From: Paludisphaera mucosa
GTDB taxonomy: Bacteria > Planctomycetota > Planctomycetia > Isosphaerales > Isosphaeraceae
DNA: 64,000 nucleotides
Assembly (NCBI RefSeq): GCF_029589435.1
Contig: NZ_JARRAG010000002.1
Span: 4,898,001-4,962,000, forward strand
Direction: 5' to 3'
The notes beneath the pieces were generated by a model. That model did no database searches, was not told the origin of the DNA, and saw only the letters and a list, made by a program, of their open reading frames with translations. Positions 1-64,000 of this stretch are shown here, one piece after another. A program made the translations under genes and the position numbers. Every line of letters begins with the position of its first letter. Position 1 is the first letter of the stretch.

Positions 1-2094
1 GCCGCCGAGCGCACCACGCATTTGATGCGAGCCGTCCTGATCGACCCCGAGAACGCGCGGGCCCGCGGACTGCTCGGCCAGGTGAAGCACGACGGCAAGT
101 GGCTGCGCGCCGAGGACGTGGCGAAGGCGGTCGAGCAGTCGCCCGAGCGGCAGGCGCTGCAGCGCGAGTACCTGGACCGCCGGGCGAAGGCCGGCGACGA
201 CGCCGACGACCAGTACAAGCTCGCCTTGTGGTGCGAGGAGAAGGGGCTGACCCAGCCGATGGTGGCCCACCTGCACCGGACGCTCCAGCTCGACCCCGGC
301 CGCGAGGGGGCCTGGCGGCGGCTGGGCTTCACCAGGGTCAAGGGCCGCTGGGTGAACCCCGAGATCGAGGCCGCCTTCAAGGCGGAGCGCGAGGCGCAGG
401 CGAAGGCCGACCGCGCCTGGAAGCCGAAGCTGGAGACCTTTCGGACCGCCCTGGGGGGCAAGAACCGGGCGAAGCGGGCCGAGGCGTTGAAGGCCCTGGC
501 GGCGATCGAGGACCCTCGCGCAGTGCCGATGCTGTGGCAGGTCTTCGTCAAGGGGGGCGTCGAGGAGCGGCAATGGGCGGCCGCCGACGTCCTCAGCCGG
601 CTCGACGCGCCCGCGGCCTCGACGGCGCTGGCGTCGCTGGCCCTGTTCAGCCCGCACGCGGCGGTGCGGAGCGATGCGGCGGCGTTGCTGCAGCGTCGCG
701 ACCCGCGGGAGTTCGCCGCGATGCTGGCGGCCGCGATCCGCGACGAGGTGAAGTACAAGGTCAAGCCGATCGACGGCCCCGGCTCGCAGGGCGAGCTGCT
801 CGTCGAGGGCGAGGACGCCAACGTGCGGCGGATCTATCGGCCGCTGCAGAGCCCGACCATCCAGCCCGGCGACCAGCTCGGGACGGACGCGAACGGCAAC
901 GTCGTCGCCAACCGCCCGATCGCGACGTATGAGGGGCCGTTGTTGACGGCCGCGTCCGCGGCGGCCCTGTGGTCCGGCAGGCCCGTGGTGGGCTACCTGC
1001 CGCCGACGGACGGCATGGCCGGCATGGACGGCCTGACCGGGCTCCCCATGGTGAATTCGCTCGGGGGGCCCGGATTCCTCTGGAACCCCCCGGACGACCT
1101 CGGGGCGGCGGCCGCGACCCTGGAGCGTGCGGGCGTGCCCGCGTCGCTGAGCCGGACGGCCGTGGGCCGGATCGCGGAGTCGAACGCCCTCTGGTCGTCG
1201 GCGCAATGGGCGGCGGCCGGGGCGATCATGGGCGGCCGCCCCACGCCCTTCGTCCGTCCGATCATCCAGGAGTCGATGCAGATCCCGATCCAGCAGATGA
1301 GGGCCGAGGCCCAGGCGTCGGCGCTGGTGGCGCGCCAGCAGCTGGCGAGCGACGTGGCCGGCATCGAGGCGTACAACGCGCCGATCCGCGAGGTCAACGA
1401 GCGGGCCGTGGCGATCCTCAAGGCGGTGAGCGGCGAGGACCGTGGCGACGACCGTCGCAAGTGGATGAACTGGGTGCTCGACCTGCAGGGCTACGGCCAG
1501 CCCTTCAAGGGCCGGACCGCGCCCACGGACCTGGTCGTCGAGGACGTGCCGATCGGCTTCCAGCCCCAGGCGGCCCCGATCCCGACGTCGGACGTGGTGG
1601 GCTTCCGCTTCTTCACCTCGTGCTTCGCCGCGGGGACGCGCGTCCGCACCCTGCAGGGGGAGCGGCCGATCGAGGAGGTCCAGCCCGGCGACCAGGTCCT
1701 CAGCCAGGACACGACCAGCGGCCGGCTCGCCTTCAAGCCGGTCCTCGAGGCCGTCCACAACCCGCCCGACTGGACGTACGCGATCGACCTGGGCAAGGAG
1801 ACGGTCCACCCCACCGGCATCCACCGCTTCTGGAAGGCCGGGAAAGGCTGGGTGATGGCCCGCGACGTCCAGCCGGGCGACCGGCTGCGGACGGCGGGCG
1901 GCGTGGTGGAGGTGGTCTCGGCCGGGCGCGAGAAGCTCCAGCCCGTCTTCAACCTCTTGCTGGCCGGCGGCGACAACTACTGCGTGGGGACGGTCGGCGT
2001 GATCGCCCACGACCACGGCCTGGTCGAGCCCGTGTCGAAGCCGTTCGACGGCGTCCCGACCACCGCCGAGCTGGCGACGGCCTCCAGGCCCTGA
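1..2094 (+). CDS. Hint-domain repeat protein, copy 1 (5' end outside window)
   Basis: The reading frame is open from base 1 (AAERTTHL...), and comparison with the three paralogs downstream shows that about 58 N-terminal residues, including the leader, lie outside the window. Visible residues 1-130 are TPR-like helical repeats (LALWCEEKGLTQPMVAHL, LDPGREGAWRRLGF) and about 135-250 are HEAT-like (DPRAVPMLWQVF, SPHAAVRSDAAALLQRRDPREF). A variable middle follows, then the motif NERAVAILKAVSGEDRGDD. The C-terminal Hint domain starts at the SC pair (Cys codon 1621-1623; CFAAGTRVRTLQG) and carries TxxH in TGIHRFW. It ends at HDH (2008-2016), where the sister copies have HDN. A 26-residue tail PFDGVPTTAEL follows. 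Hint domains autocleave or splice; the role of the whole protein is unknown. Confidence 0.9.
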   Translation, partial: AAERTTHLMRAVLIDPENARARGLLGQVKHDGKWLRAEDVAKAVEQSPERQALQREYLDRRAKAGDDADDQYKLALWCEEKGLTQPMVAHLHRTLQLDPGREGAWRRLGFTRVKGRWVNPEIEAAFKAEREAQAKADRAWKPKLETFRTALGGKNRAKRAEALKALAAIEDPRAVPMLWQVFVKGGVEERQWAAADVLSRLDAPAASTALASLALFSPHAAVRSDAAALLQRRDPREFAAMLAAAIRDEVKYKVKPIDGPGSQGELLVEGEDANVRRIYRPLQSPTIQPGDQLGTDANGNVVANRPIATYEGPLLTAASAAALWSGRPVVGYLPPTDGMAGMDGLTGLPMVNSLGGPGFLWNPPDDLGAAAATLERAGVPASLSRTAVGRIAESNALWSSAQWAAAGAIMGGRPTPFVRPIIQESMQIPIQQMRAEAQASALVARQQLASDVAGIEAYNAPIREVNERAVAILKAVSGEDRGDDRRKWMNWVLDLQGYGQPFKGRTAPTDLVVEDVPIGFQPQAAPIPTSDVVGFRFFTSCFAAGTRVRTLQGERPIEEVQPGDQVLSQDTTSGRLAFKPVLEAVHNPPDWTYAIDLGKETVHPTGIHRFWKAGKGWVMARDVQPGDRLRTAGGVVEVVSAGREKLQPVFNLLLAGGDNYCVGTVGVIAHDHGLVEPVSKPFDGVPTTAELATASRP

Positions 2095-2146
2095 GAACGA
2101 TCGACCGACCGACCGAGTTCCGACGCGTCCCCGGGAGAATCCGTCC

Positions 2147-4441
2147 ATGATGTCCGCGTGGGCCTTGAGCGTGGTGGTCGGTCTGGCGGGGGCGGCCGAC
2201 GAGTCGGCGAAGCCCGACCTGGCGGCGTACGAATCGGCGAAGGCCTCGGCCGGCCGCGACGCCGAGGCGCAGGTGAGGCTCGCCCTCTGGTGCGAGTCCC
2301 GCGGCATGGCCGCCGAGCGCACCACCCACCTGATGCGCGCCGTCCTGATCGACCCCGAGAACGCCCGCGCCCGCGGCCTGCTCGGCCAGGTCAAGCACGA
2401 CGGCAGGTGGCTGCGGCCGGCCGACGTGGCCCGGGCGATCGAGGAGTCGCCGGCGCAGCAGGCCTTGCTCCGCGAGTACCTGGACCGCCGGGCGACGGCC
2501 GGCGACGACGCCGACACCCAGTACAAGCTGGCCCTCTGGTGCGAGGAGAAGGGGCTGACCCAGCCGATGGTCGCCCACCTGCGGCGGGTGGTTCAGCTCG
2601 ACCCGGGCCGCGAGGGCGCCTGGCGGCGGCTGGGGTTCAGGAAGGCCGGCGACCGCTGGGTCGACCCGGAGGCCGAGGCCGCCCTCAAGGCCGAGCGCGA
2701 GGTGCAGGCGAAGGCCGACCGCGCCTGGAAGCCGAGGCTGGAGACGCTTCGGACCGCCCTGGGGGGCAAGAACCGGGAGAAGCGGGACGAGGTCCGGGCG
2801 GCCGTGGCGGCGGTCGCCGACCCCCGCGCCGTGCCGATGCTCTGGCGGGTCTTCGCCCGGGGCGGCGACGAACGCCGTCAGTCCGCCGTCGTGGAGGCGT
2901 TCGGACGGATCGAGGGGCCCGGAGCGGCGACGGCGCTGGCGATGCTCGCCCTGTCCAGCCCGCACGCGGCGATCCGCTCGGACGCCGCGGTCCTGCTCCA
3001 GCGCCGCGACCCGCGGGAGTTCGCCGCGATGCTCGCCGCCTCGATCCGCGACGAGGTGAAGTACAAGGTCAAGCCGGTCGAGGGCCCCGGCTCGCGCGGC
3101 GAGCTGCTCGTCGAGGGCGAGGCCGCGAACGTCCGCCGGCTCTACACGCCGCTGGATCGGGCGGCCGTCCAGCCCGGCGACGAGGTCTGGAGGGATGAGG
3201 ACGGCAAGCTCGTCGCGAATCGCCCCTTCGGGCCGGCCATGTTGGCCCCCGTCGTGACGCCCCGGGCGATCGCGGCGAGGATGCTGGGACTCCCCGTGGA
3301 GGTCCGCAGGCCCGACCCGGACGCGGCCGGCTCCGAGGAGACCGTCGACCCCGCGACCGGCCTGCTGATGCCGTATGGGTGGGGCGGCGCGATCGACGCC
3401 GACGTGTACGTGCCGACGTACGCCCCGATCGACCGAGGCGCGGTCGCGGCCACCCTCGAGAAGGCGGGAGTCCCGTCCGGGCTGAGCCGGACGGTGGCCG
3501 GCCAGGCCTCGGATCCCCGGGCCTTCGCGGCGGGGCAGGCGGCGCTGGCCCTGTACGGGGGCGGCGTCGCCCTCGACTCCCTGCAAGGCGACACGCTGCG
3601 GCCGATCTTCCGGCAGTCCGTGCAGATGCCCGTCGAGCGGATGGCGGCCGAGGCCCGGGAGTCCGCCGTCATCGCCCGCGAGCGGCTGGCGCGGGACGTG
3701 GCGACCATCGAGGCCTACAACGCCCCCATCCGCCAGGTGAACGAGCGGGCCGTGACGATCCTCAAGGCCGTCAGCGGCGAGGACCGGGGGGACGACCGCG
3801 AGAAGTGGATGGGCTGGGTGCTCGACCTGCAGGGCTACGGCCAGCCGTTGAAGGCGCGGACTTCGCCCCCGGCCGAGATCGTCGAGCAGGTTCCGCTGGG
3901 CTTCCAGCCCCAGGCGTTCCCGGTCCCCTCGGCGGCCGTCGTCGGCTACCGCATCGGCCCGTCGTGCTTCGCCGGGGGGACGCCCGTCCGCACCCTGCAG
4001 GGCGACCGGCCGATCGAGCAGGTCCGGCCCGGCGACCAGGTGCTGACCCAGGACACGACCACCGGCCGGCTCGCCTACAGGCCCGTGGTCGAGGTGATGC
4101 ACAACCCGCCGAACTGGACGTACGCGATCGACCTGGGCAAGGAGACGGTGCACCCCACGGGCATCCATCGCTTCTGGAAGGCGGGGCACGGCTGGGTGAT
4201 GGCCCGCGACGTCAAGGCCGGCGACCGGCTGCGGACGATCGGTGGCACGGTGGAGGTCGTTTCGACCATCAAGGGGGAGGAGGTCCAGCCGGTGTTCAAC
4301 CTGCTCCTCTCCGGCGGCGACAACTACTGCGTCGGGACGCTGGGCGTGATCGCGCACGACAACGGCTTCGTCGACCCGGTGGCGGCCCCCTTCGACGGCG
4401 TGCCGGCCACGGCCGAGCTGGTCGCGACCAGCAAGCCCTGA
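2147..4441 (+). CDS. Hint-domain repeat protein, copy 2
   Basis: 764 residues, with ATG preceded by GGGAGA at 2133-2138 and 52 bp after the previous stop. A short hydrophobic leader (MMSAWALSVVVGLAGAADE) suggests export. Residues ~20-165 are TPR-like, ~190-305 HEAT-like, ~335-500 a segment poorly conserved between copies, and ~530-570 contain the family motif NERAVTILKAVSGEDRGDD. The Hint domain runs from Cys607 (SCFAGGTPVRTLQGDRPIEQ) to His737-Asp738-Asn739, with TGIHRFW as the TxxH motif. It is followed by a 25-residue tail containing PFDGVPATAELVATSKP. N-terminal DNA is nearly identical to copy 3, suggesting recent duplication or gene conversion. Function beyond probable Hint autoprocessing is unknown. 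Confidence 0.92.
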   Translation: MMSAWALSVVVGLAGAADESAKPDLAAYESAKASAGRDAEAQVRLALWCESRGMAAERTTHLMRAVLIDPENARARGLLGQVKHDGRWLRPADVARAIEESPAQQALLREYLDRRATAGDDADTQYKLALWCEEKGLTQPMVAHLRRVVQLDPGREGAWRRLGFRKAGDRWVDPEAEAALKAEREVQAKADRAWKPRLETLRTALGGKNREKRDEVRAAVAAVADPRAVPMLWRVFARGGDERRQSAVVEAFGRIEGPGAATALAMLALSSPHAAIRSDAAVLLQRRDPREFAAMLAASIRDEVKYKVKPVEGPGSRGELLVEGEAANVRRLYTPLDRAAVQPGDEVWRDEDGKLVANRPFGPAMLAPVVTPRAIAARMLGLPVEVRRPDPDAAGSEETVDPATGLLMPYGWGGAIDADVYVPTYAPIDRGAVAATLEKAGVPSGLSRTVAGQASDPRAFAAGQAALALYGGGVALDSLQGDTLRPIFRQSVQMPVERMAAEARESAVIARERLARDVATIEAYNAPIRQVNERAVTILKAVSGEDRGDDREKWMGWVLDLQGYGQPLKARTSPPAEIVEQVPLGFQPQAFPVPSAAVVGYRIGPSCFAGGTPVRTLQGDRPIEQVRPGDQVLTQDTTTGRLAYRPVVEVMHNPPNWTYAIDLGKETVHPTGIHRFWKAGHGWVMARDVKAGDRLRTIGGTVEVVSTIKGEEVQPVFNLLLSGGDNYCVGTLGVIAHDNGFVDPVAAPFDGVPATAELVATSKP

Positions 4442-4491
4442 GGGCGTCCCGGCCTCGAGCCTGCAACCGAACTTCGAAGGAGTGACGCGAC

Positions 4492-6627
4492 ATGGCGGCA
4501 TGGTCCTGGATCCTGGCGATCGGCGTGGTCGCCGCGGCCGACGAGTCGGCGAAGCCCGACCTGGCGGCGTACGAGGCCGCGAAGGCCTCGGCCGGCCGCG
4601 ACGCCGAGGCGCAGGTGAGGCTCGCCCTCTGGTGCGAATCCCGCGGCATGGCCGCCGAGCGCACGACCCACCTGATGCGCGCCGTCCTGATCGACCCCGA
4701 GAACGCCGCGGCCCGCGGCCTGCTCGGCCAGGTGAAGCGCGACGGCAGGTGGCTGCGCGCCGACGACGTGGCCCGGGCCGTCGAGGACTCGCCGGCGGAG
4801 CAGGCGCTGCTCCAGGAGTATCTCGACCGCCGGACGAAGGCCCGCGACACGGCCGACGGCCAGTACAGGCTGGCCCTGTGGTGCGAGGAGAAGGGGCTGT
4901 CGCAGCCGATGGTCGCGCACCTGCGGCGGGTCGTCCAGCTCGACCCCGGCCGCGTGGGCGCCTGGCGCCGCCTCGGCTTCGAGAAGGTCAAGGGCCGCTG
5001 GGTCGACCCGCAGGCCGAGGCGGCCGACAAGGCGGCGCGCGAGGCCCAGGCGGCGGCCGACAAGGAATGGCGGCCCCGGCTGCTGAAGTTGAGGGCGGCG
5101 CTGGCGGGCCGGGACCGGGCGAAACGCGACGAGGCGCGGGCGGCCCTCGCGGCGATCGACGACCCCCGCGCCGTGCCGGCCGCGTGGAAGGTGTTCGCCC
5201 AGGGCGGGAACGAGGCCGACCAGCGCGTGGCGGTGGCCCTGTTCGGCCGGACCGACGGCCCGGCGGCGTCGACCGCCCTGGCGACGCTGGCCGTGTTCGG
5301 CCCCCACGCGGCGATCCGCGCGAACGCCGCGGCGTTGCTCCAGCGCCGCGACCCGCGCGAGTTCGCGGGGTTCCTGGCGGGGCTCATCCGCAAGGAGGTC
5401 AAGTACTGGGTGAAGCCGGTGGAGGGCCCGGGCTCGCAGGGCGAGTTGCTCGTCGCGGGCGAAGACGCCAACGTCCGCCGGCTCTACACGCCGCTGGCCG
5501 CCATGGTGCCGCCGGGCACGGCCGTCGACCCGAACGAGGTGATCATGATCCCGCTGGGCGGGCAGGCCCCGGAGGTCGGCGTCGACGGCCCCCGCTACAC
5601 CCTGGCGGAGCTGGAAGCCGCCCGCGCCCAGCGGCAGGCCCAGACGGTGGCGACGCTGGTCAAGGCGGCCCCCGTCCTGCAAGCGGTGCAGGGCCAGCTG
5701 GCGGCCGCGGCGGCCTCGCCGGCCCCCGGGATGTCCCAGACCGCGAAGCAGGCCGATCCCGATTCGCGATCGTTCCAGGAGGCCCCCGTGATGGAGGACT
5801 TCCTCCAGGTCCCCATCGGCTGGATGGTGGCCGAGACGCGGTATTCCGCCCAGGTCGCCCAGCAGCAGCTCCTGGACGACGTCCGCGCGATCGAGGCCCG
5901 CAACGCCCCGGTCCGCGACGTCAACGAGCGGTCCGGGAACATCCTCAAGGCGATCAGCGGCCGCGACTTCGGCGACGACGGCGAGAAGTGGGCCGCGTGG
6001 ACGATCGACCTCGAGGGCTACGCCTACTCCGCGTCGCCCCGGCCCGAGCCGCCGACCTACGTCGAGGACGTCCCCCTGGCCTTCGCACCCCAGGCCGGGC
6101 CGGCCGTCGTGACCCAGCAGGTGGGGACGCGGATCGTCGCCGGCCACTCCTGCTTCGCGGCCGGGACGCCGGTGCGCACCCTGCAGGGGCCGCGGGCCAT
6201 CGAGACGATCCGTCCGGGAGACCAGGTGCTGGCCGAGGACACGACGACCGGAGCCTTCCGGTATCGGGCCGTGGTCCGGGCGTTCCACAACCCGCCCAAC
6301 GAGACGTTCAAGGTCGACCTGGGCCGGGGCGAGTCGGTCGTCGCCACGGGCATCCACCGCTTCTGGAAGGCGGGGAAGGGCTGGGTGATGGCCCGCGAGC
6401 TGAAGGCCGGCGACCGGCTGCGGACCGTGGGCGGCGTGGTCGAGGTGGCGGCCGTCGAGCCGGACCGGGTGCAGCCGGTGTTCAACCTGCAGCTCGCCGG
6501 CGGCGACAACTTCTGCGTCGGCGGCCCGGGCGTCGTCGCCCACGACAACAGCTACGTCGACCCCGTCACGCGGCCCTTCGACGGCGTCCCCGCCACCGCC
6601 GAGCTGATCGCGACCAGCAAGCCCTGA
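4492..6627 (+). CDS. Hint-domain repeat protein, copy 3
   Basis: 711 residues. The ATG is supported by AAGGAG at 4477-4482 (9 nt spacing), 50 bp after copy 2. Leader MAAWSWILAIGVVAAADE, then the same TPR-like and HEAT-like blocks as its neighbours. The middle segment (about residues 340-440) is shorter and Ala/Gln-rich (LEAARAQRQAQTVATL) and does not resemble the other copies. The motif NERSGNILKAISGRDFGDD follows. The Hint domain extends from Cys554 (HSCFAAGTPVRTLQGP) to His684-Asp685-Asn686, here followed by Ser687 rather than Gly, the only copy with a nucleophilic +1 residue. Tail PFDGVPATAELIATSKP. The molecular role is unknown; export plus autoprocessing is inferred. Confidence 0.92.
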   Translation: MAAWSWILAIGVVAAADESAKPDLAAYEAAKASAGRDAEAQVRLALWCESRGMAAERTTHLMRAVLIDPENAAARGLLGQVKRDGRWLRADDVARAVEDSPAEQALLQEYLDRRTKARDTADGQYRLALWCEEKGLSQPMVAHLRRVVQLDPGRVGAWRRLGFEKVKGRWVDPQAEAADKAAREAQAAADKEWRPRLLKLRAALAGRDRAKRDEARAALAAIDDPRAVPAAWKVFAQGGNEADQRVAVALFGRTDGPAASTALATLAVFGPHAAIRANAAALLQRRDPREFAGFLAGLIRKEVKYWVKPVEGPGSQGELLVAGEDANVRRLYTPLAAMVPPGTAVDPNEVIMIPLGGQAPEVGVDGPRYTLAELEAARAQRQAQTVATLVKAAPVLQAVQGQLAAAAASPAPGMSQTAKQADPDSRSFQEAPVMEDFLQVPIGWMVAETRYSAQVAQQQLLDDVRAIEARNAPVRDVNERSGNILKAISGRDFGDDGEKWAAWTIDLEGYAYSASPRPEPPTYVEDVPLAFAPQAGPAVVTQQVGTRIVAGHSCFAAGTPVRTLQGPRAIETIRPGDQVLAEDTTTGAFRYRAVVRAFHNPPNETFKVDLGRGESVVATGIHRFWKAGKGWVMARELKAGDRLRTVGGVVEVAAVEPDRVQPVFNLQLAGGDNFCVGGPGVVAHDNSYVDPVTRPFDGVPATAELIATSKP

Positions 6628-6682
6628 GCCCAGACCGCCGACCGAACCGCCCGCAGGCACGACGTCCCAGGAGGATTCGCAC

Positions 6683-9022
6683 ATGATCACGACGTGGGCT
6701 CTGGGCGCGGTCCTGGGGATGGTCGGGGGCCCGGCCGACGGGTCGGCCGGGCCCGACCTCGCGGCGTACGAATCGGCGAGGGCCTCGGCCGGCCGCGACG
6801 CCGAGGCGCAGGTGAGGCTGGCCCTCTGGTGCGAGGCCCGCGGCATGGCCGCCGAGCGCACCACCCACCTGATGCGCGCCGTGCTGGTCGACCCCGAGAA
6901 CGCCCGCGCCCGCGGGCTGCTCGGCCAGGTGAAGCATGAGGGACGGTGGCTGCGGCCCGCCGACGTGGCGAAGGCCGTCGAGGAGTCGCCCGAGCGGCAG
7001 GCGCTGCTGCGCGAGTACCTGGACCGCCGGGCGAAGACCCGGGACAAAGCCGACGACCTGTATCGCCTGGCCCTCTGGTGCGAGGACCGGGGCCTGACGC
7101 AGGCGATGGTCGCGCACCTGCACCGGGTGGTCCAGCTCGACCCCGGCCGCGAGGGCGCCTGGCGGCGGCTGGGGTACAAGAAGGTCTCGGGCCGCTGGAT
7201 CAAGCCGGAGATCCAGGCGGCCGCGAAGGCCGAGCGCGAGACCCAGGCCCGGGCCGACCAGGCCTGGCGGGCGAGGCTCGCGGCGATCAAGGCCGGCCTC
7301 GCGAGCAGGGACGGGGCGAAGCGGGCCGAGGCCCTGGCGGCCCTGCAGGCGATCGACGACCCCCGCGCCGTCCGGACGCTCTGGGTCGCCTTCGCCGAGG
7401 CGGGCGACGAGCGCGGCCAGGCGACGGCCGTCGAGGCGTTCGCCCGGATCGAGGGGCCGGGGGCGTCCCTGGGCCTGGCGACGCTGGCCGTGTTCAGCCC
7501 CCACGCCGGGATCCGGCAGGAGGCGTCGCGACGCCTCGTCGGCCGCGACCCGCGCGACTTCGGCGGGTTCCTGGCGAGCCTCGTGAGCGACGAGATCAAG
7601 TACAAGGTCAAGACCATCGACGGCCCCGGCTCGCAGGGCGAGCTGCTCATCATGGGCCCGGAGTCGAACGTCCGGCGCATCTACTCTTCGCTCGAGGCCC
7701 CCCCGCCCCCCATCACCGTCTCGCTCGACCACGGCGGCTACCGATCGATCCGCGTGCCCTTGGGCCCGACGACGACCCTCGCGTCCTACAACGGCGCGTC
7801 GCTCGCCGCGCAGTTGGCCGAGGCGGAGCGCTCCAAGGTGGATGGGACGCCTCCCGTGTCCAGGACCCTCCATGCCGCCGGCCTGTCGACCGAGCTGAGC
7901 CAGATGGTCGCCGAGGCGGCCATGCCCGGTTCGACCAACTTCTCGCCCGGGAGGGTGGCTCTTCTGCCCCAGTCGTCCCCCTTGCCGGTGTACGGGCAAG
8001 ACGCGCCGACCCTCGCCCCCGCGGGCCTCACCCCCGGCCAGGCCCTGGTCGAGTCCGGCCGGATGATCCCCACGGCCGTCGGCTTCGCCGAGACGATCTC
8101 GATCGCGGACCTGACCAAGGAGCTGACCCGGGACCCGAGCCCGGCGAACATCCAGAAGCTCGGCGGCCCGAACTTCCGGCCCATCCTCGATTCGGGCCTC
8201 ACCATCCCCGTGGACTTGATGATCGAGCATGCCAGGAATTCCGTCTACGTCTCCCGGCAGCAGATGGCCGACGACGTCGCCTGGATCGAGGCGGCCAACG
8301 AGCCGGTGCGCACGCTCAACGAGCGGGCCACGACGATCTTGAAGACGGTCAGCGGCCAGGATTACGGGTACGATCCTCGAAAATGGCGGGACTGGGTCTT
8401 CGACGTCAACGGCTACGGCGTGCCTTGGCGGTCCCCGGAGCCGGAAGTCCCGACCTTCATCGAGGAGGTCCCCCTGGCTTACAACCCCACCATCTTTTTC
8501 CCCGTGGAAACCGGGGCCATCCTGGGCTTCACGAAGGCCGGCCCGTCGTGCTTCGCGGGGGGGACGCCCGTCCGCACGCTGCGGGGCGACCGGCCGATCG
8601 AGGCGATCCGGGCGGGCGACCTGGTGCTCAGCCAGGACACCACCACGGGTAAGCTGGCCTATCAGCCGGTCGTCCAGGTGATGCACAACCCGCCCAACAC
8701 GACCTACAAGATCGACCTGGGCAGGGAGACGGTCCACCCCACGGGCATCCACCGCTTCTGGAAGGCCGGCCGCGGCTGGATCATGGCTCGCGAGGTCAAG
8801 GCCGGCGACCGGCTGCGGACCGTCGGCGGGACGGTCGAGGTCGTCTCGGTGGAGAAGGAGCCGGTCCAGCCGGTGTTCAACCTGCTGCTCTCGGGCGGCG
8901 ACAACTTCTGCGTCGGGTCGATCGGCCTGATCGCCCACGACAACGGCTTCGTCGAGCCGGTGGCGCGGCCGTTCGACGGCGTCCCGGCCACCACCGACCT
9001 GGCCGCGACCGCCAAGCCCTGA
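6683..9022 (+). CDS. Hint-domain repeat protein, copy 4
   Basis: 779 residues, the longest complete copy. The start has a strong AGGAGG at 6669-6674 (8 nt spacing), 55 bp after copy 3. Weak leader MITTWALGAVLGMVGG, TPR-like repeats to ~165, HEAT-like ~195-310, and a long variable segment (~330-530). The family motif reads NERATTILKTVSGQDYGYD. The Hint domain spans Cys623 (SCFAGGTPVRTLRGDRPIE) to His752-Asp753-Asn754, with TGIHRFWKAGRGWIMA carrying TxxH and the FNLLLSGGDNFCVG strand. It ends in a 25-residue tail (PFDGVPATTDLAATAKP). Last member of the array. Each member appears to have its own SD but no terminator was seen between them, so cotranscription is likely. Confidence 0.92.
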   Translation: MITTWALGAVLGMVGGPADGSAGPDLAAYESARASAGRDAEAQVRLALWCEARGMAAERTTHLMRAVLVDPENARARGLLGQVKHEGRWLRPADVAKAVEESPERQALLREYLDRRAKTRDKADDLYRLALWCEDRGLTQAMVAHLHRVVQLDPGREGAWRRLGYKKVSGRWIKPEIQAAAKAERETQARADQAWRARLAAIKAGLASRDGAKRAEALAALQAIDDPRAVRTLWVAFAEAGDERGQATAVEAFARIEGPGASLGLATLAVFSPHAGIRQEASRRLVGRDPRDFGGFLASLVSDEIKYKVKTIDGPGSQGELLIMGPESNVRRIYSSLEAPPPPITVSLDHGGYRSIRVPLGPTTTLASYNGASLAAQLAEAERSKVDGTPPVSRTLHAAGLSTELSQMVAEAAMPGSTNFSPGRVALLPQSSPLPVYGQDAPTLAPAGLTPGQALVESGRMIPTAVGFAETISIADLTKELTRDPSPANIQKLGGPNFRPILDSGLTIPVDLMIEHARNSVYVSRQQMADDVAWIEAANEPVRTLNERATTILKTVSGQDYGYDPRKWRDWVFDVNGYGVPWRSPEPEVPTFIEEVPLAYNPTIFFPVETGAILGFTKAGPSCFAGGTPVRTLRGDRPIEAIRAGDLVLSQDTTTGKLAYQPVVQVMHNPPNTTYKIDLGRETVHPTGIHRFWKAGRGWIMAREVKAGDRLRTVGGTVEVVSVEKEPVQPVFNLLLSGGDNFCVGSIGLIAHDNGFVEPVARPFDGVPATTDLAATAKP

Positions 9023-9161
9023 GCGGCCGCCTCGTCCCGCGAGGGCACCTCGATTCGCGACCGGGGGCCGGGCCGCCCCTTGATCGGCCTCGCGTCGACG
9101 CGTCCAATGGTTCGCGGCGTCGACGGGCGGAGGCGGGCGAGGTCGAAGGAGGGCTGGCGAG

Positions 9162-10643
9162 ATGAAGCGGTCATGGCGGGCGGCGGTCCTGTGCGCGTTC
9201 GTGGGGGCGTCGGCCTCGGCTTCGGAGCCCCTGTCGCGGGGCGAGCCCGAGGCGCAGGGGGTGTCGTCGGCGGCGATCCGGGAGTTCGTCCTGGGGGCGG
9301 ACGCGATCGACTCGTTCCACAGCGTGATGCTCGTCCGCCACGGCAAGGTCGTGGCCGAGGGCTGGTGGGCGCCCTTCGACGCCGAGACCCGGCACGCGCT
9401 CTTCTCGCTGAGCAAGAGCTTCACCTCCACGGCCGTCGGCCTGGCCGCCGCCGAGGGCAAGCTGAGCGTCGACGACCCGGTGCTCAAGTTCTTCCCCGAG
9501 GACGCCCCGGCCGAGCCGAGCGCCAACCTCAAGGCGATGCGGGTCAGCGACCTCTTGCGGATGTCGACGGGCCACCAGGACGAGCCCAAGCGGCCCGACG
9601 ACCAGGTCTGGACCAAGGTCTTCCTCGGCCACCCCGTGCCCAACAAGCCCGGCACCCACTTCCTTTACAACACGTCGGGCACGTACATGGCCTCGGCCAT
9701 CGTCCAGAAGGCGACCGGCCAGACCGTGCTCGACTACCTCCGCCCCCGCCTGTTCGACCCCCTGGGGATCGACGACCCCGAATGGGGCGCGAGCCCGCAG
9801 GGCGTCTCGCTGGGCGGCTACGGCCTGAGCGTGCGGACAGAGGACATCGCCAAATTCGGGCAGCTTTATCTGCAGAAGGGTCGATGGAACGGCAAGCAGC
9901 TCGTCCCCGAGGCCTGGGTCGCCGCGGCGACGAAGCTCCAGACCTCCAACGGCAGCAACCCCAAGAGCGACTGGGAGCAGGGCTACGGCTACCAGTTCTG
10001 GCGGGCCCGCCACGGCGCGTACCGGGGCGACGGCGCCTTCGGCCAGTACTGCGTCGTCATGCCCGAGCAGGACGCCGTGCTGGCCGTCACCAGCGCCGTG
10101 AAGGACATGCAGTCGGTCCTCGACCTCGCCTGGGACCGCCTCTTGCCCGGCCTCAAGAAGGACGCGCTGCCCCCCGACCCGGCCGCCCGCGAGGCCCTGG
10201 CGCAGGCGCTCAGGAACCTCAAGATGAAGCCCCCCGAAGGGGCCGCCGCGCCCGGGTCGTCGGTGAAGGCGGTCGGCCGGACGTTCGCGTTCGAGCCCAA
10301 CCCCCGGAAGCTCGAAGCCCTGCGCGTGGAGCAGGGGGGGGCGAACGAGGGCTCGATCACCCTGGTCCTCCGGGTCGACGGCGCCGAGCGCCGCATCCCC
10401 TGCGGCCGGGGCGAGTGGACGAAGTCGCGCGCCGCCGTCGCCGGCTTCCCCGAGCAGCCCGCCGCCGCCGCGGCCGCCTGGACGGCCGACGACGTCCTGA
10501 CCGCCAAGGTCGTCCTCGTCGAGTCCCCGTTCAACGTCACCTACCGGATCAAGTTCGAGGGCGACCGCGTCACCGTCGACCCCGAGGTCAACGTCGCCTT
10601 CGGCGCGACCCGCGGGGCCCCGCTCGTCGGCAAGGCGGAATGA
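9162..10643 (+). CDS. Secreted serine hydrolase, beta-lactamase class C / PBP4* fold
   Basis: 493 residues with AAGGAGG at 9146-9152 ahead of the ATG and a signal peptide ending near ASASA-SEP. The nucleophile motif SxxK is Ser82-Leu-Ser-Lys85 (FSLSKSFTSTAVG). A YNTSGTY motif resembles the YxN region, and GYGYQFWRARHG followed by GAFGQY matches the C-terminal part of the COG1680 fold. The last ~150 residues form an extra beta-rich domain often seen in such periplasmic hydrolases. Members act as D-aminopeptidases, esterases or carboxypeptidases; the substrate cannot be told from sequence. Its TGA overlaps the ATG of the next gene (ATGA), indicating translational coupling. Confidence 0.9.
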   Translation: MKRSWRAAVLCAFVGASASASEPLSRGEPEAQGVSSAAIREFVLGADAIDSFHSVMLVRHGKVVAEGWWAPFDAETRHALFSLSKSFTSTAVGLAAAEGKLSVDDPVLKFFPEDAPAEPSANLKAMRVSDLLRMSTGHQDEPKRPDDQVWTKVFLGHPVPNKPGTHFLYNTSGTYMASAIVQKATGQTVLDYLRPRLFDPLGIDDPEWGASPQGVSLGGYGLSVRTEDIAKFGQLYLQKGRWNGKQLVPEAWVAAATKLQTSNGSNPKSDWEQGYGYQFWRARHGAYRGDGAFGQYCVVMPEQDAVLAVTSAVKDMQSVLDLAWDRLLPGLKKDALPPDPAAREALAQALRNLKMKPPEGAAAPGSSVKAVGRTFAFEPNPRKLEALRVEQGGANEGSITLVLRVDGAERRIPCGRGEWTKSRAAVAGFPEQPAAAAAAWTADDVLTAKVVLVESPFNVTYRIKFEGDRVTVDPEVNVAFGATRGAPLVGKAE

Positions 10644-11434
10644 CGGGGCGACCCGAAGGCATGGCGACGACCGGGGGCGTCCCCGAGCCCGAGACGATGG
10701 TGATCGGGCCGTTCCCCGGCTTCTGGGGGGCGTTCGTCCCGAGCTGGCGGGCGCTCGGCCTGGCGTTCGCGCCGACGGCCCTGATCGCGGTCGTCGACGG
10801 CCTGGGCTTGCTCGATCGGGCGTTCCCCGCGCCGGGGGGCTCGGGCGTGCCTCCGTGGAAAGGCCCCGCCTATCTCTCGAGCCTGCTCCCCATCGCGGGG
10901 TTGCTGGTCTGGATGGCCCGGACGGTCTCCTGGGGGAGCGGGACCTGGCGGATCGAAGCGGCAGGCGTCGGCCACACGCCGCCGAAGGGAGAGCCGATCT
11001 TCCTCGGCTGGGAGGACGTGGAGCAGGTCCGACTGCGGGGCCCCGCGATCGTGTTGCGCGGACGTGGCGGCCGTATCGCGATCCCCGCGATGATCGAGCA
11101 TCCCCGGCGGCGCGAACTGCATGCGCGGGTCGAGGCGCGGCTCGCGCCCCACTTCGACCTGGCGCCCCGACCGCGATTCCGTCTCCCGCGGTCGTTCGGC
11201 GACGCCCTGCGGATGCTGGCGCGGGCGCTCGCCGGGGCGACGCTGGTCTTGGCGGGATTCTTCGTGCTGAGCCTGATGCAGGACTTCGGCGCCCCGCGCG
11301 GCGGGTGGATCGGCCGCACGGTCGTCATGACCTGGATCCTGGCCGGCCTCGCGATCATCCCGGCGGCGTCCCGGGAATCCGACGCCGCATGGATTTCCCG
11401 CAGGCCGGAGCCTCCCCGCCCCCCGATCGGGTGA
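10640..11434 (+). CDS. Predicted membrane protein with PH-like domain
   Basis: 264 residues from the ATG overlapping the previous stop (ATGA); an internal ATG at 10661 is an alternative. Two hydrophobic segments near residues 30-50 and 75-95 precede a soluble block (WRIEAAGVG, LGWEDVEQVRLRG, IVLRGRGGRIAIP) with the strand pattern of bacterial PH-like domains. Two further hydrophobic helices (ALAGATLVLAGFFVLSL and TVVMTWILAGLAIIP) follow. No catalytic motif is visible. The coupling with the serine hydrolase suggests a shared envelope role, but the function is unknown. It converges with the GH32 gene, only 12 bp apart. Confidence 0.75.
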   Translation: MTGRPEGMATTGGVPEPETMVIGPFPGFWGAFVPSWRALGLAFAPTALIAVVDGLGLLDRAFPAPGGSGVPPWKGPAYLSSLLPIAGLLVWMARTVSWGSGTWRIEAAGVGHTPPKGEPIFLGWEDVEQVRLRGPAIVLRGRGGRIAIPAMIEHPRRRELHARVEARLAPHFDLAPRPRFRLPRSFGDALRMLARALAGATLVLAGFFVLSLMQDFGAPRGGWIGRTVVMTWILAGLAIIPAASRESDAAWISRRPEPPRPPIG

Positions 11435-11446
11435 GCGGCACCCGGG

Positions 11447-13384
11447 CTACTTCGCAGCCCGGCCGTCCCAGATGCCCTCGAGCCGGAACACCGAGAGGGC
11501 GCGGATCGTCGCGGGGCCGCCGGCGGCCTCGAAGGCGACCTCGTCGCCGGCGGGGAGGAAGCACGTCGACGTCGACGCCTCGCCGTGGTTCGCGAAGGCC
11601 TCGATCGAGGTGCGGTCGATCAGGACCTCGACGGCCTCCAGGTCGCCCGCGACGGCCTGGGGGCCGGACTTGCAGGCGATCGAGCGACGGCCGAGGACCA
11701 GGGGGACGCCGCGGATCCGCAGCGTGAGGGTCGCCCCCTCGGGGACGGCGACGTCCATCTTGATATGCAGCGCGTCGCCCGGCTCGTCGAGCGCGAGCCG
11801 CTCGCCGGCCTGGAGGATACGGGCCTCGAACTTGCGCTCGTCGCGATGGAGCGTGGCGATCTCGCGCACCGGCTCGCGGAACAGGCGGAGGCCGGCCGGC
11901 GTGGGCCGCAGCGTCAGCTCGCGGGGGAACGTCACCTGCTGGTTGAACGGCATGTCGGGATAGGCCCCGCCCCGCATCCAGGCGGCCTGGATGCGGCGGC
12001 CGTCGCCCGTCTCGACGTTCCCCCAGGTCTGCGTCGCGTAGAAGTTCGGGCCGCCGTCGGACTCGAACTGCGCCGTCTCCTCGCGGAACTCCGAGCCGTC
12101 GAAGCTCCCCAGCGAGTAACGGCCGTCGCCGCGGATCAGGGCCCATTTCCTCGTCGCGGGGTCGCCGGCGACGGCCAGCTCGAAGAAGTCGGGGCATTCG
12201 AAGCTGTTCGCGATCGGCCGCTTCTCGTCCTTCCAGTCCAGCAGGTTGTCGGACGTGAGGACGTGGTACTTGTCCTCGCCATACATGATCATGACCCATT
12301 TCTGAGTGGGCTTGTGGCGGAAGACCATGGGGTCGCGCTCGGGCTTCACGAGGACCGGGTTGCGCGGGCCGTACTTCCAGGTGCGGCCGTGGTCGAGGCT
12401 GAACGCGATCCCGTGGCTGCGGTTGTCGTTGCGGGTCCAGAACGCCACCATCGGCGGCGTCGCCGGGTCGGGCGACAGGCCCGAGCTGTTCGCGTAGTCG
12501 ACGACGCAGGTGCCGGACTGCACGCCGACGTCGAGCGCCTCCTCCCAGAAGGCCGGCTCCAGCTCGGTCCAGCGGACGAGGTCGCGGCTGACCGCGTGGA
12601 TCCAGCACTTGTTCCAGCGCTGGGCGAAGAGGTGGTATTCGCCGTCGTAATAGACGAGGCCGTTGAGGTCGTTGAGCCAGCCTTCCTCGCGCATCCCGGG
12701 GTTGAGCCGATCGACGGTCCACTGCCGCGCGGTGAAGTGGAATCGGGGCCGGTGGTTCTCGCGGTACAGGGGCTGCGCGACGACCGGCGGCCGCTCGGGC
12801 CGGTCCGTCTGGACGACGTGGTCGACGTTGACGTGGCCCCAGTCCCCGCTCGCCCGGTCCACGACCCGCACCCTCGCCTCTCGCCCGAGGAACGGGGTCA
12901 CGTCCCAGCTGCAGGGGCGGAGCAGGTCGCTGTTCGCGCCGGTGGCGCTGCGGACGACCTTGCCGTCGACGACGAGGTCCAGGCAGGTGTCCCTCTCGAA
13001 CGAGCCGCCGCCGATCACGAACGCGATGAAGCGGCGCTCGACCTGGAAGGGCGGCGACGTGAGCGTCCCGACGGGGCCGTCGCCCGCGAACTCGCTGCTG
13101 GCGACGCCGTCGCCGCGGACGCCCGCGATCTCCAGGTCCGCCGCCTTCGCCCCGAGCGCGGGGCCGGACCCGAAGGCCGTGCCCGACGCCTCCCACGGGG
13201 CGTGCGCGGCGGCCTCGAACTCGCCGATGACGACGTCGGGGGCGGAGGCCGGCGGCTGGGCGCAGGCCGACAGCAACGACAGACCCAGGGCCAGCGTGGA
13301 GAGGGGCACGGCGAGGGCTCCGATCGGGACGCGGCGGGGAGGAGGCCCGCCGCTCCCCGGCGCGGCCTCGGCACGAACCGGCAT
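11447..13384 (-). CDS. Glycoside hydrolase family 32 lipoprotein (levanase/fructosidase-like)
   Basis: 645 residues from the ATG at 13384, which sits 1 nt after the GNAT stop codon; a start nine codons upstream would overlap that gene. A lipobox (LSLLSAC) predicts a lipid-anchored envelope protein. Residues ~35-200 form a beta-sandwich-like N-terminal domain. The five-bladed propeller shows the GH32 motifs: WLNDLNG with the likely nucleophile Asp239, RDP in ERDPMVF as transition-state stabiliser, and EC in SFECPDFF as acid/base. A C-terminal beta-sandwich ends with DRTSIEAFANHGE. GH32 enzymes cleave beta-fructosides; levan, inulin or sucrose cannot be distinguished here. Last gene of an XRE-cupin/GNAT/GH32 operon. 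Confidence 0.92.
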   Translation of the reverse strand: MPVRAEAAPGSGGPPPRRVPIGALAVPLSTLALGLSLLSACAQPPASAPDVVIGEFEAAAHAPWEASGTAFGSGPALGAKAADLEIAGVRGDGVASSEFAGDGPVGTLTSPPFQVERRFIAFVIGGGSFERDTCLDLVVDGKVVRSATGANSDLLRPCSWDVTPFLGREARVRVVDRASGDWGHVNVDHVVQTDRPERPPVVAQPLYRENHRPRFHFTARQWTVDRLNPGMREEGWLNDLNGLVYYDGEYHLFAQRWNKCWIHAVSRDLVRWTELEPAFWEEALDVGVQSGTCVVDYANSSGLSPDPATPPMVAFWTRNDNRSHGIAFSLDHGRTWKYGPRNPVLVKPERDPMVFRHKPTQKWVMIMYGEDKYHVLTSDNLLDWKDEKRPIANSFECPDFFELAVAGDPATRKWALIRGDGRYSLGSFDGSEFREETAQFESDGGPNFYATQTWGNVETGDGRRIQAAWMRGGAYPDMPFNQQVTFPRELTLRPTPAGLRLFREPVREIATLHRDERKFEARILQAGERLALDEPGDALHIKMDVAVPEGATLTLRIRGVPLVLGRRSIACKSGPQAVAGDLEAVEVLIDRTSIEAFANHGEASTSTCFLPAGDEVAFEAAGGPATIRALSVFRLEGIWDGRAAK

Positions 13385-13385
13385 C

Positions 13386-13940
13386 CTAGCACGGCGCCGC
13401 GGGCCCCACAATTTCCCCGAGGTCGCGGTAGTAGAAGGTCGTGCTGCAGGGCCCGCCCCGGGGCATCAGGGCGTAGCCGGGGACGTCGCCCACGCGCACC
13501 CAGCCCAGGCGTTCGTACAGCCGGGCCGCGTCGCCGCCCGTGACGGCGTCGAGCACCAGGAGCGTCCTGCCGCAGTCGCGCGCGACGGCCTCGGCGGCCC
13601 GCATCAGCGCCGTCCCCAGGCCCCGGCGACGCGCCCGGCGGTGGACCAGCATCTTCGCCAGGTCGGCGCGGTGGGGCTGGTTCTCGGGCAGGTCGAGCAC
13701 CAGTTGCACCGTGCCGCACGGGCCGTGCTCGTCCTGGGCCACCAGCAGCGCCCGCTCGCCCGCGGCCACGCCCCGCGCCACGCGGCGCCAGAACGCCAGG
13801 GCCCGGTCGCGCGTCAGCGGGTGCATGAAGCTCACCGACGCGTCGCCTTCGACGCAGTCGATCAGCAGGTCGGCGAGCCCGTCGACCATCGCGTCGTCGA
13901 GCGTGAGCAGGCGTCGGGGGGGCGGCTCGGTGGTGCTCAT
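13386..13940 (-). CDS. GNAT family N-acetyltransferase
   Basis: 184 residues. The ATG at 13940 overlaps the upstream XRE-cupin stop (ATGA), so the two are translationally coupled. The acetyl-CoA binding loop is seen in VHRRARRRGLGTALM (R/Q-x-x-G-x-G/A type), preceded by beta-4 (GTVQLVLDLPEN) and followed by the C-terminal ARLYERLGWVRVG motif typical of the fold. It resembles single-domain GNATs that often sit next to XRE-cupin regulators; substrates are commonly small amines or antibiotics, but nothing here identifies one. Confidence 0.88.
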   Translation of the reverse strand: MSTTEPPPRRLLTLDDAMVDGLADLLIDCVEGDASVSFMHPLTRDRALAFWRRVARGVAAGERALLVAQDEHGPCGTVQLVLDLPENQPHRADLAKMLVHRRARRRGLGTALMRAAEAVARDCGRTLLVLDAVTGGDAARLYERLGWVRVGDVPGYALMPRGGPCSTTFYYRDLGEIVGPAAPC

Positions 13941-14536
13941 GGCTTCGCCGGGGGCTGGGACGCGATCACCACGGCGTAGCGCGCGGGCTCTCGCGTGGGG
14001 TTGTGGAACATGGTGGGGCGGTCGAGCTGCATGGCCAGGCAGTCGCCCTCGCGCAGGCGGTAGCGCTCGTCGCCGACCGAGACGTCCATCGCGCCTTCGA
14101 GCAGCCAGACCTGCTGGTGCACGATCGCGTCGCGGCCGCCGTTCTCGAAGGCCACGCGGCCCCCGGGCGGGAAGTGCACCTCGACGATCTGCATCGGCTG
14201 CGGCGCGCCCGGCGGCGAGACGTTGCGCCGGAGGTAGCCCGAGGCCGGGTCGCGCCACTGCGGCTGGTCCTCCCGCCGGGCCAGCGGCCCGCCCGAGGAT
14301 CGGGCCGCGGCGGCCGGTGCGTCGAACAACGAGGCCAGCATCACGCCCAGGCCCCCGGCCAGCTTCTCCAGCACGACCGCCGTGGGGCTGGTCTCGCCGC
14401 GCTCGACGAGCGAGATCGTCGACCGGCTCACGCCGCTCTTGGCGGCCAGCCCGTCGAGCGAGAGGCCGCTCGCGGCGCGCAGCTCGCGCACGCGGTCGGC
14501 GATCCTCCGGTTCAGGTGGGACGCGACGTCTTCCAT
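13937..14536 (-). CDS. XRE-family transcriptional regulator with C-terminal cupin
   Basis: 199 residues when started at ATG 14536. A longer frame to 14572 exists, but it would place a clean inverted repeat (14547-14562) inside the gene; the shorter start leaves that repeat 10 bp upstream, as expected of an autoregulated operator. Residues ~7-60 form the helix-turn-helix (SLDGLAAKSGVSRSTISLVE) and ~105-190 a cupin_2 barrel (GDERYRLREGDCLAMQ, MFHNPT), likely sensing a small ligand. First gene of the operon with GNAT and GH32. Regulators of this architecture usually repress their own operon and neighbouring catabolic or detoxification genes. Confidence 0.9.
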   Translation of the reverse strand: MEDVASHLNRRIADRVRELRAASGLSLDGLAAKSGVSRSTISLVERGETSPTAVVLEKLAGGLGVMLASLFDAPAAAARSSGGPLARREDQPQWRDPASGYLRRNVSPPGAPQPMQIVEVHFPPGGRVAFENGGRDAIVHQQVWLLEGAMDVSVGDERYRLREGDCLAMQLDRPTMFHNPTREPARYAVVIASQPPAKP

Positions 14537-14546
14537 GTCGGCGAGT

Positions 14547-14562
14547 TTCCAATATGCTGGAA
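14547..14562. promoter_or_regulatory. Putative operator of the XRE-cupin operon
   Basis: TTCCAATATGCTGGAA is a 5-6-5 inverted repeat (TTCCA...TGGAA) immediately upstream of the regulator start, extendable to 6 of 7 matches on each side. Position and symmetry fit autoregulatory binding by the XRE-cupin dimer. Inference from sequence only. Confidence 0.6.
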
Positions 14563-14612
14563 TCGTCGTCAAGGCACCCTCGCCGATTCCAGGATGATGG
14601 ATCCGCCCAGGT

Positions 14613-17600
14613 TCAGGGCGCGGCGAACAGGTCGTCCGGGAGGGTGCGGGCCGCGAGTTCGGCGCGGAGGGCGCGGAAATCGGGGCGATGGCGGAGGGGG
14701 GCGAAGGCGGGGTCGTCGAGGGCGGCCGCCAGGCGGACGCCGTCGGCGGACTCGGGCCGGGCGGCGGCTTCGCGAAGCGCCGCGATCGCGCGGTCGGCCC
14801 GGCCGGCGTCGGACCGGGCGTACACGCGGGCCAGGGCGGCGAGGTCCTCGGGGGTCGTCGGCCGCGCGGCGTCGGCGATTTGGAGGGCCTCGGCGACGCG
14901 TCCGCCGCGGGCGAGGGCCTCGGCGCGGCCGAGCGCCAGGGCCTCGCGCGAACGCGCGGGGGCGAGGCCGATCGCGCGATCCCAGTCGGCCAGGGCGGCG
15001 GCGAGGTCGGCGGGCTCCTGCGCCGCCAGGGCGCGGGCGTGCGAGGCCAGGACGTCGGCCACGTCCTCCTCGGACGTCGCGTCGCGGCGGGCCTCCAGCG
15101 TGCGCCCGGCCGTCGCCAGGGCCCGGTCCAGCTCGGCGAGGCCGGCCCGCGCCCGGTCGCCTTCGGGGTCGGCCCACGACCGTCGCACGAGCAGGTCGCC
15201 CAGCCGTCGGCGGGCGTCGGCGACGCCTCGGGGGACCTGGCGGTCGTCGGGCTGGGCGGCGGAGAGCCGCTCGAACTCGGCGGCGGCGGCGCGGATCAGG
15301 GGCTCGGCGGCGTCGCAGCGGCCGGCCTCGGCCTCGACGTCGCCGAGGGCCAGCCGCACGTTGGCGCGTTCGAGGGCGGCGGCCAGGTTGTCGGGCTGGG
15401 CCGCGGCGAGCCGGTCGAGCGTCGCGACGGCCGCCCTCAGCAAGACGCGGGCGCGGTCGGTCGCGCCGGCCTCGGCGAGGATCCGGCCGAGGAGCCCCTC
15501 GTCGGCCGCGACGCGGACCCGCCGCAAGGGGGCGTCGTCGCGGGCCAGCAGGTCCCTCCCCAGGGCGACGACCTCCTCCTGGCGCGCCAGGGCCTGGCCC
15601 ATGCGGCGGGCCTGGTACGCCTGCGTCGCCGCCTGCGAGGCCGCGTCGTAGCGGCTGGCCCGATAGAAGAGGACCTCGGGATGCTCGGCGACGATCCGGT
15701 CGAGGATCGCGATCGCCCGGGCGGTCGCCGCCTCGGCCGGGGCGTCCTCGCCCAGGGCGGCCCGGCAGCGGGCGAGGCTCATGAGCGTCGCGGCCAGGTC
15801 GTGCTGGTAGAGCGGGACCGCGCCGTGGTCGCGGGTGAGCCGTTCCTGGATGGCCAACGCCTCTTCGAAGCGGGGGAGGGCGTCTCGGGTCCGCCCGGTG
15901 TCGAAGAGCGAGCCGCCCACGTTGTGGAGCGAGGAGGTGAGCCTGCGGCGGTAGCCGACGTCCTCGGGGTGCTGCGAGCAGAGCCTGCGGCGGTCGGCCA
16001 GCGAGGCCCGGTACGCCTCCAGGGCGCGGTCGCGGCGGCCGTACGCGGCGTACATGTACCCCAGGTTGTTGCGGGTGCCGGCCAGGTTGTCGAGGATCTC
16101 GGGGCTGTCGGGGTGGTCGGCGAGGACCTTCTCGCGCACGTCGATGGCGAGCCGGTAGTCGGCCTCGGACTTCTCGAAGTCGCCGGCGTCGCAGTCCATG
16201 TCGCCGAGGAAGTGCAAGACGCTGGCGCGGTCGTCGACGTCGCGGGGCTCGGCGGGGAAGTCGCGCGCCAGGCGGTTCGCCGCGTCGAGGGCCGCCGCGA
16301 GCGACGCGCGGGCGTCGGCGGTCCGGCCGGCCTCGATGAGCACCGGGGCGAGCTTGATCCGGCCGGCGACGACGATGCGCAGGCCCTCGGGGTCGTCGGG
16401 ATGCTCGGCGGCCAGGCGGTCGCCGACGTCGAAGGCGCGGCGGTAGGCCGCGACGGCCTCGTCGGTCGTGCCGACCTGGGTGGTGACGTCGGCCAGGGCC
16501 AGCAGCGAGCGGCCGAGCGCGGCGCGGGCCCCGGGGTCGTCGCCCCGGCCCGACTGCAGGTCGTCGGCGAGCCGCCGGTAGAAGTCGAGCGGGGCCCGCA
16601 GGAGCGACTTGCGCAGCTCGGCCAGCTCGGGCCGCTTGAGCAGCACGTCGCCGCCGGCCCCGACGTAGTAGCGCTCGATCGCCTCCATCGCCAGCCCGAG
16701 CCGGGCGTCGGCGTCGAGCAGGTGCCGCTCGGCCCGCCGCCACTGGACGACGACGCCGACGCCGCCCAGGACGGCCGTCGCGGCCAGGGCCAGCAGCAGC
16801 GCCGCGACCGCCGGCCGGCGGCGGCACCAGAGCCAGGCCCGCCGCGCCGGGCTCGAGGGCCGGGCCAGGATCGACTCGCCCGCCCGGTACCGCCGCAGGT
16901 CCTCGGCCAGGGCGTCGGCGCTGGCGTAGCGGCCGGCGGGGTCCTTGGCCAGGCACTTCAGGCAGATCACCTCCAGGTCGCGGGGGACGCCCCGCCGCCA
17001 TCGCGACGGCGGCGGGGCCTCGCCGTGGACCACCTGGAGCACCGTCTCCCACGCCGTGGCGCCCCGGAACGGGGGCCGGCCCGCCAGGAGTTCGTAGAGG
17101 ATCGCCCCCAGCGCGTGGACGTCGGCCGGGACGCCGACGCTGGCGCCCCCCTTGGCCTGCTCGGGGGCCATGTAGCTGGGGGTGCCCAGCACCTGCCCGG
17201 TCTGGGTCAGGCCGCTGTCGGTCCCGACCTGCTTGGCCAGGCCGAAGTCGGTGATCTTGGGCCCGGCCGGCCGGGAGCTTCCGCTCGCCGGGCCGGCGAT
17301 CAGGACGTTGGCCGGCTTGAGGTCGCGGTGGACCACGCCGCACTGGTGAGCCGCGTGGACCGCCCGGGCCAGCGTCTCGGCCAGGTCGGCGGCGTCCTCG
17401 GGGCTGCGCGGGGCCGCGGCGATCGACTCGGCCAGGGTGCCCCCCTCGACGTACTCCATCGAGAAGAACGGGCGGCCGTCGACGACGCCGACCTCGTAGA
17501 TCTGGACGATGTTGGGGTGGTGCAGCCGCGCCAGGCTCTCGCCCTCGTTGCGGAACCGCAGGACGTCCTCGGGCCGGCCCCGGCCGCCGAGGACCATCTT

Positions 17601-17993
17601 GAGCGCGACCATGCGGTTGGCGTGCGTCTGGCGTGCGAGGTAGACGACCCCCATCCCCCCGCGCCCCAGCTCGCGCTCGATCCGATACCCCGGCGGGTCG
17701 ACGGGCGTGAAGTCGCCCTCTCCGCCCCCGCCGCCGACCCAGGTCCCGATCCCCCCGCCCTGGGGCGCGTCCAGGGTCGGTCCCGACGGCGGAGCCGACC
17801 AGGACGAATCCAGGGTCGCGTCGTCGCCGAGGGTCGCCGCCGGATCGTCCTCGGGGGGGCGGCCGAGGGTCCCTTCGAGCGGCGCCTCGGCGGGGCCGCC
17901 GTCGACCGTCGGCTCCCCGTCCCGGGACGACCGCCGCTCGCGGGGCGTCCCCTGTCCTTGAGTCTCGCCCTGGGCCGAGGTCCACGCTTCCAT
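14613..17993 (-). CDS. Transmembrane Ser/Thr protein kinase with TPR-like sensor region
   Basis: About 1126 residues from ATG 17993; an upstream GTG at 18059 would add 22 residues and neither has a good SD. An acidic, low-complexity N-terminus (~1-100) is followed by a Hanks-type kinase. The glycine loop is LGRGGMGVVY (~109-118), the catalytic Lys132 is in VALKMV, HRDLKPAN carries Asp224, DFG starts at Asp249, and GTPSYMAPE is the activation segment end. One transmembrane helix lies at ~395-416 (PAVAALLLALAATAVLGG). The remaining ~700 residues are TPR-like helical repeats, probably exported. The architecture is common in planctomycetes; the ligand or partner is unknown. Divergent from guaB. 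Confidence 0.93.
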   Translation of the reverse strand: MEAWTSAQGETQGQGTPRERRSSRDGEPTVDGGPAEAPLEGTLGRPPEDDPAATLGDDATLDSSWSAPPSGPTLDAPQGGGIGTWVGGGGGEGDFTPVDPPGYRIERELGRGGMGVVYLARQTHANRMVALKMVLGGRGRPEDVLRFRNEGESLARLHHPNIVQIYEVGVVDGRPFFSMEYVEGGTLAESIAAAPRSPEDAADLAETLARAVHAAHQCGVVHRDLKPANVLIAGPASGSSRPAGPKITDFGLAKQVGTDSGLTQTGQVLGTPSYMAPEQAKGGASVGVPADVHALGAILYELLAGRPPFRGATAWETVLQVVHGEAPPPSRWRRGVPRDLEVICLKCLAKDPAGRYASADALAEDLRRYRAGESILARPSSPARRAWLWCRRRPAVAALLLALAATAVLGGVGVVVQWRRAERHLLDADARLGLAMEAIERYYVGAGGDVLLKRPELAELRKSLLRAPLDFYRRLADDLQSGRGDDPGARAALGRSLLALADVTTQVGTTDEAVAAYRRAFDVGDRLAAEHPDDPEGLRIVVAGRIKLAPVLIEAGRTADARASLAAALDAANRLARDFPAEPRDVDDRASVLHFLGDMDCDAGDFEKSEADYRLAIDVREKVLADHPDSPEILDNLAGTRNNLGYMYAAYGRRDRALEAYRASLADRRRLCSQHPEDVGYRRRLTSSLHNVGGSLFDTGRTRDALPRFEEALAIQERLTRDHGAVPLYQHDLAATLMSLARCRAALGEDAPAEAATARAIAILDRIVAEHPEVLFYRASRYDAASQAATQAYQARRMGQALARQEEVVALGRDLLARDDAPLRRVRVAADEGLLGRILAEAGATDRARVLLRAAVATLDRLAAAQPDNLAAALERANVRLALGDVEAEAGRCDAAEPLIRAAAAEFERLSAAQPDDRQVPRGVADARRRLGDLLVRRSWADPEGDRARAGLAELDRALATAGRTLEARRDATSEEDVADVLASHARALAAQEPADLAAALADWDRAIGLAPARSREALALGRAEALARGGRVAEALQIADAARPTTPEDLAALARVYARSDAGRADRAIAALREAAARPESADGVRLAAALDDPAFAPLRHRPDFRALRAELAARTLPDDLFAAP

Positions 17994-18562
17994 ATCGATC
18001 ACCGTCGAGCGGGTGCGTTCATGGGAAAAGCCGACCTTCTCCGCGATCGGACCGGCCACGGGGACGGGGGCCTCGCGAGCACCGTCCCGACACGCCTCGC
18101 GTCCGAAAATGCGGGCGGGCGACTCCGCGGAAATTCATGAGACCATGATTCATCACAGGGTACAGGCGTCACGGAGAAAAATAAAATCAAATCATCTCGC
18201 CCGAATGGTTCGGGGGCGTCTCCGACGCCTTGATGGGACGCCTGGCCGCCCGTCGACCCTGGCGATTCCCAGGTCCAAGAGGTTTGGGCGAAATGAGGGT
18301 TATGGATGGAAACGAAGGGGTGCCGCCGATGGCCGGCCACGGCGGCCGGCGGGGGCCGACCGGATCGGTTGGCCTTGTCGATCCGGGCCGGGTCGGGTTT
18401 AATGTCGAAGGAAAGGCACCAGAACCTCCCGACCTCGATCGACGACCCGGGCCCGACCAGAATCCACGTCTCGTCCGTTCGCATTCGTCGATCGTTCAAG
18501 AGCGCGCCGCGTCGTGCGGCGTGTTCGGCCTGCGGGTCGGGCTTGAAGCGGAGCTTTTCCCG
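17994..18562. other. 569-bp divergent intergenic region between kinase and guaB
   Basis: No convincing gene. Bases 18130-18200 are markedly AT-richer than the surroundings (GAGAAAAATAAAATCAAATC at 18173-18192), a plausible site for promoters of both divergent genes. An in-frame open stretch upstream of guaB lacks conservation features and starts without a ribosome binding site, so it was not annotated as coding. No riboswitch fold was recognised. Confidence 0.5.
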
Positions 18563-20071
18563 ATGCACGACCGCATCGCCTATCAAGGCATCACCTTCGA
18601 CGACGTCCTGCTCGAGCCGGGATACTCCGAATACCTCCCCCGCGAGGTCGACGTCCGCACCAACCTGACGACGCGGATCGCCCTCAACATCCCGGTCCTG
18701 TCGTCGCCCATGGACACGGTGACCGAGGCCGAGCTGGCGATCGCGCTGGCGCAGGAGGGGGGCCTGGGGGTCATCCACAAGAACATGTCGATCGAGCAGC
18801 AGACGCGCGAGGTCGACAAGGTGAAGCGGTCGGAGAACGGCATCATCGTCGACCCGATCACGCTGCCGCCCGACGCCACGGTCGGCGAGGCCCGCCAGAT
18901 CATGGGCGGGCACAACATCTCGGGCGTGCCGATCACGGTCAACGGCCGGCTCAAGGGGATTTTGACGCGTCGCGACCTGCGGTTCCTGGAGTCGAACGAC
19001 CTCCGCATCGAAGAGGTCATGACCAAGGAGAACCTCGTCACCGCCCCGGCCGACACCAGCCTGGTGGAGGCCGATCGGATTTTAACGAAGAATAAGGTCG
19101 AGAAACTGCTGCTGGTTGACGATGAGTATCGACTGAAGGGCCTCATCACGATCAAGGACATCGACAAGCTGCACCGCTACCCCAACGCCTGCAAGGACGC
19201 CCGCGGGCGGCTGAGGGCCGGGGCGGCGGTCGGGGTCCACGACTACGAGCGGATCGCCTCGCTCCTGGAGGCCGACGTCGACGTCCTGATCGTGGACTCG
19301 GCCCACGGGCACAGCAAGAACGTGGTGGAGACGGTGCGGAGGATCAAGCGCGAGTTCGAGATCCAGGTCGTGGCGGGGAACGTCGCCACCGCCGAGGGGG
19401 CGAAGGCCCTGGCCGACGCCGGGACCGACGCCGTCAAGGTGGGGATCGGCCCGGGCTCGATCTGCACGACGCGGGTGGTCTCGGGCGTGGGGGTCCCCCA
19501 GCTCACGGCGATCGCCGCGGCGGCCAAGGCCCTGGGCGGCTCGACGCCGATCATCGCCGACGGCGGGATCCGCTACTCGGGCGACATCACCAAGGCGATC
19601 GCCGCGGGCGCCCACTGCGTCATGATCGGCGGCCTGTTCGCCGGCCTGGCCGAGAGCCCCGGCGACACCATCATCTACCGCGGCCGGAGCTTCAAGACCT
19701 ACCGCGGCATGGGCTCGCTGGGCGCCATGGCCAAGGGCTCGCACGAGCGCTACCGCCAGGAGGCGGCCAAGCCGGCCGACGGGGCCAAGGCCGCCCCCCC
19801 CCAGAAGCTCGTCCCCGAGGGGGTCGAGGGCCGGGTGCCGTACAAGGGGCCGCTCTCCGATTACGTGTTCCAGCTGGTGGGGGGCCTGCGGGCCGGGATG
19901 GGATACTGCGGGACGAAGACGATCGACGACCTCCGCACCAAGAGCCGGTTCATCCAGGTGACCGCGGCCTCGGTGCAGGAGGGCCACCCGCACGACATCG
20001 CCATCACCCAGGAAGCCCCCAACTATTCGAGCTACAGCGGCGAATCCGAAGGGGGCCGGGTCTCGGCCTGA
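18563..20071 (+). CDS. guaB: Inosine-5'-monophosphate dehydrogenase
   Basis: 502 residues. The ATG at 18563 has GCGGAG at 18548-18553 and matches the usual N-terminus ([20 protein letters not shown]); the open frame further upstream is not IMPDH-like. The enzyme oxidises IMP to XMP with NAD+, the committed step of guanine nucleotide synthesis. The TIM barrel is interrupted by two CBS domains (~95-205; [20 protein letters not shown] and [20 protein letters not shown]). The active-site loop GPGSICTTR places the catalytic Cys at 301; [13 protein letters not shown] and the flap GMGSLGAM are intact. The region encoding the second CBS domain (about 19079-19140) is clearly AT-richer than the rest of the gene. 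Confidence 0.97.
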
Positions 20072-20393
20072 GGCCGCGAGCCTCCGGAAAAGCCGCCGCG
20101 GGCGTCGGGAAGGCGTCCGCCCACGTCGTCCGTTTGAGATCTCAAGGTTCGTCGCAGTCCAGGTCCGGTCTCGAGTGAATCGCGAGGCGTCGGGGACCGG
20201 AATCGATCCGGCCCGCGGCGCCGGTTCCCCCGAAGGGAATCGTGGGAAGCAGCATCGACGGTGTCCGATCCGGGCCGGCGCGCGGCAGACGCGCCGTCGG
20301 CCGGGGTCCGTTGACGAGCCGGCGCGTCGGGGCCGGGGGGCGACCCCCCGTCTCGGGTGCGCCGCGCGTTCCAGGAAAGCAAGGAGGCGTGGC
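20072..20393 (+). other. Intergenic region downstream of guaB
   Basis: 322 bp without a supported gene. It holds a perfect 12-bp palindrome TTGAGATCTCAA at 20134-20145, a candidate operator or protein-binding site, and the strong SD of the next gene at 20381-20387. An open frame crosses it but looks like Arg-rich translated GC-rich DNA. Confidence 0.45.
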
Positions 20394-22730
20394 TTGCGTC
20401 GCACAACCTCGGCATTGACCACGACGATCTTCGGGGCCGTGCTCTCGGCCTCGGCGGTCTCGGCTCAGCAGTCCCCGCCGCCGGCGGGCAACGCGTCCGG
20501 GGCCGGCCCCGGCGCGGCCGCGGACGCCGATTCCGGCTTCGGCATGGCCGCCGCGCGAGGCGCCCGGCACCTCCTGCGCAACGGCCTGGACTACATCGAT
20601 TACCAGGAGTTCGACCGGGCGCTGAAGTACCTCCGCGAGGCGGAGAAGCGCCAGGCCGAGCTCAACGAGCCCGAGCGCGTCAAGCTCAAGCAGGCCATCG
20701 AGCGGGCCCAGCGCGGCACCCGCGAGGCGATCGGCTCGGAGCGGCCGTACGCGCTCAGCCGGCGCTCGCTCCGCTCCGGCGGCTTCGCCCCGGCCGAGGC
20801 CGCCGAGCCCGTGATGGCGTCGGCTTCGAAGTCGAAGTCCAGGTCCAAGGGCCGCCCCGCCGCCTCCCGCGAGGGGGACGACCGGGCCGAGCCGATCCAG
20901 CTCGCCGGCGCCGAGGTCCCGGCGCCGAGCGGACGGACGCGGTCCCGCGTCGCGTCGGCCCCGGCGCCGCTGCCCGAGATCCCCCTGGGGCCCGAGGCCC
21001 CACGCCTGGCCTCCGCGGCGAAGCCGGAGGAGGCGGACGACGCGCCGCCGGCGATGCCGTCGGCGGCCCCGGCCGTGACCCGCATCGAGCCCGCCGCGCC
21101 CGGCCCTCAGCCGATCGCGACGACGAGCGCCCCGGCCGTTTCCGAGTCGCCGGCCCCCGCGCCCGAGGATCGGGCCGCCGCCCTCCAGGCCCAGGCCGAC
21201 CTCGCCTCGCCGTTCCCGACCCTCGACGCCGCGCCGAGCGTCGACCCGGCCGTCACCCGCTCCCGCAACGCCCGGCCCGCCGCCCCGGAACCGACGCCCG
21301 AACCCGCCGCGGCCCCGGCCCCGGCCGACGAGCCCGCTCCGGCCCCTGCGTCCGCCCCGGCCCCGATCGAGGAGCCCGCCGCGGCCCCGGCGCCCATCCA
21401 ACTGGAACGGCCCGAGGACGTGCCGGCCCAGAAGCCGCCCGAGGCCGTCCCGATGGCCCCCGCGCCTCGCGGAAGCGCCACGGTCCTGCCCGCCCTGGAG
21501 CCCGAGCCCGCGTCGGCGCCGGCGCCGGCTCCCGCCGCCGTGCCGGTCCCGACGCCCGAGCCCGAGGCCCCGGCGCTGAAGACCGAAGCGCCGGCCATGC
21601 CGACGCCCGCGGCCCAGCCCGCCGCCCCGGCCGCCGAGCCGGTCGCCCCCGCGGCCGAGCCTGAACTCCCGGCGGGCCGGCTCGACGACCCGGCGCTGGA
21701 CCTCCCGGCGCTGCCGGCCGACCTTCGCGACCGCGACGACGCCGCGGCGATCGCGCCGCCGCCGGCCGAGGCCGCCGACGACCTGCCGCCGCTCCCCGGC
21801 GACGCCCCCAGCGCCGCGTCCGTCCCCGAAGCCATGCCTGAGCCGGCCGCCGCGCCGACGCGGCCCGCCGACGTCGAGGCCCAGGCCCCGCCGGCCGCCG
21901 CGCCGACCCCGCCGCCGGCCGCCGAGCCCGTCCCGACCCAGGAGCCCACCCCGGCCGCCGCGGTCGAGGAGAGCCTGCCCGCCCCGGCGTCCGAGCCGGC
22001 CGCCGCCCCCGAGCCGGCCGCCGCGCCGACCCCCGTCCCCGACTTCGCGCCGGCCCCGGCGGCCTCGTCGTCGGGCTCGGGGTTCGTCCCCAGCCGCGGC
22101 GCCCCCCGCTCGACCCTCTCCCCCGAGCTGGAACGCCGGGTCGAGGAGGTCGCCCGCAAGCAGGAGGACGAGGCCCGGATCGCCCGCCAGGCCGCGTCGC
22201 CGGCCGGGCCCGACCGCGACCCCGACGCCGCCCGCGACCTGTCGTCCGACACCCGGACCCAGACCCAGATCGACATCAGCCGCGCCCCCAGCCCGGCCGA
22301 GGCCCGGCCCATCAGCGCCGTGCCCGTCCCCGAGGACTGGGTCCCGCTCGGCGCCCGGACCTGGAGCCCCCAGCGCAAGTACTGGTCCGCCGCGGCGACC
22401 TGCCACCTGCCGCTGTACTTCCAGGACCCCATGCTGGAACGCTACGGCCACAGCGTCGAGAACTACCTCGGCCCCCACGGCCGGTTCCTCGCCTACCCGG
22501 TCGACAACCACAAGCAGAGCACGCAGCGGAACCAGATCGCCCAGCCGTTCGCGTCGGCCGGCATGTTCGCCTTCCAGATCCTCACGCTGCCCTACGCCCT
22601 GATCGTCGATCCCCCGTGGGAGGCCCAGTACGACCTGGGCTACTGGCGGCCCGGCGACAAGATCCCGACCGACATGTACTACCTCCCGCTCCACGGCACC
22701 GGACCGCCGCTCAAGGGCATGAGGTACTGA
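20394..22730 (+). CDS. Secreted Pro/Ala-rich protein with conserved-looking C-terminal domain
   Basis: 778 residues from a TTG start chosen because AAGGAGG (20381-20387) lies 6 nt upstream and a signal peptide follows (SALTTTIFGAVLSASAVSA-QQ). Residues ~40-125 are helical with a TPR-like pair (HLLRNGLDYIDYQEFDRALK). Residues ~130-610 are a long disordered Pro/Ala/Glu-rich linker, likely spanning the cell envelope. The last ~135 residues are a compact domain rich in aromatics (PEDWVPLGARTW, CHLPLYFQDPMLERYGHS, LTLPYALIVDPPWEAQYDLG). Similar YFQDP...ERYGH and LPY...DPP motifs occur, to my recollection, in other planctomycete envelope proteins. Function unknown; a structural or anchoring role is plausible. 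Confidence 0.85.
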   Translation: MRRTTSALTTTIFGAVLSASAVSAQQSPPPAGNASGAGPGAAADADSGFGMAAARGARHLLRNGLDYIDYQEFDRALKYLREAEKRQAELNEPERVKLKQAIERAQRGTREAIGSERPYALSRRSLRSGGFAPAEAAEPVMASASKSKSRSKGRPAASREGDDRAEPIQLAGAEVPAPSGRTRSRVASAPAPLPEIPLGPEAPRLASAAKPEEADDAPPAMPSAAPAVTRIEPAAPGPQPIATTSAPAVSESPAPAPEDRAAALQAQADLASPFPTLDAAPSVDPAVTRSRNARPAAPEPTPEPAAAPAPADEPAPAPASAPAPIEEPAAAPAPIQLERPEDVPAQKPPEAVPMAPAPRGSATVLPALEPEPASAPAPAPAAVPVPTPEPEAPALKTEAPAMPTPAAQPAAPAAEPVAPAAEPELPAGRLDDPALDLPALPADLRDRDDAAAIAPPPAEAADDLPPLPGDAPSAASVPEAMPEPAAAPTRPADVEAQAPPAAAPTPPPAAEPVPTQEPTPAAAVEESLPAPASEPAAAPEPAAAPTPVPDFAPAPAASSSGSGFVPSRGAPRSTLSPELERRVEEVARKQEDEARIARQAASPAGPDRDPDAARDLSSDTRTQTQIDISRAPSPAEARPISAVPVPEDWVPLGARTWSPQRKYWSAAATCHLPLYFQDPMLERYGHSVENYLGPHGRFLAYPVDNHKQSTQRNQIAQPFASAGMFAFQILTLPYALIVDPPWEAQYDLGYWRPGDKIPTDMYYLPLHGTGPPLKGMRY

Positions 22731-22770
22731 GCCGACCCCGGGAGTCGACCCGGGCTGGAGACGGAACGCA

Positions 22771-22805
22771 GGCCCCCGAGAGTCCCCAGGCTCTCGGGGG
22801 CCTTT
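22771..22805 (+). terminator. Intrinsic terminator after the Pro/Ala-rich protein gene
   Basis: Perfect 12-bp stem (GGCCCCCGAGAG at 22771-22782 with CTCTCGGGGGCC at 22791-22802), 8-nt loop, followed by TTT. It lies 40 bp after the stop codon at 22730. Confidence 0.8.
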
Positions 22806-22983
22806 CGCGTTCGAAACCGCGGCCGGAAAGGGCCCACATTTGGCCGTGGGAACATGGGCTCATCATCTCGATTGTGAATTCCTGATAAAGCTTCAGGAAC
22901 GTCCGTTGTCGACGGTGGCGTCATCCCGTACCCTTTCCATTGAGGCGATGCGCAGCGCGGCTTTCAGCGGGGGGACGGTGAGG

Positions 22984-23712
22984 ATGTACGACGATCCGAA
23001 GGTGGCCGCCGCACCCTCGCCGTGGACCTGGGACGAGCCCCGGACGTCGGTCGGGCGGCACTTCCTGCGCGACCTCGAAGGGCTGTGGGCCGACGTGCTG
23101 CGGCTGGCGGCGGTCGTCGAGGAGGACCTGGAGCGGAGCATCCGGGCGCTCTGCGACGGCTCGGTCGGCCTGGCCGCCGAGATCCGCAGCCACAAGCCGG
23201 ACGTCGACCTCTGGGAGGTGACCCTGGAGCGCGAGTGCGTGCGCGTCCTGGCGCTGCACCAGCCGGTGGCCTCCGACCTGCGGCGGGTGGCGGCCGTGCT
23301 CAAGATCAACGGCGACCTGGAACGCCTCGCCGACCTCGCCCGCCACATCGCCAAGCGGGTGGGCAAGCTCGCCGCCGATCCCCGCGCCTTCCCGGTCCCC
23401 CAGCCCCTGGAGAACCTGGCGACCGCGGCCCTCGGCCAGGTCCGCCGCGGCCTCGACGCCCTGACCCGCGCCGACGTCGTCCTCGCCCAGCAGGTCATCG
23501 CCGCCGACCGGGGCGTCGACCACGCCTATCGCTCGGTGGTCGCCAGCCTGAAGCGCGACATCGTCGCCGACCCGGCCCGCGCCGACGCCTGGCTCCGGTT
23601 CGTCAGCACGGCGCGGAACCTCGAACGGATCGCCGACCACGCCGCGCGGATCGCCGAGGTCGTCCTCTACCTCAAGGAAGGGGCGGCCCCGGCCCCGGAC
23701 CGTCGGCCCTGA
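22984..23712 (+). CDS. phoU: PhoU-like phosphate signalling protein
   Basis: 242 residues from the ATG at 22984; an in-frame ATG at 22948 is an alternative. The two PhoU repeats are visible as three-helix bundles: first with CVRVLALHQPVASDLRRVAAVLKI and NGDLERLADLARHIAK, second with RADAWLRFVSTARNLERIADHAARIAE. The E/DxxxD metal-binding positions are in the ERLAD and ERIAD motifs. PhoU proteins damp phosphate uptake and the PhoR/PhoB response. No pst or phoR/phoB genes adjoin it, although a PiT-type transporter lies about 15 kb away. The 3' end overlaps the convergent GNAT gene by 41 bp. Confidence 0.88.
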   Translation: MYDDPKVAAAPSPWTWDEPRTSVGRHFLRDLEGLWADVLRLAAVVEEDLERSIRALCDGSVGLAAEIRSHKPDVDLWEVTLERECVRVLALHQPVASDLRRVAAVLKINGDLERLADLARHIAKRVGKLAADPRAFPVPQPLENLATAALGQVRRGLDALTRADVVLAQQVIAADRGVDHAYRSVVASLKRDIVADPARADAWLRFVSTARNLERIADHAARIAEVVLYLKEGAAPAPDRRP

Positions 23713-24667
23713 GCCCGCCTCGCGAGAGCACCGCGAGATGTACGGCGCGGCGGTCGAAGGGGACGAAGCCGGTCGCGCGGTAGAGCCGGACGGCCGGATC
23801 GTTCCGCGCGTCGACCGCCAGCTCGATCGCCTCGGCGTGCGGCCGGGCCGCCTCCAGGGCGTGCGCGACCGCCTGGGCGCCGAAGCCGCGCCCCCGCGCC
23901 CGGGGCCTCAGGCCGAGGTACACGACCTCCCAGGCGTCGCGGTCGGGCGAGGCCGCCAGCAGCAGCACGGCGACGGCCTCGGGGTCGTCGGGCGCGAACC
24001 CCAGCCGCCAGCGGTCGGGGTGGTGGCCGGCCGCCCCGCGGTGGCCCTCCAGCACCTCGTCGATCGACCGCGCGCCCTCGATCTCGGGCATGTCGAGGCT
24101 GCCGGCGTAGGTGGCCTCCAGCGCGTCCCGCAGCGCGGGCTCGCCGACCTCGTCCAGCCCCCGCCAGGCGAGCCGGGCCGCCGCCGGCCGGCGGGGGGCC
24201 GCCAGGGGCGTGGCCGTCTCGCGCCGCAGGTAGACCAGCTCCGTCACCCGGGGCATGCCCCCCCGCGCCAGGTCCGGCCCGCCTCGAGGGTCGGCCGATT
24301 CGTCGAGGACGGCCTGGGCGATCGCGACGCCGTCCCCGCGCAGGGCGTCGAGCGCGCCCCGGACCAGGGCGGCGGCGACCTCGGGCCGGTTCCAGACCGC
24401 CGTCGTCTGCGGCGCCCAGACCGCCGCCGCCCGCCCCGGCAAGACCTGGGTCAGCAGGGCCCCCACGAGCCGCGGCGACGACCCCCAGCCGGCCTTGCGG
24501 GCGATCCAGAGCCCCGAGAGGTCCACCCGCCCCGTCCGGTCGTCCTCCAGCGCCTGGGCGACCAGCGCCGAGCGGACCCGCCGCTCCAGGCCCTGATACA
24601 ACACCTCGAGCGCCGGCCCGCGGTCCCCCGCCGGGCATCGCAGAATCTGCAGGTTCGACGCGGCCAT
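23672..24667 (-). CDS. GNAT acetyltransferase, apparently two-domain
   Basis: 331 residues from ATG 24667; a GTG five codons earlier (24682) is less likely. The C-terminal half is a clear GNAT: YLGLRPRARGRGFGAQAV is the acetyl-CoA loop and ARNDPAVRLYRATGFVPF the usual last motif. The N-terminal ~150 residues (VDLSGLWIARKAGWGSS, GMPRVTELVYLRRE) look like a degenerate first GNAT domain, an arrangement known from mycothiol-synthase-like proteins. The substrate is not predictable. It converges on phoU with a 41-bp overlap of coding ends. Confidence 0.82.
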   Translation of the reverse strand: MAASNLQILRCPAGDRGPALEVLYQGLERRVRSALVAQALEDDRTGRVDLSGLWIARKAGWGSSPRLVGALLTQVLPGRAAAVWAPQTTAVWNRPEVAAALVRGALDALRGDGVAIAQAVLDESADPRGGPDLARGGMPRVTELVYLRRETATPLAAPRRPAAARLAWRGLDEVGEPALRDALEATYAGSLDMPEIEGARSIDEVLEGHRGAAGHHPDRWRLGFAPDDPEAVAVLLLAASPDRDAWEVVYLGLRPRARGRGFGAQAVAHALEAARPHAEAIELAVDARNDPAVRLYRATGFVPFDRRAVHLAVLSRGGLRADGPGPGPPLP

Positions 24668-24910
24668 CGACGCCCCCCGCACCCACCGCGACGGCGCCGG
24701 ACGACGGCGCCCCCAGCGCGGGCTCCTTCATTCTACCCCCCCCGGGCCGCGCCGCCGCCGTCGGCCGCGAAAGGCCGGGTCCACGACCGTTGCCGCAAGG
24801 CCCAACGATGATATCATGATGGTTGTCGTGCGCCCGACGAAGCGACCGAGCCCAGGCCGATCTTCCCTGTCGGATCACCTCGATCGCGCGACACGCCGAG
24901 GACATGCATC

Positions 24911-27010
24911 ATGACGACGCTGGTGCGTTTGCGGACCGTGACCGAAGGGCGAGGGGGGGGCCGGGCGTCCGCGCGCCGGCGGCGACGCGTCCTCACGCTG
25001 GAACGGCTGGAAGCCCGGGAGGTCCTGAACGCATCGATCGCCATCGACGCCGACGGCGGGCTCACGTATCGCACGGAGGAAGATGGGGCCCACGATCGGG
25101 TCCGGATCTCGGTCGCGGGCGACGTCTACACGTTCGCGTCCGACCAGGTCATCGAGCTGGTCGAGAACGCGGCGGGGCTGGAGGTCGACGACGGGACGTT
25201 CACGGTCTCGGTGAAGGGGATCAGCCGCCTGGCGATCGACGCCCGCGACTCCACGGGCCGGGTCCTGCTGGCGTCCACGAACGTCCCGACGTCGATCCAC
25301 GCCCTCCTGGCGATGACGGACGTGCAGCTCGGGGACGGGGCGAGCCCCGAGGGCCTCACCGCGCTGACCGCGCCCATCACTTACACGTCCGACACGGACA
25401 TCGGCCGCATCGGCCTCGTCGACAGCGGGTCGACCCGCGCCGCGGACTACGTCGTGGCGAGCGATTCGATCGCCGCGACGGGCGGATTCGGCGGCCTGAC
25501 GTTTTCCAGGGTCTTCATGCTGACCGTCGAGGGGGCGAGCACCGAGGCCGGGGGGACGTCGAACTATTACGTCCCTTACGTCCCCGGGATGAGCACGGTC
25601 GACGTCCACTCCCACGGCCAGGCCGGCAGCCGCAGCGTCTTCACGGTCGACCCGGAGACCTCGTCGGACACCGGGGGAGTCGGCCTCATCGGCAGCAAGG
25701 GGACCGACGAGATCCTGGTCGGGCGCACCCCGTCGCGAATGCTCATCGCCAGCGGCGGCGGGCATTCGACCGTGACCCTGTCGGACCACGGCTCGACGGC
25801 CGGGATCCGCCACCCGATCCTCTTCCGCGAGCTCGGCGGCGGGACCATGGACCTCGTCGTGGACGACTCGGCGGGCGACGTCCCGCGGGATGCGACCTTC
25901 CGCGTCGCGACGAACGGCCTATGGGCCGACAGCCTGGCCCTGGAAGGTTTCGGCGGCGAGGGCGCCGTCCTCTTTTTCTGGATCGGGGCGGGGATCGACT
26001 ACCGGGCGCCCCGCGGCCTGGACAATTCGCTGACGGTCGGCGGCGAACGCGGCGGGTTGGCGACCAACTCCCTGGTCTATGACGGCGGGTCGTACGAGGG
26101 GTCCGGCTCGTCGAGCCGGCTCACGCTCGTCGGCGCCCCGTCCTCGACCCTCATCTACGACCGCGAGGTCCACGCGACCGCGGGCCCGGACGCCGGCGAG
26201 ATGACCTATGAATACACCCCGACGTGGACCCAACTGCCGACGGTCGTTCAGCGGGTCGCCTACCGCGGCGTCGCGGGGGGCGGCGTCGTCGACCTGATCC
26301 CCGCGGTCGACTACGTCCTCGCCTACCGGGGCGGGCCCGACCCGGGCGTGGCGATCTCGGCCGGGGCGTCGCCCGGGACGCTGACGATCGCCTCGCGGTC
26401 CACGCCGCCGGCGTTCGCCGCGACGACCGTCGCGAACAAGACGAACGTCACGGTCGACACGAACGGGACGCAGGACGACCACGCGACCCTCGTCGACTAC
26501 GCGGCCGGCGACCCCGTCCTCGGCCTGGCGTCGCTGACGATCGTCACCAGCCCGAACGACGCGGTGGCGACGACGGCGACCCCCCCCGGGGCCGCTTTCG
26601 CCGTCGAGACCACGGCGGATCCCCGGCCCGTCGTCGTGGCCCCGCCGCCGGAGTCGACGACGGTCGAGCCGCCCCCCGCCGAGCCCGTGGCCGTCGAGCC
26701 CGCGCCGCCCGCCTCGCCGCCGGCCGTCCCCGCGCCGATCGTCGAGACGCCGCCGGCCGCGCCGGTCGTCGTGGAGCCGACGGCCCCCGCCCCCGCGGCC
26801 GACTCGCCGGCCCCTGCACAAAACGTCGGCCTCGGTCTCGCGACGCGGTTCGGGACGAGGCTCCGCACGAGCGACGCCGGGCGCGCGTCGACCCCGGGCG
26901 ACTCGCCCGCCCTGCGCTTCCGCACCGCGAGGCTCGCCCAGCTCGCCGCCCTCCGCCTGCGCCGGGCCGAGCGGATCTCGGCCGCCCGGGCGTGGCTGCA
27001 CCACGCCTGA
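24911..27010 (+). CDS. Large secreted/surface protein with planctomycete-type leader
   Basis: 699 residues. The basic N-terminus followed by VLTLERLEAREVLNASI resembles the LEPR-like (LExLExR...L) leader of planctomycete and other extracellular proteins. Residues ~40-530 are beta-rich with many Gly/Ser/Thr/Asp (ISVAGDVYTFASDQV, GLSLTIV-like strands), resembling repetitive surface or filamentous proteins, with no recognisable enzyme domain. Residues ~555-640 are a Pro/Val/Glu linker and the last ~55 are basic and helical (LAQLAALRLRRAERISAARA). An AT-richer patch with the palindrome ATGATATCAT (24808-24817) lies in the upstream region. Function unknown; surface or matrix role inferred. Confidence 0.82.
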   Translation: MTTLVRLRTVTEGRGGGRASARRRRRVLTLERLEAREVLNASIAIDADGGLTYRTEEDGAHDRVRISVAGDVYTFASDQVIELVENAAGLEVDDGTFTVSVKGISRLAIDARDSTGRVLLASTNVPTSIHALLAMTDVQLGDGASPEGLTALTAPITYTSDTDIGRIGLVDSGSTRAADYVVASDSIAATGGFGGLTFSRVFMLTVEGASTEAGGTSNYYVPYVPGMSTVDVHSHGQAGSRSVFTVDPETSSDTGGVGLIGSKGTDEILVGRTPSRMLIASGGGHSTVTLSDHGSTAGIRHPILFRELGGGTMDLVVDDSAGDVPRDATFRVATNGLWADSLALEGFGGEGAVLFFWIGAGIDYRAPRGLDNSLTVGGERGGLATNSLVYDGGSYEGSGSSSRLTLVGAPSSTLIYDREVHATAGPDAGEMTYEYTPTWTQLPTVVQRVAYRGVAGGGVVDLIPAVDYVLAYRGGPDPGVAISAGASPGTLTIASRSTPPAFAATTVANKTNVTVDTNGTQDDHATLVDYAAGDPVLGLASLTIVTSPNDAVATTATPPGAAFAVETTADPRPVVVAPPPESTTVEPPPAEPVAVEPAPPASPPAVPAPIVETPPAAPVVVEPTAPAPAADSPAPAQNVGLGLATRFGTRLRTSDAGRASTPGDSPALRFRTARLAQLAALRLRRAERISAARAWLHHA

Positions 27011-27053
27011 ACGAGCCAAGCCCTCGATTCGGCTTCCGGTCACGGCGGCGGGG

Positions 27054-28817
27054 TCACAACGACTTCAGGAACGCCGTCAGGTCGGCGATCTCGTCGTCGT
27101 CGAGGTCCGCGTCGTCGGGGTGCCGGACGCGACGGAAGAGGTCGGGGAGGGAGCGGACGGAGCCGTCGTGGAGCAGGGCGGGGAGGCGGCCGACGCCGCG
27201 CAGCGAGGGCGGGTTGAAGTCGTGGTTGCCGACGGCGTCGGCCAGGCCGACGTCATAGCTCATGGGGGTCGTGTAGAGCGGGGGCGCGTGGCAGGCGTCG
27301 CAGCGCCGGCTCTCGAAGGTCGCGCGGCCCCGCGCGACGGCGGCGGCGTCGGCCGGCTCGTCGGGGGCGGGGGGACCGAGGGTGCGGAGGTAGGCGACGA
27401 GGGCCTCGACCTGCCGGGGCGTCGGCTCGGGCCCGCGCATGGTGGTCGTCAGGGACCTGTGCAGCTGGTCTTCGAGCCGGCGGACGTTCCCGAGCCAGCC
27501 CCAGGGGCCGGTCTCGGCGGCCCCCAGCAGCGAGGGCGTCCGCTTGGCCGCGCCGTAGGAGCCGTCGCCCTGGGTGTCGGCCGTCACGCCCGCGGCGTGG
27601 CCGTCGGTGTGGCAGGTCTGGCAGCTCATCCAGCCGTCCTCGGAGAGGCTCGCGTCGCGAAACAGGGCCGCGCCCTCCTCGACGAGCGAGGCCGGCCTGC
27701 GGCGGCCGTCGATCCCGGCGTCGGCGGAGAGGGCGATCGTCGCGGCGACCTTCCCCGCGCCCAGGTCGACGACCGTGATCGCGTCGTCGAACGCGTCGGC
27801 CGTCCAGGCCGTCGTCGCGTCCGCGTCGATCGCGATCGCCGACGGCCCCCGGCCGACGTGGAACCGCTCGTAGGGCTCGCCCAGGGCCAGGGCCGAGACG
27901 ATCTCGTCGGCCCCCGCCATCGCGACGACGGCCTCGCCCCGCGGGCCGAACGCCAGCGCCGAGGGATCGGCCGAGCCCCGGCCGACGAAGCTCAGTCCGA
28001 CCGTCTTCGCGTTCTTCAACAACGCCTCGTCGGTCGTCGCGGGCGATTTCAGGTCCTCGATCCGGACGAGCCGGATCCAGCTCCGCACGACGAGTCCCCA
28101 CTCGACGTCCTGGCGCGAGGTGCGGGCGGTCGACGAGGCGTTCTGCGCCAGGATCGCCAGGCTGCGGCCGTCGGGGGCGATCGTCAGCCCGCGGAGGTTG
28201 TGGTCGGGCAACGTCCAGACGCGTCGACATGCTTTCGCATCCAGATCGACGAGCGCGAGCCGGCCGCCGAACGCGTCGGCGACGACCGCCGAGACCGGCC
28301 CGCCGCCCGGCAGCACGGCCGCCTCGCGCGGGCTGAACGGCAGGTCGAGCGTCGCGACGACGCGCAGGCCCTCGGGGCCGTCCCACGCCACGAACGTCGC
28401 CGCCCGCGACCACCGCGAGAGGACCAGGGCGCGGCGGCCATCGCCGAAGACCGCCGCGCGGACCGGGTCGGCCGCGACCGCGACGGAGCCGGCGCGGCGG
28501 ATCTCGCCTTCGCGACGCTCCACCAGCACGACCTCGCCCGCCTCCGGGTCGACGGCCAGCCAGGCGTTCGGGTCGGCCGTCGCGCGGAGGTCGGCGAGGC
28601 CGCGGCCGACGGCGAATTCGCCCTCGACGCGACGCCCCTTGACGTCCACCACCGAGATCGTGCCGGTCCCCCGGTTCGCCGCCAGCAGCCGCGCCCCGCC
28701 GTCGACGAGCAGCATCGCCTCGGGCCGCCGCGGGGCCTCGGCCCAGGCGTTGCAGGGCCAGGCCGCGAGGATCGCGAGGAGCGCCGCCCGGATCGATCCG
28801 CCGATGGTCGCAGTCAC
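27054..28817 (-). CDS. Periplasmic beta-propeller / di-haem cytochrome c (CCP/MauG-like) protein
   Basis: 587 residues from GTG 28817, chosen because a signal peptide follows at once (TATIGGSIRAALLAILAAWPCNAWA) and a G-rich SD-like stretch precedes it. Residues ~30-360 form a beta-propeller of the YVTN/surface-antigen type (GTGTISVVDVKGRRV, AWTADAFDDAITVVDLG). The C-terminal ~210 residues carry two haem c motifs, CQTCH (399-403) and CDACH (506-510), as in the CCP/MauG family, with a KRTPSLLG segment between. Family members reduce peroxides or oxidise protein partners. The propeller fusion is common in planctomycetes; the actual electron partner is unknown. Divergent from the SpoIIE phosphatase. 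Confidence 0.9.
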   Translation of the reverse strand: MTATIGGSIRAALLAILAAWPCNAWAEAPRRPEAMLLVDGGARLLAANRGTGTISVVDVKGRRVEGEFAVGRGLADLRATADPNAWLAVDPEAGEVVLVERREGEIRRAGSVAVAADPVRAAVFGDGRRALVLSRWSRAATFVAWDGPEGLRVVATLDLPFSPREAAVLPGGGPVSAVVADAFGGRLALVDLDAKACRRVWTLPDHNLRGLTIAPDGRSLAILAQNASSTARTSRQDVEWGLVVRSWIRLVRIEDLKSPATTDEALLKNAKTVGLSFVGRGSADPSALAFGPRGEAVVAMAGADEIVSALALGEPYERFHVGRGPSAIAIDADATTAWTADAFDDAITVVDLGAGKVAATIALSADAGIDGRRRPASLVEEGAALFRDASLSEDGWMSCQTCHTDGHAAGVTADTQGDGSYGAAKRTPSLLGAAETGPWGWLGNVRRLEDQLHRSLTTTMRGPEPTPRQVEALVAYLRTLGPPAPDEPADAAAVARGRATFESRRCDACHAPPLYTTPMSYDVGLADAVGNHDFNPPSLRGVGRLPALLHDGSVRSLPDLFRRVRHPDDADLDDDEIADLTAFLKSL

Positions 28818-29044
28818 GCCGAACCCCCCGCCTCGTCTTCGGGACCTCGCATCCGCTCCCCTGGATTCTATCCGACCTCGCCGGCGCGGTTCACCCCGAT
28901 CCGGGGACCGCCGAAGTCGCGTGGGAGGCGGATGATGCGTCGACCGCCTCGGGGCGGGCCGGCTCCGGCGCCCTTCCCCCCTCGACCGGCCCCGTAGAAT
29001 GGTGTCGAATTCGAGGATCGACCGAACGAAGCGAGGGTCCCACA

Positions 29045-30403
29045 ATGTCTTCCATCGAGAGTCCGGCCTCCGCGGCGGGATCGCTCCCCATCGACCCGCC
29101 GGCCGCCGAACCGGCCCCCGCCCCCTGGGGGTCGAGCGACTGGCAGACGCGGCTGGCCGAGGTCGCCGAGCTGATGCGGGAGATGAGCACGCACGACGAC
29201 CCCCAGGAGATGGTGCGCAGCTACGGCCGGCGGGTCCGCCAGATCATGCCCTCGGACCGCTGGATCTCCATCAGCCGCCGCGGCCTGGAGTACCCCAAGT
29301 ACCGCATCACCCGGTCGAGCCTCTGGAGCGAGGAGATCAACCCCTGGAAGCAGCCCGAGAAGCTCCCCGTCTTCGAGGGGGGGCTGCTCGCCGAGCTGAT
29401 CTACGCCGACCAGCCGCGGATCATCGACGACATCCGCGACCTCGTGAAGCCCGACGAGCCGGCCGCCGAGCACCTGGACGGCCAGCGGTCGCTCATGGCG
29501 ATGCCGCACTACGACCGCGGCGTCGGCCTCAACATGGTCGTCGCGCTCCGCGACGAGCCCGCCGCGTGGGAGCCCGAGCAGTTCCCCGAGCGGTACTGGA
29601 TCAGCAGCCTCTTCGGCCGCGCCACCCAGAACCTCGTCCTGACCGAGCGGCTCAAGCAGGCGTACGAGGTGGTCGACCGCGAGCTGCGCGTCGTCGCCGA
29701 CATCCAGCGCTCGCTGCTGCCCAAGAAGCTTCCCGAGATCCCCGGCGTCGAGCTGGCGACGTACTACCGGACCTCGCAATGGGCCGGCGGCGACTACTAC
29801 GACTTCTTCGAGCTGCCCGACGGCCGCTGGGGCTTCCTGATCGCCGACGTCAGCGGCCACGGCACCCCTGCCGCGGTCATGATGGCCATCCTCCACAGCC
29901 TCTCGCACGGCCACCCGGGCCATCCCGACCCGCCCTCGGCCCTGCTGAAGCACGTCAATCAGCGGCTGGCCTCGACCTACACCGCCGAGAACGAGGTGTT
30001 CGTCACCGCCTTCTACGGCATCTACGACCCGTCGAACCGGACGTTCTCGTACGCCTGCGCCGGGCACAACCCCCCGCGCATCCGCCGCTGCTCGCAGGGG
30101 ACGGTGATCTCGCTTGAAGACGTGGGGGGCCCGCCCCTGGGCCTGTTCGAGGACCTCGACTACGACGAGTCGTCCGTGACGCTCGTCCCCGGCGACTTCC
30201 TCGTCCTCTACACCGACGGCATCACCGAGGCCATGAACGCCCGCAGCGAGCAGTTCACCCCCGACCGCCTCGACGCCATCCTCGGCCTCTGCTCGCTCTC
30301 CGCCAAGCAGATGGTCGACGCCATTTTGGAAGGCATCGACGGCTTCACCGAGCACCTCGACCCCCACGACGACCAGACGTTGGTGGTGGCCAAGATTTCG
30401 TGA
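29045..30403 (+). CDS. SpoIIE/RsbU-type PP2C phosphatase with GAF-like sensor
   Basis: 452 residues. Pro/Ala-rich N-terminus (~1-35), a GAF-like domain (~40-205; MPSDRWISISRRG, GLLAELIYADQPRIIDD), a linker helix (VLTERLKQAYEVVDRELRVV) and a PPM-type phosphatase (~215-450). Metal-binding and catalytic motifs are intact: WAGGDYYDFF, DVSGHGTPAAVMMA, AGHNPPRI, YTDGITEAMN and HDDQTLVV. Such enzymes dephosphorylate anti-anti-sigma factors in partner-switching cascades. No anti-anti-sigma gene adjoins it, so the target is elsewhere. Confidence 0.94.
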   Translation: MSSIESPASAAGSLPIDPPAAEPAPAPWGSSDWQTRLAEVAELMREMSTHDDPQEMVRSYGRRVRQIMPSDRWISISRRGLEYPKYRITRSSLWSEEINPWKQPEKLPVFEGGLLAELIYADQPRIIDDIRDLVKPDEPAAEHLDGQRSLMAMPHYDRGVGLNMVVALRDEPAAWEPEQFPERYWISSLFGRATQNLVLTERLKQAYEVVDRELRVVADIQRSLLPKKLPEIPGVELATYYRTSQWAGGDYYDFFELPDGRWGFLIADVSGHGTPAAVMMAILHSLSHGHPGHPDPPSALLKHVNQRLASTYTAENEVFVTAFYGIYDPSNRTFSYACAGHNPPRIRRCSQGTVISLEDVGGPPLGLFEDLDYDESSVTLVPGDFLVLYTDGITEAMNARSEQFTPDRLDAILGLCSLSAKQMVDAILEGIDGFTEHLDPHDDQTLVVAKIS

Positions 30404-30489
30404 TGAGAAGGTCGGCGTGGAGGCCGGGGCGACGCCGCCGTTTCAAGTGGCAAGGGGACGTCGAGCCGGCTCTACGGAAGGCCCCCCTT

Positions 30490-30816
30490 CTAGGATTCGA
30501 GTTCCTCCGGCCCGACGGGTCTTTCGCCCGGAGCGCGGACGGCGAGGCCCCTCACCTTGTCGCCCTGTATGGTGAACAGGGCGCGGTACGGGCGACCTTT
30601 GAAGACCCTGAAGAGGAGATGTCGCACCTCGCCGGGGAAATGGCGATCCTCGTAGGCGAGGCCGCAGGAGAGCGGGAACGATTCGAGGCGCGAGAGGGCC
30701 TCGAAAAATCGCTCCGTGAGCCTGCCGACGCCGTCGGGCCGTCGTTCGTCGAGCGATGCGGCGAGCCGATCGAGGTCGGCCACGGCCCTCCGCGTCAATT
30801 CGATCTCATCGTTCAT
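30490..30816 (-). CDS. RelE/ParE-family toxin
   Basis: 108 residues. Its ATG overlaps the antitoxin stop (ATGA), the standard coupling in type II modules. The RelE/ParE fold is indicated by the N-terminal helix (IELTRRAVADLDRLAASL), the helix with RFFEALSRLESFP, and the strand pair EVRHLLFRVFKGRPYRALFTIQGDKVRGLAVR. Family members are ribosome-dependent mRNA nucleases or gyrase poisons; sequence alone does not decide which. It lies downstream of its antitoxin in the same strand. Confidence 0.85.
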   Translation of the reverse strand: MNDEIELTRRAVADLDRLAASLDERRPDGVGRLTERFFEALSRLESFPLSCGLAYEDRHFPGEVRHLLFRVFKGRPYRALFTIQGDKVRGLAVRAPGERPVGPEELES

Positions 30817-31070
30817 GGCAGCGGCGGCAGGCCGTACTTCTTGCGAAGCTCGTCCAGGGCCGCCCGCACGGGCGTGAGCCGGCCGGCTTCGATATCGGCG
30901 AAGCCTTCCTGGATCGCTTCGAGGGTCTCTTTCCGCTCCTCCGCGCCCTGGTTCTCGATCTCCCAGTGCGTGAGGGCCTCGGCGAGAGTTAGCTCGTCCG
31001 ATTCGGACGATAGCTTCTCGTCGATGAATCCCTTGAAGGCCTTCAGGTCGTTGAAGCGTTCGGTCGCCAT
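30813..31070 (-). CDS. Antitoxin of the RelE/ParE module
   Basis: 85 residues, ATG at 31070 preceded by GGAGGTGA on the minus strand. Acidic N-terminal half, and a C-terminal segment (QEGFADIEAGRLTPVRAALDELRKKYGLP) of the type seen in small antitoxins that wrap the toxin. The order antitoxin-then-toxin and the 4-bp overlap support a functional pair. DNA-binding autorepression is expected for the family but no operator was identified. Confidence 0.82.
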   Translation of the reverse strand: MATERFNDLKAFKGFIDEKLSSESDELTLAEALTHWEIENQGAEERKETLEAIQEGFADIEAGRLTPVRAALDELRKKYGLPPLP

Positions 31071-31121
31071 GCCTCACCTCCCCTCGACCAGGATTACAGC
31101 AGCGGAAGGGCTTTCGGGCTC

Positions 31122-32714
31122 TCACCGCCTGCTCAGCTTCGCCCGGAGCTGGGCGAGGTCGTCGCGGCCGGTGGGGGTGAGGGCGTAGCCGACGAGGTAG
31201 GCGAGCGCGCCGACGGAGAGGTGCAGGAGCAGGGGGGCGGCGCGGGTGGCGAGGGACGTCCCCGGGAAGGTGACGGGGAAGGCCAGGTTCAGCAGGCCGA
31301 CGGCGGCGATCAGGGCCGCGGCGCCGGCGAGGGGCGGGCCCAGGGTGCGGCGGAGGAACACGCGGGGGTCGATCGCCAGGACCCGCGAGACGTAGACGCC
31401 GGGGATGATCAGGTTCGAGAAGAAGGTCGTCACGACCGTCCCCCAGATCACGCCCGCCACGCCGATCTGCTTCGTGAGGTAATAGCTGATCGGCAGGTTC
31501 ACGATCGCGCCGCCGAGCGCCGCCAGGGCGATGACCGGGATCTTGTTGAAGCCGATCGCCATCTGCACCGGCACCGACAGGATCAGCGGGATCGCGGCGG
31601 TCAGGAAGAGCCGCATCAGGGGCGCGACCTCGGCCGCGGGGCGGCCCAGGCGGTCGCCGACCCAGAGCGTCAGGAAGGGCGAGGCGTAGAGGAAGCCCAG
31701 CAGGCCGATGGGCAGGATCGACGCGGCGTGCATGCGGGTGCCGTCGTACTTCACCCGCTCCAGGCTGCGCTCGTCGCGGGCGGCGACCAGGCTGGCGACG
31801 GCGGGCATCACCATGTAGGCCAGCATCCAGCCCGTCTGGCGGAGCTGCAGGAACGGCTTGCTCACCACGTCATACACCGCGTTCGCCTGGCCGGGGTCGG
31901 GGATCACGAAGCCGAGGATCGTGGCGTCGATCTTGTCGGCCAGGATCACGCTCACCTGCATGAGCGCCATGTAGAAGCTGACGTGGCCGAGCGCCTTGTA
32001 GTCCTCCCAGCGCGCGCCGCGGAAGCTCAGCGACTGGCCCAGCTCGCGGGTCATCACCCAGACGGCCGGCCCCAGCGAGAGCCCGACCTGGATCGCGGTC
32101 TGCATCACGACGACCCAGAAGAACGGCACGCCGCTCTTGAGCCCGATCAGCAGCGCCAGGAAGCGGAGGATCGTGATCGCGAACTCGATGCGGGGGATGA
32201 ACTCGTACCGCCTCGCGGCCTGCAGGACGCTCGACACCACGACCGAGAACCCGTAGCACGGCGAGGTGACGACCTGGATCCAGAGCAGCTTGACGATGAG
32301 GTCGTACGACGGGTGGCCGCGGTATTCCGAGAACGGCAGGGCCAGGTAGGCGATCGCCAGCAGGGCGACGATCTGCACGAAGGCCGTCGCCGTGTAGAAG
32401 GTCAGGCCGCAGGCGACGGTCCGGTCGACGCCCGCCTTGTCCCCCTTCGTCCAGTATTGCGAGATCTGGCGCTGGAGGGCCGAGCTGACGCCGAACTCGA
32501 AGAGCATCTGGAGGAAGCCGAAGTTCCAGGCGAAGCTGTAGGCCCCGAGCTGGTCCTTGCCGATGGTCTCCAGGATCAGCCGGGTCGTCCAGAGCGAGAA
32601 GACGATCTGGAGCGGCACCCGCAGCGCGAGCCAGAGCGTGCCGTTGAAGAGGCGGCCCAGGACGGGGGGCAGGGCGCGCTGGGCCGGCGCGGGGATCGTG
32701 GATGCCGTGCTCAC
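31122..32714 (-). CDS. Polysaccharide flippase (MOP/MATE-like, Wzx type)
   Basis: 530 residues from GTG 32714, chosen because AGGAAGGA lies just upstream; the longer frame adds an unlikely basic, Pro-rich N-terminus. Fourteen or so hydrophobic segments are spread over the whole length, with the family opening RLFNGTLWLALRVPLQIVFSLWTTRLIL and GAYSFAWNFGFLQMLFEFGVSSALQRQISQYW. MOP-superfamily flippases move lipid-linked oligosaccharides across the inner membrane. No glycosyltransferase or polymerase genes adjoin it, so the pathway is not defined. Divergent from the next gene. Confidence 0.9.
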   Translation of the reverse strand: MSTASTIPAPAQRALPPVLGRLFNGTLWLALRVPLQIVFSLWTTRLILETIGKDQLGAYSFAWNFGFLQMLFEFGVSSALQRQISQYWTKGDKAGVDRTVACGLTFYTATAFVQIVALLAIAYLALPFSEYRGHPSYDLIVKLLWIQVVTSPCYGFSVVVSSVLQAARRYEFIPRIEFAITILRFLALLIGLKSGVPFFWVVVMQTAIQVGLSLGPAVWVMTRELGQSLSFRGARWEDYKALGHVSFYMALMQVSVILADKIDATILGFVIPDPGQANAVYDVVSKPFLQLRQTGWMLAYMVMPAVASLVAARDERSLERVKYDGTRMHAASILPIGLLGFLYASPFLTLWVGDRLGRPAAEVAPLMRLFLTAAIPLILSVPVQMAIGFNKIPVIALAALGGAIVNLPISYYLTKQIGVAGVIWGTVVTTFFSNLIIPGVYVSRVLAIDPRVFLRRTLGPPLAGAAALIAAVGLLNLAFPVTFPGTSLATRAAPLLLHLSVGALAYLVGYALTPTGRDDLAQLRAKLSRR

Positions 32715-32940
32715 GGGGTCCTTCCTGGGCGGCGGCGAAGACAATCCGGTCGCGCTCCGCATGGGGTGACGAGAGGGCCGTATCTTAGCCGCCCCCTCCG
32801 GAGGTCGGAACCCCAATTCCGTCGACCCCCGGCCCCGAGACTTCCCCGCCGCGGGCCCGGGATTCCGGTGGTATCACGGCGACCGATGGCTCAGAATCCA
32901 CCTTCCGGCCGATCCCGCACCTTCATGAGGGACTCCCGCC

Positions 32941-33621
32941 ATGATTCCGCGAAGTCTCGTCTCGGTCGCGTACGTCCTCCTGCTCGGCGGCCTCGCCCCC
33001 TGGCCGGCCGCCGCCCAGGCCCCCCCGGACGAGGACGTGGAACAACGGTTCGACGGGTTGCTCGCGGCGGCGAAGCGGGATCCCGAGAAGGCGGACTGGG
33101 TGCGACTGCGACGCTCCTTCGCCGAGACGAAGCGCTACCGACCCTACCACCGCGAGTGGAAGGAGGAACTCGTCAAGATCGGCGTCGCCCTCGACGGCGA
33201 GGACCCGAAGGCGGCCGAGGCGGCCCTCGACAAGCTGATGGAGCGCGAGGGGTGCATGCGGATCGACGCCCACGCCCTGGCGGCCTCCCACTACGCGAAG
33301 ACCGGCCAGGAGGAGAAGAACGCCTTCCACACCCGTTGCGTCGAAGGCATCGCGGGCACGCTCTTCGTCCCGGGGACCGGGAAGAGTTTCGAGAAGCCGA
33401 TCGAGGTGCTCTTCATCGAGGAGGAATACCTGTTCCTGGGCTCGCTGGAGCTGAAGGCGGAGCGCCAGGGGCTGGCGGTGCACGAGGGCCGCCGGTTCGA
33501 CGTCTTCGAGATCGAGGCGAAGGGCGGGGGCGGGCCCGTGAAGTACTATTTCAACGTCGACCTGCCCTGGAAGTCGCTCGGCAAGACGTTCAGGCCGGAG
33601 GCGAAAGGGGAGGTCGATTAG
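32941..33621 (+). CDS. Secreted protein resembling DUF4919
   Basis: 226 residues with a signal peptide (SLVSVAYVLLLGGLAPWPAAAQA) and AGGGA upstream of the ATG. The mature part has the pattern of the DUF4919 family as I recall it: an N-terminal FDGLLAAAKRDPEKADWVRLRRSF helix pair, a central alpha-helical repeat region, and a C-terminal strand KYYFNVDLPWKSLGK. No catalytic residues are evident. Assignment to the family is from memory and should be treated as probable; the function is unknown. Confidence 0.75.
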   Translation: MIPRSLVSVAYVLLLGGLAPWPAAAQAPPDEDVEQRFDGLLAAAKRDPEKADWVRLRRSFAETKRYRPYHREWKEELVKIGVALDGEDPKAAEAALDKLMEREGCMRIDAHALAASHYAKTGQEEKNAFHTRCVEGIAGTLFVPGTGKSFEKPIEVLFIEEEYLFLGSLELKAERQGLAVHEGRRFDVFEIEAKGGGGPVKYYFNVDLPWKSLGKTFRPEAKGEVD

Positions 33622-33715
33622 GCCTCGCCCCGAGGCCGTCGGGGACGCGTAGTTCGCCGAGGCGGGGGCTCGGTCGAGGCCGGGCCCGACCCGGATGAAC
33701 CCGGAGAGGCTCCGT

Positions 33716-35407
33716 TCAGGGGGCGTCCGGCGTCGGCTCCGCGGGGGGTTGCGGAGGGGAGGCGGAGGCCGGGGCGTGTTCCAGGCGTTCGAGGCGGCGT
33801 TCGAGCTGGTCGATGCGATCGAAGACCGCGCGGGGGAGCGTGATCTGCAGCTCCTCGGCGCGGGGGGGCGGGACGACGTCGCCCACGGGCTTGGGCTCGG
33901 GTCGGCCGGCGGGCGCCGGCTGCGCGGCCGGCGGCGTCGGCACGGCGACCACGGCGGACGTCGGGATCACGACGGGGGACGGGGACGTCGCCGGCTTCTC
34001 GGCCTTCGTCGCCAGGGCGGGGGGCGTCGCGGGGCGGGGGACCTCGGGCCGGCGGGAGGTCTGGATCCAGACGCTGCGCTGCTGGCGCTGGGGGCCGTCG
34101 CCGCGGACGACTTCGAGGCGGACGAACTTCTCGGCCGGGGTGCGGTTGAGGCGTTCGGTGAAGTCGAGGGCGGAGCGGGTCGGGCGGCCGTCGAACGAGA
34201 CGATGCGCTCGCCGGCCTGGAGGCCCCCCCGGGCGGCGGGCGTGTCGGGGAGGACGTCGCTGAGGGCGGCGCCCTCGGGCCCGGCGGCGTCGCCCGGATC
34301 GGGCTCGAGGCGGACGCCCATGTAGGCGCGGTCGACCCGGCCCTGCTCGCGGAGCTGCGAGGCGATCCAGAGGGCGTCGTCGGCGGGGATCGCGAAGCCC
34401 AGGTCGTTGCCGCGCTCGGGGGCCTTGTCTTCGGACTGCGAGGGGGGGGCGAGGCCGCTGCGGATCAGGCCCAGCCACTGGCCGCGGTAGTTCACGACCG
34501 CCGCGCCGCTGTCGCCGGGGAAGAGCGGGGTCTGCACCTGGATCAGGCCGTTGAGCTGGAGGTCTTGAAGCTTCAGCGAGCGGTTGAGGCCCGAGACCTG
34601 GCCCCGGCTGACCGAGTGCCCCAGGCCGAACGGGTTGCCGACGACGAAGACCTGGCCCCCCAGGGCGGGCCCCTCGACGGCGGTGCGGATCGACCGCAGG
34701 ACGCCCGCGGGGATCTCCAGCAGCGTCAGGCCGGTCTCGGGGTCGGCGGCGACCCAGCGGGCGAGGTGGCGGCGGCCGAAGGCGTCGCGGGCCACGATCG
34801 GCGACGGGCCGCCGCCGGGCTCGCCCGGGGGCGTGGGGGGGCGGTCGATCCGCACCGAGAGCACGTCGCCGCGGCGGCCGTCGACCACGACCCCCACCGC
34901 CGCCCGGCGCGCGTCGGCGGGGCCGCCGGCCGCCGTGTACTCCAGGGCCAGCACCGATTCCCGGGCCCGGCTCATGCCGGCGGCCATCCGCCGCTCGAGC
35001 CGCTCCATGGCCGCGAACAGGGCCTCGTCGTCCTCCTCCTCGCGCTCGCGACGGCCGCCCGCGAACGCGACGCCGCTCTTGGCCGAGGCCTCCGCCGACG
35101 AGAGCGAGCGCGTCGACGATCCCGACGCCGCGGCGGGATCGGTCGGCGGCGAGGAGGACGCGGGCGGGCCGCTCGCGTCCGTCGAGGTCGACTTCCCCCC
35201 GGTCGCCGGGGCGATCTTGGGGCCGTCCGCCAGCGCGCCCGACGACTTCAGCCAGCGGGCGAACAGCGCGTGCTCCTTCGACTCCCCCGTCGTCGCCGGC
35301 GCGGGCGGGCGTCGCGAGGTCACGGCCAGGGCGAGCGCGGTGAAGAACAGCCCGCTGGCGAACCAGAGGATCAGGCGGTTCCGGACCGAGGCGTCCCGAG
35401 TGTCCAT
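33716..35407 (-). CDS. HtrA/DegP-like PDZ protein with degenerate catalytic triad
   Basis: 563 residues. One N-terminal membrane anchor (~11-29), a low-complexity linker (~32-125), a trypsin-like domain (~150-360), a PDZ domain (~365-450; LPDTPAARGGLQAGERIVSFDG) and a Pro-rich tail ending in a short coiled coil (DRIDQLERRLERLEH). The Ser motif is intact (PGDSGAA, Ser300). Where HtrA proteins have TNxHV the sequence reads DVLSVRIDRP (~181-190) with no His, and the Asp of the D-L-A-L-L motif is replaced by Gly226 in DPETGLTLL. It is therefore probably a non-proteolytic scaffold or sensor. It lies downstream of an ECF sigma/anti-sigma pair on the same strand. Confidence 0.88.
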   Translation of the reverse strand: MDTRDASVRNRLILWFASGLFFTALALAVTSRRPPAPATTGESKEHALFARWLKSSGALADGPKIAPATGGKSTSTDASGPPASSSPPTDPAAASGSSTRSLSSAEASAKSGVAFAGGRREREEEDDEALFAAMERLERRMAAGMSRARESVLALEYTAAGGPADARRAAVGVVVDGRRGDVLSVRIDRPPTPPGEPGGGPSPIVARDAFGRRHLARWVAADPETGLTLLEIPAGVLRSIRTAVEGPALGGQVFVVGNPFGLGHSVSRGQVSGLNRSLKLQDLQLNGLIQVQTPLFPGDSGAAVVNYRGQWLGLIRSGLAPPSQSEDKAPERGNDLGFAIPADDALWIASQLREQGRVDRAYMGVRLEPDPGDAAGPEGAALSDVLPDTPAARGGLQAGERIVSFDGRPTRSALDFTERLNRTPAEKFVRLEVVRGDGPQRQQRSVWIQTSRRPEVPRPATPPALATKAEKPATSPSPVVIPTSAVVAVPTPPAAQPAPAGRPEPKPVGDVVPPPRAEELQITLPRAVFDRIDQLERRLERLEHAPASASPPQPPAEPTPDAP

Positions 35408-35640
35408 GAAGTTGTCGTCTCTGCGGTGGAGCGGGGCGCCGTCCCGGGCGACGATTTCCTTGATGGAGCTTCCGGGCGAATCGGGGGCCGACCCCTTCCT
35501 CCTCCGGGCCGAGAAGGGGGATCTCCGAGAAGGAGGATCGAGGCGTTCGACGCCTCAAGGGAGCCTTCATCCACCTGCGTCCGCACGCACCCGGGACCTC
35601 GTCGTCCCTCGGCCTCCCGACGGCGGCGTCGGATCGAAAA

Positions 35641-36519
35641 TCAGTAGGCCGGCTTCCCGGCCAGCGTGTCGGGAGGCATGGGGGTCCCGCGTTCCAGGTC
35701 GAAGCGGACGGCGGGCGCGGTCGCGGGGGGAGGGGGCGCCGGCCTGGCGACGTCGAGGCCCCGGTTGTCGGGGTCGCGGAGCGGCGGCTCGGTGTTCTGC
35801 GCCAGGCTCCGCTCGTTGACGAGGGCCAGGTCGCCCGGCTCGGCGACGGGGGCCTCGATCACGTCGGCCCGGGGCGGGGTCACGACGAGCGGGATCGCCC
35901 GTTCGAGGGCCGGGAGCGGGGTCGCGGCGGCGTCGATCCGGCCCTGCGAATCGTCCCGGAGACGCTGGGCCAGGGGGAGGCCGACGGCGATCGCCGCGAG
36001 GGCGGCCGCGGCGAGGGCCCCGACGGGGCCCGCCAGGGGGCGGAGCAGGCGGTCGGGGGCGAGCCAGGCGCGGAGCCGGGCGGGGGATTGCTCGCGGGCC
36101 GAGTCGCCGATCCGGGCCCGTTGCAGGGGCAGGTCGTCGCGGACGCCCGCCAGCCGGGACGCCGCCCGCTCCAGGGGGCCTCGCGATCGAGCTCCGGGAG
36201 CGGCCTCGCCGGCCCGACGCGTCCGCGGCCTGCCGGCCTGGGCCTCGATCCGCGCCTGCAGGGCGGGCCAGAGGGAAGGGGCGTGGGGCTCGGCGGGGGA
36301 CTCGGCGGCCGCGGCCGCGAGGGCGTCGAAGGCCAGGGCCAGGCCGTCGCGACGGCCGCGGCAGGCCGCGCACCGCTCCAGGTGGGCCTCGACGGCGATC
36401 CGCTCGTCGCGGGCCGGGCCCGCGTCCGCGGTCGGCGCGGGGTCGTCCTCGTCCGCCGCGAAGAGCGGGAGTCGGTCGCGGACCCAGGCGCAGGCTGTCT
36501 CGTCGGGCGTTCTTTTCAT
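35641..36519 (-). CDS. Zinc-binding (ZAS) anti-sigma factor, membrane anchored
   Basis: 292 residues, starting 9 bp after the ECF sigma stop. The N-terminal anti-sigma domain carries the HxxxCxxC zinc motif (His46, Cys50, Cys53 in HLERCAACR). A single transmembrane helix is predicted at ~163-186 (AGPVGALAAAALAAIAVGL), leaving ~100 Pro-rich residues outside. The arrangement predicts sequestration of the adjacent sigma factor at the membrane and release by an unknown signal. The extracytoplasmic part has no recognisable sensor domain. Confidence 0.87.
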   Translation of the reverse strand: MKRTPDETACAWVRDRLPLFAADEDDPAPTADAGPARDERIAVEAHLERCAACRGRRDGLALAFDALAAAAAESPAEPHAPSLWPALQARIEAQAGRPRTRRAGEAAPGARSRGPLERAASRLAGVRDDLPLQRARIGDSAREQSPARLRAWLAPDRLLRPLAGPVGALAAAALAAIAVGLPLAQRLRDDSQGRIDAAATPLPALERAIPLVVTPPRADVIEAPVAEPGDLALVNERSLAQNTEPPLRDPDNRGLDVARPAPPPPATAPAVRFDLERGTPMPPDTLAGKPAY

Positions 36520-36528
36520 GATCGGTCG

Positions 36529-37263
36529 TCAGCCTTCCGTGGCTGCCTCCCGCGCCGCATCCTGACGGCGCTCCCAGATTTGGCGGAATTTCTCGCGCGC
36601 CTTGGAAAGGCGCCAACGGATCGTCGCCTCGCGTCGCCCCACGATCGCGGCCACCTCCGACGAGGAGAACCCTTCCAGGTCCCGCAGGACCAGGATCGTC
36701 CGGTACGAGACCGGGAGCTGGGCCAGGATGAAATGGACCTCCTGCGACAGCTCGGCCTGGACCCGGGGGTCGGGGTCGGGCGGGTCGTAAGGGGCCCCGT
36801 CGTCGCCGTGGCCGCGGTCGAGCGAGCTCGGCGGCGGCTCGCCCCGCCCGCGACGGAGGTGGTCGAGCCCCAGGTTCACGCCCACCCGGAACAGCCAGGG
36901 TCCGAACCGCCTCCCCGTGTCGAAACGGTCGAGCCGGTTGAAGACCCGCCAGAACGTCTCTTGCGCCAGGTCGCGGGCGATCTCGGGATCGCGCACCAAT
37001 CGCGCCAGCACCCGGATCAGCTTCCGCTCGTAACGCCGCACGAGGACGCCGAAGGCCGCCTGGTCGCCGCGCCGCGTCCGCTCGACCAGCCAGGCGTCGT
37101 TGAGCTTCCCCTCGTCGTCGGCCGGCGTCGCCGCGACCGGCGTGGGGGCCTGCGAGGGGTTCATGGCGTCCGACGTTTCCTTCCCGGCGGGCGGGCTCGC
37201 GCCTCGTCCGCCCGGGGGGTCGTCGGGCGATGGGGGGAGGACGATCTCGACCCGTTTCCGCAT
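36529..37263 (-). CDS. ECF-type RNA polymerase sigma factor
   Basis: 244 residues from ATG 37263, which has GGGGAG 8 nt upstream; a TTG six codons earlier is less likely. The first ~60 residues are a Pro-rich extension. Region 2 is seen in FGVLVRRYERKLIRVLARLVRDPEIARDLAQETF and region 4 in LPVSYRTILVLRDLEGFSSSEVAAIVGRREATIRWRL. Followed after 9 bp by the anti-sigma gene, so the two are almost certainly cotranscribed. The regulon is unknown; autoregulation of its own promoter between 37264 and 37587 is likely. Confidence 0.94.
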   Translation of the reverse strand: MRKRVEIVLPPSPDDPPGGRGASPPAGKETSDAMNPSQAPTPVAATPADDEGKLNDAWLVERTRRGDQAAFGVLVRRYERKLIRVLARLVRDPEIARDLAQETFWRVFNRLDRFDTGRRFGPWLFRVGVNLGLDHLRRGRGEPPPSSLDRGHGDDGAPYDPPDPDPRVQAELSQEVHFILAQLPVSYRTILVLRDLEGFSSSEVAAIVGRREATIRWRLSKAREKFRQIWERRQDAAREAATEG

Positions 37264-37587
37264 CGCGTCATCTCCCCACAAACCATGGTACGCCCCGCAC
37301 GGGGGGCGCGTTGGAAGATTTCGCCGGGCCGTCCTTTTCGGCGATCCCCGCCGACGCGCCCCGTCGCGACCCCTGCATGATCGGTCGCAGACCTCCCCTT
37401 GTCAACGGCGGTCGTCGCCCGGCGACCGCCCCGCGCGGCCCCGGGTCGGGGTGCGAATTTCGCGCCGCGCCGGACTCGCAGGGCTGTCGCCGGCCCGATC
37501 CGTCGCGTATCCTCGCACGGGCCGCTACGTTGGAGATTCGCGGACGGCCTTCCCACCCCCCAACCACCCGACGGAGGATGATCGACG
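37264..37587. promoter_or_regulatory. Divergent promoter region of ECF sigma and LRR genes
   Basis: 324 bp with no supported gene. It must contain promoters for both divergent genes. A hairpin with an 8-bp perfect stem (GGCGGTCG at 37407-37414, CGACCGCC at 37423-37430) and GGAGGA just ahead of the LRR start are visible. No sigma-specific -35/-10 pair could be assigned with confidence. Confidence 0.45.
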
Positions 37588-38418
37588 ATGACGACGAAGG
37601 GGATCTTGCGGCGCGGCGTGATTCTCGCGGTCGGATTGCTGGCGACGACGCCGGCGCGGGCGGACGGGCCGTTCCCGGACAAGAACCTGGAGACGGCGGT
37701 CCGGGCGGTGTTGAAGCACGAGCCGAACGTCGAGCTGACCGACGAGAAGTTGCAGAACGTCTACATCCTGGAGGCGGTCGGCAAGGAGATCAAGGACCTG
37801 ACGGGCCTGGAGAAGTGCAAGAACCTGGCCCTCCTGCGGCTCTCGAAGAACCAGGTCGCGGACCTCAAGCCGCTCAAGGACCTCAAGAACCTGCAGTCCC
37901 TGGACCTGGCCGAGAACCAGGTGGCCGACCTCGCCCCGCTGGCCGGGTTGAAGGGCTTGCAGTATCTCGAGCTGTCGAAGAACCAGGTCGGCGACGTCGC
38001 CCCCCTGGCCGGCCTGGTCGAGCTGAGCGCCCTCTACCTGGGGGGCAACAAGGTCGAGGACGTCAACCCGCTGGCCCCGCTGATCAAGCTGGCGTCGCTG
38101 GCCCTGGGCGGCAACAAGGTCAAGGACGTGGGCGTGCTGGAGAAGCTGACGAAGCTGTCGACGCTCGACCTGCGCGACAACCAGATCGAGGACGTCCGGC
38201 CCCTGACCAAGCAGCCGGACCTCAAGCTCCTGCTGATCGAACGCAACCAGATCAAGGACCTGACGCCCCTGATCGACGCGGCGAAGGCCGACGCCGCCGG
38301 CGCCAAGCTGTTCGCCCCCTACCTGCGGCTCCGCCTCGACGGCAATCCGCTGCCGGAGGCGGCCCGCTCCCCACAACTGGAGGCCCTCAAGGCGACCGGA
38401 GTTCGCGTTGAAGGGTGA
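37588..38418 (+). CDS. Secreted leucine-rich repeat protein
   Basis: 276 residues with a signal peptide (GVILAVGLLATTPARA-DGP). From ~residue 65 to 235 there are seven or so 22-residue repeats of the internalin type, e.g. NLALLRLSKNQVADLKPL, NLQSLDLAENQVADLAPL and LQYLELSKNQVGDVAPL. Such domains mediate protein binding; no second domain is present. Its stop overlaps a GTG three codons before the start of the phosphate transporter, so the two may be cotranslated, although a functional link is not evident. Confidence 0.93.
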   Translation: MTTKGILRRGVILAVGLLATTPARADGPFPDKNLETAVRAVLKHEPNVELTDEKLQNVYILEAVGKEIKDLTGLEKCKNLALLRLSKNQVADLKPLKDLKNLQSLDLAENQVADLAPLAGLKGLQYLELSKNQVGDVAPLAGLVELSALYLGGNKVEDVNPLAPLIKLASLALGGNKVKDVGVLEKLTKLSTLDLRDNQIEDVRPLTKQPDLKLLLIERNQIKDLTPLIDAAKADAAGAKLFAPYLRLRLDGNPLPEAARSPQLEALKATGVRVEG

Positions 38419-38420
38419 TC

Positions 38421-39818
38421 ATGACCGATTTTCTCGACGCTTTCGGACGCCTCGACGCGCAGTCCGCCGTGGTCCTCGCCTTCGCCCTGGCGATCGCGTT
38501 CGGCTTCGAGGTGGTCAACGGCTTCCATGACACGGCGAACGCCGTGACCACCGTCATCTACACCCGGACCCTCAAGGCGACGCCCGCCGTGCTCTTCTCG
38601 GGCGTCTGCAACTTCCTGGGCGTGCTCCTCGGCGGGACGACGATCGCGTTCAGCATCGTCCACCTGCTCCCCGTCGACCTCCTGATCGACGCCGCCTCGC
38701 GGTCGGCCGTCGTGATGGTCCTGGCCCTCCTGGTCGCCGGGATCTCGTGGAACCTCCTGACCTGGTGGTTCGGGATCCCGGTCTCCAGCTCGCACACGCT
38801 GATCGGCGCGATCCTCGGGGTGGGCCTGGCCAACGGCGTCATGAGCGGCCGGGGCCTGGGCGCGGGGGTCAACTGGGAGAAGGCCGGCGAGGTCGGCCTG
38901 GCGCTCCTGATCTCGCCGGCGATCGGCTTCCTCGCGGCGGCCGCGCTGCTGCTGGCGGCCAAGCGGGCCGTCCCCGACCCGGAACTCTACGTGCCGCCCC
39001 CCGAGGACCCCTCGGTCCGCCCCCCGCGCTGGATCCGCGCCACCCTGCTGGCGACCTGCGGCGGCGTGAGCCTGGCGCACGGCTCGAACGACGGCCAGAA
39101 GGGCATGGGCCTGATCATGCTCGTCCTGATCGGCCTGCTGCCCACGGGCTTCGCGCTCAACCTCGACGGCGCCTCGGGGGCGGTCCACGCCCGCGACGCC
39201 GCGACCGAGCTGCGCGCCGCCCTGCTCGCCGACCCTTCGCCGATCCACCGGGCCGAGATCGCCCGGATCGACGAGGTCCTGGACAGGTTGGGCTCCAAGA
39301 CGTCGCTCCGCGAGGTCCCGCACGACGACCGGATCGCCCTGCGCAACCTGATCTACCAGGTCGACCGCGGCCTGGAGCGCGACCGCGACGTCGTCCCCGA
39401 GGGCCGCTTCGCCGCGATCGCCGCCCCCCGGCGGCAACTCCGCGGGGCGATCGAGTACGTCCCGGGCTGGGTCATCGTCGGCGTGGCCCTCTGCCTGGGC
39501 GTCGGCACGACGGTCGGCTACAAGCGGATCGTCCACACGATCGCCGAGAAGATCGGCAAGACGCACCTGACCTACGCCCAGGGCGCCAGCGCCGAGGTCG
39601 TCGCGATGGCCACCATCGGCGCGGCTGACCTGGTCGGCCTGCCGGTCAGCACCACCCAGGTGCTCTCCTCGGGCGTCGCCGGGACCATGTGGGCCAACCG
39701 CTCGGGCGTGCAGCTCGCCACCGCGCGCAACATCGCGCTCGCCTGGCTGCTGACCTTCCCCTGCTCGATGCTGGCCTCCGCCGGGATCTTCGTCTGCGGC
39801 CGCCTCGCCCTGCGGTGA
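38421..39818 (+). CDS. pit: Low-affinity inorganic phosphate transporter, PiT family
   Basis: 465 residues from ATG 38421 (AAGGG upstream); a GTG at 38415 overlapping the previous stop is possible. Duplicate PiT signatures are present: GFEVVNGFHDTANAVTT near the N-terminus with PVSSSHTLIGAILG, and AHGSNDGQKGMGLI with LPVSTTQVLSSGVAGTMWA in the second half. About ten membrane helices flank a hydrophilic insertion at ~residues 255-345 (DAATELRAALLADPS...), as in the phosphate:cation symporters. Transport direction and coupling ion cannot be read from sequence. Confidence 0.94.
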   Translation: MTDFLDAFGRLDAQSAVVLAFALAIAFGFEVVNGFHDTANAVTTVIYTRTLKATPAVLFSGVCNFLGVLLGGTTIAFSIVHLLPVDLLIDAASRSAVVMVLALLVAGISWNLLTWWFGIPVSSSHTLIGAILGVGLANGVMSGRGLGAGVNWEKAGEVGLALLISPAIGFLAAAALLLAAKRAVPDPELYVPPPEDPSVRPPRWIRATLLATCGGVSLAHGSNDGQKGMGLIMLVLIGLLPTGFALNLDGASGAVHARDAATELRAALLADPSPIHRAEIARIDEVLDRLGSKTSLREVPHDDRIALRNLIYQVDRGLERDRDVVPEGRFAAIAAPRRQLRGAIEYVPGWVIVGVALCLGVGTTVGYKRIVHTIAEKIGKTHLTYAQGASAEVVAMATIGAADLVGLPVSTTQVLSSGVAGTMWANRSGVQLATARNIALAWLLTFPCSMLASAGIFVCGRLALR

Positions 39819-40021
39819 GGCCGCGCCGTCGCCGCTCCGGGCGACCGCTCCCGCGAGGATCCCGGCCCGAAGGGCGGGATTGGCTCGCCACTTGCGATGT
39901 TGCCTAGCCCGCCGGCGAGCCCTTCGGGGACGCCGGGGCCCGGCGTCGTTCCCGACGGATACGGAGGGAGACGCCGAGCCATCAAGGATCGGCGCGCGCT
40001 GCGCCGCGGAGGAAGCGGGAA

Positions 40022-41272
40022 ATGCCGTTCATGCCCTTCCAGATCCTGGGCTTCTGGCTCAGGGGGCTGCTCGCCGCGGCGATGCTCGTCGCCGGTCCGC
40101 TGCTCCTCAAATACTGGTATGACCATCGCCACGTCGAGGTCAGGACGCAGGTCCTCGCCCCCGTCGACGACGAGACGCGGCGGCTCGATCGCGACGTGGA
40201 GGCCCCGGTCGTCGTGCGGCGCGAGGACTGGCGTTTCGGGCTCAATCGGGAGACGGCGGCCCTCCTGGGCGGCCTGGCGTTGATCGGCCTGTCGATCGGC
40301 GGCGGCTCGTTCGCCTATCCTCTCCTGCTGAAGAGGGGGAGGCGAGAGGACGAGCCGGACGACTCGCTGCGCGGCCAGATGCGCCGCCTCCGCCGGCCGG
40401 ACGGGACCGACCTCTACGTCGAGCTGTACGGCCCCGAGGACGGCCCGCCGATCGTCCTGACGCACGGCTGGGGCGCCGACGCCGCCGAGTGGTGCTACGC
40501 CAAGCGGGAGCTGGGGGACGCTCACCGGCTCATCCTCTGGGACCTCCCCGGCCTCGGCCGCTCGTCGCAGCCGACGGGCCGCGACTACAGCCTGGAGAAG
40601 ATGGCCCGCGACCTCGACGCCGTCGTCGGCCTGGCCGGCGACGCGCCCGTCACCCTCCTGGGGCACAGCATCGGCGGCATGATCATCCTGACGTACTGCC
40701 GCCTCTTCCCCGAGGCGCTCGGGACGCGGGTCTCGGGCCTGGTCCTCGCCCAGACGACCTACACCAACCCCGTCAAGACGACGTCGCACGCGGCCTTCTA
40801 CACAGCGGTCCAGAAGCCGCTGATCGAGCCGCTCCTGCACCTGACGATCGCCCTGGCGCCGCTGGTCCGGGCGATGAACGTGCTGAGCTACCTGAACGGC
40901 TCGGCGCACCGGTCGACGCACAAGGACTCGTTCTCAGGCAATGAGACCCGCGGCCAGCTCGACTTCATGGCCCGCTACATGCCGAAGGGCCCGCCCGCCG
41001 TGCTGGCGCGGGGCATGTTCGGGATGCTCCGCTACGACGCGACGGACACCCTGGCCTCGATCCCCGTCCCCGCCCTGATCGTGCCCGGGGGCCGCGACCC
41101 GGTGCTGCTGCCGTCGGCGAGCGCGAAGATGGCCGAGGCGATCCCGGGCGCGACGCTCCTCGAGCTCGAGGGGGCCAAGCACGCGGGCCTCTTCGAATAC
41201 CACGCCCGGTTCGCCGACGCCGTCCGCCGCTTCGTCGCCGCGACGGCCGTCGCCCCCGGGTCGAGAAGATAG
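40022..41272 (+). CDS. Membrane-anchored alpha/beta hydrolase
   Basis: 416 residues with GGAGG upstream of the ATG. Two N-terminal hydrophobic segments (~8-30 and ~83-105) precede the hydrolase domain. The oxyanion motif is HGWGADAAEW, the nucleophile elbow GHSIGG has Ser216, the Asp is probably in GGRDPVLLP and the His in AKHAGLFEYH. A helical lid (~245-320) is rich in Leu and Ala. Resembles lysophospholipase or ester hydrolases; the substrate is unknown. Upstream 203 bp (39819-40021) hold nothing recognisable. Confidence 0.88.
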   Translation: MPFMPFQILGFWLRGLLAAAMLVAGPLLLKYWYDHRHVEVRTQVLAPVDDETRRLDRDVEAPVVVRREDWRFGLNRETAALLGGLALIGLSIGGGSFAYPLLLKRGRREDEPDDSLRGQMRRLRRPDGTDLYVELYGPEDGPPIVLTHGWGADAAEWCYAKRELGDAHRLILWDLPGLGRSSQPTGRDYSLEKMARDLDAVVGLAGDAPVTLLGHSIGGMIILTYCRLFPEALGTRVSGLVLAQTTYTNPVKTTSHAAFYTAVQKPLIEPLLHLTIALAPLVRAMNVLSYLNGSAHRSTHKDSFSGNETRGQLDFMARYMPKGPPAVLARGMFGMLRYDATDTLASIPVPALIVPGGRDPVLLPSASAKMAEAIPGATLLELEGAKHAGLFEYHARFADAVRRFVAATAVAPGSRR

Positions 41273-41352
41273 TCGGCCCGGGGGGGCGGCCTGGTCCCGG
41301 AGCTTCGACGGCAGCAGGTCTTCCGCCGGGGCCGAGGCCGGGAGCGGATTCC

Positions 41353-42450
41353 TCACTCCGCCTTCGCACGGCGGGCGAGGTCGATGATCCAGAGGCGGCC
41401 GGGGGCGCCGGTGACGCGGGCGTCGTTGTCGAAGGCGATCGCGAACCGCACCGACCCGGGGCCGGACGAGGCCGCGCCGGGGAGGATGCAGAGCCCCTCG
41501 GCCTTCATGGTCGGTTCGAACGCCCAGGCCTTCTCGGGCTCGATCGGCGTCCCGCCGGCGCGGGCGATCCGGTCGTCGGCGGCGAACCAGAGCGTGTTGC
41601 CGTGGAAGCCGTTGCGGTCGTCCTCGGTCGCCGTGACGATCGCGAAGCCCTTCCACGCCGGCACGTACTCCAGCGACGTGAGCTGGCTGCGAACCCCTTC
41701 GATCGCGCCCGGGGCGAAGGCGAAGAAGGGCGTCGGGGCCAGCTCGGCCCCGTCGGCGGGGCGGGCGGTCACGTCGACCACGAACGTGCGGACGAGGTCG
41801 TCGGGCTCGCGGAGGCCGATCACCAGCTCCCTTCGCGTCGGGGCCGTCGCCGTCTCGCGGATCGCCAGGCCCTCGACCTTGCGCCGGCCCACGGCCTCGT
41901 CCGGCAGCCCCAGGCCCCGGAGCGCCCGCTCGAGGCCGGCGTCGAGCCCCCAGGAGACGACCGACGCGTCGTCGATCGCGGGGAGGCCTCCGGGCCCGCT
42001 CGCGGGGGCCAGGCGGAAGCGGATCAGCTTTCGATGCTGGATCCGCTCGTCCTCGGTCTTGCCCGAGTGCGAGCCGACGACGTAAAAGGCGCCGTCGGCG
42101 TCCTCGGCCATCGCCTCCCACTTGGTCGAGTTCGGGGTCTCGCCGGGGAACCGGGGGCTGGACAGGGTCCCGACCCGGCGGGCCGTCGCCGTCTCCACCA
42201 GCCGCAGGGGGGCCTGCTTGTCGTGGGCGACCACGAGGTATCGGCCGTCGCCGGCCGTCGCCAGGGCCGAAGCCTCGATCGTCCGGTCGACCTGGAAGGC
42301 CCCCGTAGAGCCCTCGACGGGCTCCAGGAAGGGCGTCGGCGCGCCGGACGGGGTCGCCGTGAACTCGTCGGCCGTGGCGGCGGCGGCCAGGAACGCGAGC
42401 GCCGTCGCCAGGATCCGTCGTCGCAGCGAGCGGGTTCGGGGCAGGATCAT
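41353..42450 (-). CDS. Secreted beta-propeller-like protein resembling DUF3616
   Basis: 365 residues with a signal peptide (RRILATALAFLAAAATA-DEF). The motif KWEAMAEDADGAFYVVGSHSGKTEDE and the later RKVEGLAIRE and AFDNDARVTGAPGRLWIID match the DUF3616 pattern as remembered. Repeated blades of ~60 residues suggest a beta-propeller. No catalytic residue is known for the family. It sits 52 bp after a small lipoprotein gene and probably shares its transcript with the DUF1559 gene upstream. Confidence 0.8.
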   Translation of the reverse strand: MILPRTRSLRRRILATALAFLAAAATADEFTATPSGAPTPFLEPVEGSTGAFQVDRTIEASALATAGDGRYLVVAHDKQAPLRLVETATARRVGTLSSPRFPGETPNSTKWEAMAEDADGAFYVVGSHSGKTEDERIQHRKLIRFRLAPASGPGGLPAIDDASVVSWGLDAGLERALRGLGLPDEAVGRRKVEGLAIRETATAPTRRELVIGLREPDDLVRTFVVDVTARPADGAELAPTPFFAFAPGAIEGVRSQLTSLEYVPAWKGFAIVTATEDDRNGFHGNTLWFAADDRIARAGGTPIEPEKAWAFEPTMKAEGLCILPGAASSGPGSVRFAIAFDNDARVTGAPGRLWIIDLARRAKAE

Positions 42451-42502
42451 CGGGGCGATTCCCTGGTGAAAGGCGGGTCGATCTCGGCGAGTGCCCGAGG
42501 GG

Positions 42503-42898
42503 TCACTTCAGGTCGATGGGATAGTCCGCCTTGCCGTCGGCGACCTCGATCTCGACCTTGGAGGCGGCCGCGCTCTGGAACTTCAGCGGGAGGATGTTCT
42601 TCGGCACGCCGGTCACGGCGACCCGGTGCAGGCCCGGGACGGCGCCGTCGTCCTTGGCGAAGGTCGTCAGGACGAAGGAGCCGTCGGCCTGGATCGCGCC
42701 GTGGGCCTCGCGGCCGGCGTCGGGCTCGAAGACGACGGTCCCCTGCGCGAGCGGCTTCCCCTTGTAGGTGACCACCCCCTTGGCGGGGACGGTGATCCCC
42801 GCCGGGGGTTGGGACGACGAGCCCCCGCAGCCGGCGGCGAGCAGGGCCGCGGCGAGCCCGGATGCGAGGGCCGCCGCGGCGGACGGGCGTGGACGCAT
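42503..42898 (-). CDS. Small lipoprotein, carboxypeptidase regulatory/transthyretin-like
   Basis: 131 residues with a canonical lipobox (LAAGC at ~20-24). The mature part has an Ig/transthyretin-like beta-sandwich pattern (VPAKGVVTYKGKPLAQGTVV, GREAHGAIQADGSFVL) widely found in planctomycete lipoproteins encoded next to DUF1559 genes. It starts 19 bp after the DUF1559 stop, so operonic association with the pseudopilin is clear. Role unknown. Confidence 0.86.
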   Translation of the reverse strand: MRPRPSAAAALASGLAAALLAAGCGGSSSQPPAGITVPAKGVVTYKGKPLAQGTVVFEPDAGREAHGAIQADGSFVLTTFAKDDGAVPGLHRVAVTGVPKNILPLKFQSAAASKVEIEVADGKADYPIDLK

Positions 42899-42917
42899 GA
42901 CGTTCGGGCTCCGTCGA

Positions 42918-44060
42918 TCAGTACGAGTCGGACGAGATCACCTCGCCGCCGGCGATGCTGCCGAGGGCCCGCCACGTGACCCCGGAGATGGAGTCCTTGA
43001 CGAACCGGACGGAACCGTCGGCCATCAGCGCGTTGACGCCGCCCGAGTGCCGGCTGGTGGCGGCCAGCGACATGTACGTCGGCCCGCCGTCGTTCTCGTC
43101 GGTCGAATCCCAGTCCATCTGGACGTTCTGGCCGGCGTTGGAGAAGCCGGTCGCCCGGCTGACCGCCTTGACGTTCGGGTTCGGCGTCATGGCCGTCGTG
43201 AAGCCCGAGTAGTACACGCCGCCGTTGCACCAGCGGGTGTGGCCGATCGGGCCCCCCGCCTTGACCTTGCCCGTCGCCGTCCCGCACGACCCGATCACCT
43301 CGGCCAGCGCCTGGGCCGAGGCCGCGCCGGGCGCGGGGACGTTGGTCGGCGTCCAGGCCCCGGTGGTCGCGTCCGAAGGGGCGGTGGGCGACGGGATGCA
43401 GCTCCGCATCTGGGCGTGGCCGACGAGCCCCTCGGAGGCCATCAGGGTGTTGCTCAGGCCGTCGGTCACCGAGGCGATCGAGCGGGAGGTGTTGGGGCCG
43501 AACAGCGAACTGTTCTTGGGGCCGAGGGTGTTGGTCGCGCCCCAGTTCACCGAGAAGACGTACCAGTCGCCGTCGCAGGTGCCGTAGCTGGTGGTGGCGT
43601 AGAAGGTGCTCCCCATCGAGGCGTCGTCGATGTGAGCGCCGGGGTCGCTCGGGCAGGCGAGCGCGGTCAGGGGCGTGTTCGAGACGGTCGTGTTCGGCTT
43701 GTCGCTGTAGGTCAGGCTGAAGTTGATCGCGTTGTAGAAGGCCCCCTGCTCGAGGAACGGGGCCGAGCGGGCGAAGGCGCTCCACGAGGACTCGAACTGC
43801 CACGTCCCGGCCTTGCCGGTGGGGGCCGGGGTCAGGATCGTCGTCGGCGGGAACGAGCCCACGGTGCTCTCATAGTTGTGGAACGCCAGGCCGAGCTGCT
43901 TCATGTTGTTGGTGCACTGGATCCGGCGGGCGGCCTCGCGCGCCGACTGCACGGCCGGCAGCAGCAGGGCGATCAGGACGGCGATGATCGCGATCACCAC
44001 CAGCAGCTCGATCAGGGTGAAGGCGGCCCGGGGGCCTCGGGGACGATCGAGGACGTTCAT
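42918..44060 (-). CDS. DUF1559 pseudopilin-like protein A
   Basis: 380 residues. A type IV prepilin-like N-terminus ([26 protein letters not shown]) supports processing by a prepilin peptidase and insertion in a pseudopilus or the envelope. The conserved [17 protein letters not shown] block follows, and the family hallmark H-x9-DG is [16 protein letters not shown] near the C-terminus. DUF1559 proteins occur in dozens of copies per planctomycete genome; their function is unproven. Upstream of a lipoprotein and DUF3616-like protein on the same strand. Confidence 0.94.
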
Positions 44061-44185
44061 AAGATGACGATGCTCGGGCGGGTGGAAAGGGCGATTCCCG
44101 TGACGCGAGCATCATCACATCAAATCTCCAAGATGGGGCGGCGAGGACGCCGTGAAGATTTCGAGAAGGTCCGGGAGCCCGGCCT

Positions 44186-44389
44186 TCAGTGGCTCGGGCG
44201 GCCCTCGCCGAAATCGCGGTGCCGCTGCAACATCGTCTGATGGATCCTGGGCCCGCTTTGCGGGACCGAGACGCTTGCGGGCTTGGGCTCGGCCGTCACG
44301 TATTCGGCCACGACCGGCGTGAAGTAGACGACGCCCACCGTGAGCACGATCATGCCCACCCAGATCAGCAGATCACCGAGCTGACGCAT
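44186..44389 (-). CDS. Small single-pass membrane protein
   Basis: 67 residues. ATG at 44389 with GGGAGG 9 nt upstream. One strong transmembrane helix (LLIWVGMIVLTVGVVYFTPVVAEYV, ~7-31) followed by a short Pro/Ser-rich tail. Base composition and ribosome binding site support a real gene. No homolog is recognised; function unknown. Confidence 0.65.
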   Translation of the reverse strand: MRQLGDLLIWVGMIVLTVGVVYFTPVVAEYVTAEPKPASVSVPQSGPRIHQTMLQRHRDFGEGRPSH

Positions 44390-45170
44390 GCTGGCTGCCC
44401 TCCCGTTCCGTCTGTTGGCAAGGTCCCTAGAGCAAGGCTGGAATTCCCCCGAAATCGTCCCCAGGCCGCGCGGCGAGGCTCGTTGTCGCGCGGCCTGTAT
44501 CTCTTGAACACCGATCCTTCATCTAGGCGTCGCGGCGCGTCCCATCCGAGCGATCGTTCTTTACCCCGAATCCGGACGTCGTGCAATCCGCGTCGTCGCG
44601 CTTCCCGGACGCCACGTCCGTCGACCCTACGCAACATTAGGTCACGCATCCGGAAGCCGTCGGCCGAGAATTTTCGCCGAGGACGGTACGGGCCGATCCG
44701 CCCGGCGCGTCACCCGTCCCGCGAAATAATTCGGATTTCCGTCCTGGCCTCGTTCGGCGGGCGTCCTGGATGGCGACCGAGTGGGGCGTGTTCTGAGATA
44801 CCTGAGGACGGCCGGCCCAAAATGCAAAAGCCGATCCAATTCCCCGAGACGACCACATTTCCGCGGAGTCCAGATCCCGACACCGGCGGCTCCCCCCGGG
44901 TTCGTCTCCCTTCCGGGCCGCTTGAGGGGCCGCCGAAACGACGTGCCGCGTCAGGACTTCTTCGGGGAGTGGGCGGTCCGAATTCCTTCGACGGATCGGC
45001 CGCCGGGTGGTTTCGCGGTCCTCGGGGATGCTCTATAACGGGGGATGAGGCGGGTCGACTTCCGCGTGCGAGGCGGTCGATGGTCGACGTCGATCCAGGG
45101 ACCGCGATGACGCGCGTCCGCGGCGGGCATCCCCCCGCGGAGCCGTGAGCCCGCCGTGGAGGGATTCGCG
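44390..45170. other. 781-bp intergenic region with hairpin
   Basis: No supported gene. A perfect 11-bp stem (CAGGCCGCGCG at 44462-44472 with CGCGCGGCCTG at 44487-44497) may act as a terminator or regulatory hairpin, but no T-run follows. AT-richer patches lie around 44500-44560 and 44720-44740, and TATAAC at 45033-45038 could be a -10 element of the large secreted protein. Open frames here on either strand look like shadows. Confidence 0.45.
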
Positions 45171-48100
45171 ATGCGCGGTTCGATTCTCATCATGGGCCTG
45201 GCGGTCCTCGGCGCGGCGGCGCCGCCGGCCGACCCCCTGCTGGTCCGCCCCGACAAGGCGACGTGGAACCTGGACGAGGTGGGCCTCTACCGCGTCGGAT
45301 TCGCCTACCGAGGCCAGCCCGAGGAGGAATTCCCCGTCGGCTGGACGGGCCGGTTCGACGAGCGCACGGGCGTGACCCTGGCGTCCGACGGCCTGCGCAA
45401 CGGCCGCGCGGCGGTCTTGCAGCATTGCCCCTGGCGGGGCGGCACCGGGACCACCTTCCAGGAGTTCCACGTCCAGCTGCCGACGTCCGGGCGGATCGTC
45501 GTCAAGGGCGCCACGGCGCTGCGCGAGGACGGCGTGGGCAAGTCCGACGGCGTCCGGTTCCGACTCCTGGCCGACGGCGAGGCCCTGCTCGACGAGGTCC
45601 GCCTCGACGCCGCCTGGAAGCCTTTCGAATTCGACCTGACGAAGAAGGCCGGCCGGGCGGTCGTCCTCCGGTTCGAGACCGACCCCGGCCCCAAGGGCGA
45701 CTCCAGCTTCGACTTCGGCCTGTGGGCCGACCGCGCGCTCGTCCTCGACGGCTTCCGGGCGGCCCCGGTCGCGCACGCCGCGGCCCCGCCGACGTCGTTC
45801 CGCGGCCTGGCCTCGAAGCCGGGCAAGGGCCTGGCCCCGCCGGCGACCACGTCGGTCAAGCTCGACGTCCGCCGCGAGGGGGACGGCTTCGTCCTCCGCT
45901 CGACCGACGACTACGGCTCGTTCAGCTACCGCTGGACGCCCCCGCCGCAGCCGACCGCCGCCCCCACGATCCTGAGCGAGAACGGCGTCTTCGGCGCTAT
46001 CGTCCTGGAGGCCGACCGCACGGGCGACTCGCCCGTCCGCGTCCCGCTCGCCACCACGGCCCGGATCCGCTGGGGCGGGCGGGCGGCGTCGAAGGAGATC
46101 CGCTGGGAGGAATCCGCCGAGGGGCCGACCCTGGTCCGCGTCTTCGACGTCGACGGCAAGGCCGTCACGCTCCGCGTCAAGGGCTCGATCGCCGGCCGCA
46201 GCCTGGCCCTCGACGTGAGCCTCGACCGGCCGGCCGTCGAGCAGATCGACGGCGGCTCGTGGGGCCCGGTCGCCGGCCGTCGCGACGTGCCGACGCCCTA
46301 TTACAACAACAAGGTCTCCTACCTGCCGGCCGAAGACCTGTTCGTCTCCAGCCAGGTCGACTGGACCGTCTCGGCCGCCTCGCGGCACGACGAGGCGACG
46401 CGGGTCGATTACCTGGCCCTGACCGACAAGACCCGCAACGTCCCGGTCGAGCGGTTCCTCTACTCGGCCGCCTGGAACATCGACGAGGTGCTGCCGAACA
46501 TCCCCAACCCGCCGTCGCCGTACATCAAGGACCTCTCCGACCGCGTCGTCCTCGACATCTGGGGGGGACGCTACGCCGACATCGCCCGCAAGCTGGAGAC
46601 GCTCCACGACCTCGGCCTGCGACGCCTGGCCGTCATCATCCACGACTGGCAGCGCAGCGGGTACGACAACGGCCTGCCGGCCCACTTCCCGGCCGCCGAG
46701 GACAAGGGGGGCGAGGCCGGCATGAGGACCCTCGAAGCGACCGGAAAGCGGCTGGGGTATCTCGTCGCCCTGCACGAGAACTACGTCGACTATTACCCGA
46801 ACTTCGAGGGGTTCGCCGAGAAGGATATCGCCGTCGATTCCGAGGGCAAGCGCCAGAACGCCTGGTTCCACCCCGGCAACAAGATCCAGTCGTTCGCGAT
46901 CAAGCCGACGGCGATGCTCGACCTGGCGAAGACGCAGTCGCCCGAGATCCATCGCCGGTACGACACGACCGGCTCGTTCCTGGACGTGAACTCGTCGGTC
47001 CCCCCCTGGTTCCACGTCGACCAGCAGGCCGGCGTCGACGGCGCGGGGACGTTCCAGCGGGTCCGCAAGGCCCACCGCGAGACCTGGCAGTTCCTCCGCG
47101 AGACCCACGGCGGGCCGGTCTTCGGCGAGGGGAACCACCACTGGTACTGGAGCGGCCTGCTCGACGGGGCCGAGGCCCAGTTCGGCTCGGGCTGGGCCGG
47201 CGAGGCGGGGCTCGACGCCCCCCTGTTCGTCGACTTCGACCTGCTGAAGATCCACCCCCTCCAGCTCAACCACGGCATGGGCTATTACGAGCGCTGGTGG
47301 GACGGCTCGCGGGTGCCCCGCGGCTCGCTGCCGCCGGTCGCGGTGCTCGACCAGTACCGGATGCAGGAAATCGCCTTCGGCCACGCCGGGTTCCTGAGCG
47401 GCTCGGCCTGGGCCTCGCCGCCGCTCGCCTGGCTCGAATACAACCTGATGGCGCCGGTGGTGCCGAGGTACGCCGCGTCGGCCGTGACCCAGATCCAGTA
47501 CGAGCTGGAAGGCCACTGGGTCGACGCGTCGGCCGTTGTCCGGTCCGGCGTCTCGACGCCCGACGCCTGGAACCGCGTCCGCGTCCGCTACGACGGCGGC
47601 CTGACCGTCGTCGCCAACCAGTCGGCCGAGCCGCTGAAGGTCGAGGGGGTCGAGCTGCCTCAGTTCGGCTGGATCGCCCGCGGCGAGGGCCTGACGGCCG
47701 GCACCACCCTTCGCAACGGGATCGTGACCGATTCGGTCGAGACGCCCGACGCGTCGTTCGCCAACGCCCGCTCGGCCGTCGACTGGGACTTCTCGGGCGT
47801 CCGGCGCGTGCTGCCGACGGTCGCCGCCTTTCGCCAGACCGGACCCCGGACCTTCACCGCCGCCTACGCGTGGAAGGTCCGCGAGCCTATGAAAACCGAC
47901 TTCCACGCCTTCGTCCACTTCGGCAAGGCGGGCGCGAAGGAGGAGGACATCCGCTTCCAGCAGGATCACGGCCTGGCGACGCCGACCTCGAAGTGGAAGG
48001 CCGGGACGACCGTCGACGACGGCCCGTACACGATCCACGTCCCGGACGACCTCCCCGACGGCGAATACGCGTGGACGATCGGCTTCCACACGCCGGGCGC

Positions 48101-48509
48101 GGGCCGGGTGACCCTGGAAGGCCCGACCGACCGCTCCGGCCGCAACATCCTGGGCGTGATCCGCGTCGCCGAGGGGGGCAAGTCGCTCCGCTTCACGCCC
48201 CAGAAGCCGGAGGCCGATCGCGCGGCCGTCAGCCTGGCCGACCTGAACAAGGACGGCAAGGTCGTCGACTTCGGCGCGATCAAGACCGACGGCGGCGTCT
48301 CGATCCGGAAGGTGGGGGGCGAGTGGGTCGCCCACGTCTTCCCGCGCGACCGGTCGTTCTCGCTCCAGCTCGACGCGACGCGTTTCGGCAAGCCCGCCGA
48401 GATCCGCGCCGACGGCGGCGAATCGCCCTGGGTCACGCCCACCTTCGACGGCCGCTGGATGCGCATCAAGCCCAACGGCGCCAAGAGCTATCGCTGGCCG
48501 GCCGGCTGA
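45171..48509 (+). CDS. Very large secreted glycosidase-like protein (GH101-like barrel)
   Basis: 1112 residues from ATG 45171 (GGAGGG upstream); signal peptide RGSILIMGLAVLGAAAPPA. Residues ~25-190 are beta-sandwich-like, and ~430-760 look like a TIM barrel: VVLDIWGGRYADIARKLETL, VIIHDWQRSGYDNGLP, DTTGSFLDVNSSVPPW (Asp605) and VFGEGNHHWYW (Glu653), a pattern resembling endo-alpha-N-acetylgalactosaminidase-type enzymes and DUF5696 proteins. The C-terminal ~250 residues form further beta-rich modules (FHAFVHFGKAG, GEYAWTIGFHTPGAGRV). The barrel assignment and catalytic residues are inference; the substrate is probably a complex glycan. Confidence 0.85.
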   Translation: MRGSILIMGLAVLGAAAPPADPLLVRPDKATWNLDEVGLYRVGFAYRGQPEEEFPVGWTGRFDERTGVTLASDGLRNGRAAVLQHCPWRGGTGTTFQEFHVQLPTSGRIVVKGATALREDGVGKSDGVRFRLLADGEALLDEVRLDAAWKPFEFDLTKKAGRAVVLRFETDPGPKGDSSFDFGLWADRALVLDGFRAAPVAHAAAPPTSFRGLASKPGKGLAPPATTSVKLDVRREGDGFVLRSTDDYGSFSYRWTPPPQPTAAPTILSENGVFGAIVLEADRTGDSPVRVPLATTARIRWGGRAASKEIRWEESAEGPTLVRVFDVDGKAVTLRVKGSIAGRSLALDVSLDRPAVEQIDGGSWGPVAGRRDVPTPYYNNKVSYLPAEDLFVSSQVDWTVSAASRHDEATRVDYLALTDKTRNVPVERFLYSAAWNIDEVLPNIPNPPSPYIKDLSDRVVLDIWGGRYADIARKLETLHDLGLRRLAVIIHDWQRSGYDNGLPAHFPAAEDKGGEAGMRTLEATGKRLGYLVALHENYVDYYPNFEGFAEKDIAVDSEGKRQNAWFHPGNKIQSFAIKPTAMLDLAKTQSPEIHRRYDTTGSFLDVNSSVPPWFHVDQQAGVDGAGTFQRVRKAHRETWQFLRETHGGPVFGEGNHHWYWSGLLDGAEAQFGSGWAGEAGLDAPLFVDFDLLKIHPLQLNHGMGYYERWWDGSRVPRGSLPPVAVLDQYRMQEIAFGHAGFLSGSAWASPPLAWLEYNLMAPVVPRYAASAVTQIQYELEGHWVDASAVVRSGVSTPDAWNRVRVRYDGGLTVVANQSAEPLKVEGVELPQFGWIARGEGLTAGTTLRNGIVTDSVETPDASFANARSAVDWDFSGVRRVLPTVAAFRQTGPRTFTAAYAWKVREPMKTDFHAFVHFGKAGAKEEDIRFQQDHGLATPTSKWKAGTTVDDGPYTIHVPDDLPDGEYAWTIGFHTPGAGRVTLEGPTDRSGRNILGVIRVAEGGKSLRFTPQKPEADRAAVSLADLNKDGKVVDFGAIKTDGGVSIRKVGGEWVAHVFPRDRSFSLQLDATRFGKPAEIRADGGESPWVTPTFDGRWMRIKPNGAKSYRWPAG

Positions 48510-48552
48510 CGGAAGGCGTCGATGATGCGGCCTTGCCCCTCGCGGCATAGGC

Positions 48553-49104
48553 ATGGTCGCAACTTTTGACGGGTGGGTCGACGGCCGTCGGCGTAAGGTG
48601 GGCCGGCATGGCCACCACCTCGGCCTCCTGGATCGTCGGCATCGGGCCCGGCCCTGGCCGTCGGCGCGGCCGCCGGCCGGCCGCTGGGTCCGATTGAGTT
48701 CCGGCTCCGCACCGCCGCCCGGATGCCCACGACGCGCCTCGGCGGGGCCGACCTGCCGCCGGGCCGCGTCGACGAGCTGGGAGACCCCACGGCCGCCGCC
48801 GAGGCCGGGCGGCGGCCGCGGCCTCGCGGTCCACGTCGTCGACCGCGAGGCCGACTCGGTCGGCCACGACCGCGGCTGGCCGGCCGTCGGCCGGCTGTTC
48901 CTGGTGCGGGCCGACGCCTCGCGCGTGGTCATGCACGGCGGGCCCGCGATGGCAGAAGGCGCAGACGACCCTTGGGAGACGGCCCCGCGCCGGCCGGCCC
49001 GACCATCGCCCCCGGCCCCGCCCGAGGGCGAGGCGGGCCGGCCTGAGCGTCGTCCTAAGATCATCCCCAGTAAGACATTTGTAGGTTTAAAGAATTCGTT
49101 GTAA
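48553..49104 (+). pseudogene. Decayed IS4-type transposase fragment
   Basis: An open frame of about 183 codons whose segment AVHVVDREADSVGHDRGW followed by FLVRADASRVVMHGG matches the DDE-domain neighbourhood of IS4-family transposases (IDREADSVGHYR...FLVRADD). The N-terminal and C-terminal halves are missing or unrecognisable, the rest is low-complexity GC-rich translation, and no terminal inverted repeats were found. A remnant of a former insertion sequence. Confidence 0.6.
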
Positions 49105-49240
49105 GTTGCTGCATTATTTCTCGTTACGCTCTGGAATCTCGTCGCGGTCCGAGGTATGTTCTTATCACTCTCCCATCGCACTATATGATGCAGTCAGTCA
49201 TAAGCGCTCGCCCCTTGAAGGGATCCGTCGCCGCTCGCCC
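49055..49240. other. AT-rich island upstream of DUF1559 protein B
   Basis: Roughly 190 bp much richer in A+T than the surroundings (e.g. TTTAAAGAATTC at 49086-49097). It lies between the IS4 remnant and the pseudopilin gene. It may be the end of the decayed element, a promoter region, or both. No gene is supported between 49105 and 49455. Confidence 0.5.
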
Positions 49241-49455
49241 ATGAGGCGGGTCGCGGCGGGACGCCTCGGCACGTTCCGATCGGGATCCGAACCTCGCCCG
49301 CGACCCGACCACGCCCCCTAGCCGCCGCCTCGCGGTCGCGACGTCCTGGAGACGTCCCGAACCATCGCCATCCCCGGTCGGCGCTTCGCGCCCGCGGGCA
49401 TCCGTCCGTGCGTCCTCATCCGATCTTCCGCATCAAGCCATGGAGATTGCCTCGC

Positions 49456-50574
49456 ATGAAGACCCGTCGTGGTTTCACGCTGATCGAGCTGCTGGTGGTG
49501 ATCGCGATCATCGCGGTCCTGATCGCCCTGCTGCTCCCCGCCGTGCAGTCGGCCCGCGAGGCCGCCCGCCGCGCCCAGTGCACGAACAACCTCAAGCAGA
49601 TCGGCCTGGGAGTCCACAACTTCGAGAGCACCAACGGCGAGTTCCCGCCGGGCGTCGGCCCCGCGCCGCTCGCCGCCCCCAGCCTGGGCGAGGGCACTCG
49701 GGTGGGCGTGCAGGCGTTGATCCTGCCCTATCTGGAGCAGGCCAGCCTGTACGGCACGTTCAACCTCCAGCTCGAGATCAACTCGACGGGCGAGAACGAC
49801 ACGGCCCGCTGCCAGCAGATCGGCGCCTTCCTCTGCCCCTCCGACGGCAAGGGCTTCCGCTCGCCGGGCACGCGGACCTACGCCCAGAGCACCGGGAGCT
49901 GGGGCCAGAGCAACTACTACGGCAGCAATGGCGCGACGGCCGCCCAGGCCTACAACTCGGCCGGCGGCAGCCCCACCGTCCCCTTCCCCAACAACGAGTC
50001 GAACACGTCCAGCGTGGGCGTGTTCAACGTGTCGATCAACGTCACGGCGCTGAGGCCGACGGCCACCGTCCCCAGCCCCGACTACCGCAAGGTGACCAGC
50101 AAGACGACGATCAGCTCGATCACCGACGGCACCAGCAACACCGCCATGTTCTCGGAGATCCGGATCTCCTCCATCCCGTTCCCGGTCACGGCCAACAAGC
50201 CGATGGACGCCCAGACGGTCTACATCACCTCCGCGTGGAACGCCGCGACCGACAACTACCTCCCGAACGCGGCCTGCAACGGCGTCCCGTACAACACGCG
50301 GATCACCTACAAGGGGCAGCAGTATTACCGGGGCAACATCCCCGAGCTGGCCTACTACAACCACACCCAGACGCCCAACACCCGCAACATGGACTGCGGC
50401 GACGGGGCCTTCACGAACGCGCACATGGCCGCGCGGAGCTACCATGCCGGCGGCGTGAACACCGCCTTCTGCGACGGCTCGGTCAAGTTCATCAAGGACT
50501 CGATCAGCCTGCCGACGTGGCAGGCGCTCGGCACCCGGGCCGGCGGCGAGATCGTCAGCGCCGACGCGTTCTGA
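49456..50574 (+). CDS. DUF1559 pseudopilin-like protein B
   Basis: 372 residues from ATG 49456 with GGAG upstream; the in-frame ATG 16 codons earlier lacks support. Prepilin-like start [19 protein letters not shown], conserved block [17 protein letters not shown] and the C-terminal [16 protein letters not shown] (H-x9-DG). The central part is Asn/Thr-rich. A 12-bp hairpin separates it from the small lipoprotein-like gene downstream. Presumed exported; the function of the family is unproven. Confidence 0.94.
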
Positions 50575-50610
50575 GCGGCCCTCGCCGCTCTCGGGCCGAC
50601 CCTCATCCTC

Positions 50611-50646
50611 GCGAGCCGCCCGACCCCCCGGGCGGCTCGCTTCCTT
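50611..50646 (+). terminator. Hairpin between DUF1559 B and downstream small protein
   Basis: Perfect 12-bp stem (GCGAGCCGCCCG at 50611-50622, CGGGCGGCTCGC at 50629-50640), 6-nt loop, then TTCCTT. It can terminate or attenuate transcription into the next gene. Confidence 0.6.
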
Positions 50647-50663
50647 CGACAACGGGTCCTTCC

Positions 50664-51128
50664 ATGGCATCCTTCGCCCGCGTCCCCGCCGCCCTGATCG
50701 TCGCCGCGGCGCTCGCCTCGGCCTCCGCGCCCGGCTGCGGCCCGGCGCAGTCCGTCTCCAACTCGCCCGAGCACTACGACATCGGCTCGCTCGACGAGGT
50801 CGGCGACCTCTACCTCTCCTCGTACAACACCAAGAAGAAGCCGCCGGTTTCGATGAAGGACCTCAACAAGGCCGACCTCTTCGTGGGCGGCGCCAACGCC
50901 CTCCGGAAGGGTGAGATCATCGTCTACTGGGGGGTCGCCCCCACGCCCGAAGAGCCTTCGACCGAGATCCTCGCCTACAAGGCGGACGTCCCCACCAAGG
51001 GGGGATACGTCTTGCTCAAGGACATGACCACCAAGACGATGTCCGCCGAGGAATTCCAGGCCGCCCCCAAGCCCACCGGCCCCACCTCCGCCGACACCGC
51101 CAAGGCCGCCCCCAAGAAGGGCTCCTGA
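50664..51128 (+). CDS. Small exported lipoprotein-like protein
   Basis: 154 residues. A hydrophobic leader (ALIVAAALASASAPGCGPAQ) ends in a Cys in a near-lipobox context (APGC, not canonical). The mature part (HYDIGSLDEVGDLYLSSYNTKKKPPVSMKDL, KGEIIVYWGVAP) contains the pattern seen in small proteins paired with DUF1559 genes in planctomycetes, and the tail is Lys/Ala-rich. There is no clear SD. Function unknown; co-occurrence with the pseudopilin suggests a linked envelope role. Confidence 0.75.
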   Translation: MASFARVPAALIVAAALASASAPGCGPAQSVSNSPEHYDIGSLDEVGDLYLSSYNTKKKPPVSMKDLNKADLFVGGANALRKGEIIVYWGVAPTPEEPSTEILAYKADVPTKGGYVLLKDMTTKTMSAEEFQAAPKPTGPTSADTAKAAPKKGS

Positions 51129-51158
51129 GCCCTCGCTCACGCCGACGACCCGGCGCCG

Positions 51159-51200
51159 AGACGCCCGCGCGACCGCCCCAGGGCCTCGCGCGGGCGTCTT
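51159..51200. terminator. Bidirectional-looking terminator
   Basis: Perfect 14-bp stem (AGACGCCCGCGCGA at 51159-51172, TCGCGCGGGCGTCT at 51186-51199) with a 13-nt loop, placed between converging genes ending at 51128 (+) and 51238 (-). Short T/A flanks only, but the stem is strong. Confidence 0.7.
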
Positions 51201-51237
51201 CGCCGAGCCCGATTCCTCGGGCCGTGCGACCCCACGC

Positions 51238-51924
51238 TCATCGCCGTCGGCTCGGCTTCCAGGCCTCGCTCTTGCCGACTCGCTCGATCTTGACCTCAGC
51301 CTCGGGCTCGGGCTCTGGCTCGACCTCGGCTACGTGCTGGACCTCGGCTACGTGCTGGACCTCGGCCTCGTCCGGCCGACTCGCGAGGGCCGGCTGCGGG
51401 GTCTCCGGCGTCGGCGCGGCCGCATCGCCCCAGGAGGGGGCGACGACCTTGCGAATCTCGGGAGGGACGACGGGCCCGGCGGCGGCCATCGCCCGGGCGA
51501 CGAGTCGCCCCGCGTGGCTGGAGAAGATCGGCCCCCGCGACTGCGGGGCCAGGCCCGCGACGAACATGGCGCCGATCAGCAGCAGGAGCACCGCCTCGAT
51601 CCCGCCGAGGAGGACTCCCAGATTGCGGTCGTGGAGTTCGAACTTCATCTTCCTCAGCGTCGCCTTCGACTTCCAGGCGGCGAGCAGGCTGCCGCCGGAG
51701 ACGACCCCGAACGACAGGAGCATCGCCCCGGCGCGCTGGACCGCCGGCTCGCAGCGCAGGCTGCGCGCCAGGAAGGGCATCATGGACGCCGAGGCCAGGT
51801 GCGCGCACGAATAGCCCACAATGACCGCCGCGATGCTGGCGATCCCCCAGGAGAACCCCCGGACCGCGCCCCAGGTCATGCCCGCGACGATCAGGCCGAT
51901 CATCACCCCGTCGTAAAGCGTCAT
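51238..51924 (-). CDS. CvpA-family membrane protein
   Basis: 228 residues from ATG 51924, chosen for GGAGG just upstream; the longer frame has no SD. Four hydrophobic helices with the CvpA pattern (YDGVMIGLIVAGMTWGAVRGFSWGIASIAAVIVGY, LGVLLGGIEAVLLLLIGAMFVAGL). CvpA proteins relate to colicin V production and envelope homeostasis; the biochemical activity is not known. The C-terminal ~60 residues are acidic and Glu/Pro-rich and encode a duplicated segment EVQHVAEVQHVAEV from an 18-bp tandem repeat. Confidence 0.82.
   Translation of the reverse strand: MTLYDGVMIGLIVAGMTWGAVRGFSWGIASIAAVIVGYSCAHLASASMMPFLARSLRCEPAVQRAGAMLLSFGVVSGGSLLAAWKSKATLRKMKFELHDRNLGVLLGGIEAVLLLLIGAMFVAGLAPQSRGPIFSSHAGRLVARAMAAAGPVVPPEIRKVVAPSWGDAAAPTPETPQPALASRPDEAEVQHVAEVQHVAEVEPEPEPEAEVKIERVGKSEAWKPSRRR
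51323..51358. repeat. 18-bp tandem repeat inside the CvpA-like gene
   Basis: Two exact copies of ACCTCGGCTACGTGCTGG (51323-51340 and 51341-51358), followed by a partial third copy. In frame, so it only lengthens an acidic low-complexity tail. Confidence 0.9.
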
Positions 51925-52059
51925 CCCTGACCTCCGAAAGCGCATCGCGATGTCGGGACAAGCCCGCCCTACCACGTTCCCACCCGCGTCATGGTACCCG
52001 GCCGCCCCCCTCGGGCAATGTCGGTTCCCGAAGCCGGGCCGGATCCGTCGCCCGGCCGA

Positions 52060-53088
52060 TCAGAAATCCGAGGCGCCGGCCTCGCCCCCGGCGCGGGTGG
52101 CGAGGGCCTTCGTGACGGCGGGGGCGGCGGTCGCCCGGAGCAGCCGCACGGAGCCGTCGCCCATCGCGGCGTACGCCCCGGCGGGGTGGAACGCGTAGAA
52201 CCCGGTCACGTTGGTCTGGTTCACGGGCTGCTGGGCGGCGAAGACGAGCCACGGGAAATGGGTGCTGATCGCCCACGCCGCCTGGTGGCTGTCCCCGCAC
52301 CCGTTGGGATGATTCGGGTACGGATAGGGGTCGACCGACGATCTCTGATCGTAGCAGTCGGGCCGGCCGGCTCGCTCGCCCACGAAGACGGTGTTCGAGA
52401 GCCCGTCGCGGACGTCCGCGAGCCTCGCCTTGCGGTAGCCCACCGGTGCGACGGTCGGCGCCTGGTACGTCGGCTCGCCCCAGGCGCCGAACTCGATCCC
52501 GTCGAGGATCATCGTCAGCACGACGCCGCCGTTGACGGCCGTGCCCGGCGGCCGCGTCCGGACGCCGCCGACGACCTCGTAATCCGCGCGGGCCGCCGCG
52601 CCGATCAAGGGGCCGGCGATCCCGGGGGTCCACGACGCTTGCCATTCGTGGACGTCGGGCAGGTTCGGCGTCGGGTTGGACGACGACGGGCAGACGAACG
52701 TCGCGATCGCCGCGTTGATCCCCGTCTGGTTGGCGTGGGTCGTCGCCGGCAGGTCGAGGTTCAGGCTCGCCAAGACGTCCGACCGCTCCAGGCCGGGCAG
52801 GATCGCCGTCCGCCACGGGTGGAAGTGGAACTCGTCGATGGCCGACCGCGGCCGGGGCAGGAACCCGCCGTTGTACAGGTCCGGCAGCGCCCGCGCGGCC
52901 GACTCGTGGTTCAGCACGCCGAGCATCACCTGGCGGAGGTTGTTCCGGCACGTCGTCGCCCGCGCGGCCTCGCGACTCGACTGCACCGCGGGGATCAACA
53001 GGGCCGCCAGCAGCCCCGCGATCGCGATCACCACCAGCAGCTCGATCAGGGTCATCCCCGAGCGTCCCCGCACCTCCGGATCCGTCAT
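52060..53088 (-). CDS. DUF1559 pseudopilin-like protein C
   Basis: 342 residues. Prepilin-like N-terminus ([26 protein letters not shown]), CRNNLRQVMLGVLNHES block, and H-x9-DG as HPAGAYAAMGDGSVRLL. Shorter and more divergent than the other two copies, with a Pro/His-rich centre. Divergent from the esterase gene; a palindrome lies in the intergenic region. Envelope role presumed. Confidence 0.92.
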   Translation of the reverse strand: MTDPEVRGRSGMTLIELLVVIAIAGLLAALLIPAVQSSREAARATTCRNNLRQVMLGVLNHESAARALPDLYNGGFLPRPRSAIDEFHFHPWRTAILPGLERSDVLASLNLDLPATTHANQTGINAAIATFVCPSSSNPTPNLPDVHEWQASWTPGIAGPLIGAAARADYEVVGGVRTRPPGTAVNGGVVLTMILDGIEFGAWGEPTYQAPTVAPVGYRKARLADVRDGLSNTVFVGERAGRPDCYDQRSSVDPYPYPNHPNGCGDSHQAAWAISTHFPWLVFAAQQPVNQTNVTGFYAFHPAGAYAAMGDGSVRLLRATAAPAVTKALATRAGGEAGASDF

Positions 53089-53131
53089 GAGCGGCCCCCT
53101 TCGCGAGTCGCGAGTTCCCCTGGCCGAAACT

Positions 53132-53145
53132 ACGACAGTTGTCGT
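53132..53145. promoter_or_regulatory. Palindrome resembling a BlaI/MecI-type operator
   Basis: ACGACAGTTGTCGT is an inverted repeat (ACGACA/TGTCGT, 2-nt centre) between the divergent DUF1559 C and esterase genes. BlaI/MecI-family repressors bind sites of the form ACxACA-N2-TGTxGT. No such regulator is encoded in the window, so the assignment is tentative. Confidence 0.35.
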
Positions 53146-53268
53146 CTTTCAATTGTCATAGATCGACCGACGGCCGTCAAGTCCTACCCATCCGCGGTCC
53201 CGCGGAACCATTCGGCCTCGCGGGTGTTTCATGTCTCGGCGAGACATCCCGAGTTTGGAGACGCCGTC

Positions 53269-54141
53269 ATGACCCGGTTCCGATCGATCGTATGCGCCGC
53301 GCTCTGGCTGGTCGTCGTCACGGGCGGGCTCGCGAGGGCCGGGGACGGCGGCGCGCGGGTGCGGCGGGACGTCGCCTATTCCGACGCCGGCCCCACGACC
53401 AAATTGAACGTCGACGCGCCGGCGGAGGGCGACGGGCATCCGATCGTCGTCTGGATCCACGGCGGGGCCTGGCGGTTCGGCGACAAGGACTTCATCCAGG
53501 GCCAGCCGGCGGCGTTCACGAAGCGGGGCTACGTCTGGGTCGGCGTCGAGTATCGGTTCGTCCCCCAGGTCACATACAAGGAGCAGGCCGGCGACGTCGC
53601 GCGGGCGGTGCGCTGGGCGCGCGACCACGCGAAGGAGTTCGGCGGCGACCCCGAGCGGATCTTCCTGATGGGCCACAGCGCCGGGGCCCACCTCGCCGCC
53701 CTGACGGCGACCGACGAACGCTACCTGAAGGACGCGGGCCTGGACCTTGGCGCCCTCTCGGGGGCGATCCTCGTCGACGGCGCGGGCTACGACGTGCCCC
53801 GGCAGGTCCGCGAATCGGTGATGCCGCGCATCCGGGCGATGTACACGGGCGTCTTCGGCGAGGATCTCAAGATCCAGCAAGACGCCTCGCCGATCGCCCA
53901 CGTCGCCGGGGGCAAGGGCGTCCCGCCGTTCCTCCTCCTGCACGTCGGCCGGGCCGACTCCCGGGCGCAGTCGGGGGCCCTCGCGGCGAGGCTCCGCGAG
54001 GCGGGCGTCGCGGCGACCCTGGCCCCGTTCCCGTCCAAGACCCACATGACCATCAACCGCGAGATGGGCCAGGCCGGCGACAAGCCCACCCAGGCCGTCT
54101 TCGACTTCCTCGACGCCCGCAGCAAGGCCCGGCGCGAATGA
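53269..54141 (+). CDS. Secreted esterase/lipase, alpha/beta hydrolase (carboxylesterase type)
   Basis: 290 residues from ATG 53269 (TTGGAG upstream) with a signal peptide (VCAALWLVVVTGGLARA). The oxyanion-hole motif is HGGAWRFGDK, the nucleophile elbow is GHSAGA (Ser137), the Asp is likely in LLHVGRADSR and the His in SKTHMTI. This matches the HGG-type esterase/BD-FAE group. Its last ~110 nt are partly duplicated 1.3 kb downstream (55295-55420). Natural substrate unknown. Confidence 0.88.
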   Translation: MTRFRSIVCAALWLVVVTGGLARAGDGGARVRRDVAYSDAGPTTKLNVDAPAEGDGHPIVVWIHGGAWRFGDKDFIQGQPAAFTKRGYVWVGVEYRFVPQVTYKEQAGDVARAVRWARDHAKEFGGDPERIFLMGHSAGAHLAALTATDERYLKDAGLDLGALSGAILVDGAGYDVPRQVRESVMPRIRAMYTGVFGEDLKIQQDASPIAHVAGGKGVPPFLLLHVGRADSRAQSGALAARLREAGVAATLAPFPSKTHMTINREMGQAGDKPTQAVFDFLDARSKARRE

Positions 54142-54171
54142 CGCGACGGTCGCTCGGCGGGCCTCGGCGGC

Positions 54172-54789
54172 TCAGGCGATCTTGAGGGCGGCGATGCGAC
54201 TCTCGGCGTCCGCCAGCGCCAGGGCCCGCTGCTCCTCGCCCATGGCGACCCCCTCGGCCGTCACGAATTCGAGGTCGGTCACGCCGAGGAAGGTGAAGAC
54301 GCTCCTCAGGTACGGCTCCTGGTGGTCGAGCGCGGCCCAGGGAGAGTTCGCGGCGTAGACCGCGCCGCGCGACGAGGCGACGACGAGCTTCCGGCCGCCG
54401 GCCAGGCCCTCGACGCCCGCCGACGAGTAGCGGAACGTCCGGCCGGCGACGCAGAGGCGGTCGACCCACGCCTTGAGCGAGCTGGGGATGTTGAAGTTGT
54501 ACATCGGGGCCCCGACCACCACGACGTCGGCGCCCAGGAACTCGTCGACGACCGCCGCCGCGGTCGCCAGCTCCCGCTCCAGCTCGGGGCTTCGCTCGGC
54601 CGGCTCGGCCCCGCGTTGGGCCGCGACGAGCGCCGGCGACACGTCGCCCAGCGGCTCGACGGCCAGGTCCCGATACGTCACCTCGAGGCCCGGCGACCGC
54701 CGGCCGAACTCGGCGACGACGGCGGCCGAGAGCCGCCGCGAGACGGAATTCGCCCCGAGGACGCTCGAATCGACATGCAACAGCTTCAT
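54172..54789 (-). CDS. azoR: FMN-dependent NADH-azoreductase
   Basis: 205 residues with AAGGTGG upstream of the ATG. The flavodoxin-like fold shows KLLHVDSSVLGANSVSRRLS (FMN phosphate loop), GAPMYNFNIPSSLKAWVDR and the SSRGAVYAANSP segment, all characteristic of AzoR. The enzyme reduces quinones and azo compounds with NADH. It is transcribed divergently from an HxlR-family regulator; an inverted repeat in between is a likely operator, so quinone- or electrophile-responsive control is inferred. Confidence 0.93.
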   Translation of the reverse strand: MKLLHVDSSVLGANSVSRRLSAAVVAEFGRRSPGLEVTYRDLAVEPLGDVSPALVAAQRGAEPAERSPELERELATAAAVVDEFLGADVVVVGAPMYNFNIPSSLKAWVDRLCVAGRTFRYSSAGVEGLAGGRKLVVASSRGAVYAANSPWAALDHQEPYLRSVFTFLGVTDLEFVTAEGVAMGEEQRALALADAESRIAALKIA

Positions 54790-54851
54790 GAAACCACCTT
54801 CTGGTGAACCCCCTCGAACCCGGGCGGCCGGGACGGACTCGCCCCGACATG

Positions 54852-54868
54852 TGGGAAGGGTATTCCCA
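54852..54868. promoter_or_regulatory. Putative HxlR operator between azoR and hxlR-type gene
   Basis: TGGGAAGGGTATTCCCA is a perfect 6-bp inverted repeat (TGGGAA/TTCCCA, 5-nt centre), 63 bp upstream of azoR and 61 bp upstream of the regulator. A second weaker pair (CTTCCC at 54872-54877 with GGGAAG at 54899-54904) is also present. Position fits divergent control. Confidence 0.55.
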
Positions 54869-54928
54869 ACGCTTCCCTTCGTAAAGTAGGCTCAAAAAGG
54901 GAAGCCGCTTCACTTTGGGAAAGCCCAC

Positions 54929-55273
54929 ATGCAGGCCGAAGAACGAGCACCCGAGACGTTGGAAGGGTTGCCGAGGCTTTTGGGCCTCCTCTCCGGGGCG
55001 TGGACGCTCCACATCCTGTGCGTCCTGCACAAGGGGCCGATCCGCTTCGGCGCGCTCCGCACGCGCCTGGGGGGCGTGTCGACCAAGACGCTCACCGAGC
55101 GCCTCAGGTCGCTGGAGTCGGAAGGGCTCGTGTCGCGACACTACGAGCCGACGGTCCCGCCGCAGGTCACCTACGCGCTGACCGAGAAGATGGCCGAGAT
55201 CGGGCCGGTCCTGATGGAGCTGGAGCGGATCGCGGTCCGATGGTACGGCGCGGGAGCGACCCACGCCGAATAG
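54929..55273 (+). CDS. HxlR-family transcriptional regulator
   Basis: 114 residues. Winged-helix of the HxlR type: LSGAWTLHILCVLHKGPIRFGALRTRLGGVSTKTLTERLRSLESEGLVSRHYEP and the PPQVTYALTEKM wing. These regulators often sense redox or electrophilic stress and act next to azoreductases or quinone reductases. A Cys occurs in ILCVLH (~31), a position that might be redox-reactive. Divergent from azoR. Confidence 0.9.
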   Translation: MQAEERAPETLEGLPRLLGLLSGAWTLHILCVLHKGPIRFGALRTRLGGVSTKTLTERLRSLESEGLVSRHYEPTVPPQVTYALTEKMAEIGPVLMELERIAVRWYGAGATHAE

Positions 55274-55294
55274 ACGCGGCGCGGCGGGCGATTC

Positions 55295-55420
55295 GTCGCG
55301 GCGACCCTGGCCGCATTCCCGTCCAAGACCCCCGCGAGATGGGCCAGCCCGGCGACGAGCCCACCCAGGCCGTCTTCGATTTCCTCGCTGCGAGGCCGAG
55401 CCCGCGGCCCGCGCGGGACG
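55295..55420 (+). pseudogene. Decayed duplicate of the esterase 3' end
   Basis: The sequence resembles the last ~125 bp of the esterase gene (54007-54130): shared runs include GTCGCGGCGACCCTGGCC and GCCCACCCAGGCCGTCTTCG. About 13 nt covering the region of the catalytic-His motif are missing and several substitutions have accumulated. It is not in a usable reading frame with a start. It lies between the HxlR regulator and a PEP-CTERM gene and shows that a rearrangement bracketed azoR and hxlR. Bases 55421-55587 hold nothing recognisable. Confidence 0.75.
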
Positions 55421-55587
55421 ACGCCCGAGATCGCCCCTCCCCGCCTTCCCGACCGCTCGCGCTTCACCCGACCATGCATCAACCGACCTTGACCGATCAC
55501 GTCGGATTTGACATCTTTGGGATCGTTTCGGGGCTCGGCCGCCGGGCGGCGAGCGACAGGGATGGAATTCGAGGCCGGGAGGACCCC

Positions 55588-56193
55588 ATGCGTCGATTCG
55601 GATGGTTCGCGGGCGTGACGGCGATGTTCCTGCTCGCAGGCGCTGAGCGGACGGAAGCGGCGCCGCTGCGGCTCAGCATCTATGGAGGGGGGAGCCCCGG
55701 CATCGGCGGGGCCTTCGACGCCGGCAACGGCCTCCCGGAGATCCGGGTCGAGCGCGACTCGATCTCGCCCTCCGCCCGCGAGTGGCCGAGCGAGGTGAGC
55801 CGCAAGCCCTTCAGCGAGGCGATGTGGTTCCGGGCGAGCCTGTACGAGGCGGGGGGCCGACCACTCGCCGATGTCACGCTGACGGGGACGATCGAAGGCT
55901 TCATCGCACGCCGCTCGCCCGGTGAGGTCATGACGACGATATCGGGCCAAGGCGAAGCCACCGTGAGCGAGTTCTCGGTCTGGCCGGGGGTCGACCCCGC
56001 CACCATCCCGGACTGGTTCCGCGGGCTGACGGCGGTGATCACCGTCGGGCGGAGGCCTGGGGCGTCGCTCCCCGACGATAGCCAGTACGTCCTGACCTTC
56101 ACCGCGACGCCCGTCCCCGAGCCCGGCTCGGCGCTGGTCTTCCTCGCCGCGGCCGGCGGAGGGATCGCCGTGCTCCGACGCCGTCGCGGCTGA
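55588..56193 (+). CDS. PEP-CTERM protein
   Basis: 201 residues with GGGAGGA upstream and a signal peptide (WFAGVTAMFLLAGAERTEAA). The C-terminus has the sorting signature: VPEPGSALVFLAAAGG followed by IAVLRRRRG. In family terms this is processed by an exosortase and anchored or exported, often in exopolysaccharide contexts. The mature part has no recognisable domain. No exosortase gene is in the window. Confidence 0.9.
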   Translation: MRRFGWFAGVTAMFLLAGAERTEAAPLRLSIYGGGSPGIGGAFDAGNGLPEIRVERDSISPSAREWPSEVSRKPFSEAMWFRASLYEAGGRPLADVTLTGTIEGFIARRSPGEVMTTISGQGEATVSEFSVWPGVDPATIPDWFRGLTAVITVGRRPGASLPDDSQYVLTFTATPVPEPGSALVFLAAAGGGIAVLRRRRG

Positions 56194-56303
56194 GGGGCGC
56201 GGCATGCGATTCGCAGCGATCCTCCCGTCCAGGCTTCGCGGGACGGGCCGGCGAAGCCCGAGGCCGACGACTACCTCAATCATCGCCATCGAGACCTGAC
56301 GAC

Positions 56304-56531
56304 ATGACGCGACTACGGCGGATCTCCCTCGCGGCGATGTTCTCGACGGGCCTCGCCGCGACGGCGGAGGCGTGCCCGGTCTGCTCCCGGCCGGCGGGCC
56401 GCGCGGTGCGGGCGGGGATCTTCGACGGCGGCTTCGGCCTCAACCTGCTGGCCGCGGCGCTGCCGTTCGGCGTCTGCCTGGGCGTCGCGGCGGCCGTGCA
56501 TTTCGCGCCGGACGGGGGGCGGGAACGATGA
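56304..56531 (+). CDS. Small membrane/secreted protein coupled to DUF2243
   Basis: 75 residues. Signal-like start (LAAMFSTGLAATAEA) followed by CPVCSRP and a hydrophobic helix (LLAAALPFGVCLGVAAAVHF). The stop overlaps the next ATG (ATGA), so it is translationally coupled to the DUF2243 gene. The Cys pair (CxxC) could bind metal or be redox-active, but this is speculative. Confidence 0.7.
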   Translation: MTRLRRISLAAMFSTGLAATAEACPVCSRPAGRAVRAGIFDGGFGLNLLAAALPFGVCLGVAAAVHFAPDGGRER

Positions 56532-57022
56532 GCGAGCCCATTGCGCTCGACCGTCGGCCGATCCTCTCGTCGGGCCTCCTGCTGGGGGTCGGGATGGGGG
56601 GCTTCGTCGACGGCATCGCCTTCCACCAGATCCTGCAGCTCCACAACATGCTCTCGGCGGTCCGCCCGCCCACGACGCTGGTGAACGTCGAGATCACCAT
56701 GTTCTGGGACGGCCTCTTCCACGCCTTTACGTGGATGACGACCGCCCTCGGCCTGGCCCTGCTCTGGCGCGCCGGCCTGCGATCGGACGTCGCCTGGTCG
56801 ACCCGCACCTTCGTCGGCGCCCTCGCGGCGGGCTGGGGCCTGTTCAACCTCGTCGAGGGCCTGATCGACCACCAGGTGCTGGGCCTGCACCACGTCGTCG
56901 AGGGCCCCGGCCACCTGAAATGGGACCTCGCCTTCCTGGGCTCGGGCGTCGCGTTCCTGCTCCTCGGCCTCGGCCTGATCCGCGCGGGACGCGGCGACGC
57001 GACGGCCCGGCGCATCCCATAG
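56528..57022 (+). CDS. DUF2243 membrane protein
   Basis: 164 residues with about four membrane helices (LSSGLLLGVGMGGFVDGIAFHQIL, TWMTTALGLALLW, FVGALAAGWGLFNLVEGLIDHQVLGLHHV, FLGSGVAFLLLGLGL). The conserved His-containing segments FHQILQLHNM and IDHQVLGLHHV are family hallmarks. Function of DUF2243 is unknown; the His-rich pattern suggests metal or haem binding. Confidence 0.88.
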   Translation: MSEPIALDRRPILSSGLLLGVGMGGFVDGIAFHQILQLHNMLSAVRPPTTLVNVEITMFWDGLFHAFTWMTTALGLALLWRAGLRSDVAWSTRTFVGALAAGWGLFNLVEGLIDHQVLGLHHVVEGPGHLKWDLAFLGSGVAFLLLGLGLIRAGRGDATARRIP

Positions 57023-57026
57023 GCCG

Positions 57027-57368
57027 TTACGGCTCGTCCTGTGGAGGCGCCGGGTAAGACTCGGGGTGGCGGGCGGCGTGCCGGCCGAAGGCCGCAATGG
57101 CCCGGCGCATCGGGGCCGCCTTCAACCGGCTTCCGCGGTGGCTGTAGAAATGCACCTCCGCCCCCTCGGGCAGGTCGGCGGCGTCGACGACGTGCGGGTG
57201 GACTTGCCACCAGGAGTGGGCGTCCACGCACACGCCGCGGACGTATTCCTCGGCCTTCTCCAGGGACGAGGACACATGGAACTGGACCGAGTCCACCCGG
57301 GGGGCGGCCGGCAGGCCCATGATCTCGTAGTGCATCACCACCCAGACGGTCTGCCCGCGCCGGCCCAT
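57027..57368 (-). CDS. Hypothetical protein, convergent with DUF2243
   Basis: 113 residues. GGCGGAG upstream of the ATG at 57368; an internal Met at residue 12 is an alternative. The sequence VRGVCVDAHSWWQVHPHVV has a regular strand-turn-strand pattern but no family is recognised. It ends 4 bp from the DUF2243 stop. Reads as a real coding frame because of length and composition, but no function can be given. Confidence 0.6.
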   Translation of the reverse strand: MGRRGQTVWVVMHYEIMGLPAAPRVDSVQFHVSSSLEKAEEYVRGVCVDAHSWWQVHPHVVDAADLPEGAEVHFYSHRGSRLKAAPMRRAIAAFGRHAARHPESYPAPPQDEP

Positions 57369-57461
57369 TTCGGCTCCGCCTTGCCTCTGCTGATCGTTCG
57401 ACCCGACGCGTCCAGCATACCGACCGCGACGGCTCAGGTGGGGCGACGGCGGATCGCTCGA

Positions 57462-58436
57462 TCAGAACCGCACGCCGGTGAACGCCTCGCTGAGCGTCCA
57501 CAGCCGCTCGGCGAGTTCGGGGTCGCAGGCCCAGGGGGCGACGCCGGTCCGCAGGGCCATGTCGCCGGGGGTGGCTTCCGAGACGTCGCAGTCCTCGCAA
57601 TACACGCCCCCCTCGCCGTCGAGCCGAGGGCTGGTCGCGCACCAGATCGACGTCGCGGCCCCCTGGGGGACGGTCTTCAATGGCTCGGTCGTCCGGCCGA
57701 CGTCGATGCGGCCGTCGGGCAGGCGGCTCAGGCCGTACCTCGCAAGGTCCTCGTCGGTGAGGTGGCGCGCCAGGTCGGTGAGGATGCCGCCCGGATGCAC
57801 CGAGAACGCCCGCACGCCGTGCGGCTCGCCGCGCCGGTCGAGGCCCAGCGCGAAGAGCGCGTTCGCGGACTTGGACTGGCCATACGCCTGCCACTTGTCG
57901 TAGGGCCTGCGCTCGAAGTTCGGGTCGTCGAAGTCGACCCCGGCGAAGCGATGGCCGCGCGACGTCAGCGCGACCACACGGGCCCCGCCCGCCTTGACGA
58001 GCGCGGGCCAGAGCCGGGCGGTGAGCTGGAAGTGGCCGAGGTGGTTGGCCGAGAATTGCAGCTCGTTTCCGCGGGCGTCGCGCGTCAGCGGGCACGCCAT
58101 CACGCCGGCGCTGTTGATCAGGAAATGGATCGGCCGGCCGCTCGCCAGGAAGTCGCGGGCGAAGGCGTCGATCGAGCCCGGGTCGGCGAGGTCGAGCGCG
58201 GCCAGCTCGACCCGGGGCATGCGGCCCACGTTGGCGCGGGCCTTGTCGGGCGTCCGCGCCGGCACGACCACCGTCGCGCCCGCCTCGCTCAGCACCCGCG
58301 TCGTCTCCACGCCGATCCCCGAATAGCCGCCGGTCACGACGGCCACCTTGCCCGACAGGTCGCGCCCGCCGAGCGCCTCCTCGGCCGTCGTCGTGGCCCC
58401 GAATCCCGAACCGATGGGCTTCTGCTCGCTCGTCAT
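57462..58436 (-). CDS. SDR-family NAD(P)-dependent oxidoreductase
   Basis: 324 residues from ATG 58436 with AAGGAG upstream (9 nt). Rossmann motif TGGYSGIG (35-42), LINSAGV, active-site Tyr185 and Lys189 (YGQSK), and Ser159 (ALTSR). The C-terminal extension (ATSIWCATSPRLDGEGGVYCEDCDVSE) is typical of the classical-extended retinol-dehydrogenase-like SDRs. Substrate unknown. Divergent from a TetR regulator, whose operator-like repeats lie 51 and 79 bp upstream of this start. Confidence 0.92.
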   Translation of the reverse strand: MTSEQKPIGSGFGATTTAEEALGGRDLSGKVAVVTGGYSGIGVETTRVLSEAGATVVVPARTPDKARANVGRMPRVELAALDLADPGSIDAFARDFLASGRPIHFLINSAGVMACPLTRDARGNELQFSANHLGHFQLTARLWPALVKAGGARVVALTSRGHRFAGVDFDDPNFERRPYDKWQAYGQSKSANALFALGLDRRGEPHGVRAFSVHPGGILTDLARHLTDEDLARYGLSRLPDGRIDVGRTTEPLKTVPQGAATSIWCATSPRLDGEGGVYCEDCDVSEATPGDMALRTGVAPWACDPELAERLWTLSEAFTGVRF

Positions 58437-58486
58437 CGCGTCGACTCCTTTTTTCCGTGCTTTCGTCCCGCCGACCGCTACACTAC

Positions 58487-58502
58487 TTGAGGGGCGACTC
58501 AA
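58487..58502. promoter_or_regulatory. TetR-type operator, copy 1
   Basis: TTGAGGGGCGACTCAA, a 5-6-5 inverted repeat (TTGAG...CTCAA) identical in architecture to the copy at 58515-58530. Located in the SDR/TetR divergent promoter region. Confidence 0.7.
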
Positions 58503-58514
58503 CCAACAGGATAA

Positions 58515-58530
58515 TTGAGGATGGACTCAA
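58515..58530. promoter_or_regulatory. TetR-type operator, copy 2
   Basis: TTGAGGATGGACTCAA, the same arms and spacing as copy 1, 28 bp away centre to centre. It overlaps the TetR start codon (58521), which suits tight autorepression. Confidence 0.7.
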
Positions 58531-59138
58531 ATAAGTCAAGGGTCAAGCGCGAGCGGAGCGCCGTGGAGCCGCGTCGGCGGCCGGGCAAGGAGCGGGTGGC
58601 GGCCTTGCTGGCGGCGGCGGCCGCGGTGATCGCCGAGCGGGGCTACGAGGCGGCGACGATGACCGAGATCGCCGCGCGGGCCGGGGCCCTGGTCGGTTCG
58701 CTCTACCACTTCTTCCCGAACAAGGAGGCGGTCGGCGAGGCGCTGATCCGGCGGTTCGAGGGGATCCTCGACGAGGCCTTCGACGCGATCGACGCCCGCG
58801 CCGGCTCGATGTCGAGCGGGGACCTGGCGGACGCCCTGCTCGACCTGATGCTCGACATCCGCGGCGAGTCGAAGGCGCTCGTCCCCCTGCTGGAGGCCCG
58901 CGAGGAATGGTCGGCGAAGGGCCGCGACCTGCTCGACAGGATGCTGCGGCGCATCGCCGCGACGCTCACGATCCGCTCGCCCGGCCTGGACCCCGAGGCG
59001 GCCCGGAGCCTCGCCGTCGTCGTGCTGCAGAACATGAAGGCCGTGAAGGCCCTGACCGCCGACGACGCCCCCGCCGCGGCCGAGATGCGGGCCATGACCC
59101 GCCTCTACCTGGAGAGTCGGCTGCCCGATCACGGCTGA
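58521..59138 (+). CDS. TetR-family transcriptional repressor
   Basis: 205 residues from ATG 58521 (a TTG two codons earlier is possible). The helix-turn-helix is AAAAVIAERGYEAATMTEIAARAGALVGSLYHFFPNKEAVGEALI, followed by a C-terminal ligand-binding helical domain (VLQNMKAVKALTADDAPAA). Two TTGAG-N6-CTCAA repeats around its start and upstream of the divergent SDR gene predict that it controls both genes. The inducer is unknown but may be a substrate of the oxidoreductase. Confidence 0.93.
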   Translation: MDSNKSRVKRERSAVEPRRRPGKERVAALLAAAAAVIAERGYEAATMTEIAARAGALVGSLYHFFPNKEAVGEALIRRFEGILDEAFDAIDARAGSMSSGDLADALLDLMLDIRGESKALVPLLEAREEWSAKGRDLLDRMLRRIAATLTIRSPGLDPEAARSLAVVVLQNMKAVKALTADDAPAAAEMRAMTRLYLESRLPDHG

Positions 59139-59230
59139 GGCGTCGGTCGGAAACTCCTTGCCGGACGCACGCGGCGACCGCATGATGATTTCATGATTCG
59201 GGCGTTACGTCTGGAGGGGGGAGGGGCGAC

Positions 59231-59824
59231 ATGGATCCGGCGACGGCGCGATCGACGACGCGGGCTCGCCCGGCCGGGCGGCCCTTCCGGCTGGTCGACG
59301 TCCTGATCCTGACGGCGGCGACGGGCGTGGGGCTCGCCGGGGCGCGGTGGGTCTATGAGGAGATCCTGTTTCAGGAGTTTTCTCTCGTCCCGGCCGGCAT
59401 CCTGCTCGCGCCCGCGATGTTCGCCTGGCCGGTGATGACGGCCTGGATGGCGGCCTTGATCCCGATCCGCCTGATCGCGCCCCGGCCGCCCCGGCGACGC
59501 CTGGCGGCTCAGCCCGGCATGGCGGCGGCCTGCTCCACGTCCCTCGTCATGGCTTTCGCGGCCGTCGTCGCGTTGGTCGTGCCCCTCATGATGTCGAGCG
59601 CGTGGATGGGGCTGAGGGCCGACCTGATCGAGGCGCGAATCCTGGGCATCCCCGCGGCCGTCAGCCTGGCGATCCTCTCGTCATGGACGACGCTCGCGCT
59701 GGGCGGCCGCTGGCGACCCGAGCCGAGCTGGATCGATCGCCTGGGCCGCCTGCTCGCCGTCGCCCTGATCGCGACGGGTCCGGGCGTCGTGTTGGTCGTC
59801 CGCGATCTTCCCTACTTCTACTAG
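59231..59824 (+). CDS. Small multi-pass membrane protein
   Basis: 197 residues with about five hydrophobic helices (VDVLILTAATGVGLAGARWVY, ILLAPAMFAWPVMTAWMAALI, SLVMAFAAVVALVVPLMM, AVSLAILSSWTTLALGG, AVALIATGPGVVLVVRD). GGGGGAG-like sequence precedes the start. No family recognised. Confidence 0.72.
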   Translation: MDPATARSTTRARPAGRPFRLVDVLILTAATGVGLAGARWVYEEILFQEFSLVPAGILLAPAMFAWPVMTAWMAALIPIRLIAPRPPRRRLAAQPGMAAACSTSLVMAFAAVVALVVPLMMSSAWMGLRADLIEARILGIPAAVSLAILSSWTTLALGGRWRPEPSWIDRLGRLLAVALIATGPGVVLVVRDLPYFY

Positions 59825-59959
59825 CCGATCGACGGATCCGCGCCCCAATTCGGCGAATCGGTGCATCCTTGGAAGTAAGGGATGCTGCGTCCGCGGCCTC
59901 CTCGACGACCCGCCGACGCGAACCACGAAAGCCGAAAAAGCATGTCGAAATCACACGAA

Positions 59960-60025
59960 CGAAGCCGATTTTTTATAACGCAAAGCTTTATAAAACTAGA
60001 ACTTACGTCATAAAAATCGGCTTCG
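59960..60025. repeat. Long AT-rich inverted repeat
   Basis: CGAAGCCGATTTTTTAT (59960-59976) pairs with ATAAAAATCGGCTTCG (60010-60025) over 16 bp with a single bulged T; the loop contains a further AT-rich palindrome (AAAGCTTT). The arms share GAAGCCGAT with the adjacent terminator, so alternative structures can form. Confidence 0.7.
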
Positions 60026-60047
60026 CTCCGTCGCGAGCGAAGCCGAT
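60010..60047 (-). terminator. Intrinsic terminator of the PSD1/DUF1501 operon
   Basis: On the minus strand, 4 bp after the DUF1501 stop: a perfect 12-bp stem (ATCGGCTTCGCT at 60016-60027 with AGCGAAGCCGAT at 60036-60047), 8-nt loop, followed by TTTTTA. A textbook Rho-independent terminator. Confidence 0.9.
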
Positions 60048-60050
60048 CGC

Positions 60051-61529
60051 TCAGGCCAGCAGTTCCTTGATGACGCGGGCGGGCTCGACGCCGGTGAGCT
60101 TCTGGTCGAGGCCCTGGTAGCGGTGGGTGAAGCGCTCGTGGTCGTAGCCGAGGAGTTGCAGGACCGTGGCGTGGAAGTCGCGGATGTGGACCGGGTCCTT
60201 GATGATGTTGTAGCTGAACTCGTCGGTCTCGCCGTAGATCGCGCCCGGCTTGGATCCGCCGCCGGCCATCCACATGGTGAAGCAGCGGGGGTGGTGGTCG
60301 CGGCCGTAGTTGTCCTTCGAGAGGCCGCCCTGGCTGTAGATGGTCCGGCCGAACTCGCCGCCCCAGATGACCAGGGTGTCGTCGAGCATCCCGCGCTGCT
60401 TGAGGTCCTGGATGAAGCCCCAGCAGGGCTGGTCGACGTCCTTGCACTGGCTGGGCATGCGGCCGCCGAGGTTGCCGTGGTGGTCCCAGTTGTTGTGGTA
60501 GATCTGCACGAACCGGACGCCCCGTTCGAGCATGCGGCGGGTCAGCAGGATCGAGTTGGCGAAGCTGCCGGGCTTGCGGGCGTCCTCGCCGTAGAGCCGG
60601 TAGGTGGACTCGGGCTCGCCGGCCGTGTTGGTCAGCTCGGGGACGCTCGCCTGCATCCGGAAGGCCAGCTCGTACTGCTCAATCCGGGTGTGGGTCTCGG
60701 GGTCGCCCACCTGGCGGTAGTTCATCTCGTTGAGGGCGCGGAGGCCGTCGAGCGTGTTGCGGCGGATCTCGGGGGGGACGCCCGGCGGGTTGTTGATGAA
60801 CAGGATCGGGTCGCCCGCGCTGCGGAACGAGACCCCGGCGTGCTCGCCCGGCAGGTAGCCCGACGACCAGAGCCGGCCCGAGATGGCCTGGATCTGCTCG
60901 GTGTTCGACGGCCGCGCGACCAGCACGACGAACGTCGGCAGGTCGTCGTTCAGCGAGCCCAGGCCGTACGAGACCCAGCTCCCCAGGCAGGGCCGTCCGG
61001 TGATCTGGTTGCCGGTCTGGATGTACGAGATGGCCGGCTCGTGGTTGATGGCCTCGGTGTGCATGCTCCGGATGAAGCAGAGGTCGTCGACCATCTTGGC
61101 CGTGTAGGGGAGCATCTCGCTGACCCACATCCCCGACCGGCCGTGCTGGGCGAACTTGTACTTCGACGGCGCGATCGGGAACCGGGCCTGGCCGCTGGTC
61201 ATCGTCGTCAGGCGCTGGCCCTGGCGGATCGACTGCGGCAGGTCCTTGTCGTACCAGTCGGCCATGGCCGGCTTGTAGTCGTACAGGTCCATCTGCGAGG
61301 GCCCGCCGACCATGTGCAGGTAGACGACCCGCTTGGCCTTGGGGGCGAAGTGGGTCGGGATCGGCGGGACGTGCGCGGCGCCCTTGCCCGCGTCGCCGGC
61401 CCGGGCCTGCGGGATCAGGCCGTCGCGGGCCAGGAGCGACATCAGGCCCGCGGAGCCGACGGCGTTGCCGCCGCGCCGGAAGAACCGCCGGCGCGTCTCG
61501 GACCGGACGTAATCGTCGATCGGGTTCAT
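60051..61529 (-). CDS. DUF1501 protein, Tat-exported
   Basis: 492 residues from ATG 61529. Twin-arginine leader (ETRRRFFRRGGNAVGSAGLMSL), then the DUF1501 core: KRVVYLHMVGGPSQMDLYDYKP, SMHTEAINHEPA, VSYGLGSLNDDLPTFVVL and the C-terminal GGEFGRTIYSQGG, HHPRCFTMWMAGGG. The fold resembles alkaline phosphatase/sulfatase-type metal enzymes. Planctomycetes have many copies paired with PSD1 proteins; activity is unproven. It follows the PSD1 gene by 50 bp in one operon. Confidence 0.95.
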   Translation of the reverse strand: MNPIDDYVRSETRRRFFRRGGNAVGSAGLMSLLARDGLIPQARAGDAGKGAAHVPPIPTHFAPKAKRVVYLHMVGGPSQMDLYDYKPAMADWYDKDLPQSIRQGQRLTTMTSGQARFPIAPSKYKFAQHGRSGMWVSEMLPYTAKMVDDLCFIRSMHTEAINHEPAISYIQTGNQITGRPCLGSWVSYGLGSLNDDLPTFVVLVARPSNTEQIQAISGRLWSSGYLPGEHAGVSFRSAGDPILFINNPPGVPPEIRRNTLDGLRALNEMNYRQVGDPETHTRIEQYELAFRMQASVPELTNTAGEPESTYRLYGEDARKPGSFANSILLTRRMLERGVRFVQIYHNNWDHHGNLGGRMPSQCKDVDQPCWGFIQDLKQRGMLDDTLVIWGGEFGRTIYSQGGLSKDNYGRDHHPRCFTMWMAGGGSKPGAIYGETDEFSYNIIKDPVHIRDFHATVLQLLGYDHERFTHRYQGLDQKLTGVEPARVIKELLA

Positions 61530-61579
61530 ATCGGGCCTCGCTTGCGCCTGGGAGGGGTTGATCCGCGGACGGCCGGCTC

Positions 61580-64000
61580 TTACTTGTTCAGCACTTCGTC
61601 CAGGTTGAGCAGCTCGTTGGCGAGCATGGTCCAGGCGGCGGCCTCGGCCGGGACGAGGTTGGGGTCGCGGGGCGACGCGCCGACGGCCAGCAGCTTCTCG
61701 GCGTCGTCGGGGTGGGCCTGGTAGTAGGCGGCGAGGCGGCCGAGCGACTCGCGGACGACCGACGCCTCCTCTTCCCGCAGGGGCCGCGCGAGGACGCGGC
61801 GGGCCAGGGAGTCGGCGCGGGCCTCGAAGGCGGGCGTCTCGGCCAGGACGCGCTGGGCGAGCGCCCGGGCGGCCTCGACGAACTGGGGGTCGTTGAGCGC
61901 GACGAGGGCCTGGAGCGGCGTGTCGGTGCGCTCGCGGCGGACGGTGCAGACCTCGCGGCTGGGGGCGTTGAAGACCTCCAGCGAGGCCGGGGGCGCGGCC
62001 CGCTTCCAGAACGTGTAGAGGCTGCGGCGGTACAGGCCGTCGCCCCGGTCGGGCACGTACTTCTTGGTGTTGCTCTCGGGCATGGCGACGGCCTCCCACA
62101 CGCCCTCGGGCTGGTAGGGCCGGACGCTCGGGCCGCCGACCTTGCCGACGAGCAGGCCGGACGCGGCCAGGGCGTAGTCGCGGACGACTTCGGCGTCCAT
62201 GCGGAACCGCGGCCCCCGCGAGAGCAGGCGGTTCGACGGGTCCTTCTCCAGCTTCTCCGGGCTCGCCGCGGCCGACTGGCGGTAGGCCGACGACGTCACC
62301 AGCAGCTTGTAGAACCGCTTGACGTCCCAGCCCGACTCGCGGAACTCGACCGCCATCCAGTCGAGCAGCTCGGGGTGGCTGGGGAGCTCGCCGCTGACGC
62401 CCAGGTCGCCGGTCGTGCGCACGAGGCCCTGGCCGAAGACCTCCTGCCAGAAGCGGTTGACCGTCACGCGGGCGGTCAGCGGGTGTTCGGGCCGCAGCAG
62501 CCACTGGGCGAACCCCAGCCGGTTGCGGGGCAGCTCCTCGGGCATAGGGGGGAGGGCGGCCGGCGTGTGGGGCTTGAGGGGATCCCGGCGCTGGTCGTAC
62601 TGGCCCCGGAAGAGCAGGAAGGCGGCGGCCTCCTCGGTCTTCTCCTGCATGACGTAGGCGATCGTGCCGCGGGCCGAGATGTCGGCCTTCTCCTTCTCCA
62701 GGGCGGCGAGCTTCGCCCGCAGGTCGCGGGCGGCCGGGTCGCGGGCGGCGAGCCACCAGGCGTAGACCGCGTCGGCCTCGGCGGCGGGCCGCTTGTCGGC
62801 GGGCTTCGCGATCAGGGCCCAGGCCCGGCCCAGGCCGGCCAGGTCGGCGACCTCGGAGTCGGGGAGGGTCCGGGCGTGGACGCGGACGTCGGCGATACCG
62901 ACGGTCATGAGCCTGTCCGAGGTCTGCCGGCGGCCGACCCGGAGCGCGACGCCCGTGCGGATCGTCCCCTTGAGGTCGTCGTTCGTGACCGTCGCCGTCC
63001 GGGGGGAGCCGTCGACGTAGATCTTCACGCCGGCCCCCTTCCCCTTGCCGTCGTAGGTGACGAACACGTGGGTCCAGGCCTCGACCGGGACGTCCTCCGC
63101 GGTCATGACCCGCAGCGCGTCGGAGGGCCAGTCGCTGACGATGTGCGTCCCCACCTTGCGGCCGGCGACCCACAGGTCCCAGCCGCGGTGGCGGTTCGGG
63201 TCGTCCATCCGGGCGAGCACCGCGCCGGTCGCGCCTTCCTTGGGGAGCTTGATCCAGGCGCCGAACGAGAAGCCCTGGTCCCTCTCGAAGTCGCCGGCCT
63301 CGGCCGACTCGAAGACGACCCGGGGGGCGTCGTCGCCGCGGGCCGGCAGGCCGACGCTCAGCTTGAGGTCGGCCGCGGGGAGCATCGCGGCCAGGGCGTC
63401 GGGCGTCTGGGGGCCGAGCCAGGCGTCGAACCCGGCCCGGGCGGCCTGGGCGCGGGCGTCGACCTCGGACTTGGCCGCGGCGATCAGGCCCGGCAGCGCC
63501 TGCCAGCGGGGGGCGTCCTCGGCGCGGGGCACGGGGAGGATCGGGGCCGAGTCCTTCACGTTGCCGTCGTAGGCGGGCTGCGTGATGTTGTTGAAGAAGG
63601 CCGACAGCTCGTAGAACTCCTTCTGGGGGATCGGGTCGAACTTGTGGTCGTGGCAGACCGCGCAGCCGACGGTCAGCCCCAGGAAGACCTGCCCCACGGT
63701 CTCGGTCCGGTCGCGGGTGTAGCCGACCAGGTTCTCCTCGGCGATCGTCCCCCCCTCGTTGGTCGACATGGCGCAGCGGCTGAAGCCCGAGGCCACCTGC
63801 TGGGCGAGCGTGCGGTCGGGGAGCAAATCGCCGGCGAGCTGCTCGATCGTGAAGCGGTCGAACGGCATGTTGGCGTTGAAGGCCTCGATGACCCAGTCGC
63901 GGTACGACCACATCTCGCGGTAGTTGTCGAAGTGGAAGCCGTGGGTGTCGGCGTAGCGGGCGGCGTCGAGCCAATAGCGGCCCCGGTGCTCGCCCCAGGC
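61580..64000 (-). CDS. PSD1 (DUF1549/DUF1553) domain protein with ConA-like domain (5' end outside window)
   Basis: The frame stays open to the window edge (AWGEHRGRYWLDAARYADTHGFHFDN), so the N-terminus, probably including a signal peptide and the PSCyt1 domain, is missing. Visible in order: end of DUF1549 (MPFDRFTIEQLAGDLLPDRT, a CAVCHDHK motif), a LamG/ConA-like domain (~residues 180-350 of the visible part; GFSFGAWIKLPKEG), and DUF1553 (RNRLGFAQWLLRPEHPLTARV, TVNRFWQEVFGQGLVRT). Family members are planctomycete-specific, exported and of unknown function. Operon with DUF1501. Confidence 0.94.
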   Translation of the reverse strand, partial: AWGEHRGRYWLDAARYADTHGFHFDNYREMWSYRDWVIEAFNANMPFDRFTIEQLAGDLLPDRTLAQQVASGFSRCAMSTNEGGTIAEENLVGYTRDRTETVGQVFLGLTVGCAVCHDHKFDPIPQKEFYELSAFFNNITQPAYDGNVKDSAPILPVPRAEDAPRWQALPGLIAAAKSEVDARAQAARAGFDAWLGPQTPDALAAMLPAADLKLSVGLPARGDDAPRVVFESAEAGDFERDQGFSFGAWIKLPKEGATGAVLARMDDPNRHRGWDLWVAGRKVGTHIVSDWPSDALRVMTAEDVPVEAWTHVFVTYDGKGKGAGVKIYVDGSPRTATVTNDDLKGTIRTGVALRVGRRQTSDRLMTVGIADVRVHARTLPDSEVADLAGLGRAWALIAKPADKRPAAEADAVYAWWLAARDPAARDLRAKLAALEKEKADISARGTIAYVMQEKTEEAAAFLLFRGQYDQRRDPLKPHTPAALPPMPEELPRNRLGFAQWLLRPEHPLTARVTVNRFWQEVFGQGLVRTTGDLGVSGELPSHPELLDWMAVEFRESGWDVKRFYKLLVTSSAYRQSAAASPEKLEKDPSNRLLSRGPRFRMDAEVVRDYALAASGLLVGKVGGPSVRPYQPEGVWEAVAMPESNTKKYVPDRGDGLYRRSLYTFWKRAAPPASLEVFNAPSREVCTVRRERTDTPLQALVALNDPQFVEAARALAQRVLAETPAFEARADSLARRVLARPLREEEASVVRESLGRLAAYYQAHPDDAEKLLAVGASPRDPNLVPAEAAAWTMLANELLNLDEVLNK

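What the first reader, a model, noticed from the sequence alone, without database searches (positions are those of the whole stretch)
1..9022. Tandem array of at least four Hint-domain repeat proteins
Four consecutive paralogs share leader, TPR-like, HEAT-like, a conserved NERxxxILKxxSGxDxGxD motif, a C-terminal Hint autoprocessing domain and a ~25-residue tail. Hint domains are known from inteins, hedgehog proteins, bacterial intein-like elements and polymorphic toxins, but here no toxin module follows and copies are clustered. The array continues beyond the window. I know of no described system with this arrangement; a secreted, self-processing, possibly clonally variable surface family is a reasonable hypothesis.
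Basis: partly seen in the sequence, partly recalled or inferred. Interest (0 to 1): 0.75.

Follow-up and report, generated by a model that had tools for sequence, protein, structure and literature searches.

The report
Planctomycete self-cutting scaffold proteins, Asp-type Hint
Four neighbouring genes encode probably exported repeat-scaffold proteins that end in an intein-like domain expected to cut itself; relatives occur in many planctomycetes and differ from toxin-releasing proteins by carrying no toxin and by a consistent swap of the domain's last key residue from asparagine to aspartate.

Summary
Window 1-9022 carries four same-strand paralogs; the array is four genes, the first starting 171 bases before the window. 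Each has a hydrophobic leader, TPR, HEAT repeats, a probably disordered insert, an undescribed beta/long-helix domain, a Hint domain and a 26-residue tail. The Hint fold is clear (Z 20.4, 1.5 A, 133 residues to the bacterial intein-like domain 2LWY). Cys1 is present in 79 of 79 Isosphaeraceae relatives. The intein terminal Asn is Asp in 79 of 79, and in 42 of 42 relatives sampled from other families of the class; another sample gave two distinct genes with Gly. Of 29 non-family PT-HINT proteins of the phylum, 27 keep His-Asn and none has Asp; 27 have about 87-288 residues after it, against 14-50 in the family. So it is probably not a toxin system. Best reading: a BIL-like domain that cuts itself from an exported scaffold at Cys1. 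Cleavage and export are untested. 'Clonally variable' is not supported: trees suggest that 5' halves are homogenised within genomes while Hint halves keep orthology across species. A new variant of a known kind.

The parts
1..2094 (+). gene 1 of the array (5' end 171 bases before the window, at G000:C2:4897830); Hint Cys codon 1621-1623, terminal Asp codon 2011-2013
2147..4441 (+). gene 2 (P0001, 764 aa)
2147..2197 (+). gene 2 hydrophobic leader, about residues 1-17 (export inferred)
   Evidence: sequence; hydrophobic segment in 66 of 72 relatives
2231..2656 (+). gene 2 TPR-like region, about residues 29-170
   Evidence: (weak)
2747..3046 (+). gene 2 HEAT repeats, about residues 201-300
   Evidence: (below cut-off in this copy)
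3047..3946 (+). gene 2 pre-Hint beta/long-helix domain, about residues 301-600, interrupted by an insert of mostly low confidence (about 363-489); carries the NERxxxILKxxSGxDxGxD motif
   Evidence: gene 3's version folded alone; no relative found
3965..4360 (+). gene 2 Hint domain, Cys607 (codon 3965-3967) to Asp738 (codon 4358-4360)
4361..4438 (+). gene 2 C-terminal tail, 26 residues with PFD motif
4492..6627 (+). gene 3 (P0002, 711 aa); Hint Cys codon 6151-6153, terminal Asp codon 6544-6546
6683..9022 (+). gene 4 (P0003, 779 aa); Hint Cys codon 8549-8551, terminal Asp codon 8939-8941

Best explanation
Each gene encodes a probably exported scaffold protein: leader, TPR, HEAT repeats and a beta/long-helix domain, followed by a C-terminal BIL-type Hint domain and a short tail. 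The Hint acts in cis. Cys1 makes an N-to-S acyl shift, aided by the block B Thr/Ser and His, and the thioester is then hydrolysed or attacked by a small nucleophile, so that the scaffold is detached from Hint plus tail. The canonical terminal Asn, thought to serve release of the C-terminal toxin in toxin-type relatives, is replaced by Asp. The Asp either keeps C-terminal cleavage slow or absent or, more boldly, takes part in thioester hydrolysis. Shown: fold (by prediction), conserved residues, Asn-to-Asp swap, absence of a toxin-sized extension, spread in the class, tandem arrays, signs of 5' homogenisation. Inferred: export, cleavage and its direction, role of the Asp, biological purpose.
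For: Hint residues 606-738 of the model align to BIL 2LWY at Z 20.4, 1.5 A, 133 residues; alignments to the Mtu RecA and Ssp DnaE inteins run from Cys607 at residue 1 to Asp738 at the last aligned residue 440 and 159. Profile match to 2LWY at E 9e-25. In 79 Isosphaeraceae rows (window copies not among them): Cys1 79, block B His 78, Thr or Ser at B:7 79, Asp at the Asn position 79, preceding His 72; +1 is Ser in 2 and never Cys or Thr. In 42 rows from other families of the class: Cys1 41, block B His 40, Asp 42. The four window copies also have Cys and Asp. Of 29 non-family PT-HINT ORFs 27 have His-Asn, none Asp. Two held papers, passages read, say that BILs lack the +1 nucleophile and mainly cleave, and one that Asp at this position can cyclise in some inteins.
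Against: No cleavage was observed: all this is sequence and prediction. In L202 the Asp persists although Cys1 and the block B His are lost, and in L231 although the block B and G:6 His are lost, so the Asp may be structural. The tail is conserved (PFD Asp 79 of 79), which is odd if Hint plus tail is merely discarded. Two distinct family genes have Gly instead of Asp. The window copies' leaders lack the positive charge of a typical signal peptide. The rows were gathered with profiles built from the family, which favours conserved members.
Confidence: 0.55

Rival explanations
1. The Asp at the Asn position cyclises, as in some atypical inteins. The domain then cuts at its C-terminal end and releases the 14-50 residue tail as a peptide, or joins it to the scaffold as type A BILs can.
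For: Asp in 79 of 79 and 42 of 42 rows, preceding His in 72 and 38; tail motifs (PFD in Isosphaeraceae, often PGL or PGW in other families); a review says that Asp and Gln at this position can cyclise.
Against: 27 of 29 non-family relatives, whose extension is thought to be released, keep Asn and none has Asp; two family genes have Gly; the tail is short and its end variable.
Confidence: 0.18
2. Polymorphic toxin system: the arrays are toxin cassettes whose toxin domain was lost or is not recognised.
For: The domain matches PT-HINT, and the same genome has an HN-type PT-HINT protein with about 135 further residues (L050/L041).
Against: Tails of 14-48 residues in 79 plus 42 rows; no recurrent neighbour that could be an immunity gene; a different terminal residue.
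Confidence: 0.04
3. The Hint is a non-catalytic structural or binding module that has kept its fold.
For: Asp persists in the degenerate members L202 and L231; no activity data.
Against: Cys1 79 of 79 and block B His 78 of 79; 41 and 40 of 42 in other families.
Confidence: 0.15
4. Clonally variable surface family, with copies exchanging variable cassettes.
For: The middle segment is 19-41% identical between copies against 80-85% in the TPR part; the 5' halves show signs of exchange.
Against: The exchange homogenises the TPR half; two Hint halves keep orthologs in another species; much of the middle is low-confidence, probably disordered. Strains of one species were not compared, and no search for silent cassettes or inversions was made.
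Confidence: 0.06

Closest known systems
Bacterial intein-like (BIL) domains, in particular the C. thermocellum domain of PDB 2LWY
   Same: Hint fold (Z 20.4; profile E 9e-25), Cys1, block B Thr/Ser-x-x-His, no +1 nucleophile in nearly all members
   Different: Asp instead of the His-Asn end of type A BILs, yet block G is recognisable, unlike type B as the review describes it; fused to a TPR-HEAT scaffold, often in tandem arrays
PT-HINT domains of polymorphic toxins (PF07591)
   Same: same Pfam family
   Different: no toxin-sized extension, Asp instead of Asn, no recurrent neighbour that could be immunity
Hedgehog C-terminal autoprocessing domain (1AT0, 6TYY)
   Same: Hint fold (Z 18.3 and 18.4); Hint placed C-terminal to the part that would be released
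   Different: only 14-50 residues after the Hint; the residue at the position I assign to Hedgehog D46 (ungapped Pfam match plus recalled numbering) is His in 59 of 79 Isosphaeraceae rows but in only 2 of 42 in other families

Membership tests
BIL domains (general) | Hint fold | tested here: met
   predicted model: Foldseek E 8.3e-9 and VIA Z 20.4 to 2LWY
BIL domains (general) | no +1 nucleophile (as the review states) | tested here: met
   +1 is N61 F9 Y3 S2 A2 V1 D1 of 79 and N26 V6 I3 S2 A2 L1 H1 G1 of 42: Ser in 2 and 2 rows, Cys or Thr in none
BIL domains (general) | autocleavage or splicing activity | not testable with these tools
   needs protein
BIL type A | C-terminal His-Asn | tested here: not met
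   Asp in place of Asn in 79 of 79 and 42 of 42 rows
BIL type B | no similarity to intein block G | tested here: inconclusive
   the block aligns and keeps its His in 72 of 79 and 38 of 42 rows, but Asn is replaced
Polymorphic toxin with PT-HINT | PF07591 match above cut-off | tested here: met
   all four copies; 46 of 46 members match at E 0.1 or better
Polymorphic toxin with PT-HINT | toxin domain after the Hint | tested here: not met
   14-48 residues after the Hint in 79 plus 42 rows
Polymorphic toxin with PT-HINT | neighbouring immunity gene | tested here: inconclusive
   most frequent downstream cluster 5 of 52 groups; same strand 26 of 52; function of most neighbours not examined
Intein | C-extein starting with Cys, Ser or Thr | tested here: not met
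   short tail; +1 is Ser in 2 of 79 and 2 of 42, otherwise none of the three
Hedgehog Hog domain | sterol-recognition region after the Hint (recalled) | tested here: not met
   14-50 residues after the Hint

The most novel reading that the evidence does not exclude
A third type of bacterial intein-like domain, 'His-Asp', spread through the planctomycete class as a dedicated self-release module of exported TPR-HEAT scaffolds. The Asp that replaces the terminal Asn turns a splicing or toxin-releasing domain into a pure N-terminal autoprotease, or into a thioester donor that hands the scaffold to a cell-surface nucleophile.
Probability: 0.3. Interest if true: 0.75.

Novelty: new variant of a known kind. 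Interest (0 to 1): 0.55.

Why it matters
In bacteria, Hint domains are best known from inteins and from toxin release. A widespread, toxin-free family with a consistent Asn-to-Asp swap would show what a Hint does when it serves its own host protein, gives a natural set of variants for testing the role of the terminal residue, and points to a self-processing step in the poorly known planctomycete cell envelope.

Tried and rejected
Rejected: toxin cassette (no toxin-sized extension, no recurrent neighbour); true intein; Hedgehog-like general base (His in 59 of 79 Isosphaeraceae rows but 2 of 42 elsewhere; the position assignment rests on the ungapped Pfam Hint match and on recalled numbering); clonal variation.

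Led nowhere: the fold search with the pre-Hint domain folded alone (gene 3's version) gave no PDB match better than E 0.58, no viral match better than E 0.15, best VIA Z 4.0; this does not prove a new fold. Pfam and NCBIfam scans of that domain gave only scattered weak matches. The first genome-contig scan with A1 confirmed no relative; the permitted second one with A3 gave 51 loci. The consensus scan found 0 promoter-like and 0 terminator-like sites in window 1900-9400. Paper searches: 1, 0, 1 and 0 papers; the same Neisseria paper in 20 and 64; 20 of 341 listed, titles and abstract starts seen; 13 listed; 4 listed. None listed is about this family. One search was void: it asked for 'planctomycet' as a whole word. 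The original BIL papers asked for are not held, so 'not in print' is limited to these searches.

Weak points. Of 92 ORFs that matched in the Isosphaeraceae-centred set, 80 were aligned; the 12 left out are contig-cut or N-terminal pieces, the Hint-less L051, and the toxin-type L050. One fragment row was then dropped (79). In the class set 43 ORFs matched in 40 places; one 247-residue fragment was dropped (42). The class places were picked from the listed best hits. Array counts include split and contig-end genes and miss one gene of the L060 triple. The groups tested were chosen after the quick trees. Lengths after the Hint are approximate where the alignment stopped early.

Full report
Observation. 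The window holds four same-strand open frames of one family at 1-2094, 2147-4441, 4492-6627 and 6683-9022, separated by 50-55 bases; genes 3, 4 and 1 are 64, 58 and 69% identical to gene 2. In the held genome (8.2 Mb, 9 contigs) the array is G000:C2:4897830-4907019; gene 1 starts 171 bases before the window. The same genome has two more full-length members, at C2:258750 and C1:1573516; seven PT-HINT places in all at E 0.01, the seventh being an HN-type protein at C2:344467; and one Hint-less relative at C2:2013578.

Anatomy. Pfam finds PT-HINT and Hint_2 above cut-off in all four copies, HEAT_2 above cut-off only in gene 1, and weak TPR. Over 46 members, PT-HINT and Hint_2 are matched in 46, HEAT_2 in 43 and TPR_14 in 28 at E 0.1. 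The AlphaFold2 model of gene 2 (46-row alignment, mean pLDDT 79.6, pTM 0.54) has confident TPR, HEAT and Hint parts, a long helix at 496-543 and mostly low confidence at about 363-489. The pre-Hint part of gene 3 folded alone reaches mean pLDDT 83.4 and pTM 0.69, with strands and a 48-residue helix. It has no PDB match better than E 0.58 and best VIA Z 4.0, which only says that no relative was found.

Hint domain. Residues 606-738 align to 2LWY, the C. thermocellum BIL domain, at Z 20.4, 1.5 A, 133 residues, and to the Mtu RecA intein (2IN0) at Z 19.9, 1.4 A, 127 residues. The ranges put Cys607 at residue 1 and Asp738 at residue 440 of the Mtu RecA and 159 of the Ssp DnaE intein; that these are the terminal Asn is recalled. 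By sequence the 46-row profile matches 2LWY at E 9e-25.

Catalytic residues. In 79 Isosphaeraceae rows, the window copies not among them: Cys1 79, Phe2 79, B:7 Thr 60 or Ser 19, B:10 His 78, F:4 Asn 79, G:6 His 72, Asp at the terminal Asn position 79, PFD Asp in the tail 79. The four window copies also have Cys and Asp. In 42 rows from other families of the class: Cys1 41, B:10 His 40, G:6 His 38, Asp 42. L202 lacks Cys1 and the B:10 His; L231 lacks the B:10 and G:6 His; both keep the Asp, which speaks for a partly structural role.

Contrast with other PT-HINT proteins. PT-HINT was searched in 98 class genomes (56 with a match at E 1e-8) and A3 in 246 genomes of the phylum (9 with a match at E 1e-25, own genome included). 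Loci are given only for the best matches. From L239-L267, L040, L041 and L269-L276 I examined 29 ORFs without the TPR-HEAT part: His-Asn in 27 (11 by alignment, 16 read by eye), His-His in one (L248_143), one cut before the motif (L248_2984). About 87-288 residues follow in 27 of 29; L274 and L248_2984 are cut off. Their extensions were not tested for toxin domains. Family rows in the same set have Asp in 10 and Gly in 4, the four being two genes seen twice (L256 = L270, L258 = L269), with 16-50 residues after it. So the terminal residue separates the two kinds in this sample, with the Gly genes as exception.

Distribution. In the family (45 genomes, own included) 41 have a match at E 0.001. 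In 297 class genomes 241 have a match at E 1e-10; many matches cover one part only, so this is no count of full-length members. Of 43 ORFs in 40 places fetched outside the family, 42 match both an N-terminal part and the Hint in one frame. Named sources include Paludisphaera soli, Singulisphaera acidiphila DSM 18658, Aquisphaera insulae and Tautonia sociabilis. Of 58 groups in the Isosphaeraceae regions 37 are single, 16 double, 4 triple, 1 quadruple (includes split and contig-end genes, misses one gene of the L060 triple). Tandem copies also occur outside the family (L214 two, L217 three).

Neighbours. Same strand upstream in 27 of 55 groups, downstream in 26 of 52; the most frequent cluster occurs 5 times on either side. 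Within the genus the locus is partly syntenic: the MoCoBD gene upstream of the window array (cluster 5) is also directly upstream in L060 and L062.

Evolution of the array. Between the four copies the TPR part is 80-85% identical, HEAT 47-69%, middle 19-41%, pre-Hint 40-72%, Hint 66-82%. In quick trees of six genomes of the genus, copies cluster by genome in the TPR half (11 changes, 0 of 200 shuffles as low) but not in the Hint half (15 changes, 116 of 200). In careful trees (25 and 24 rows) the TPR halves of the four copies fall together with moderate support (86/89), and joining g1 with G030_a1 is rejected there (AU p 0.002), while joining g3 with G030_a2 is not (p 0.20). In the Hint half g3 joins G030_a2 (98/99), g1 joins G030_a1 (95/98), and the four as one clade are rejected (p 0.0002), as are the four of G029 (p 0.00006; in the TPR half they are neither shown nor rejected, p 0.28). 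The longest identical run of each of the six pairs (39-59 bases) begins 84-154 bases into the genes. This fits gene conversion in the 5' half; it is not proof.

Mechanism. A review (PMC4031507, passages read) says that BILs lack the +1 nucleophile, that type A end in His-Asn and mostly cleave, that type B lack block G similarity and cleave, and that Asp or Gln at the terminal position can cyclise in some inteins. PMC7664689 (passages read) also says that BILs mainly give cleaved products. The polymorphic toxin survey (PMC3482391, passages read) says that C-terminal HINT domains are likely to release the toxin. Here there is nothing toxin-sized to release. I therefore hold N-terminal cleavage at Cys1, freeing the scaffold, most likely (0.55), C-terminal cleavage by Asp less so (0.18), a non-catalytic role possible (0.15). 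The Hint-less paralog L051 ends about 15 residues after a motif like the pre-Hint motif (match weak, i-E 0.0045 and 0.073), which fits a scaffold that can work without the Hint.

Export is inferred: 66 of 72 relatives with a readable anchor have a hydrophobic segment ahead of the TPR part (8 of 80 had no anchor). The window copies have no Lys or Arg between the assumed start and that segment.

Novelty. Searches: (78 void). No listed paper is about this family; the BIL papers I asked for are not held. It is BIL-like by predicted fold and by the missing +1 nucleophile, fails the type A feature, and does not clearly fit type B. I file it as a new variant of a known kind.

Noticed in passing
G000:C2:344467-344859 (L050, L041): One PT-HINT protein with His-Asn and about 135 further residues, the only non-family one among the seven PT-HINT places of the window's genome.
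   Followed up: partly
G061: One planctomycete genome with 37 PT-HINT matches, many partial and clustered, like orphan toxin cassettes.
   Followed up: no
L082 6731-9014 and L086 5510-10319: Family genes split into an N-terminal and a Hint half: in L082 by overlapping frames, in L086 by about 1.4 kb.
   Followed up: no
L155, L156 (Deltaproteobacteria and Deferrisomatales MAGs): Hint domains ending in His-Gln with a short extension, another atypical terminal residue.
   Followed up: no
L256, L258 (G063, G072): Family members with LTHG at the end, Gly in place of the Asp.
   Followed up: partly
G000:C2:2013578-2015029 (L051): Hint-less TPR-HEAT protein that ends shortly after a motif like the family's pre-Hint motif.
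   Followed up: partly
window 9162-10643: Beta-lactamase-family (PF00144) protein just downstream of the array.
   Followed up: no
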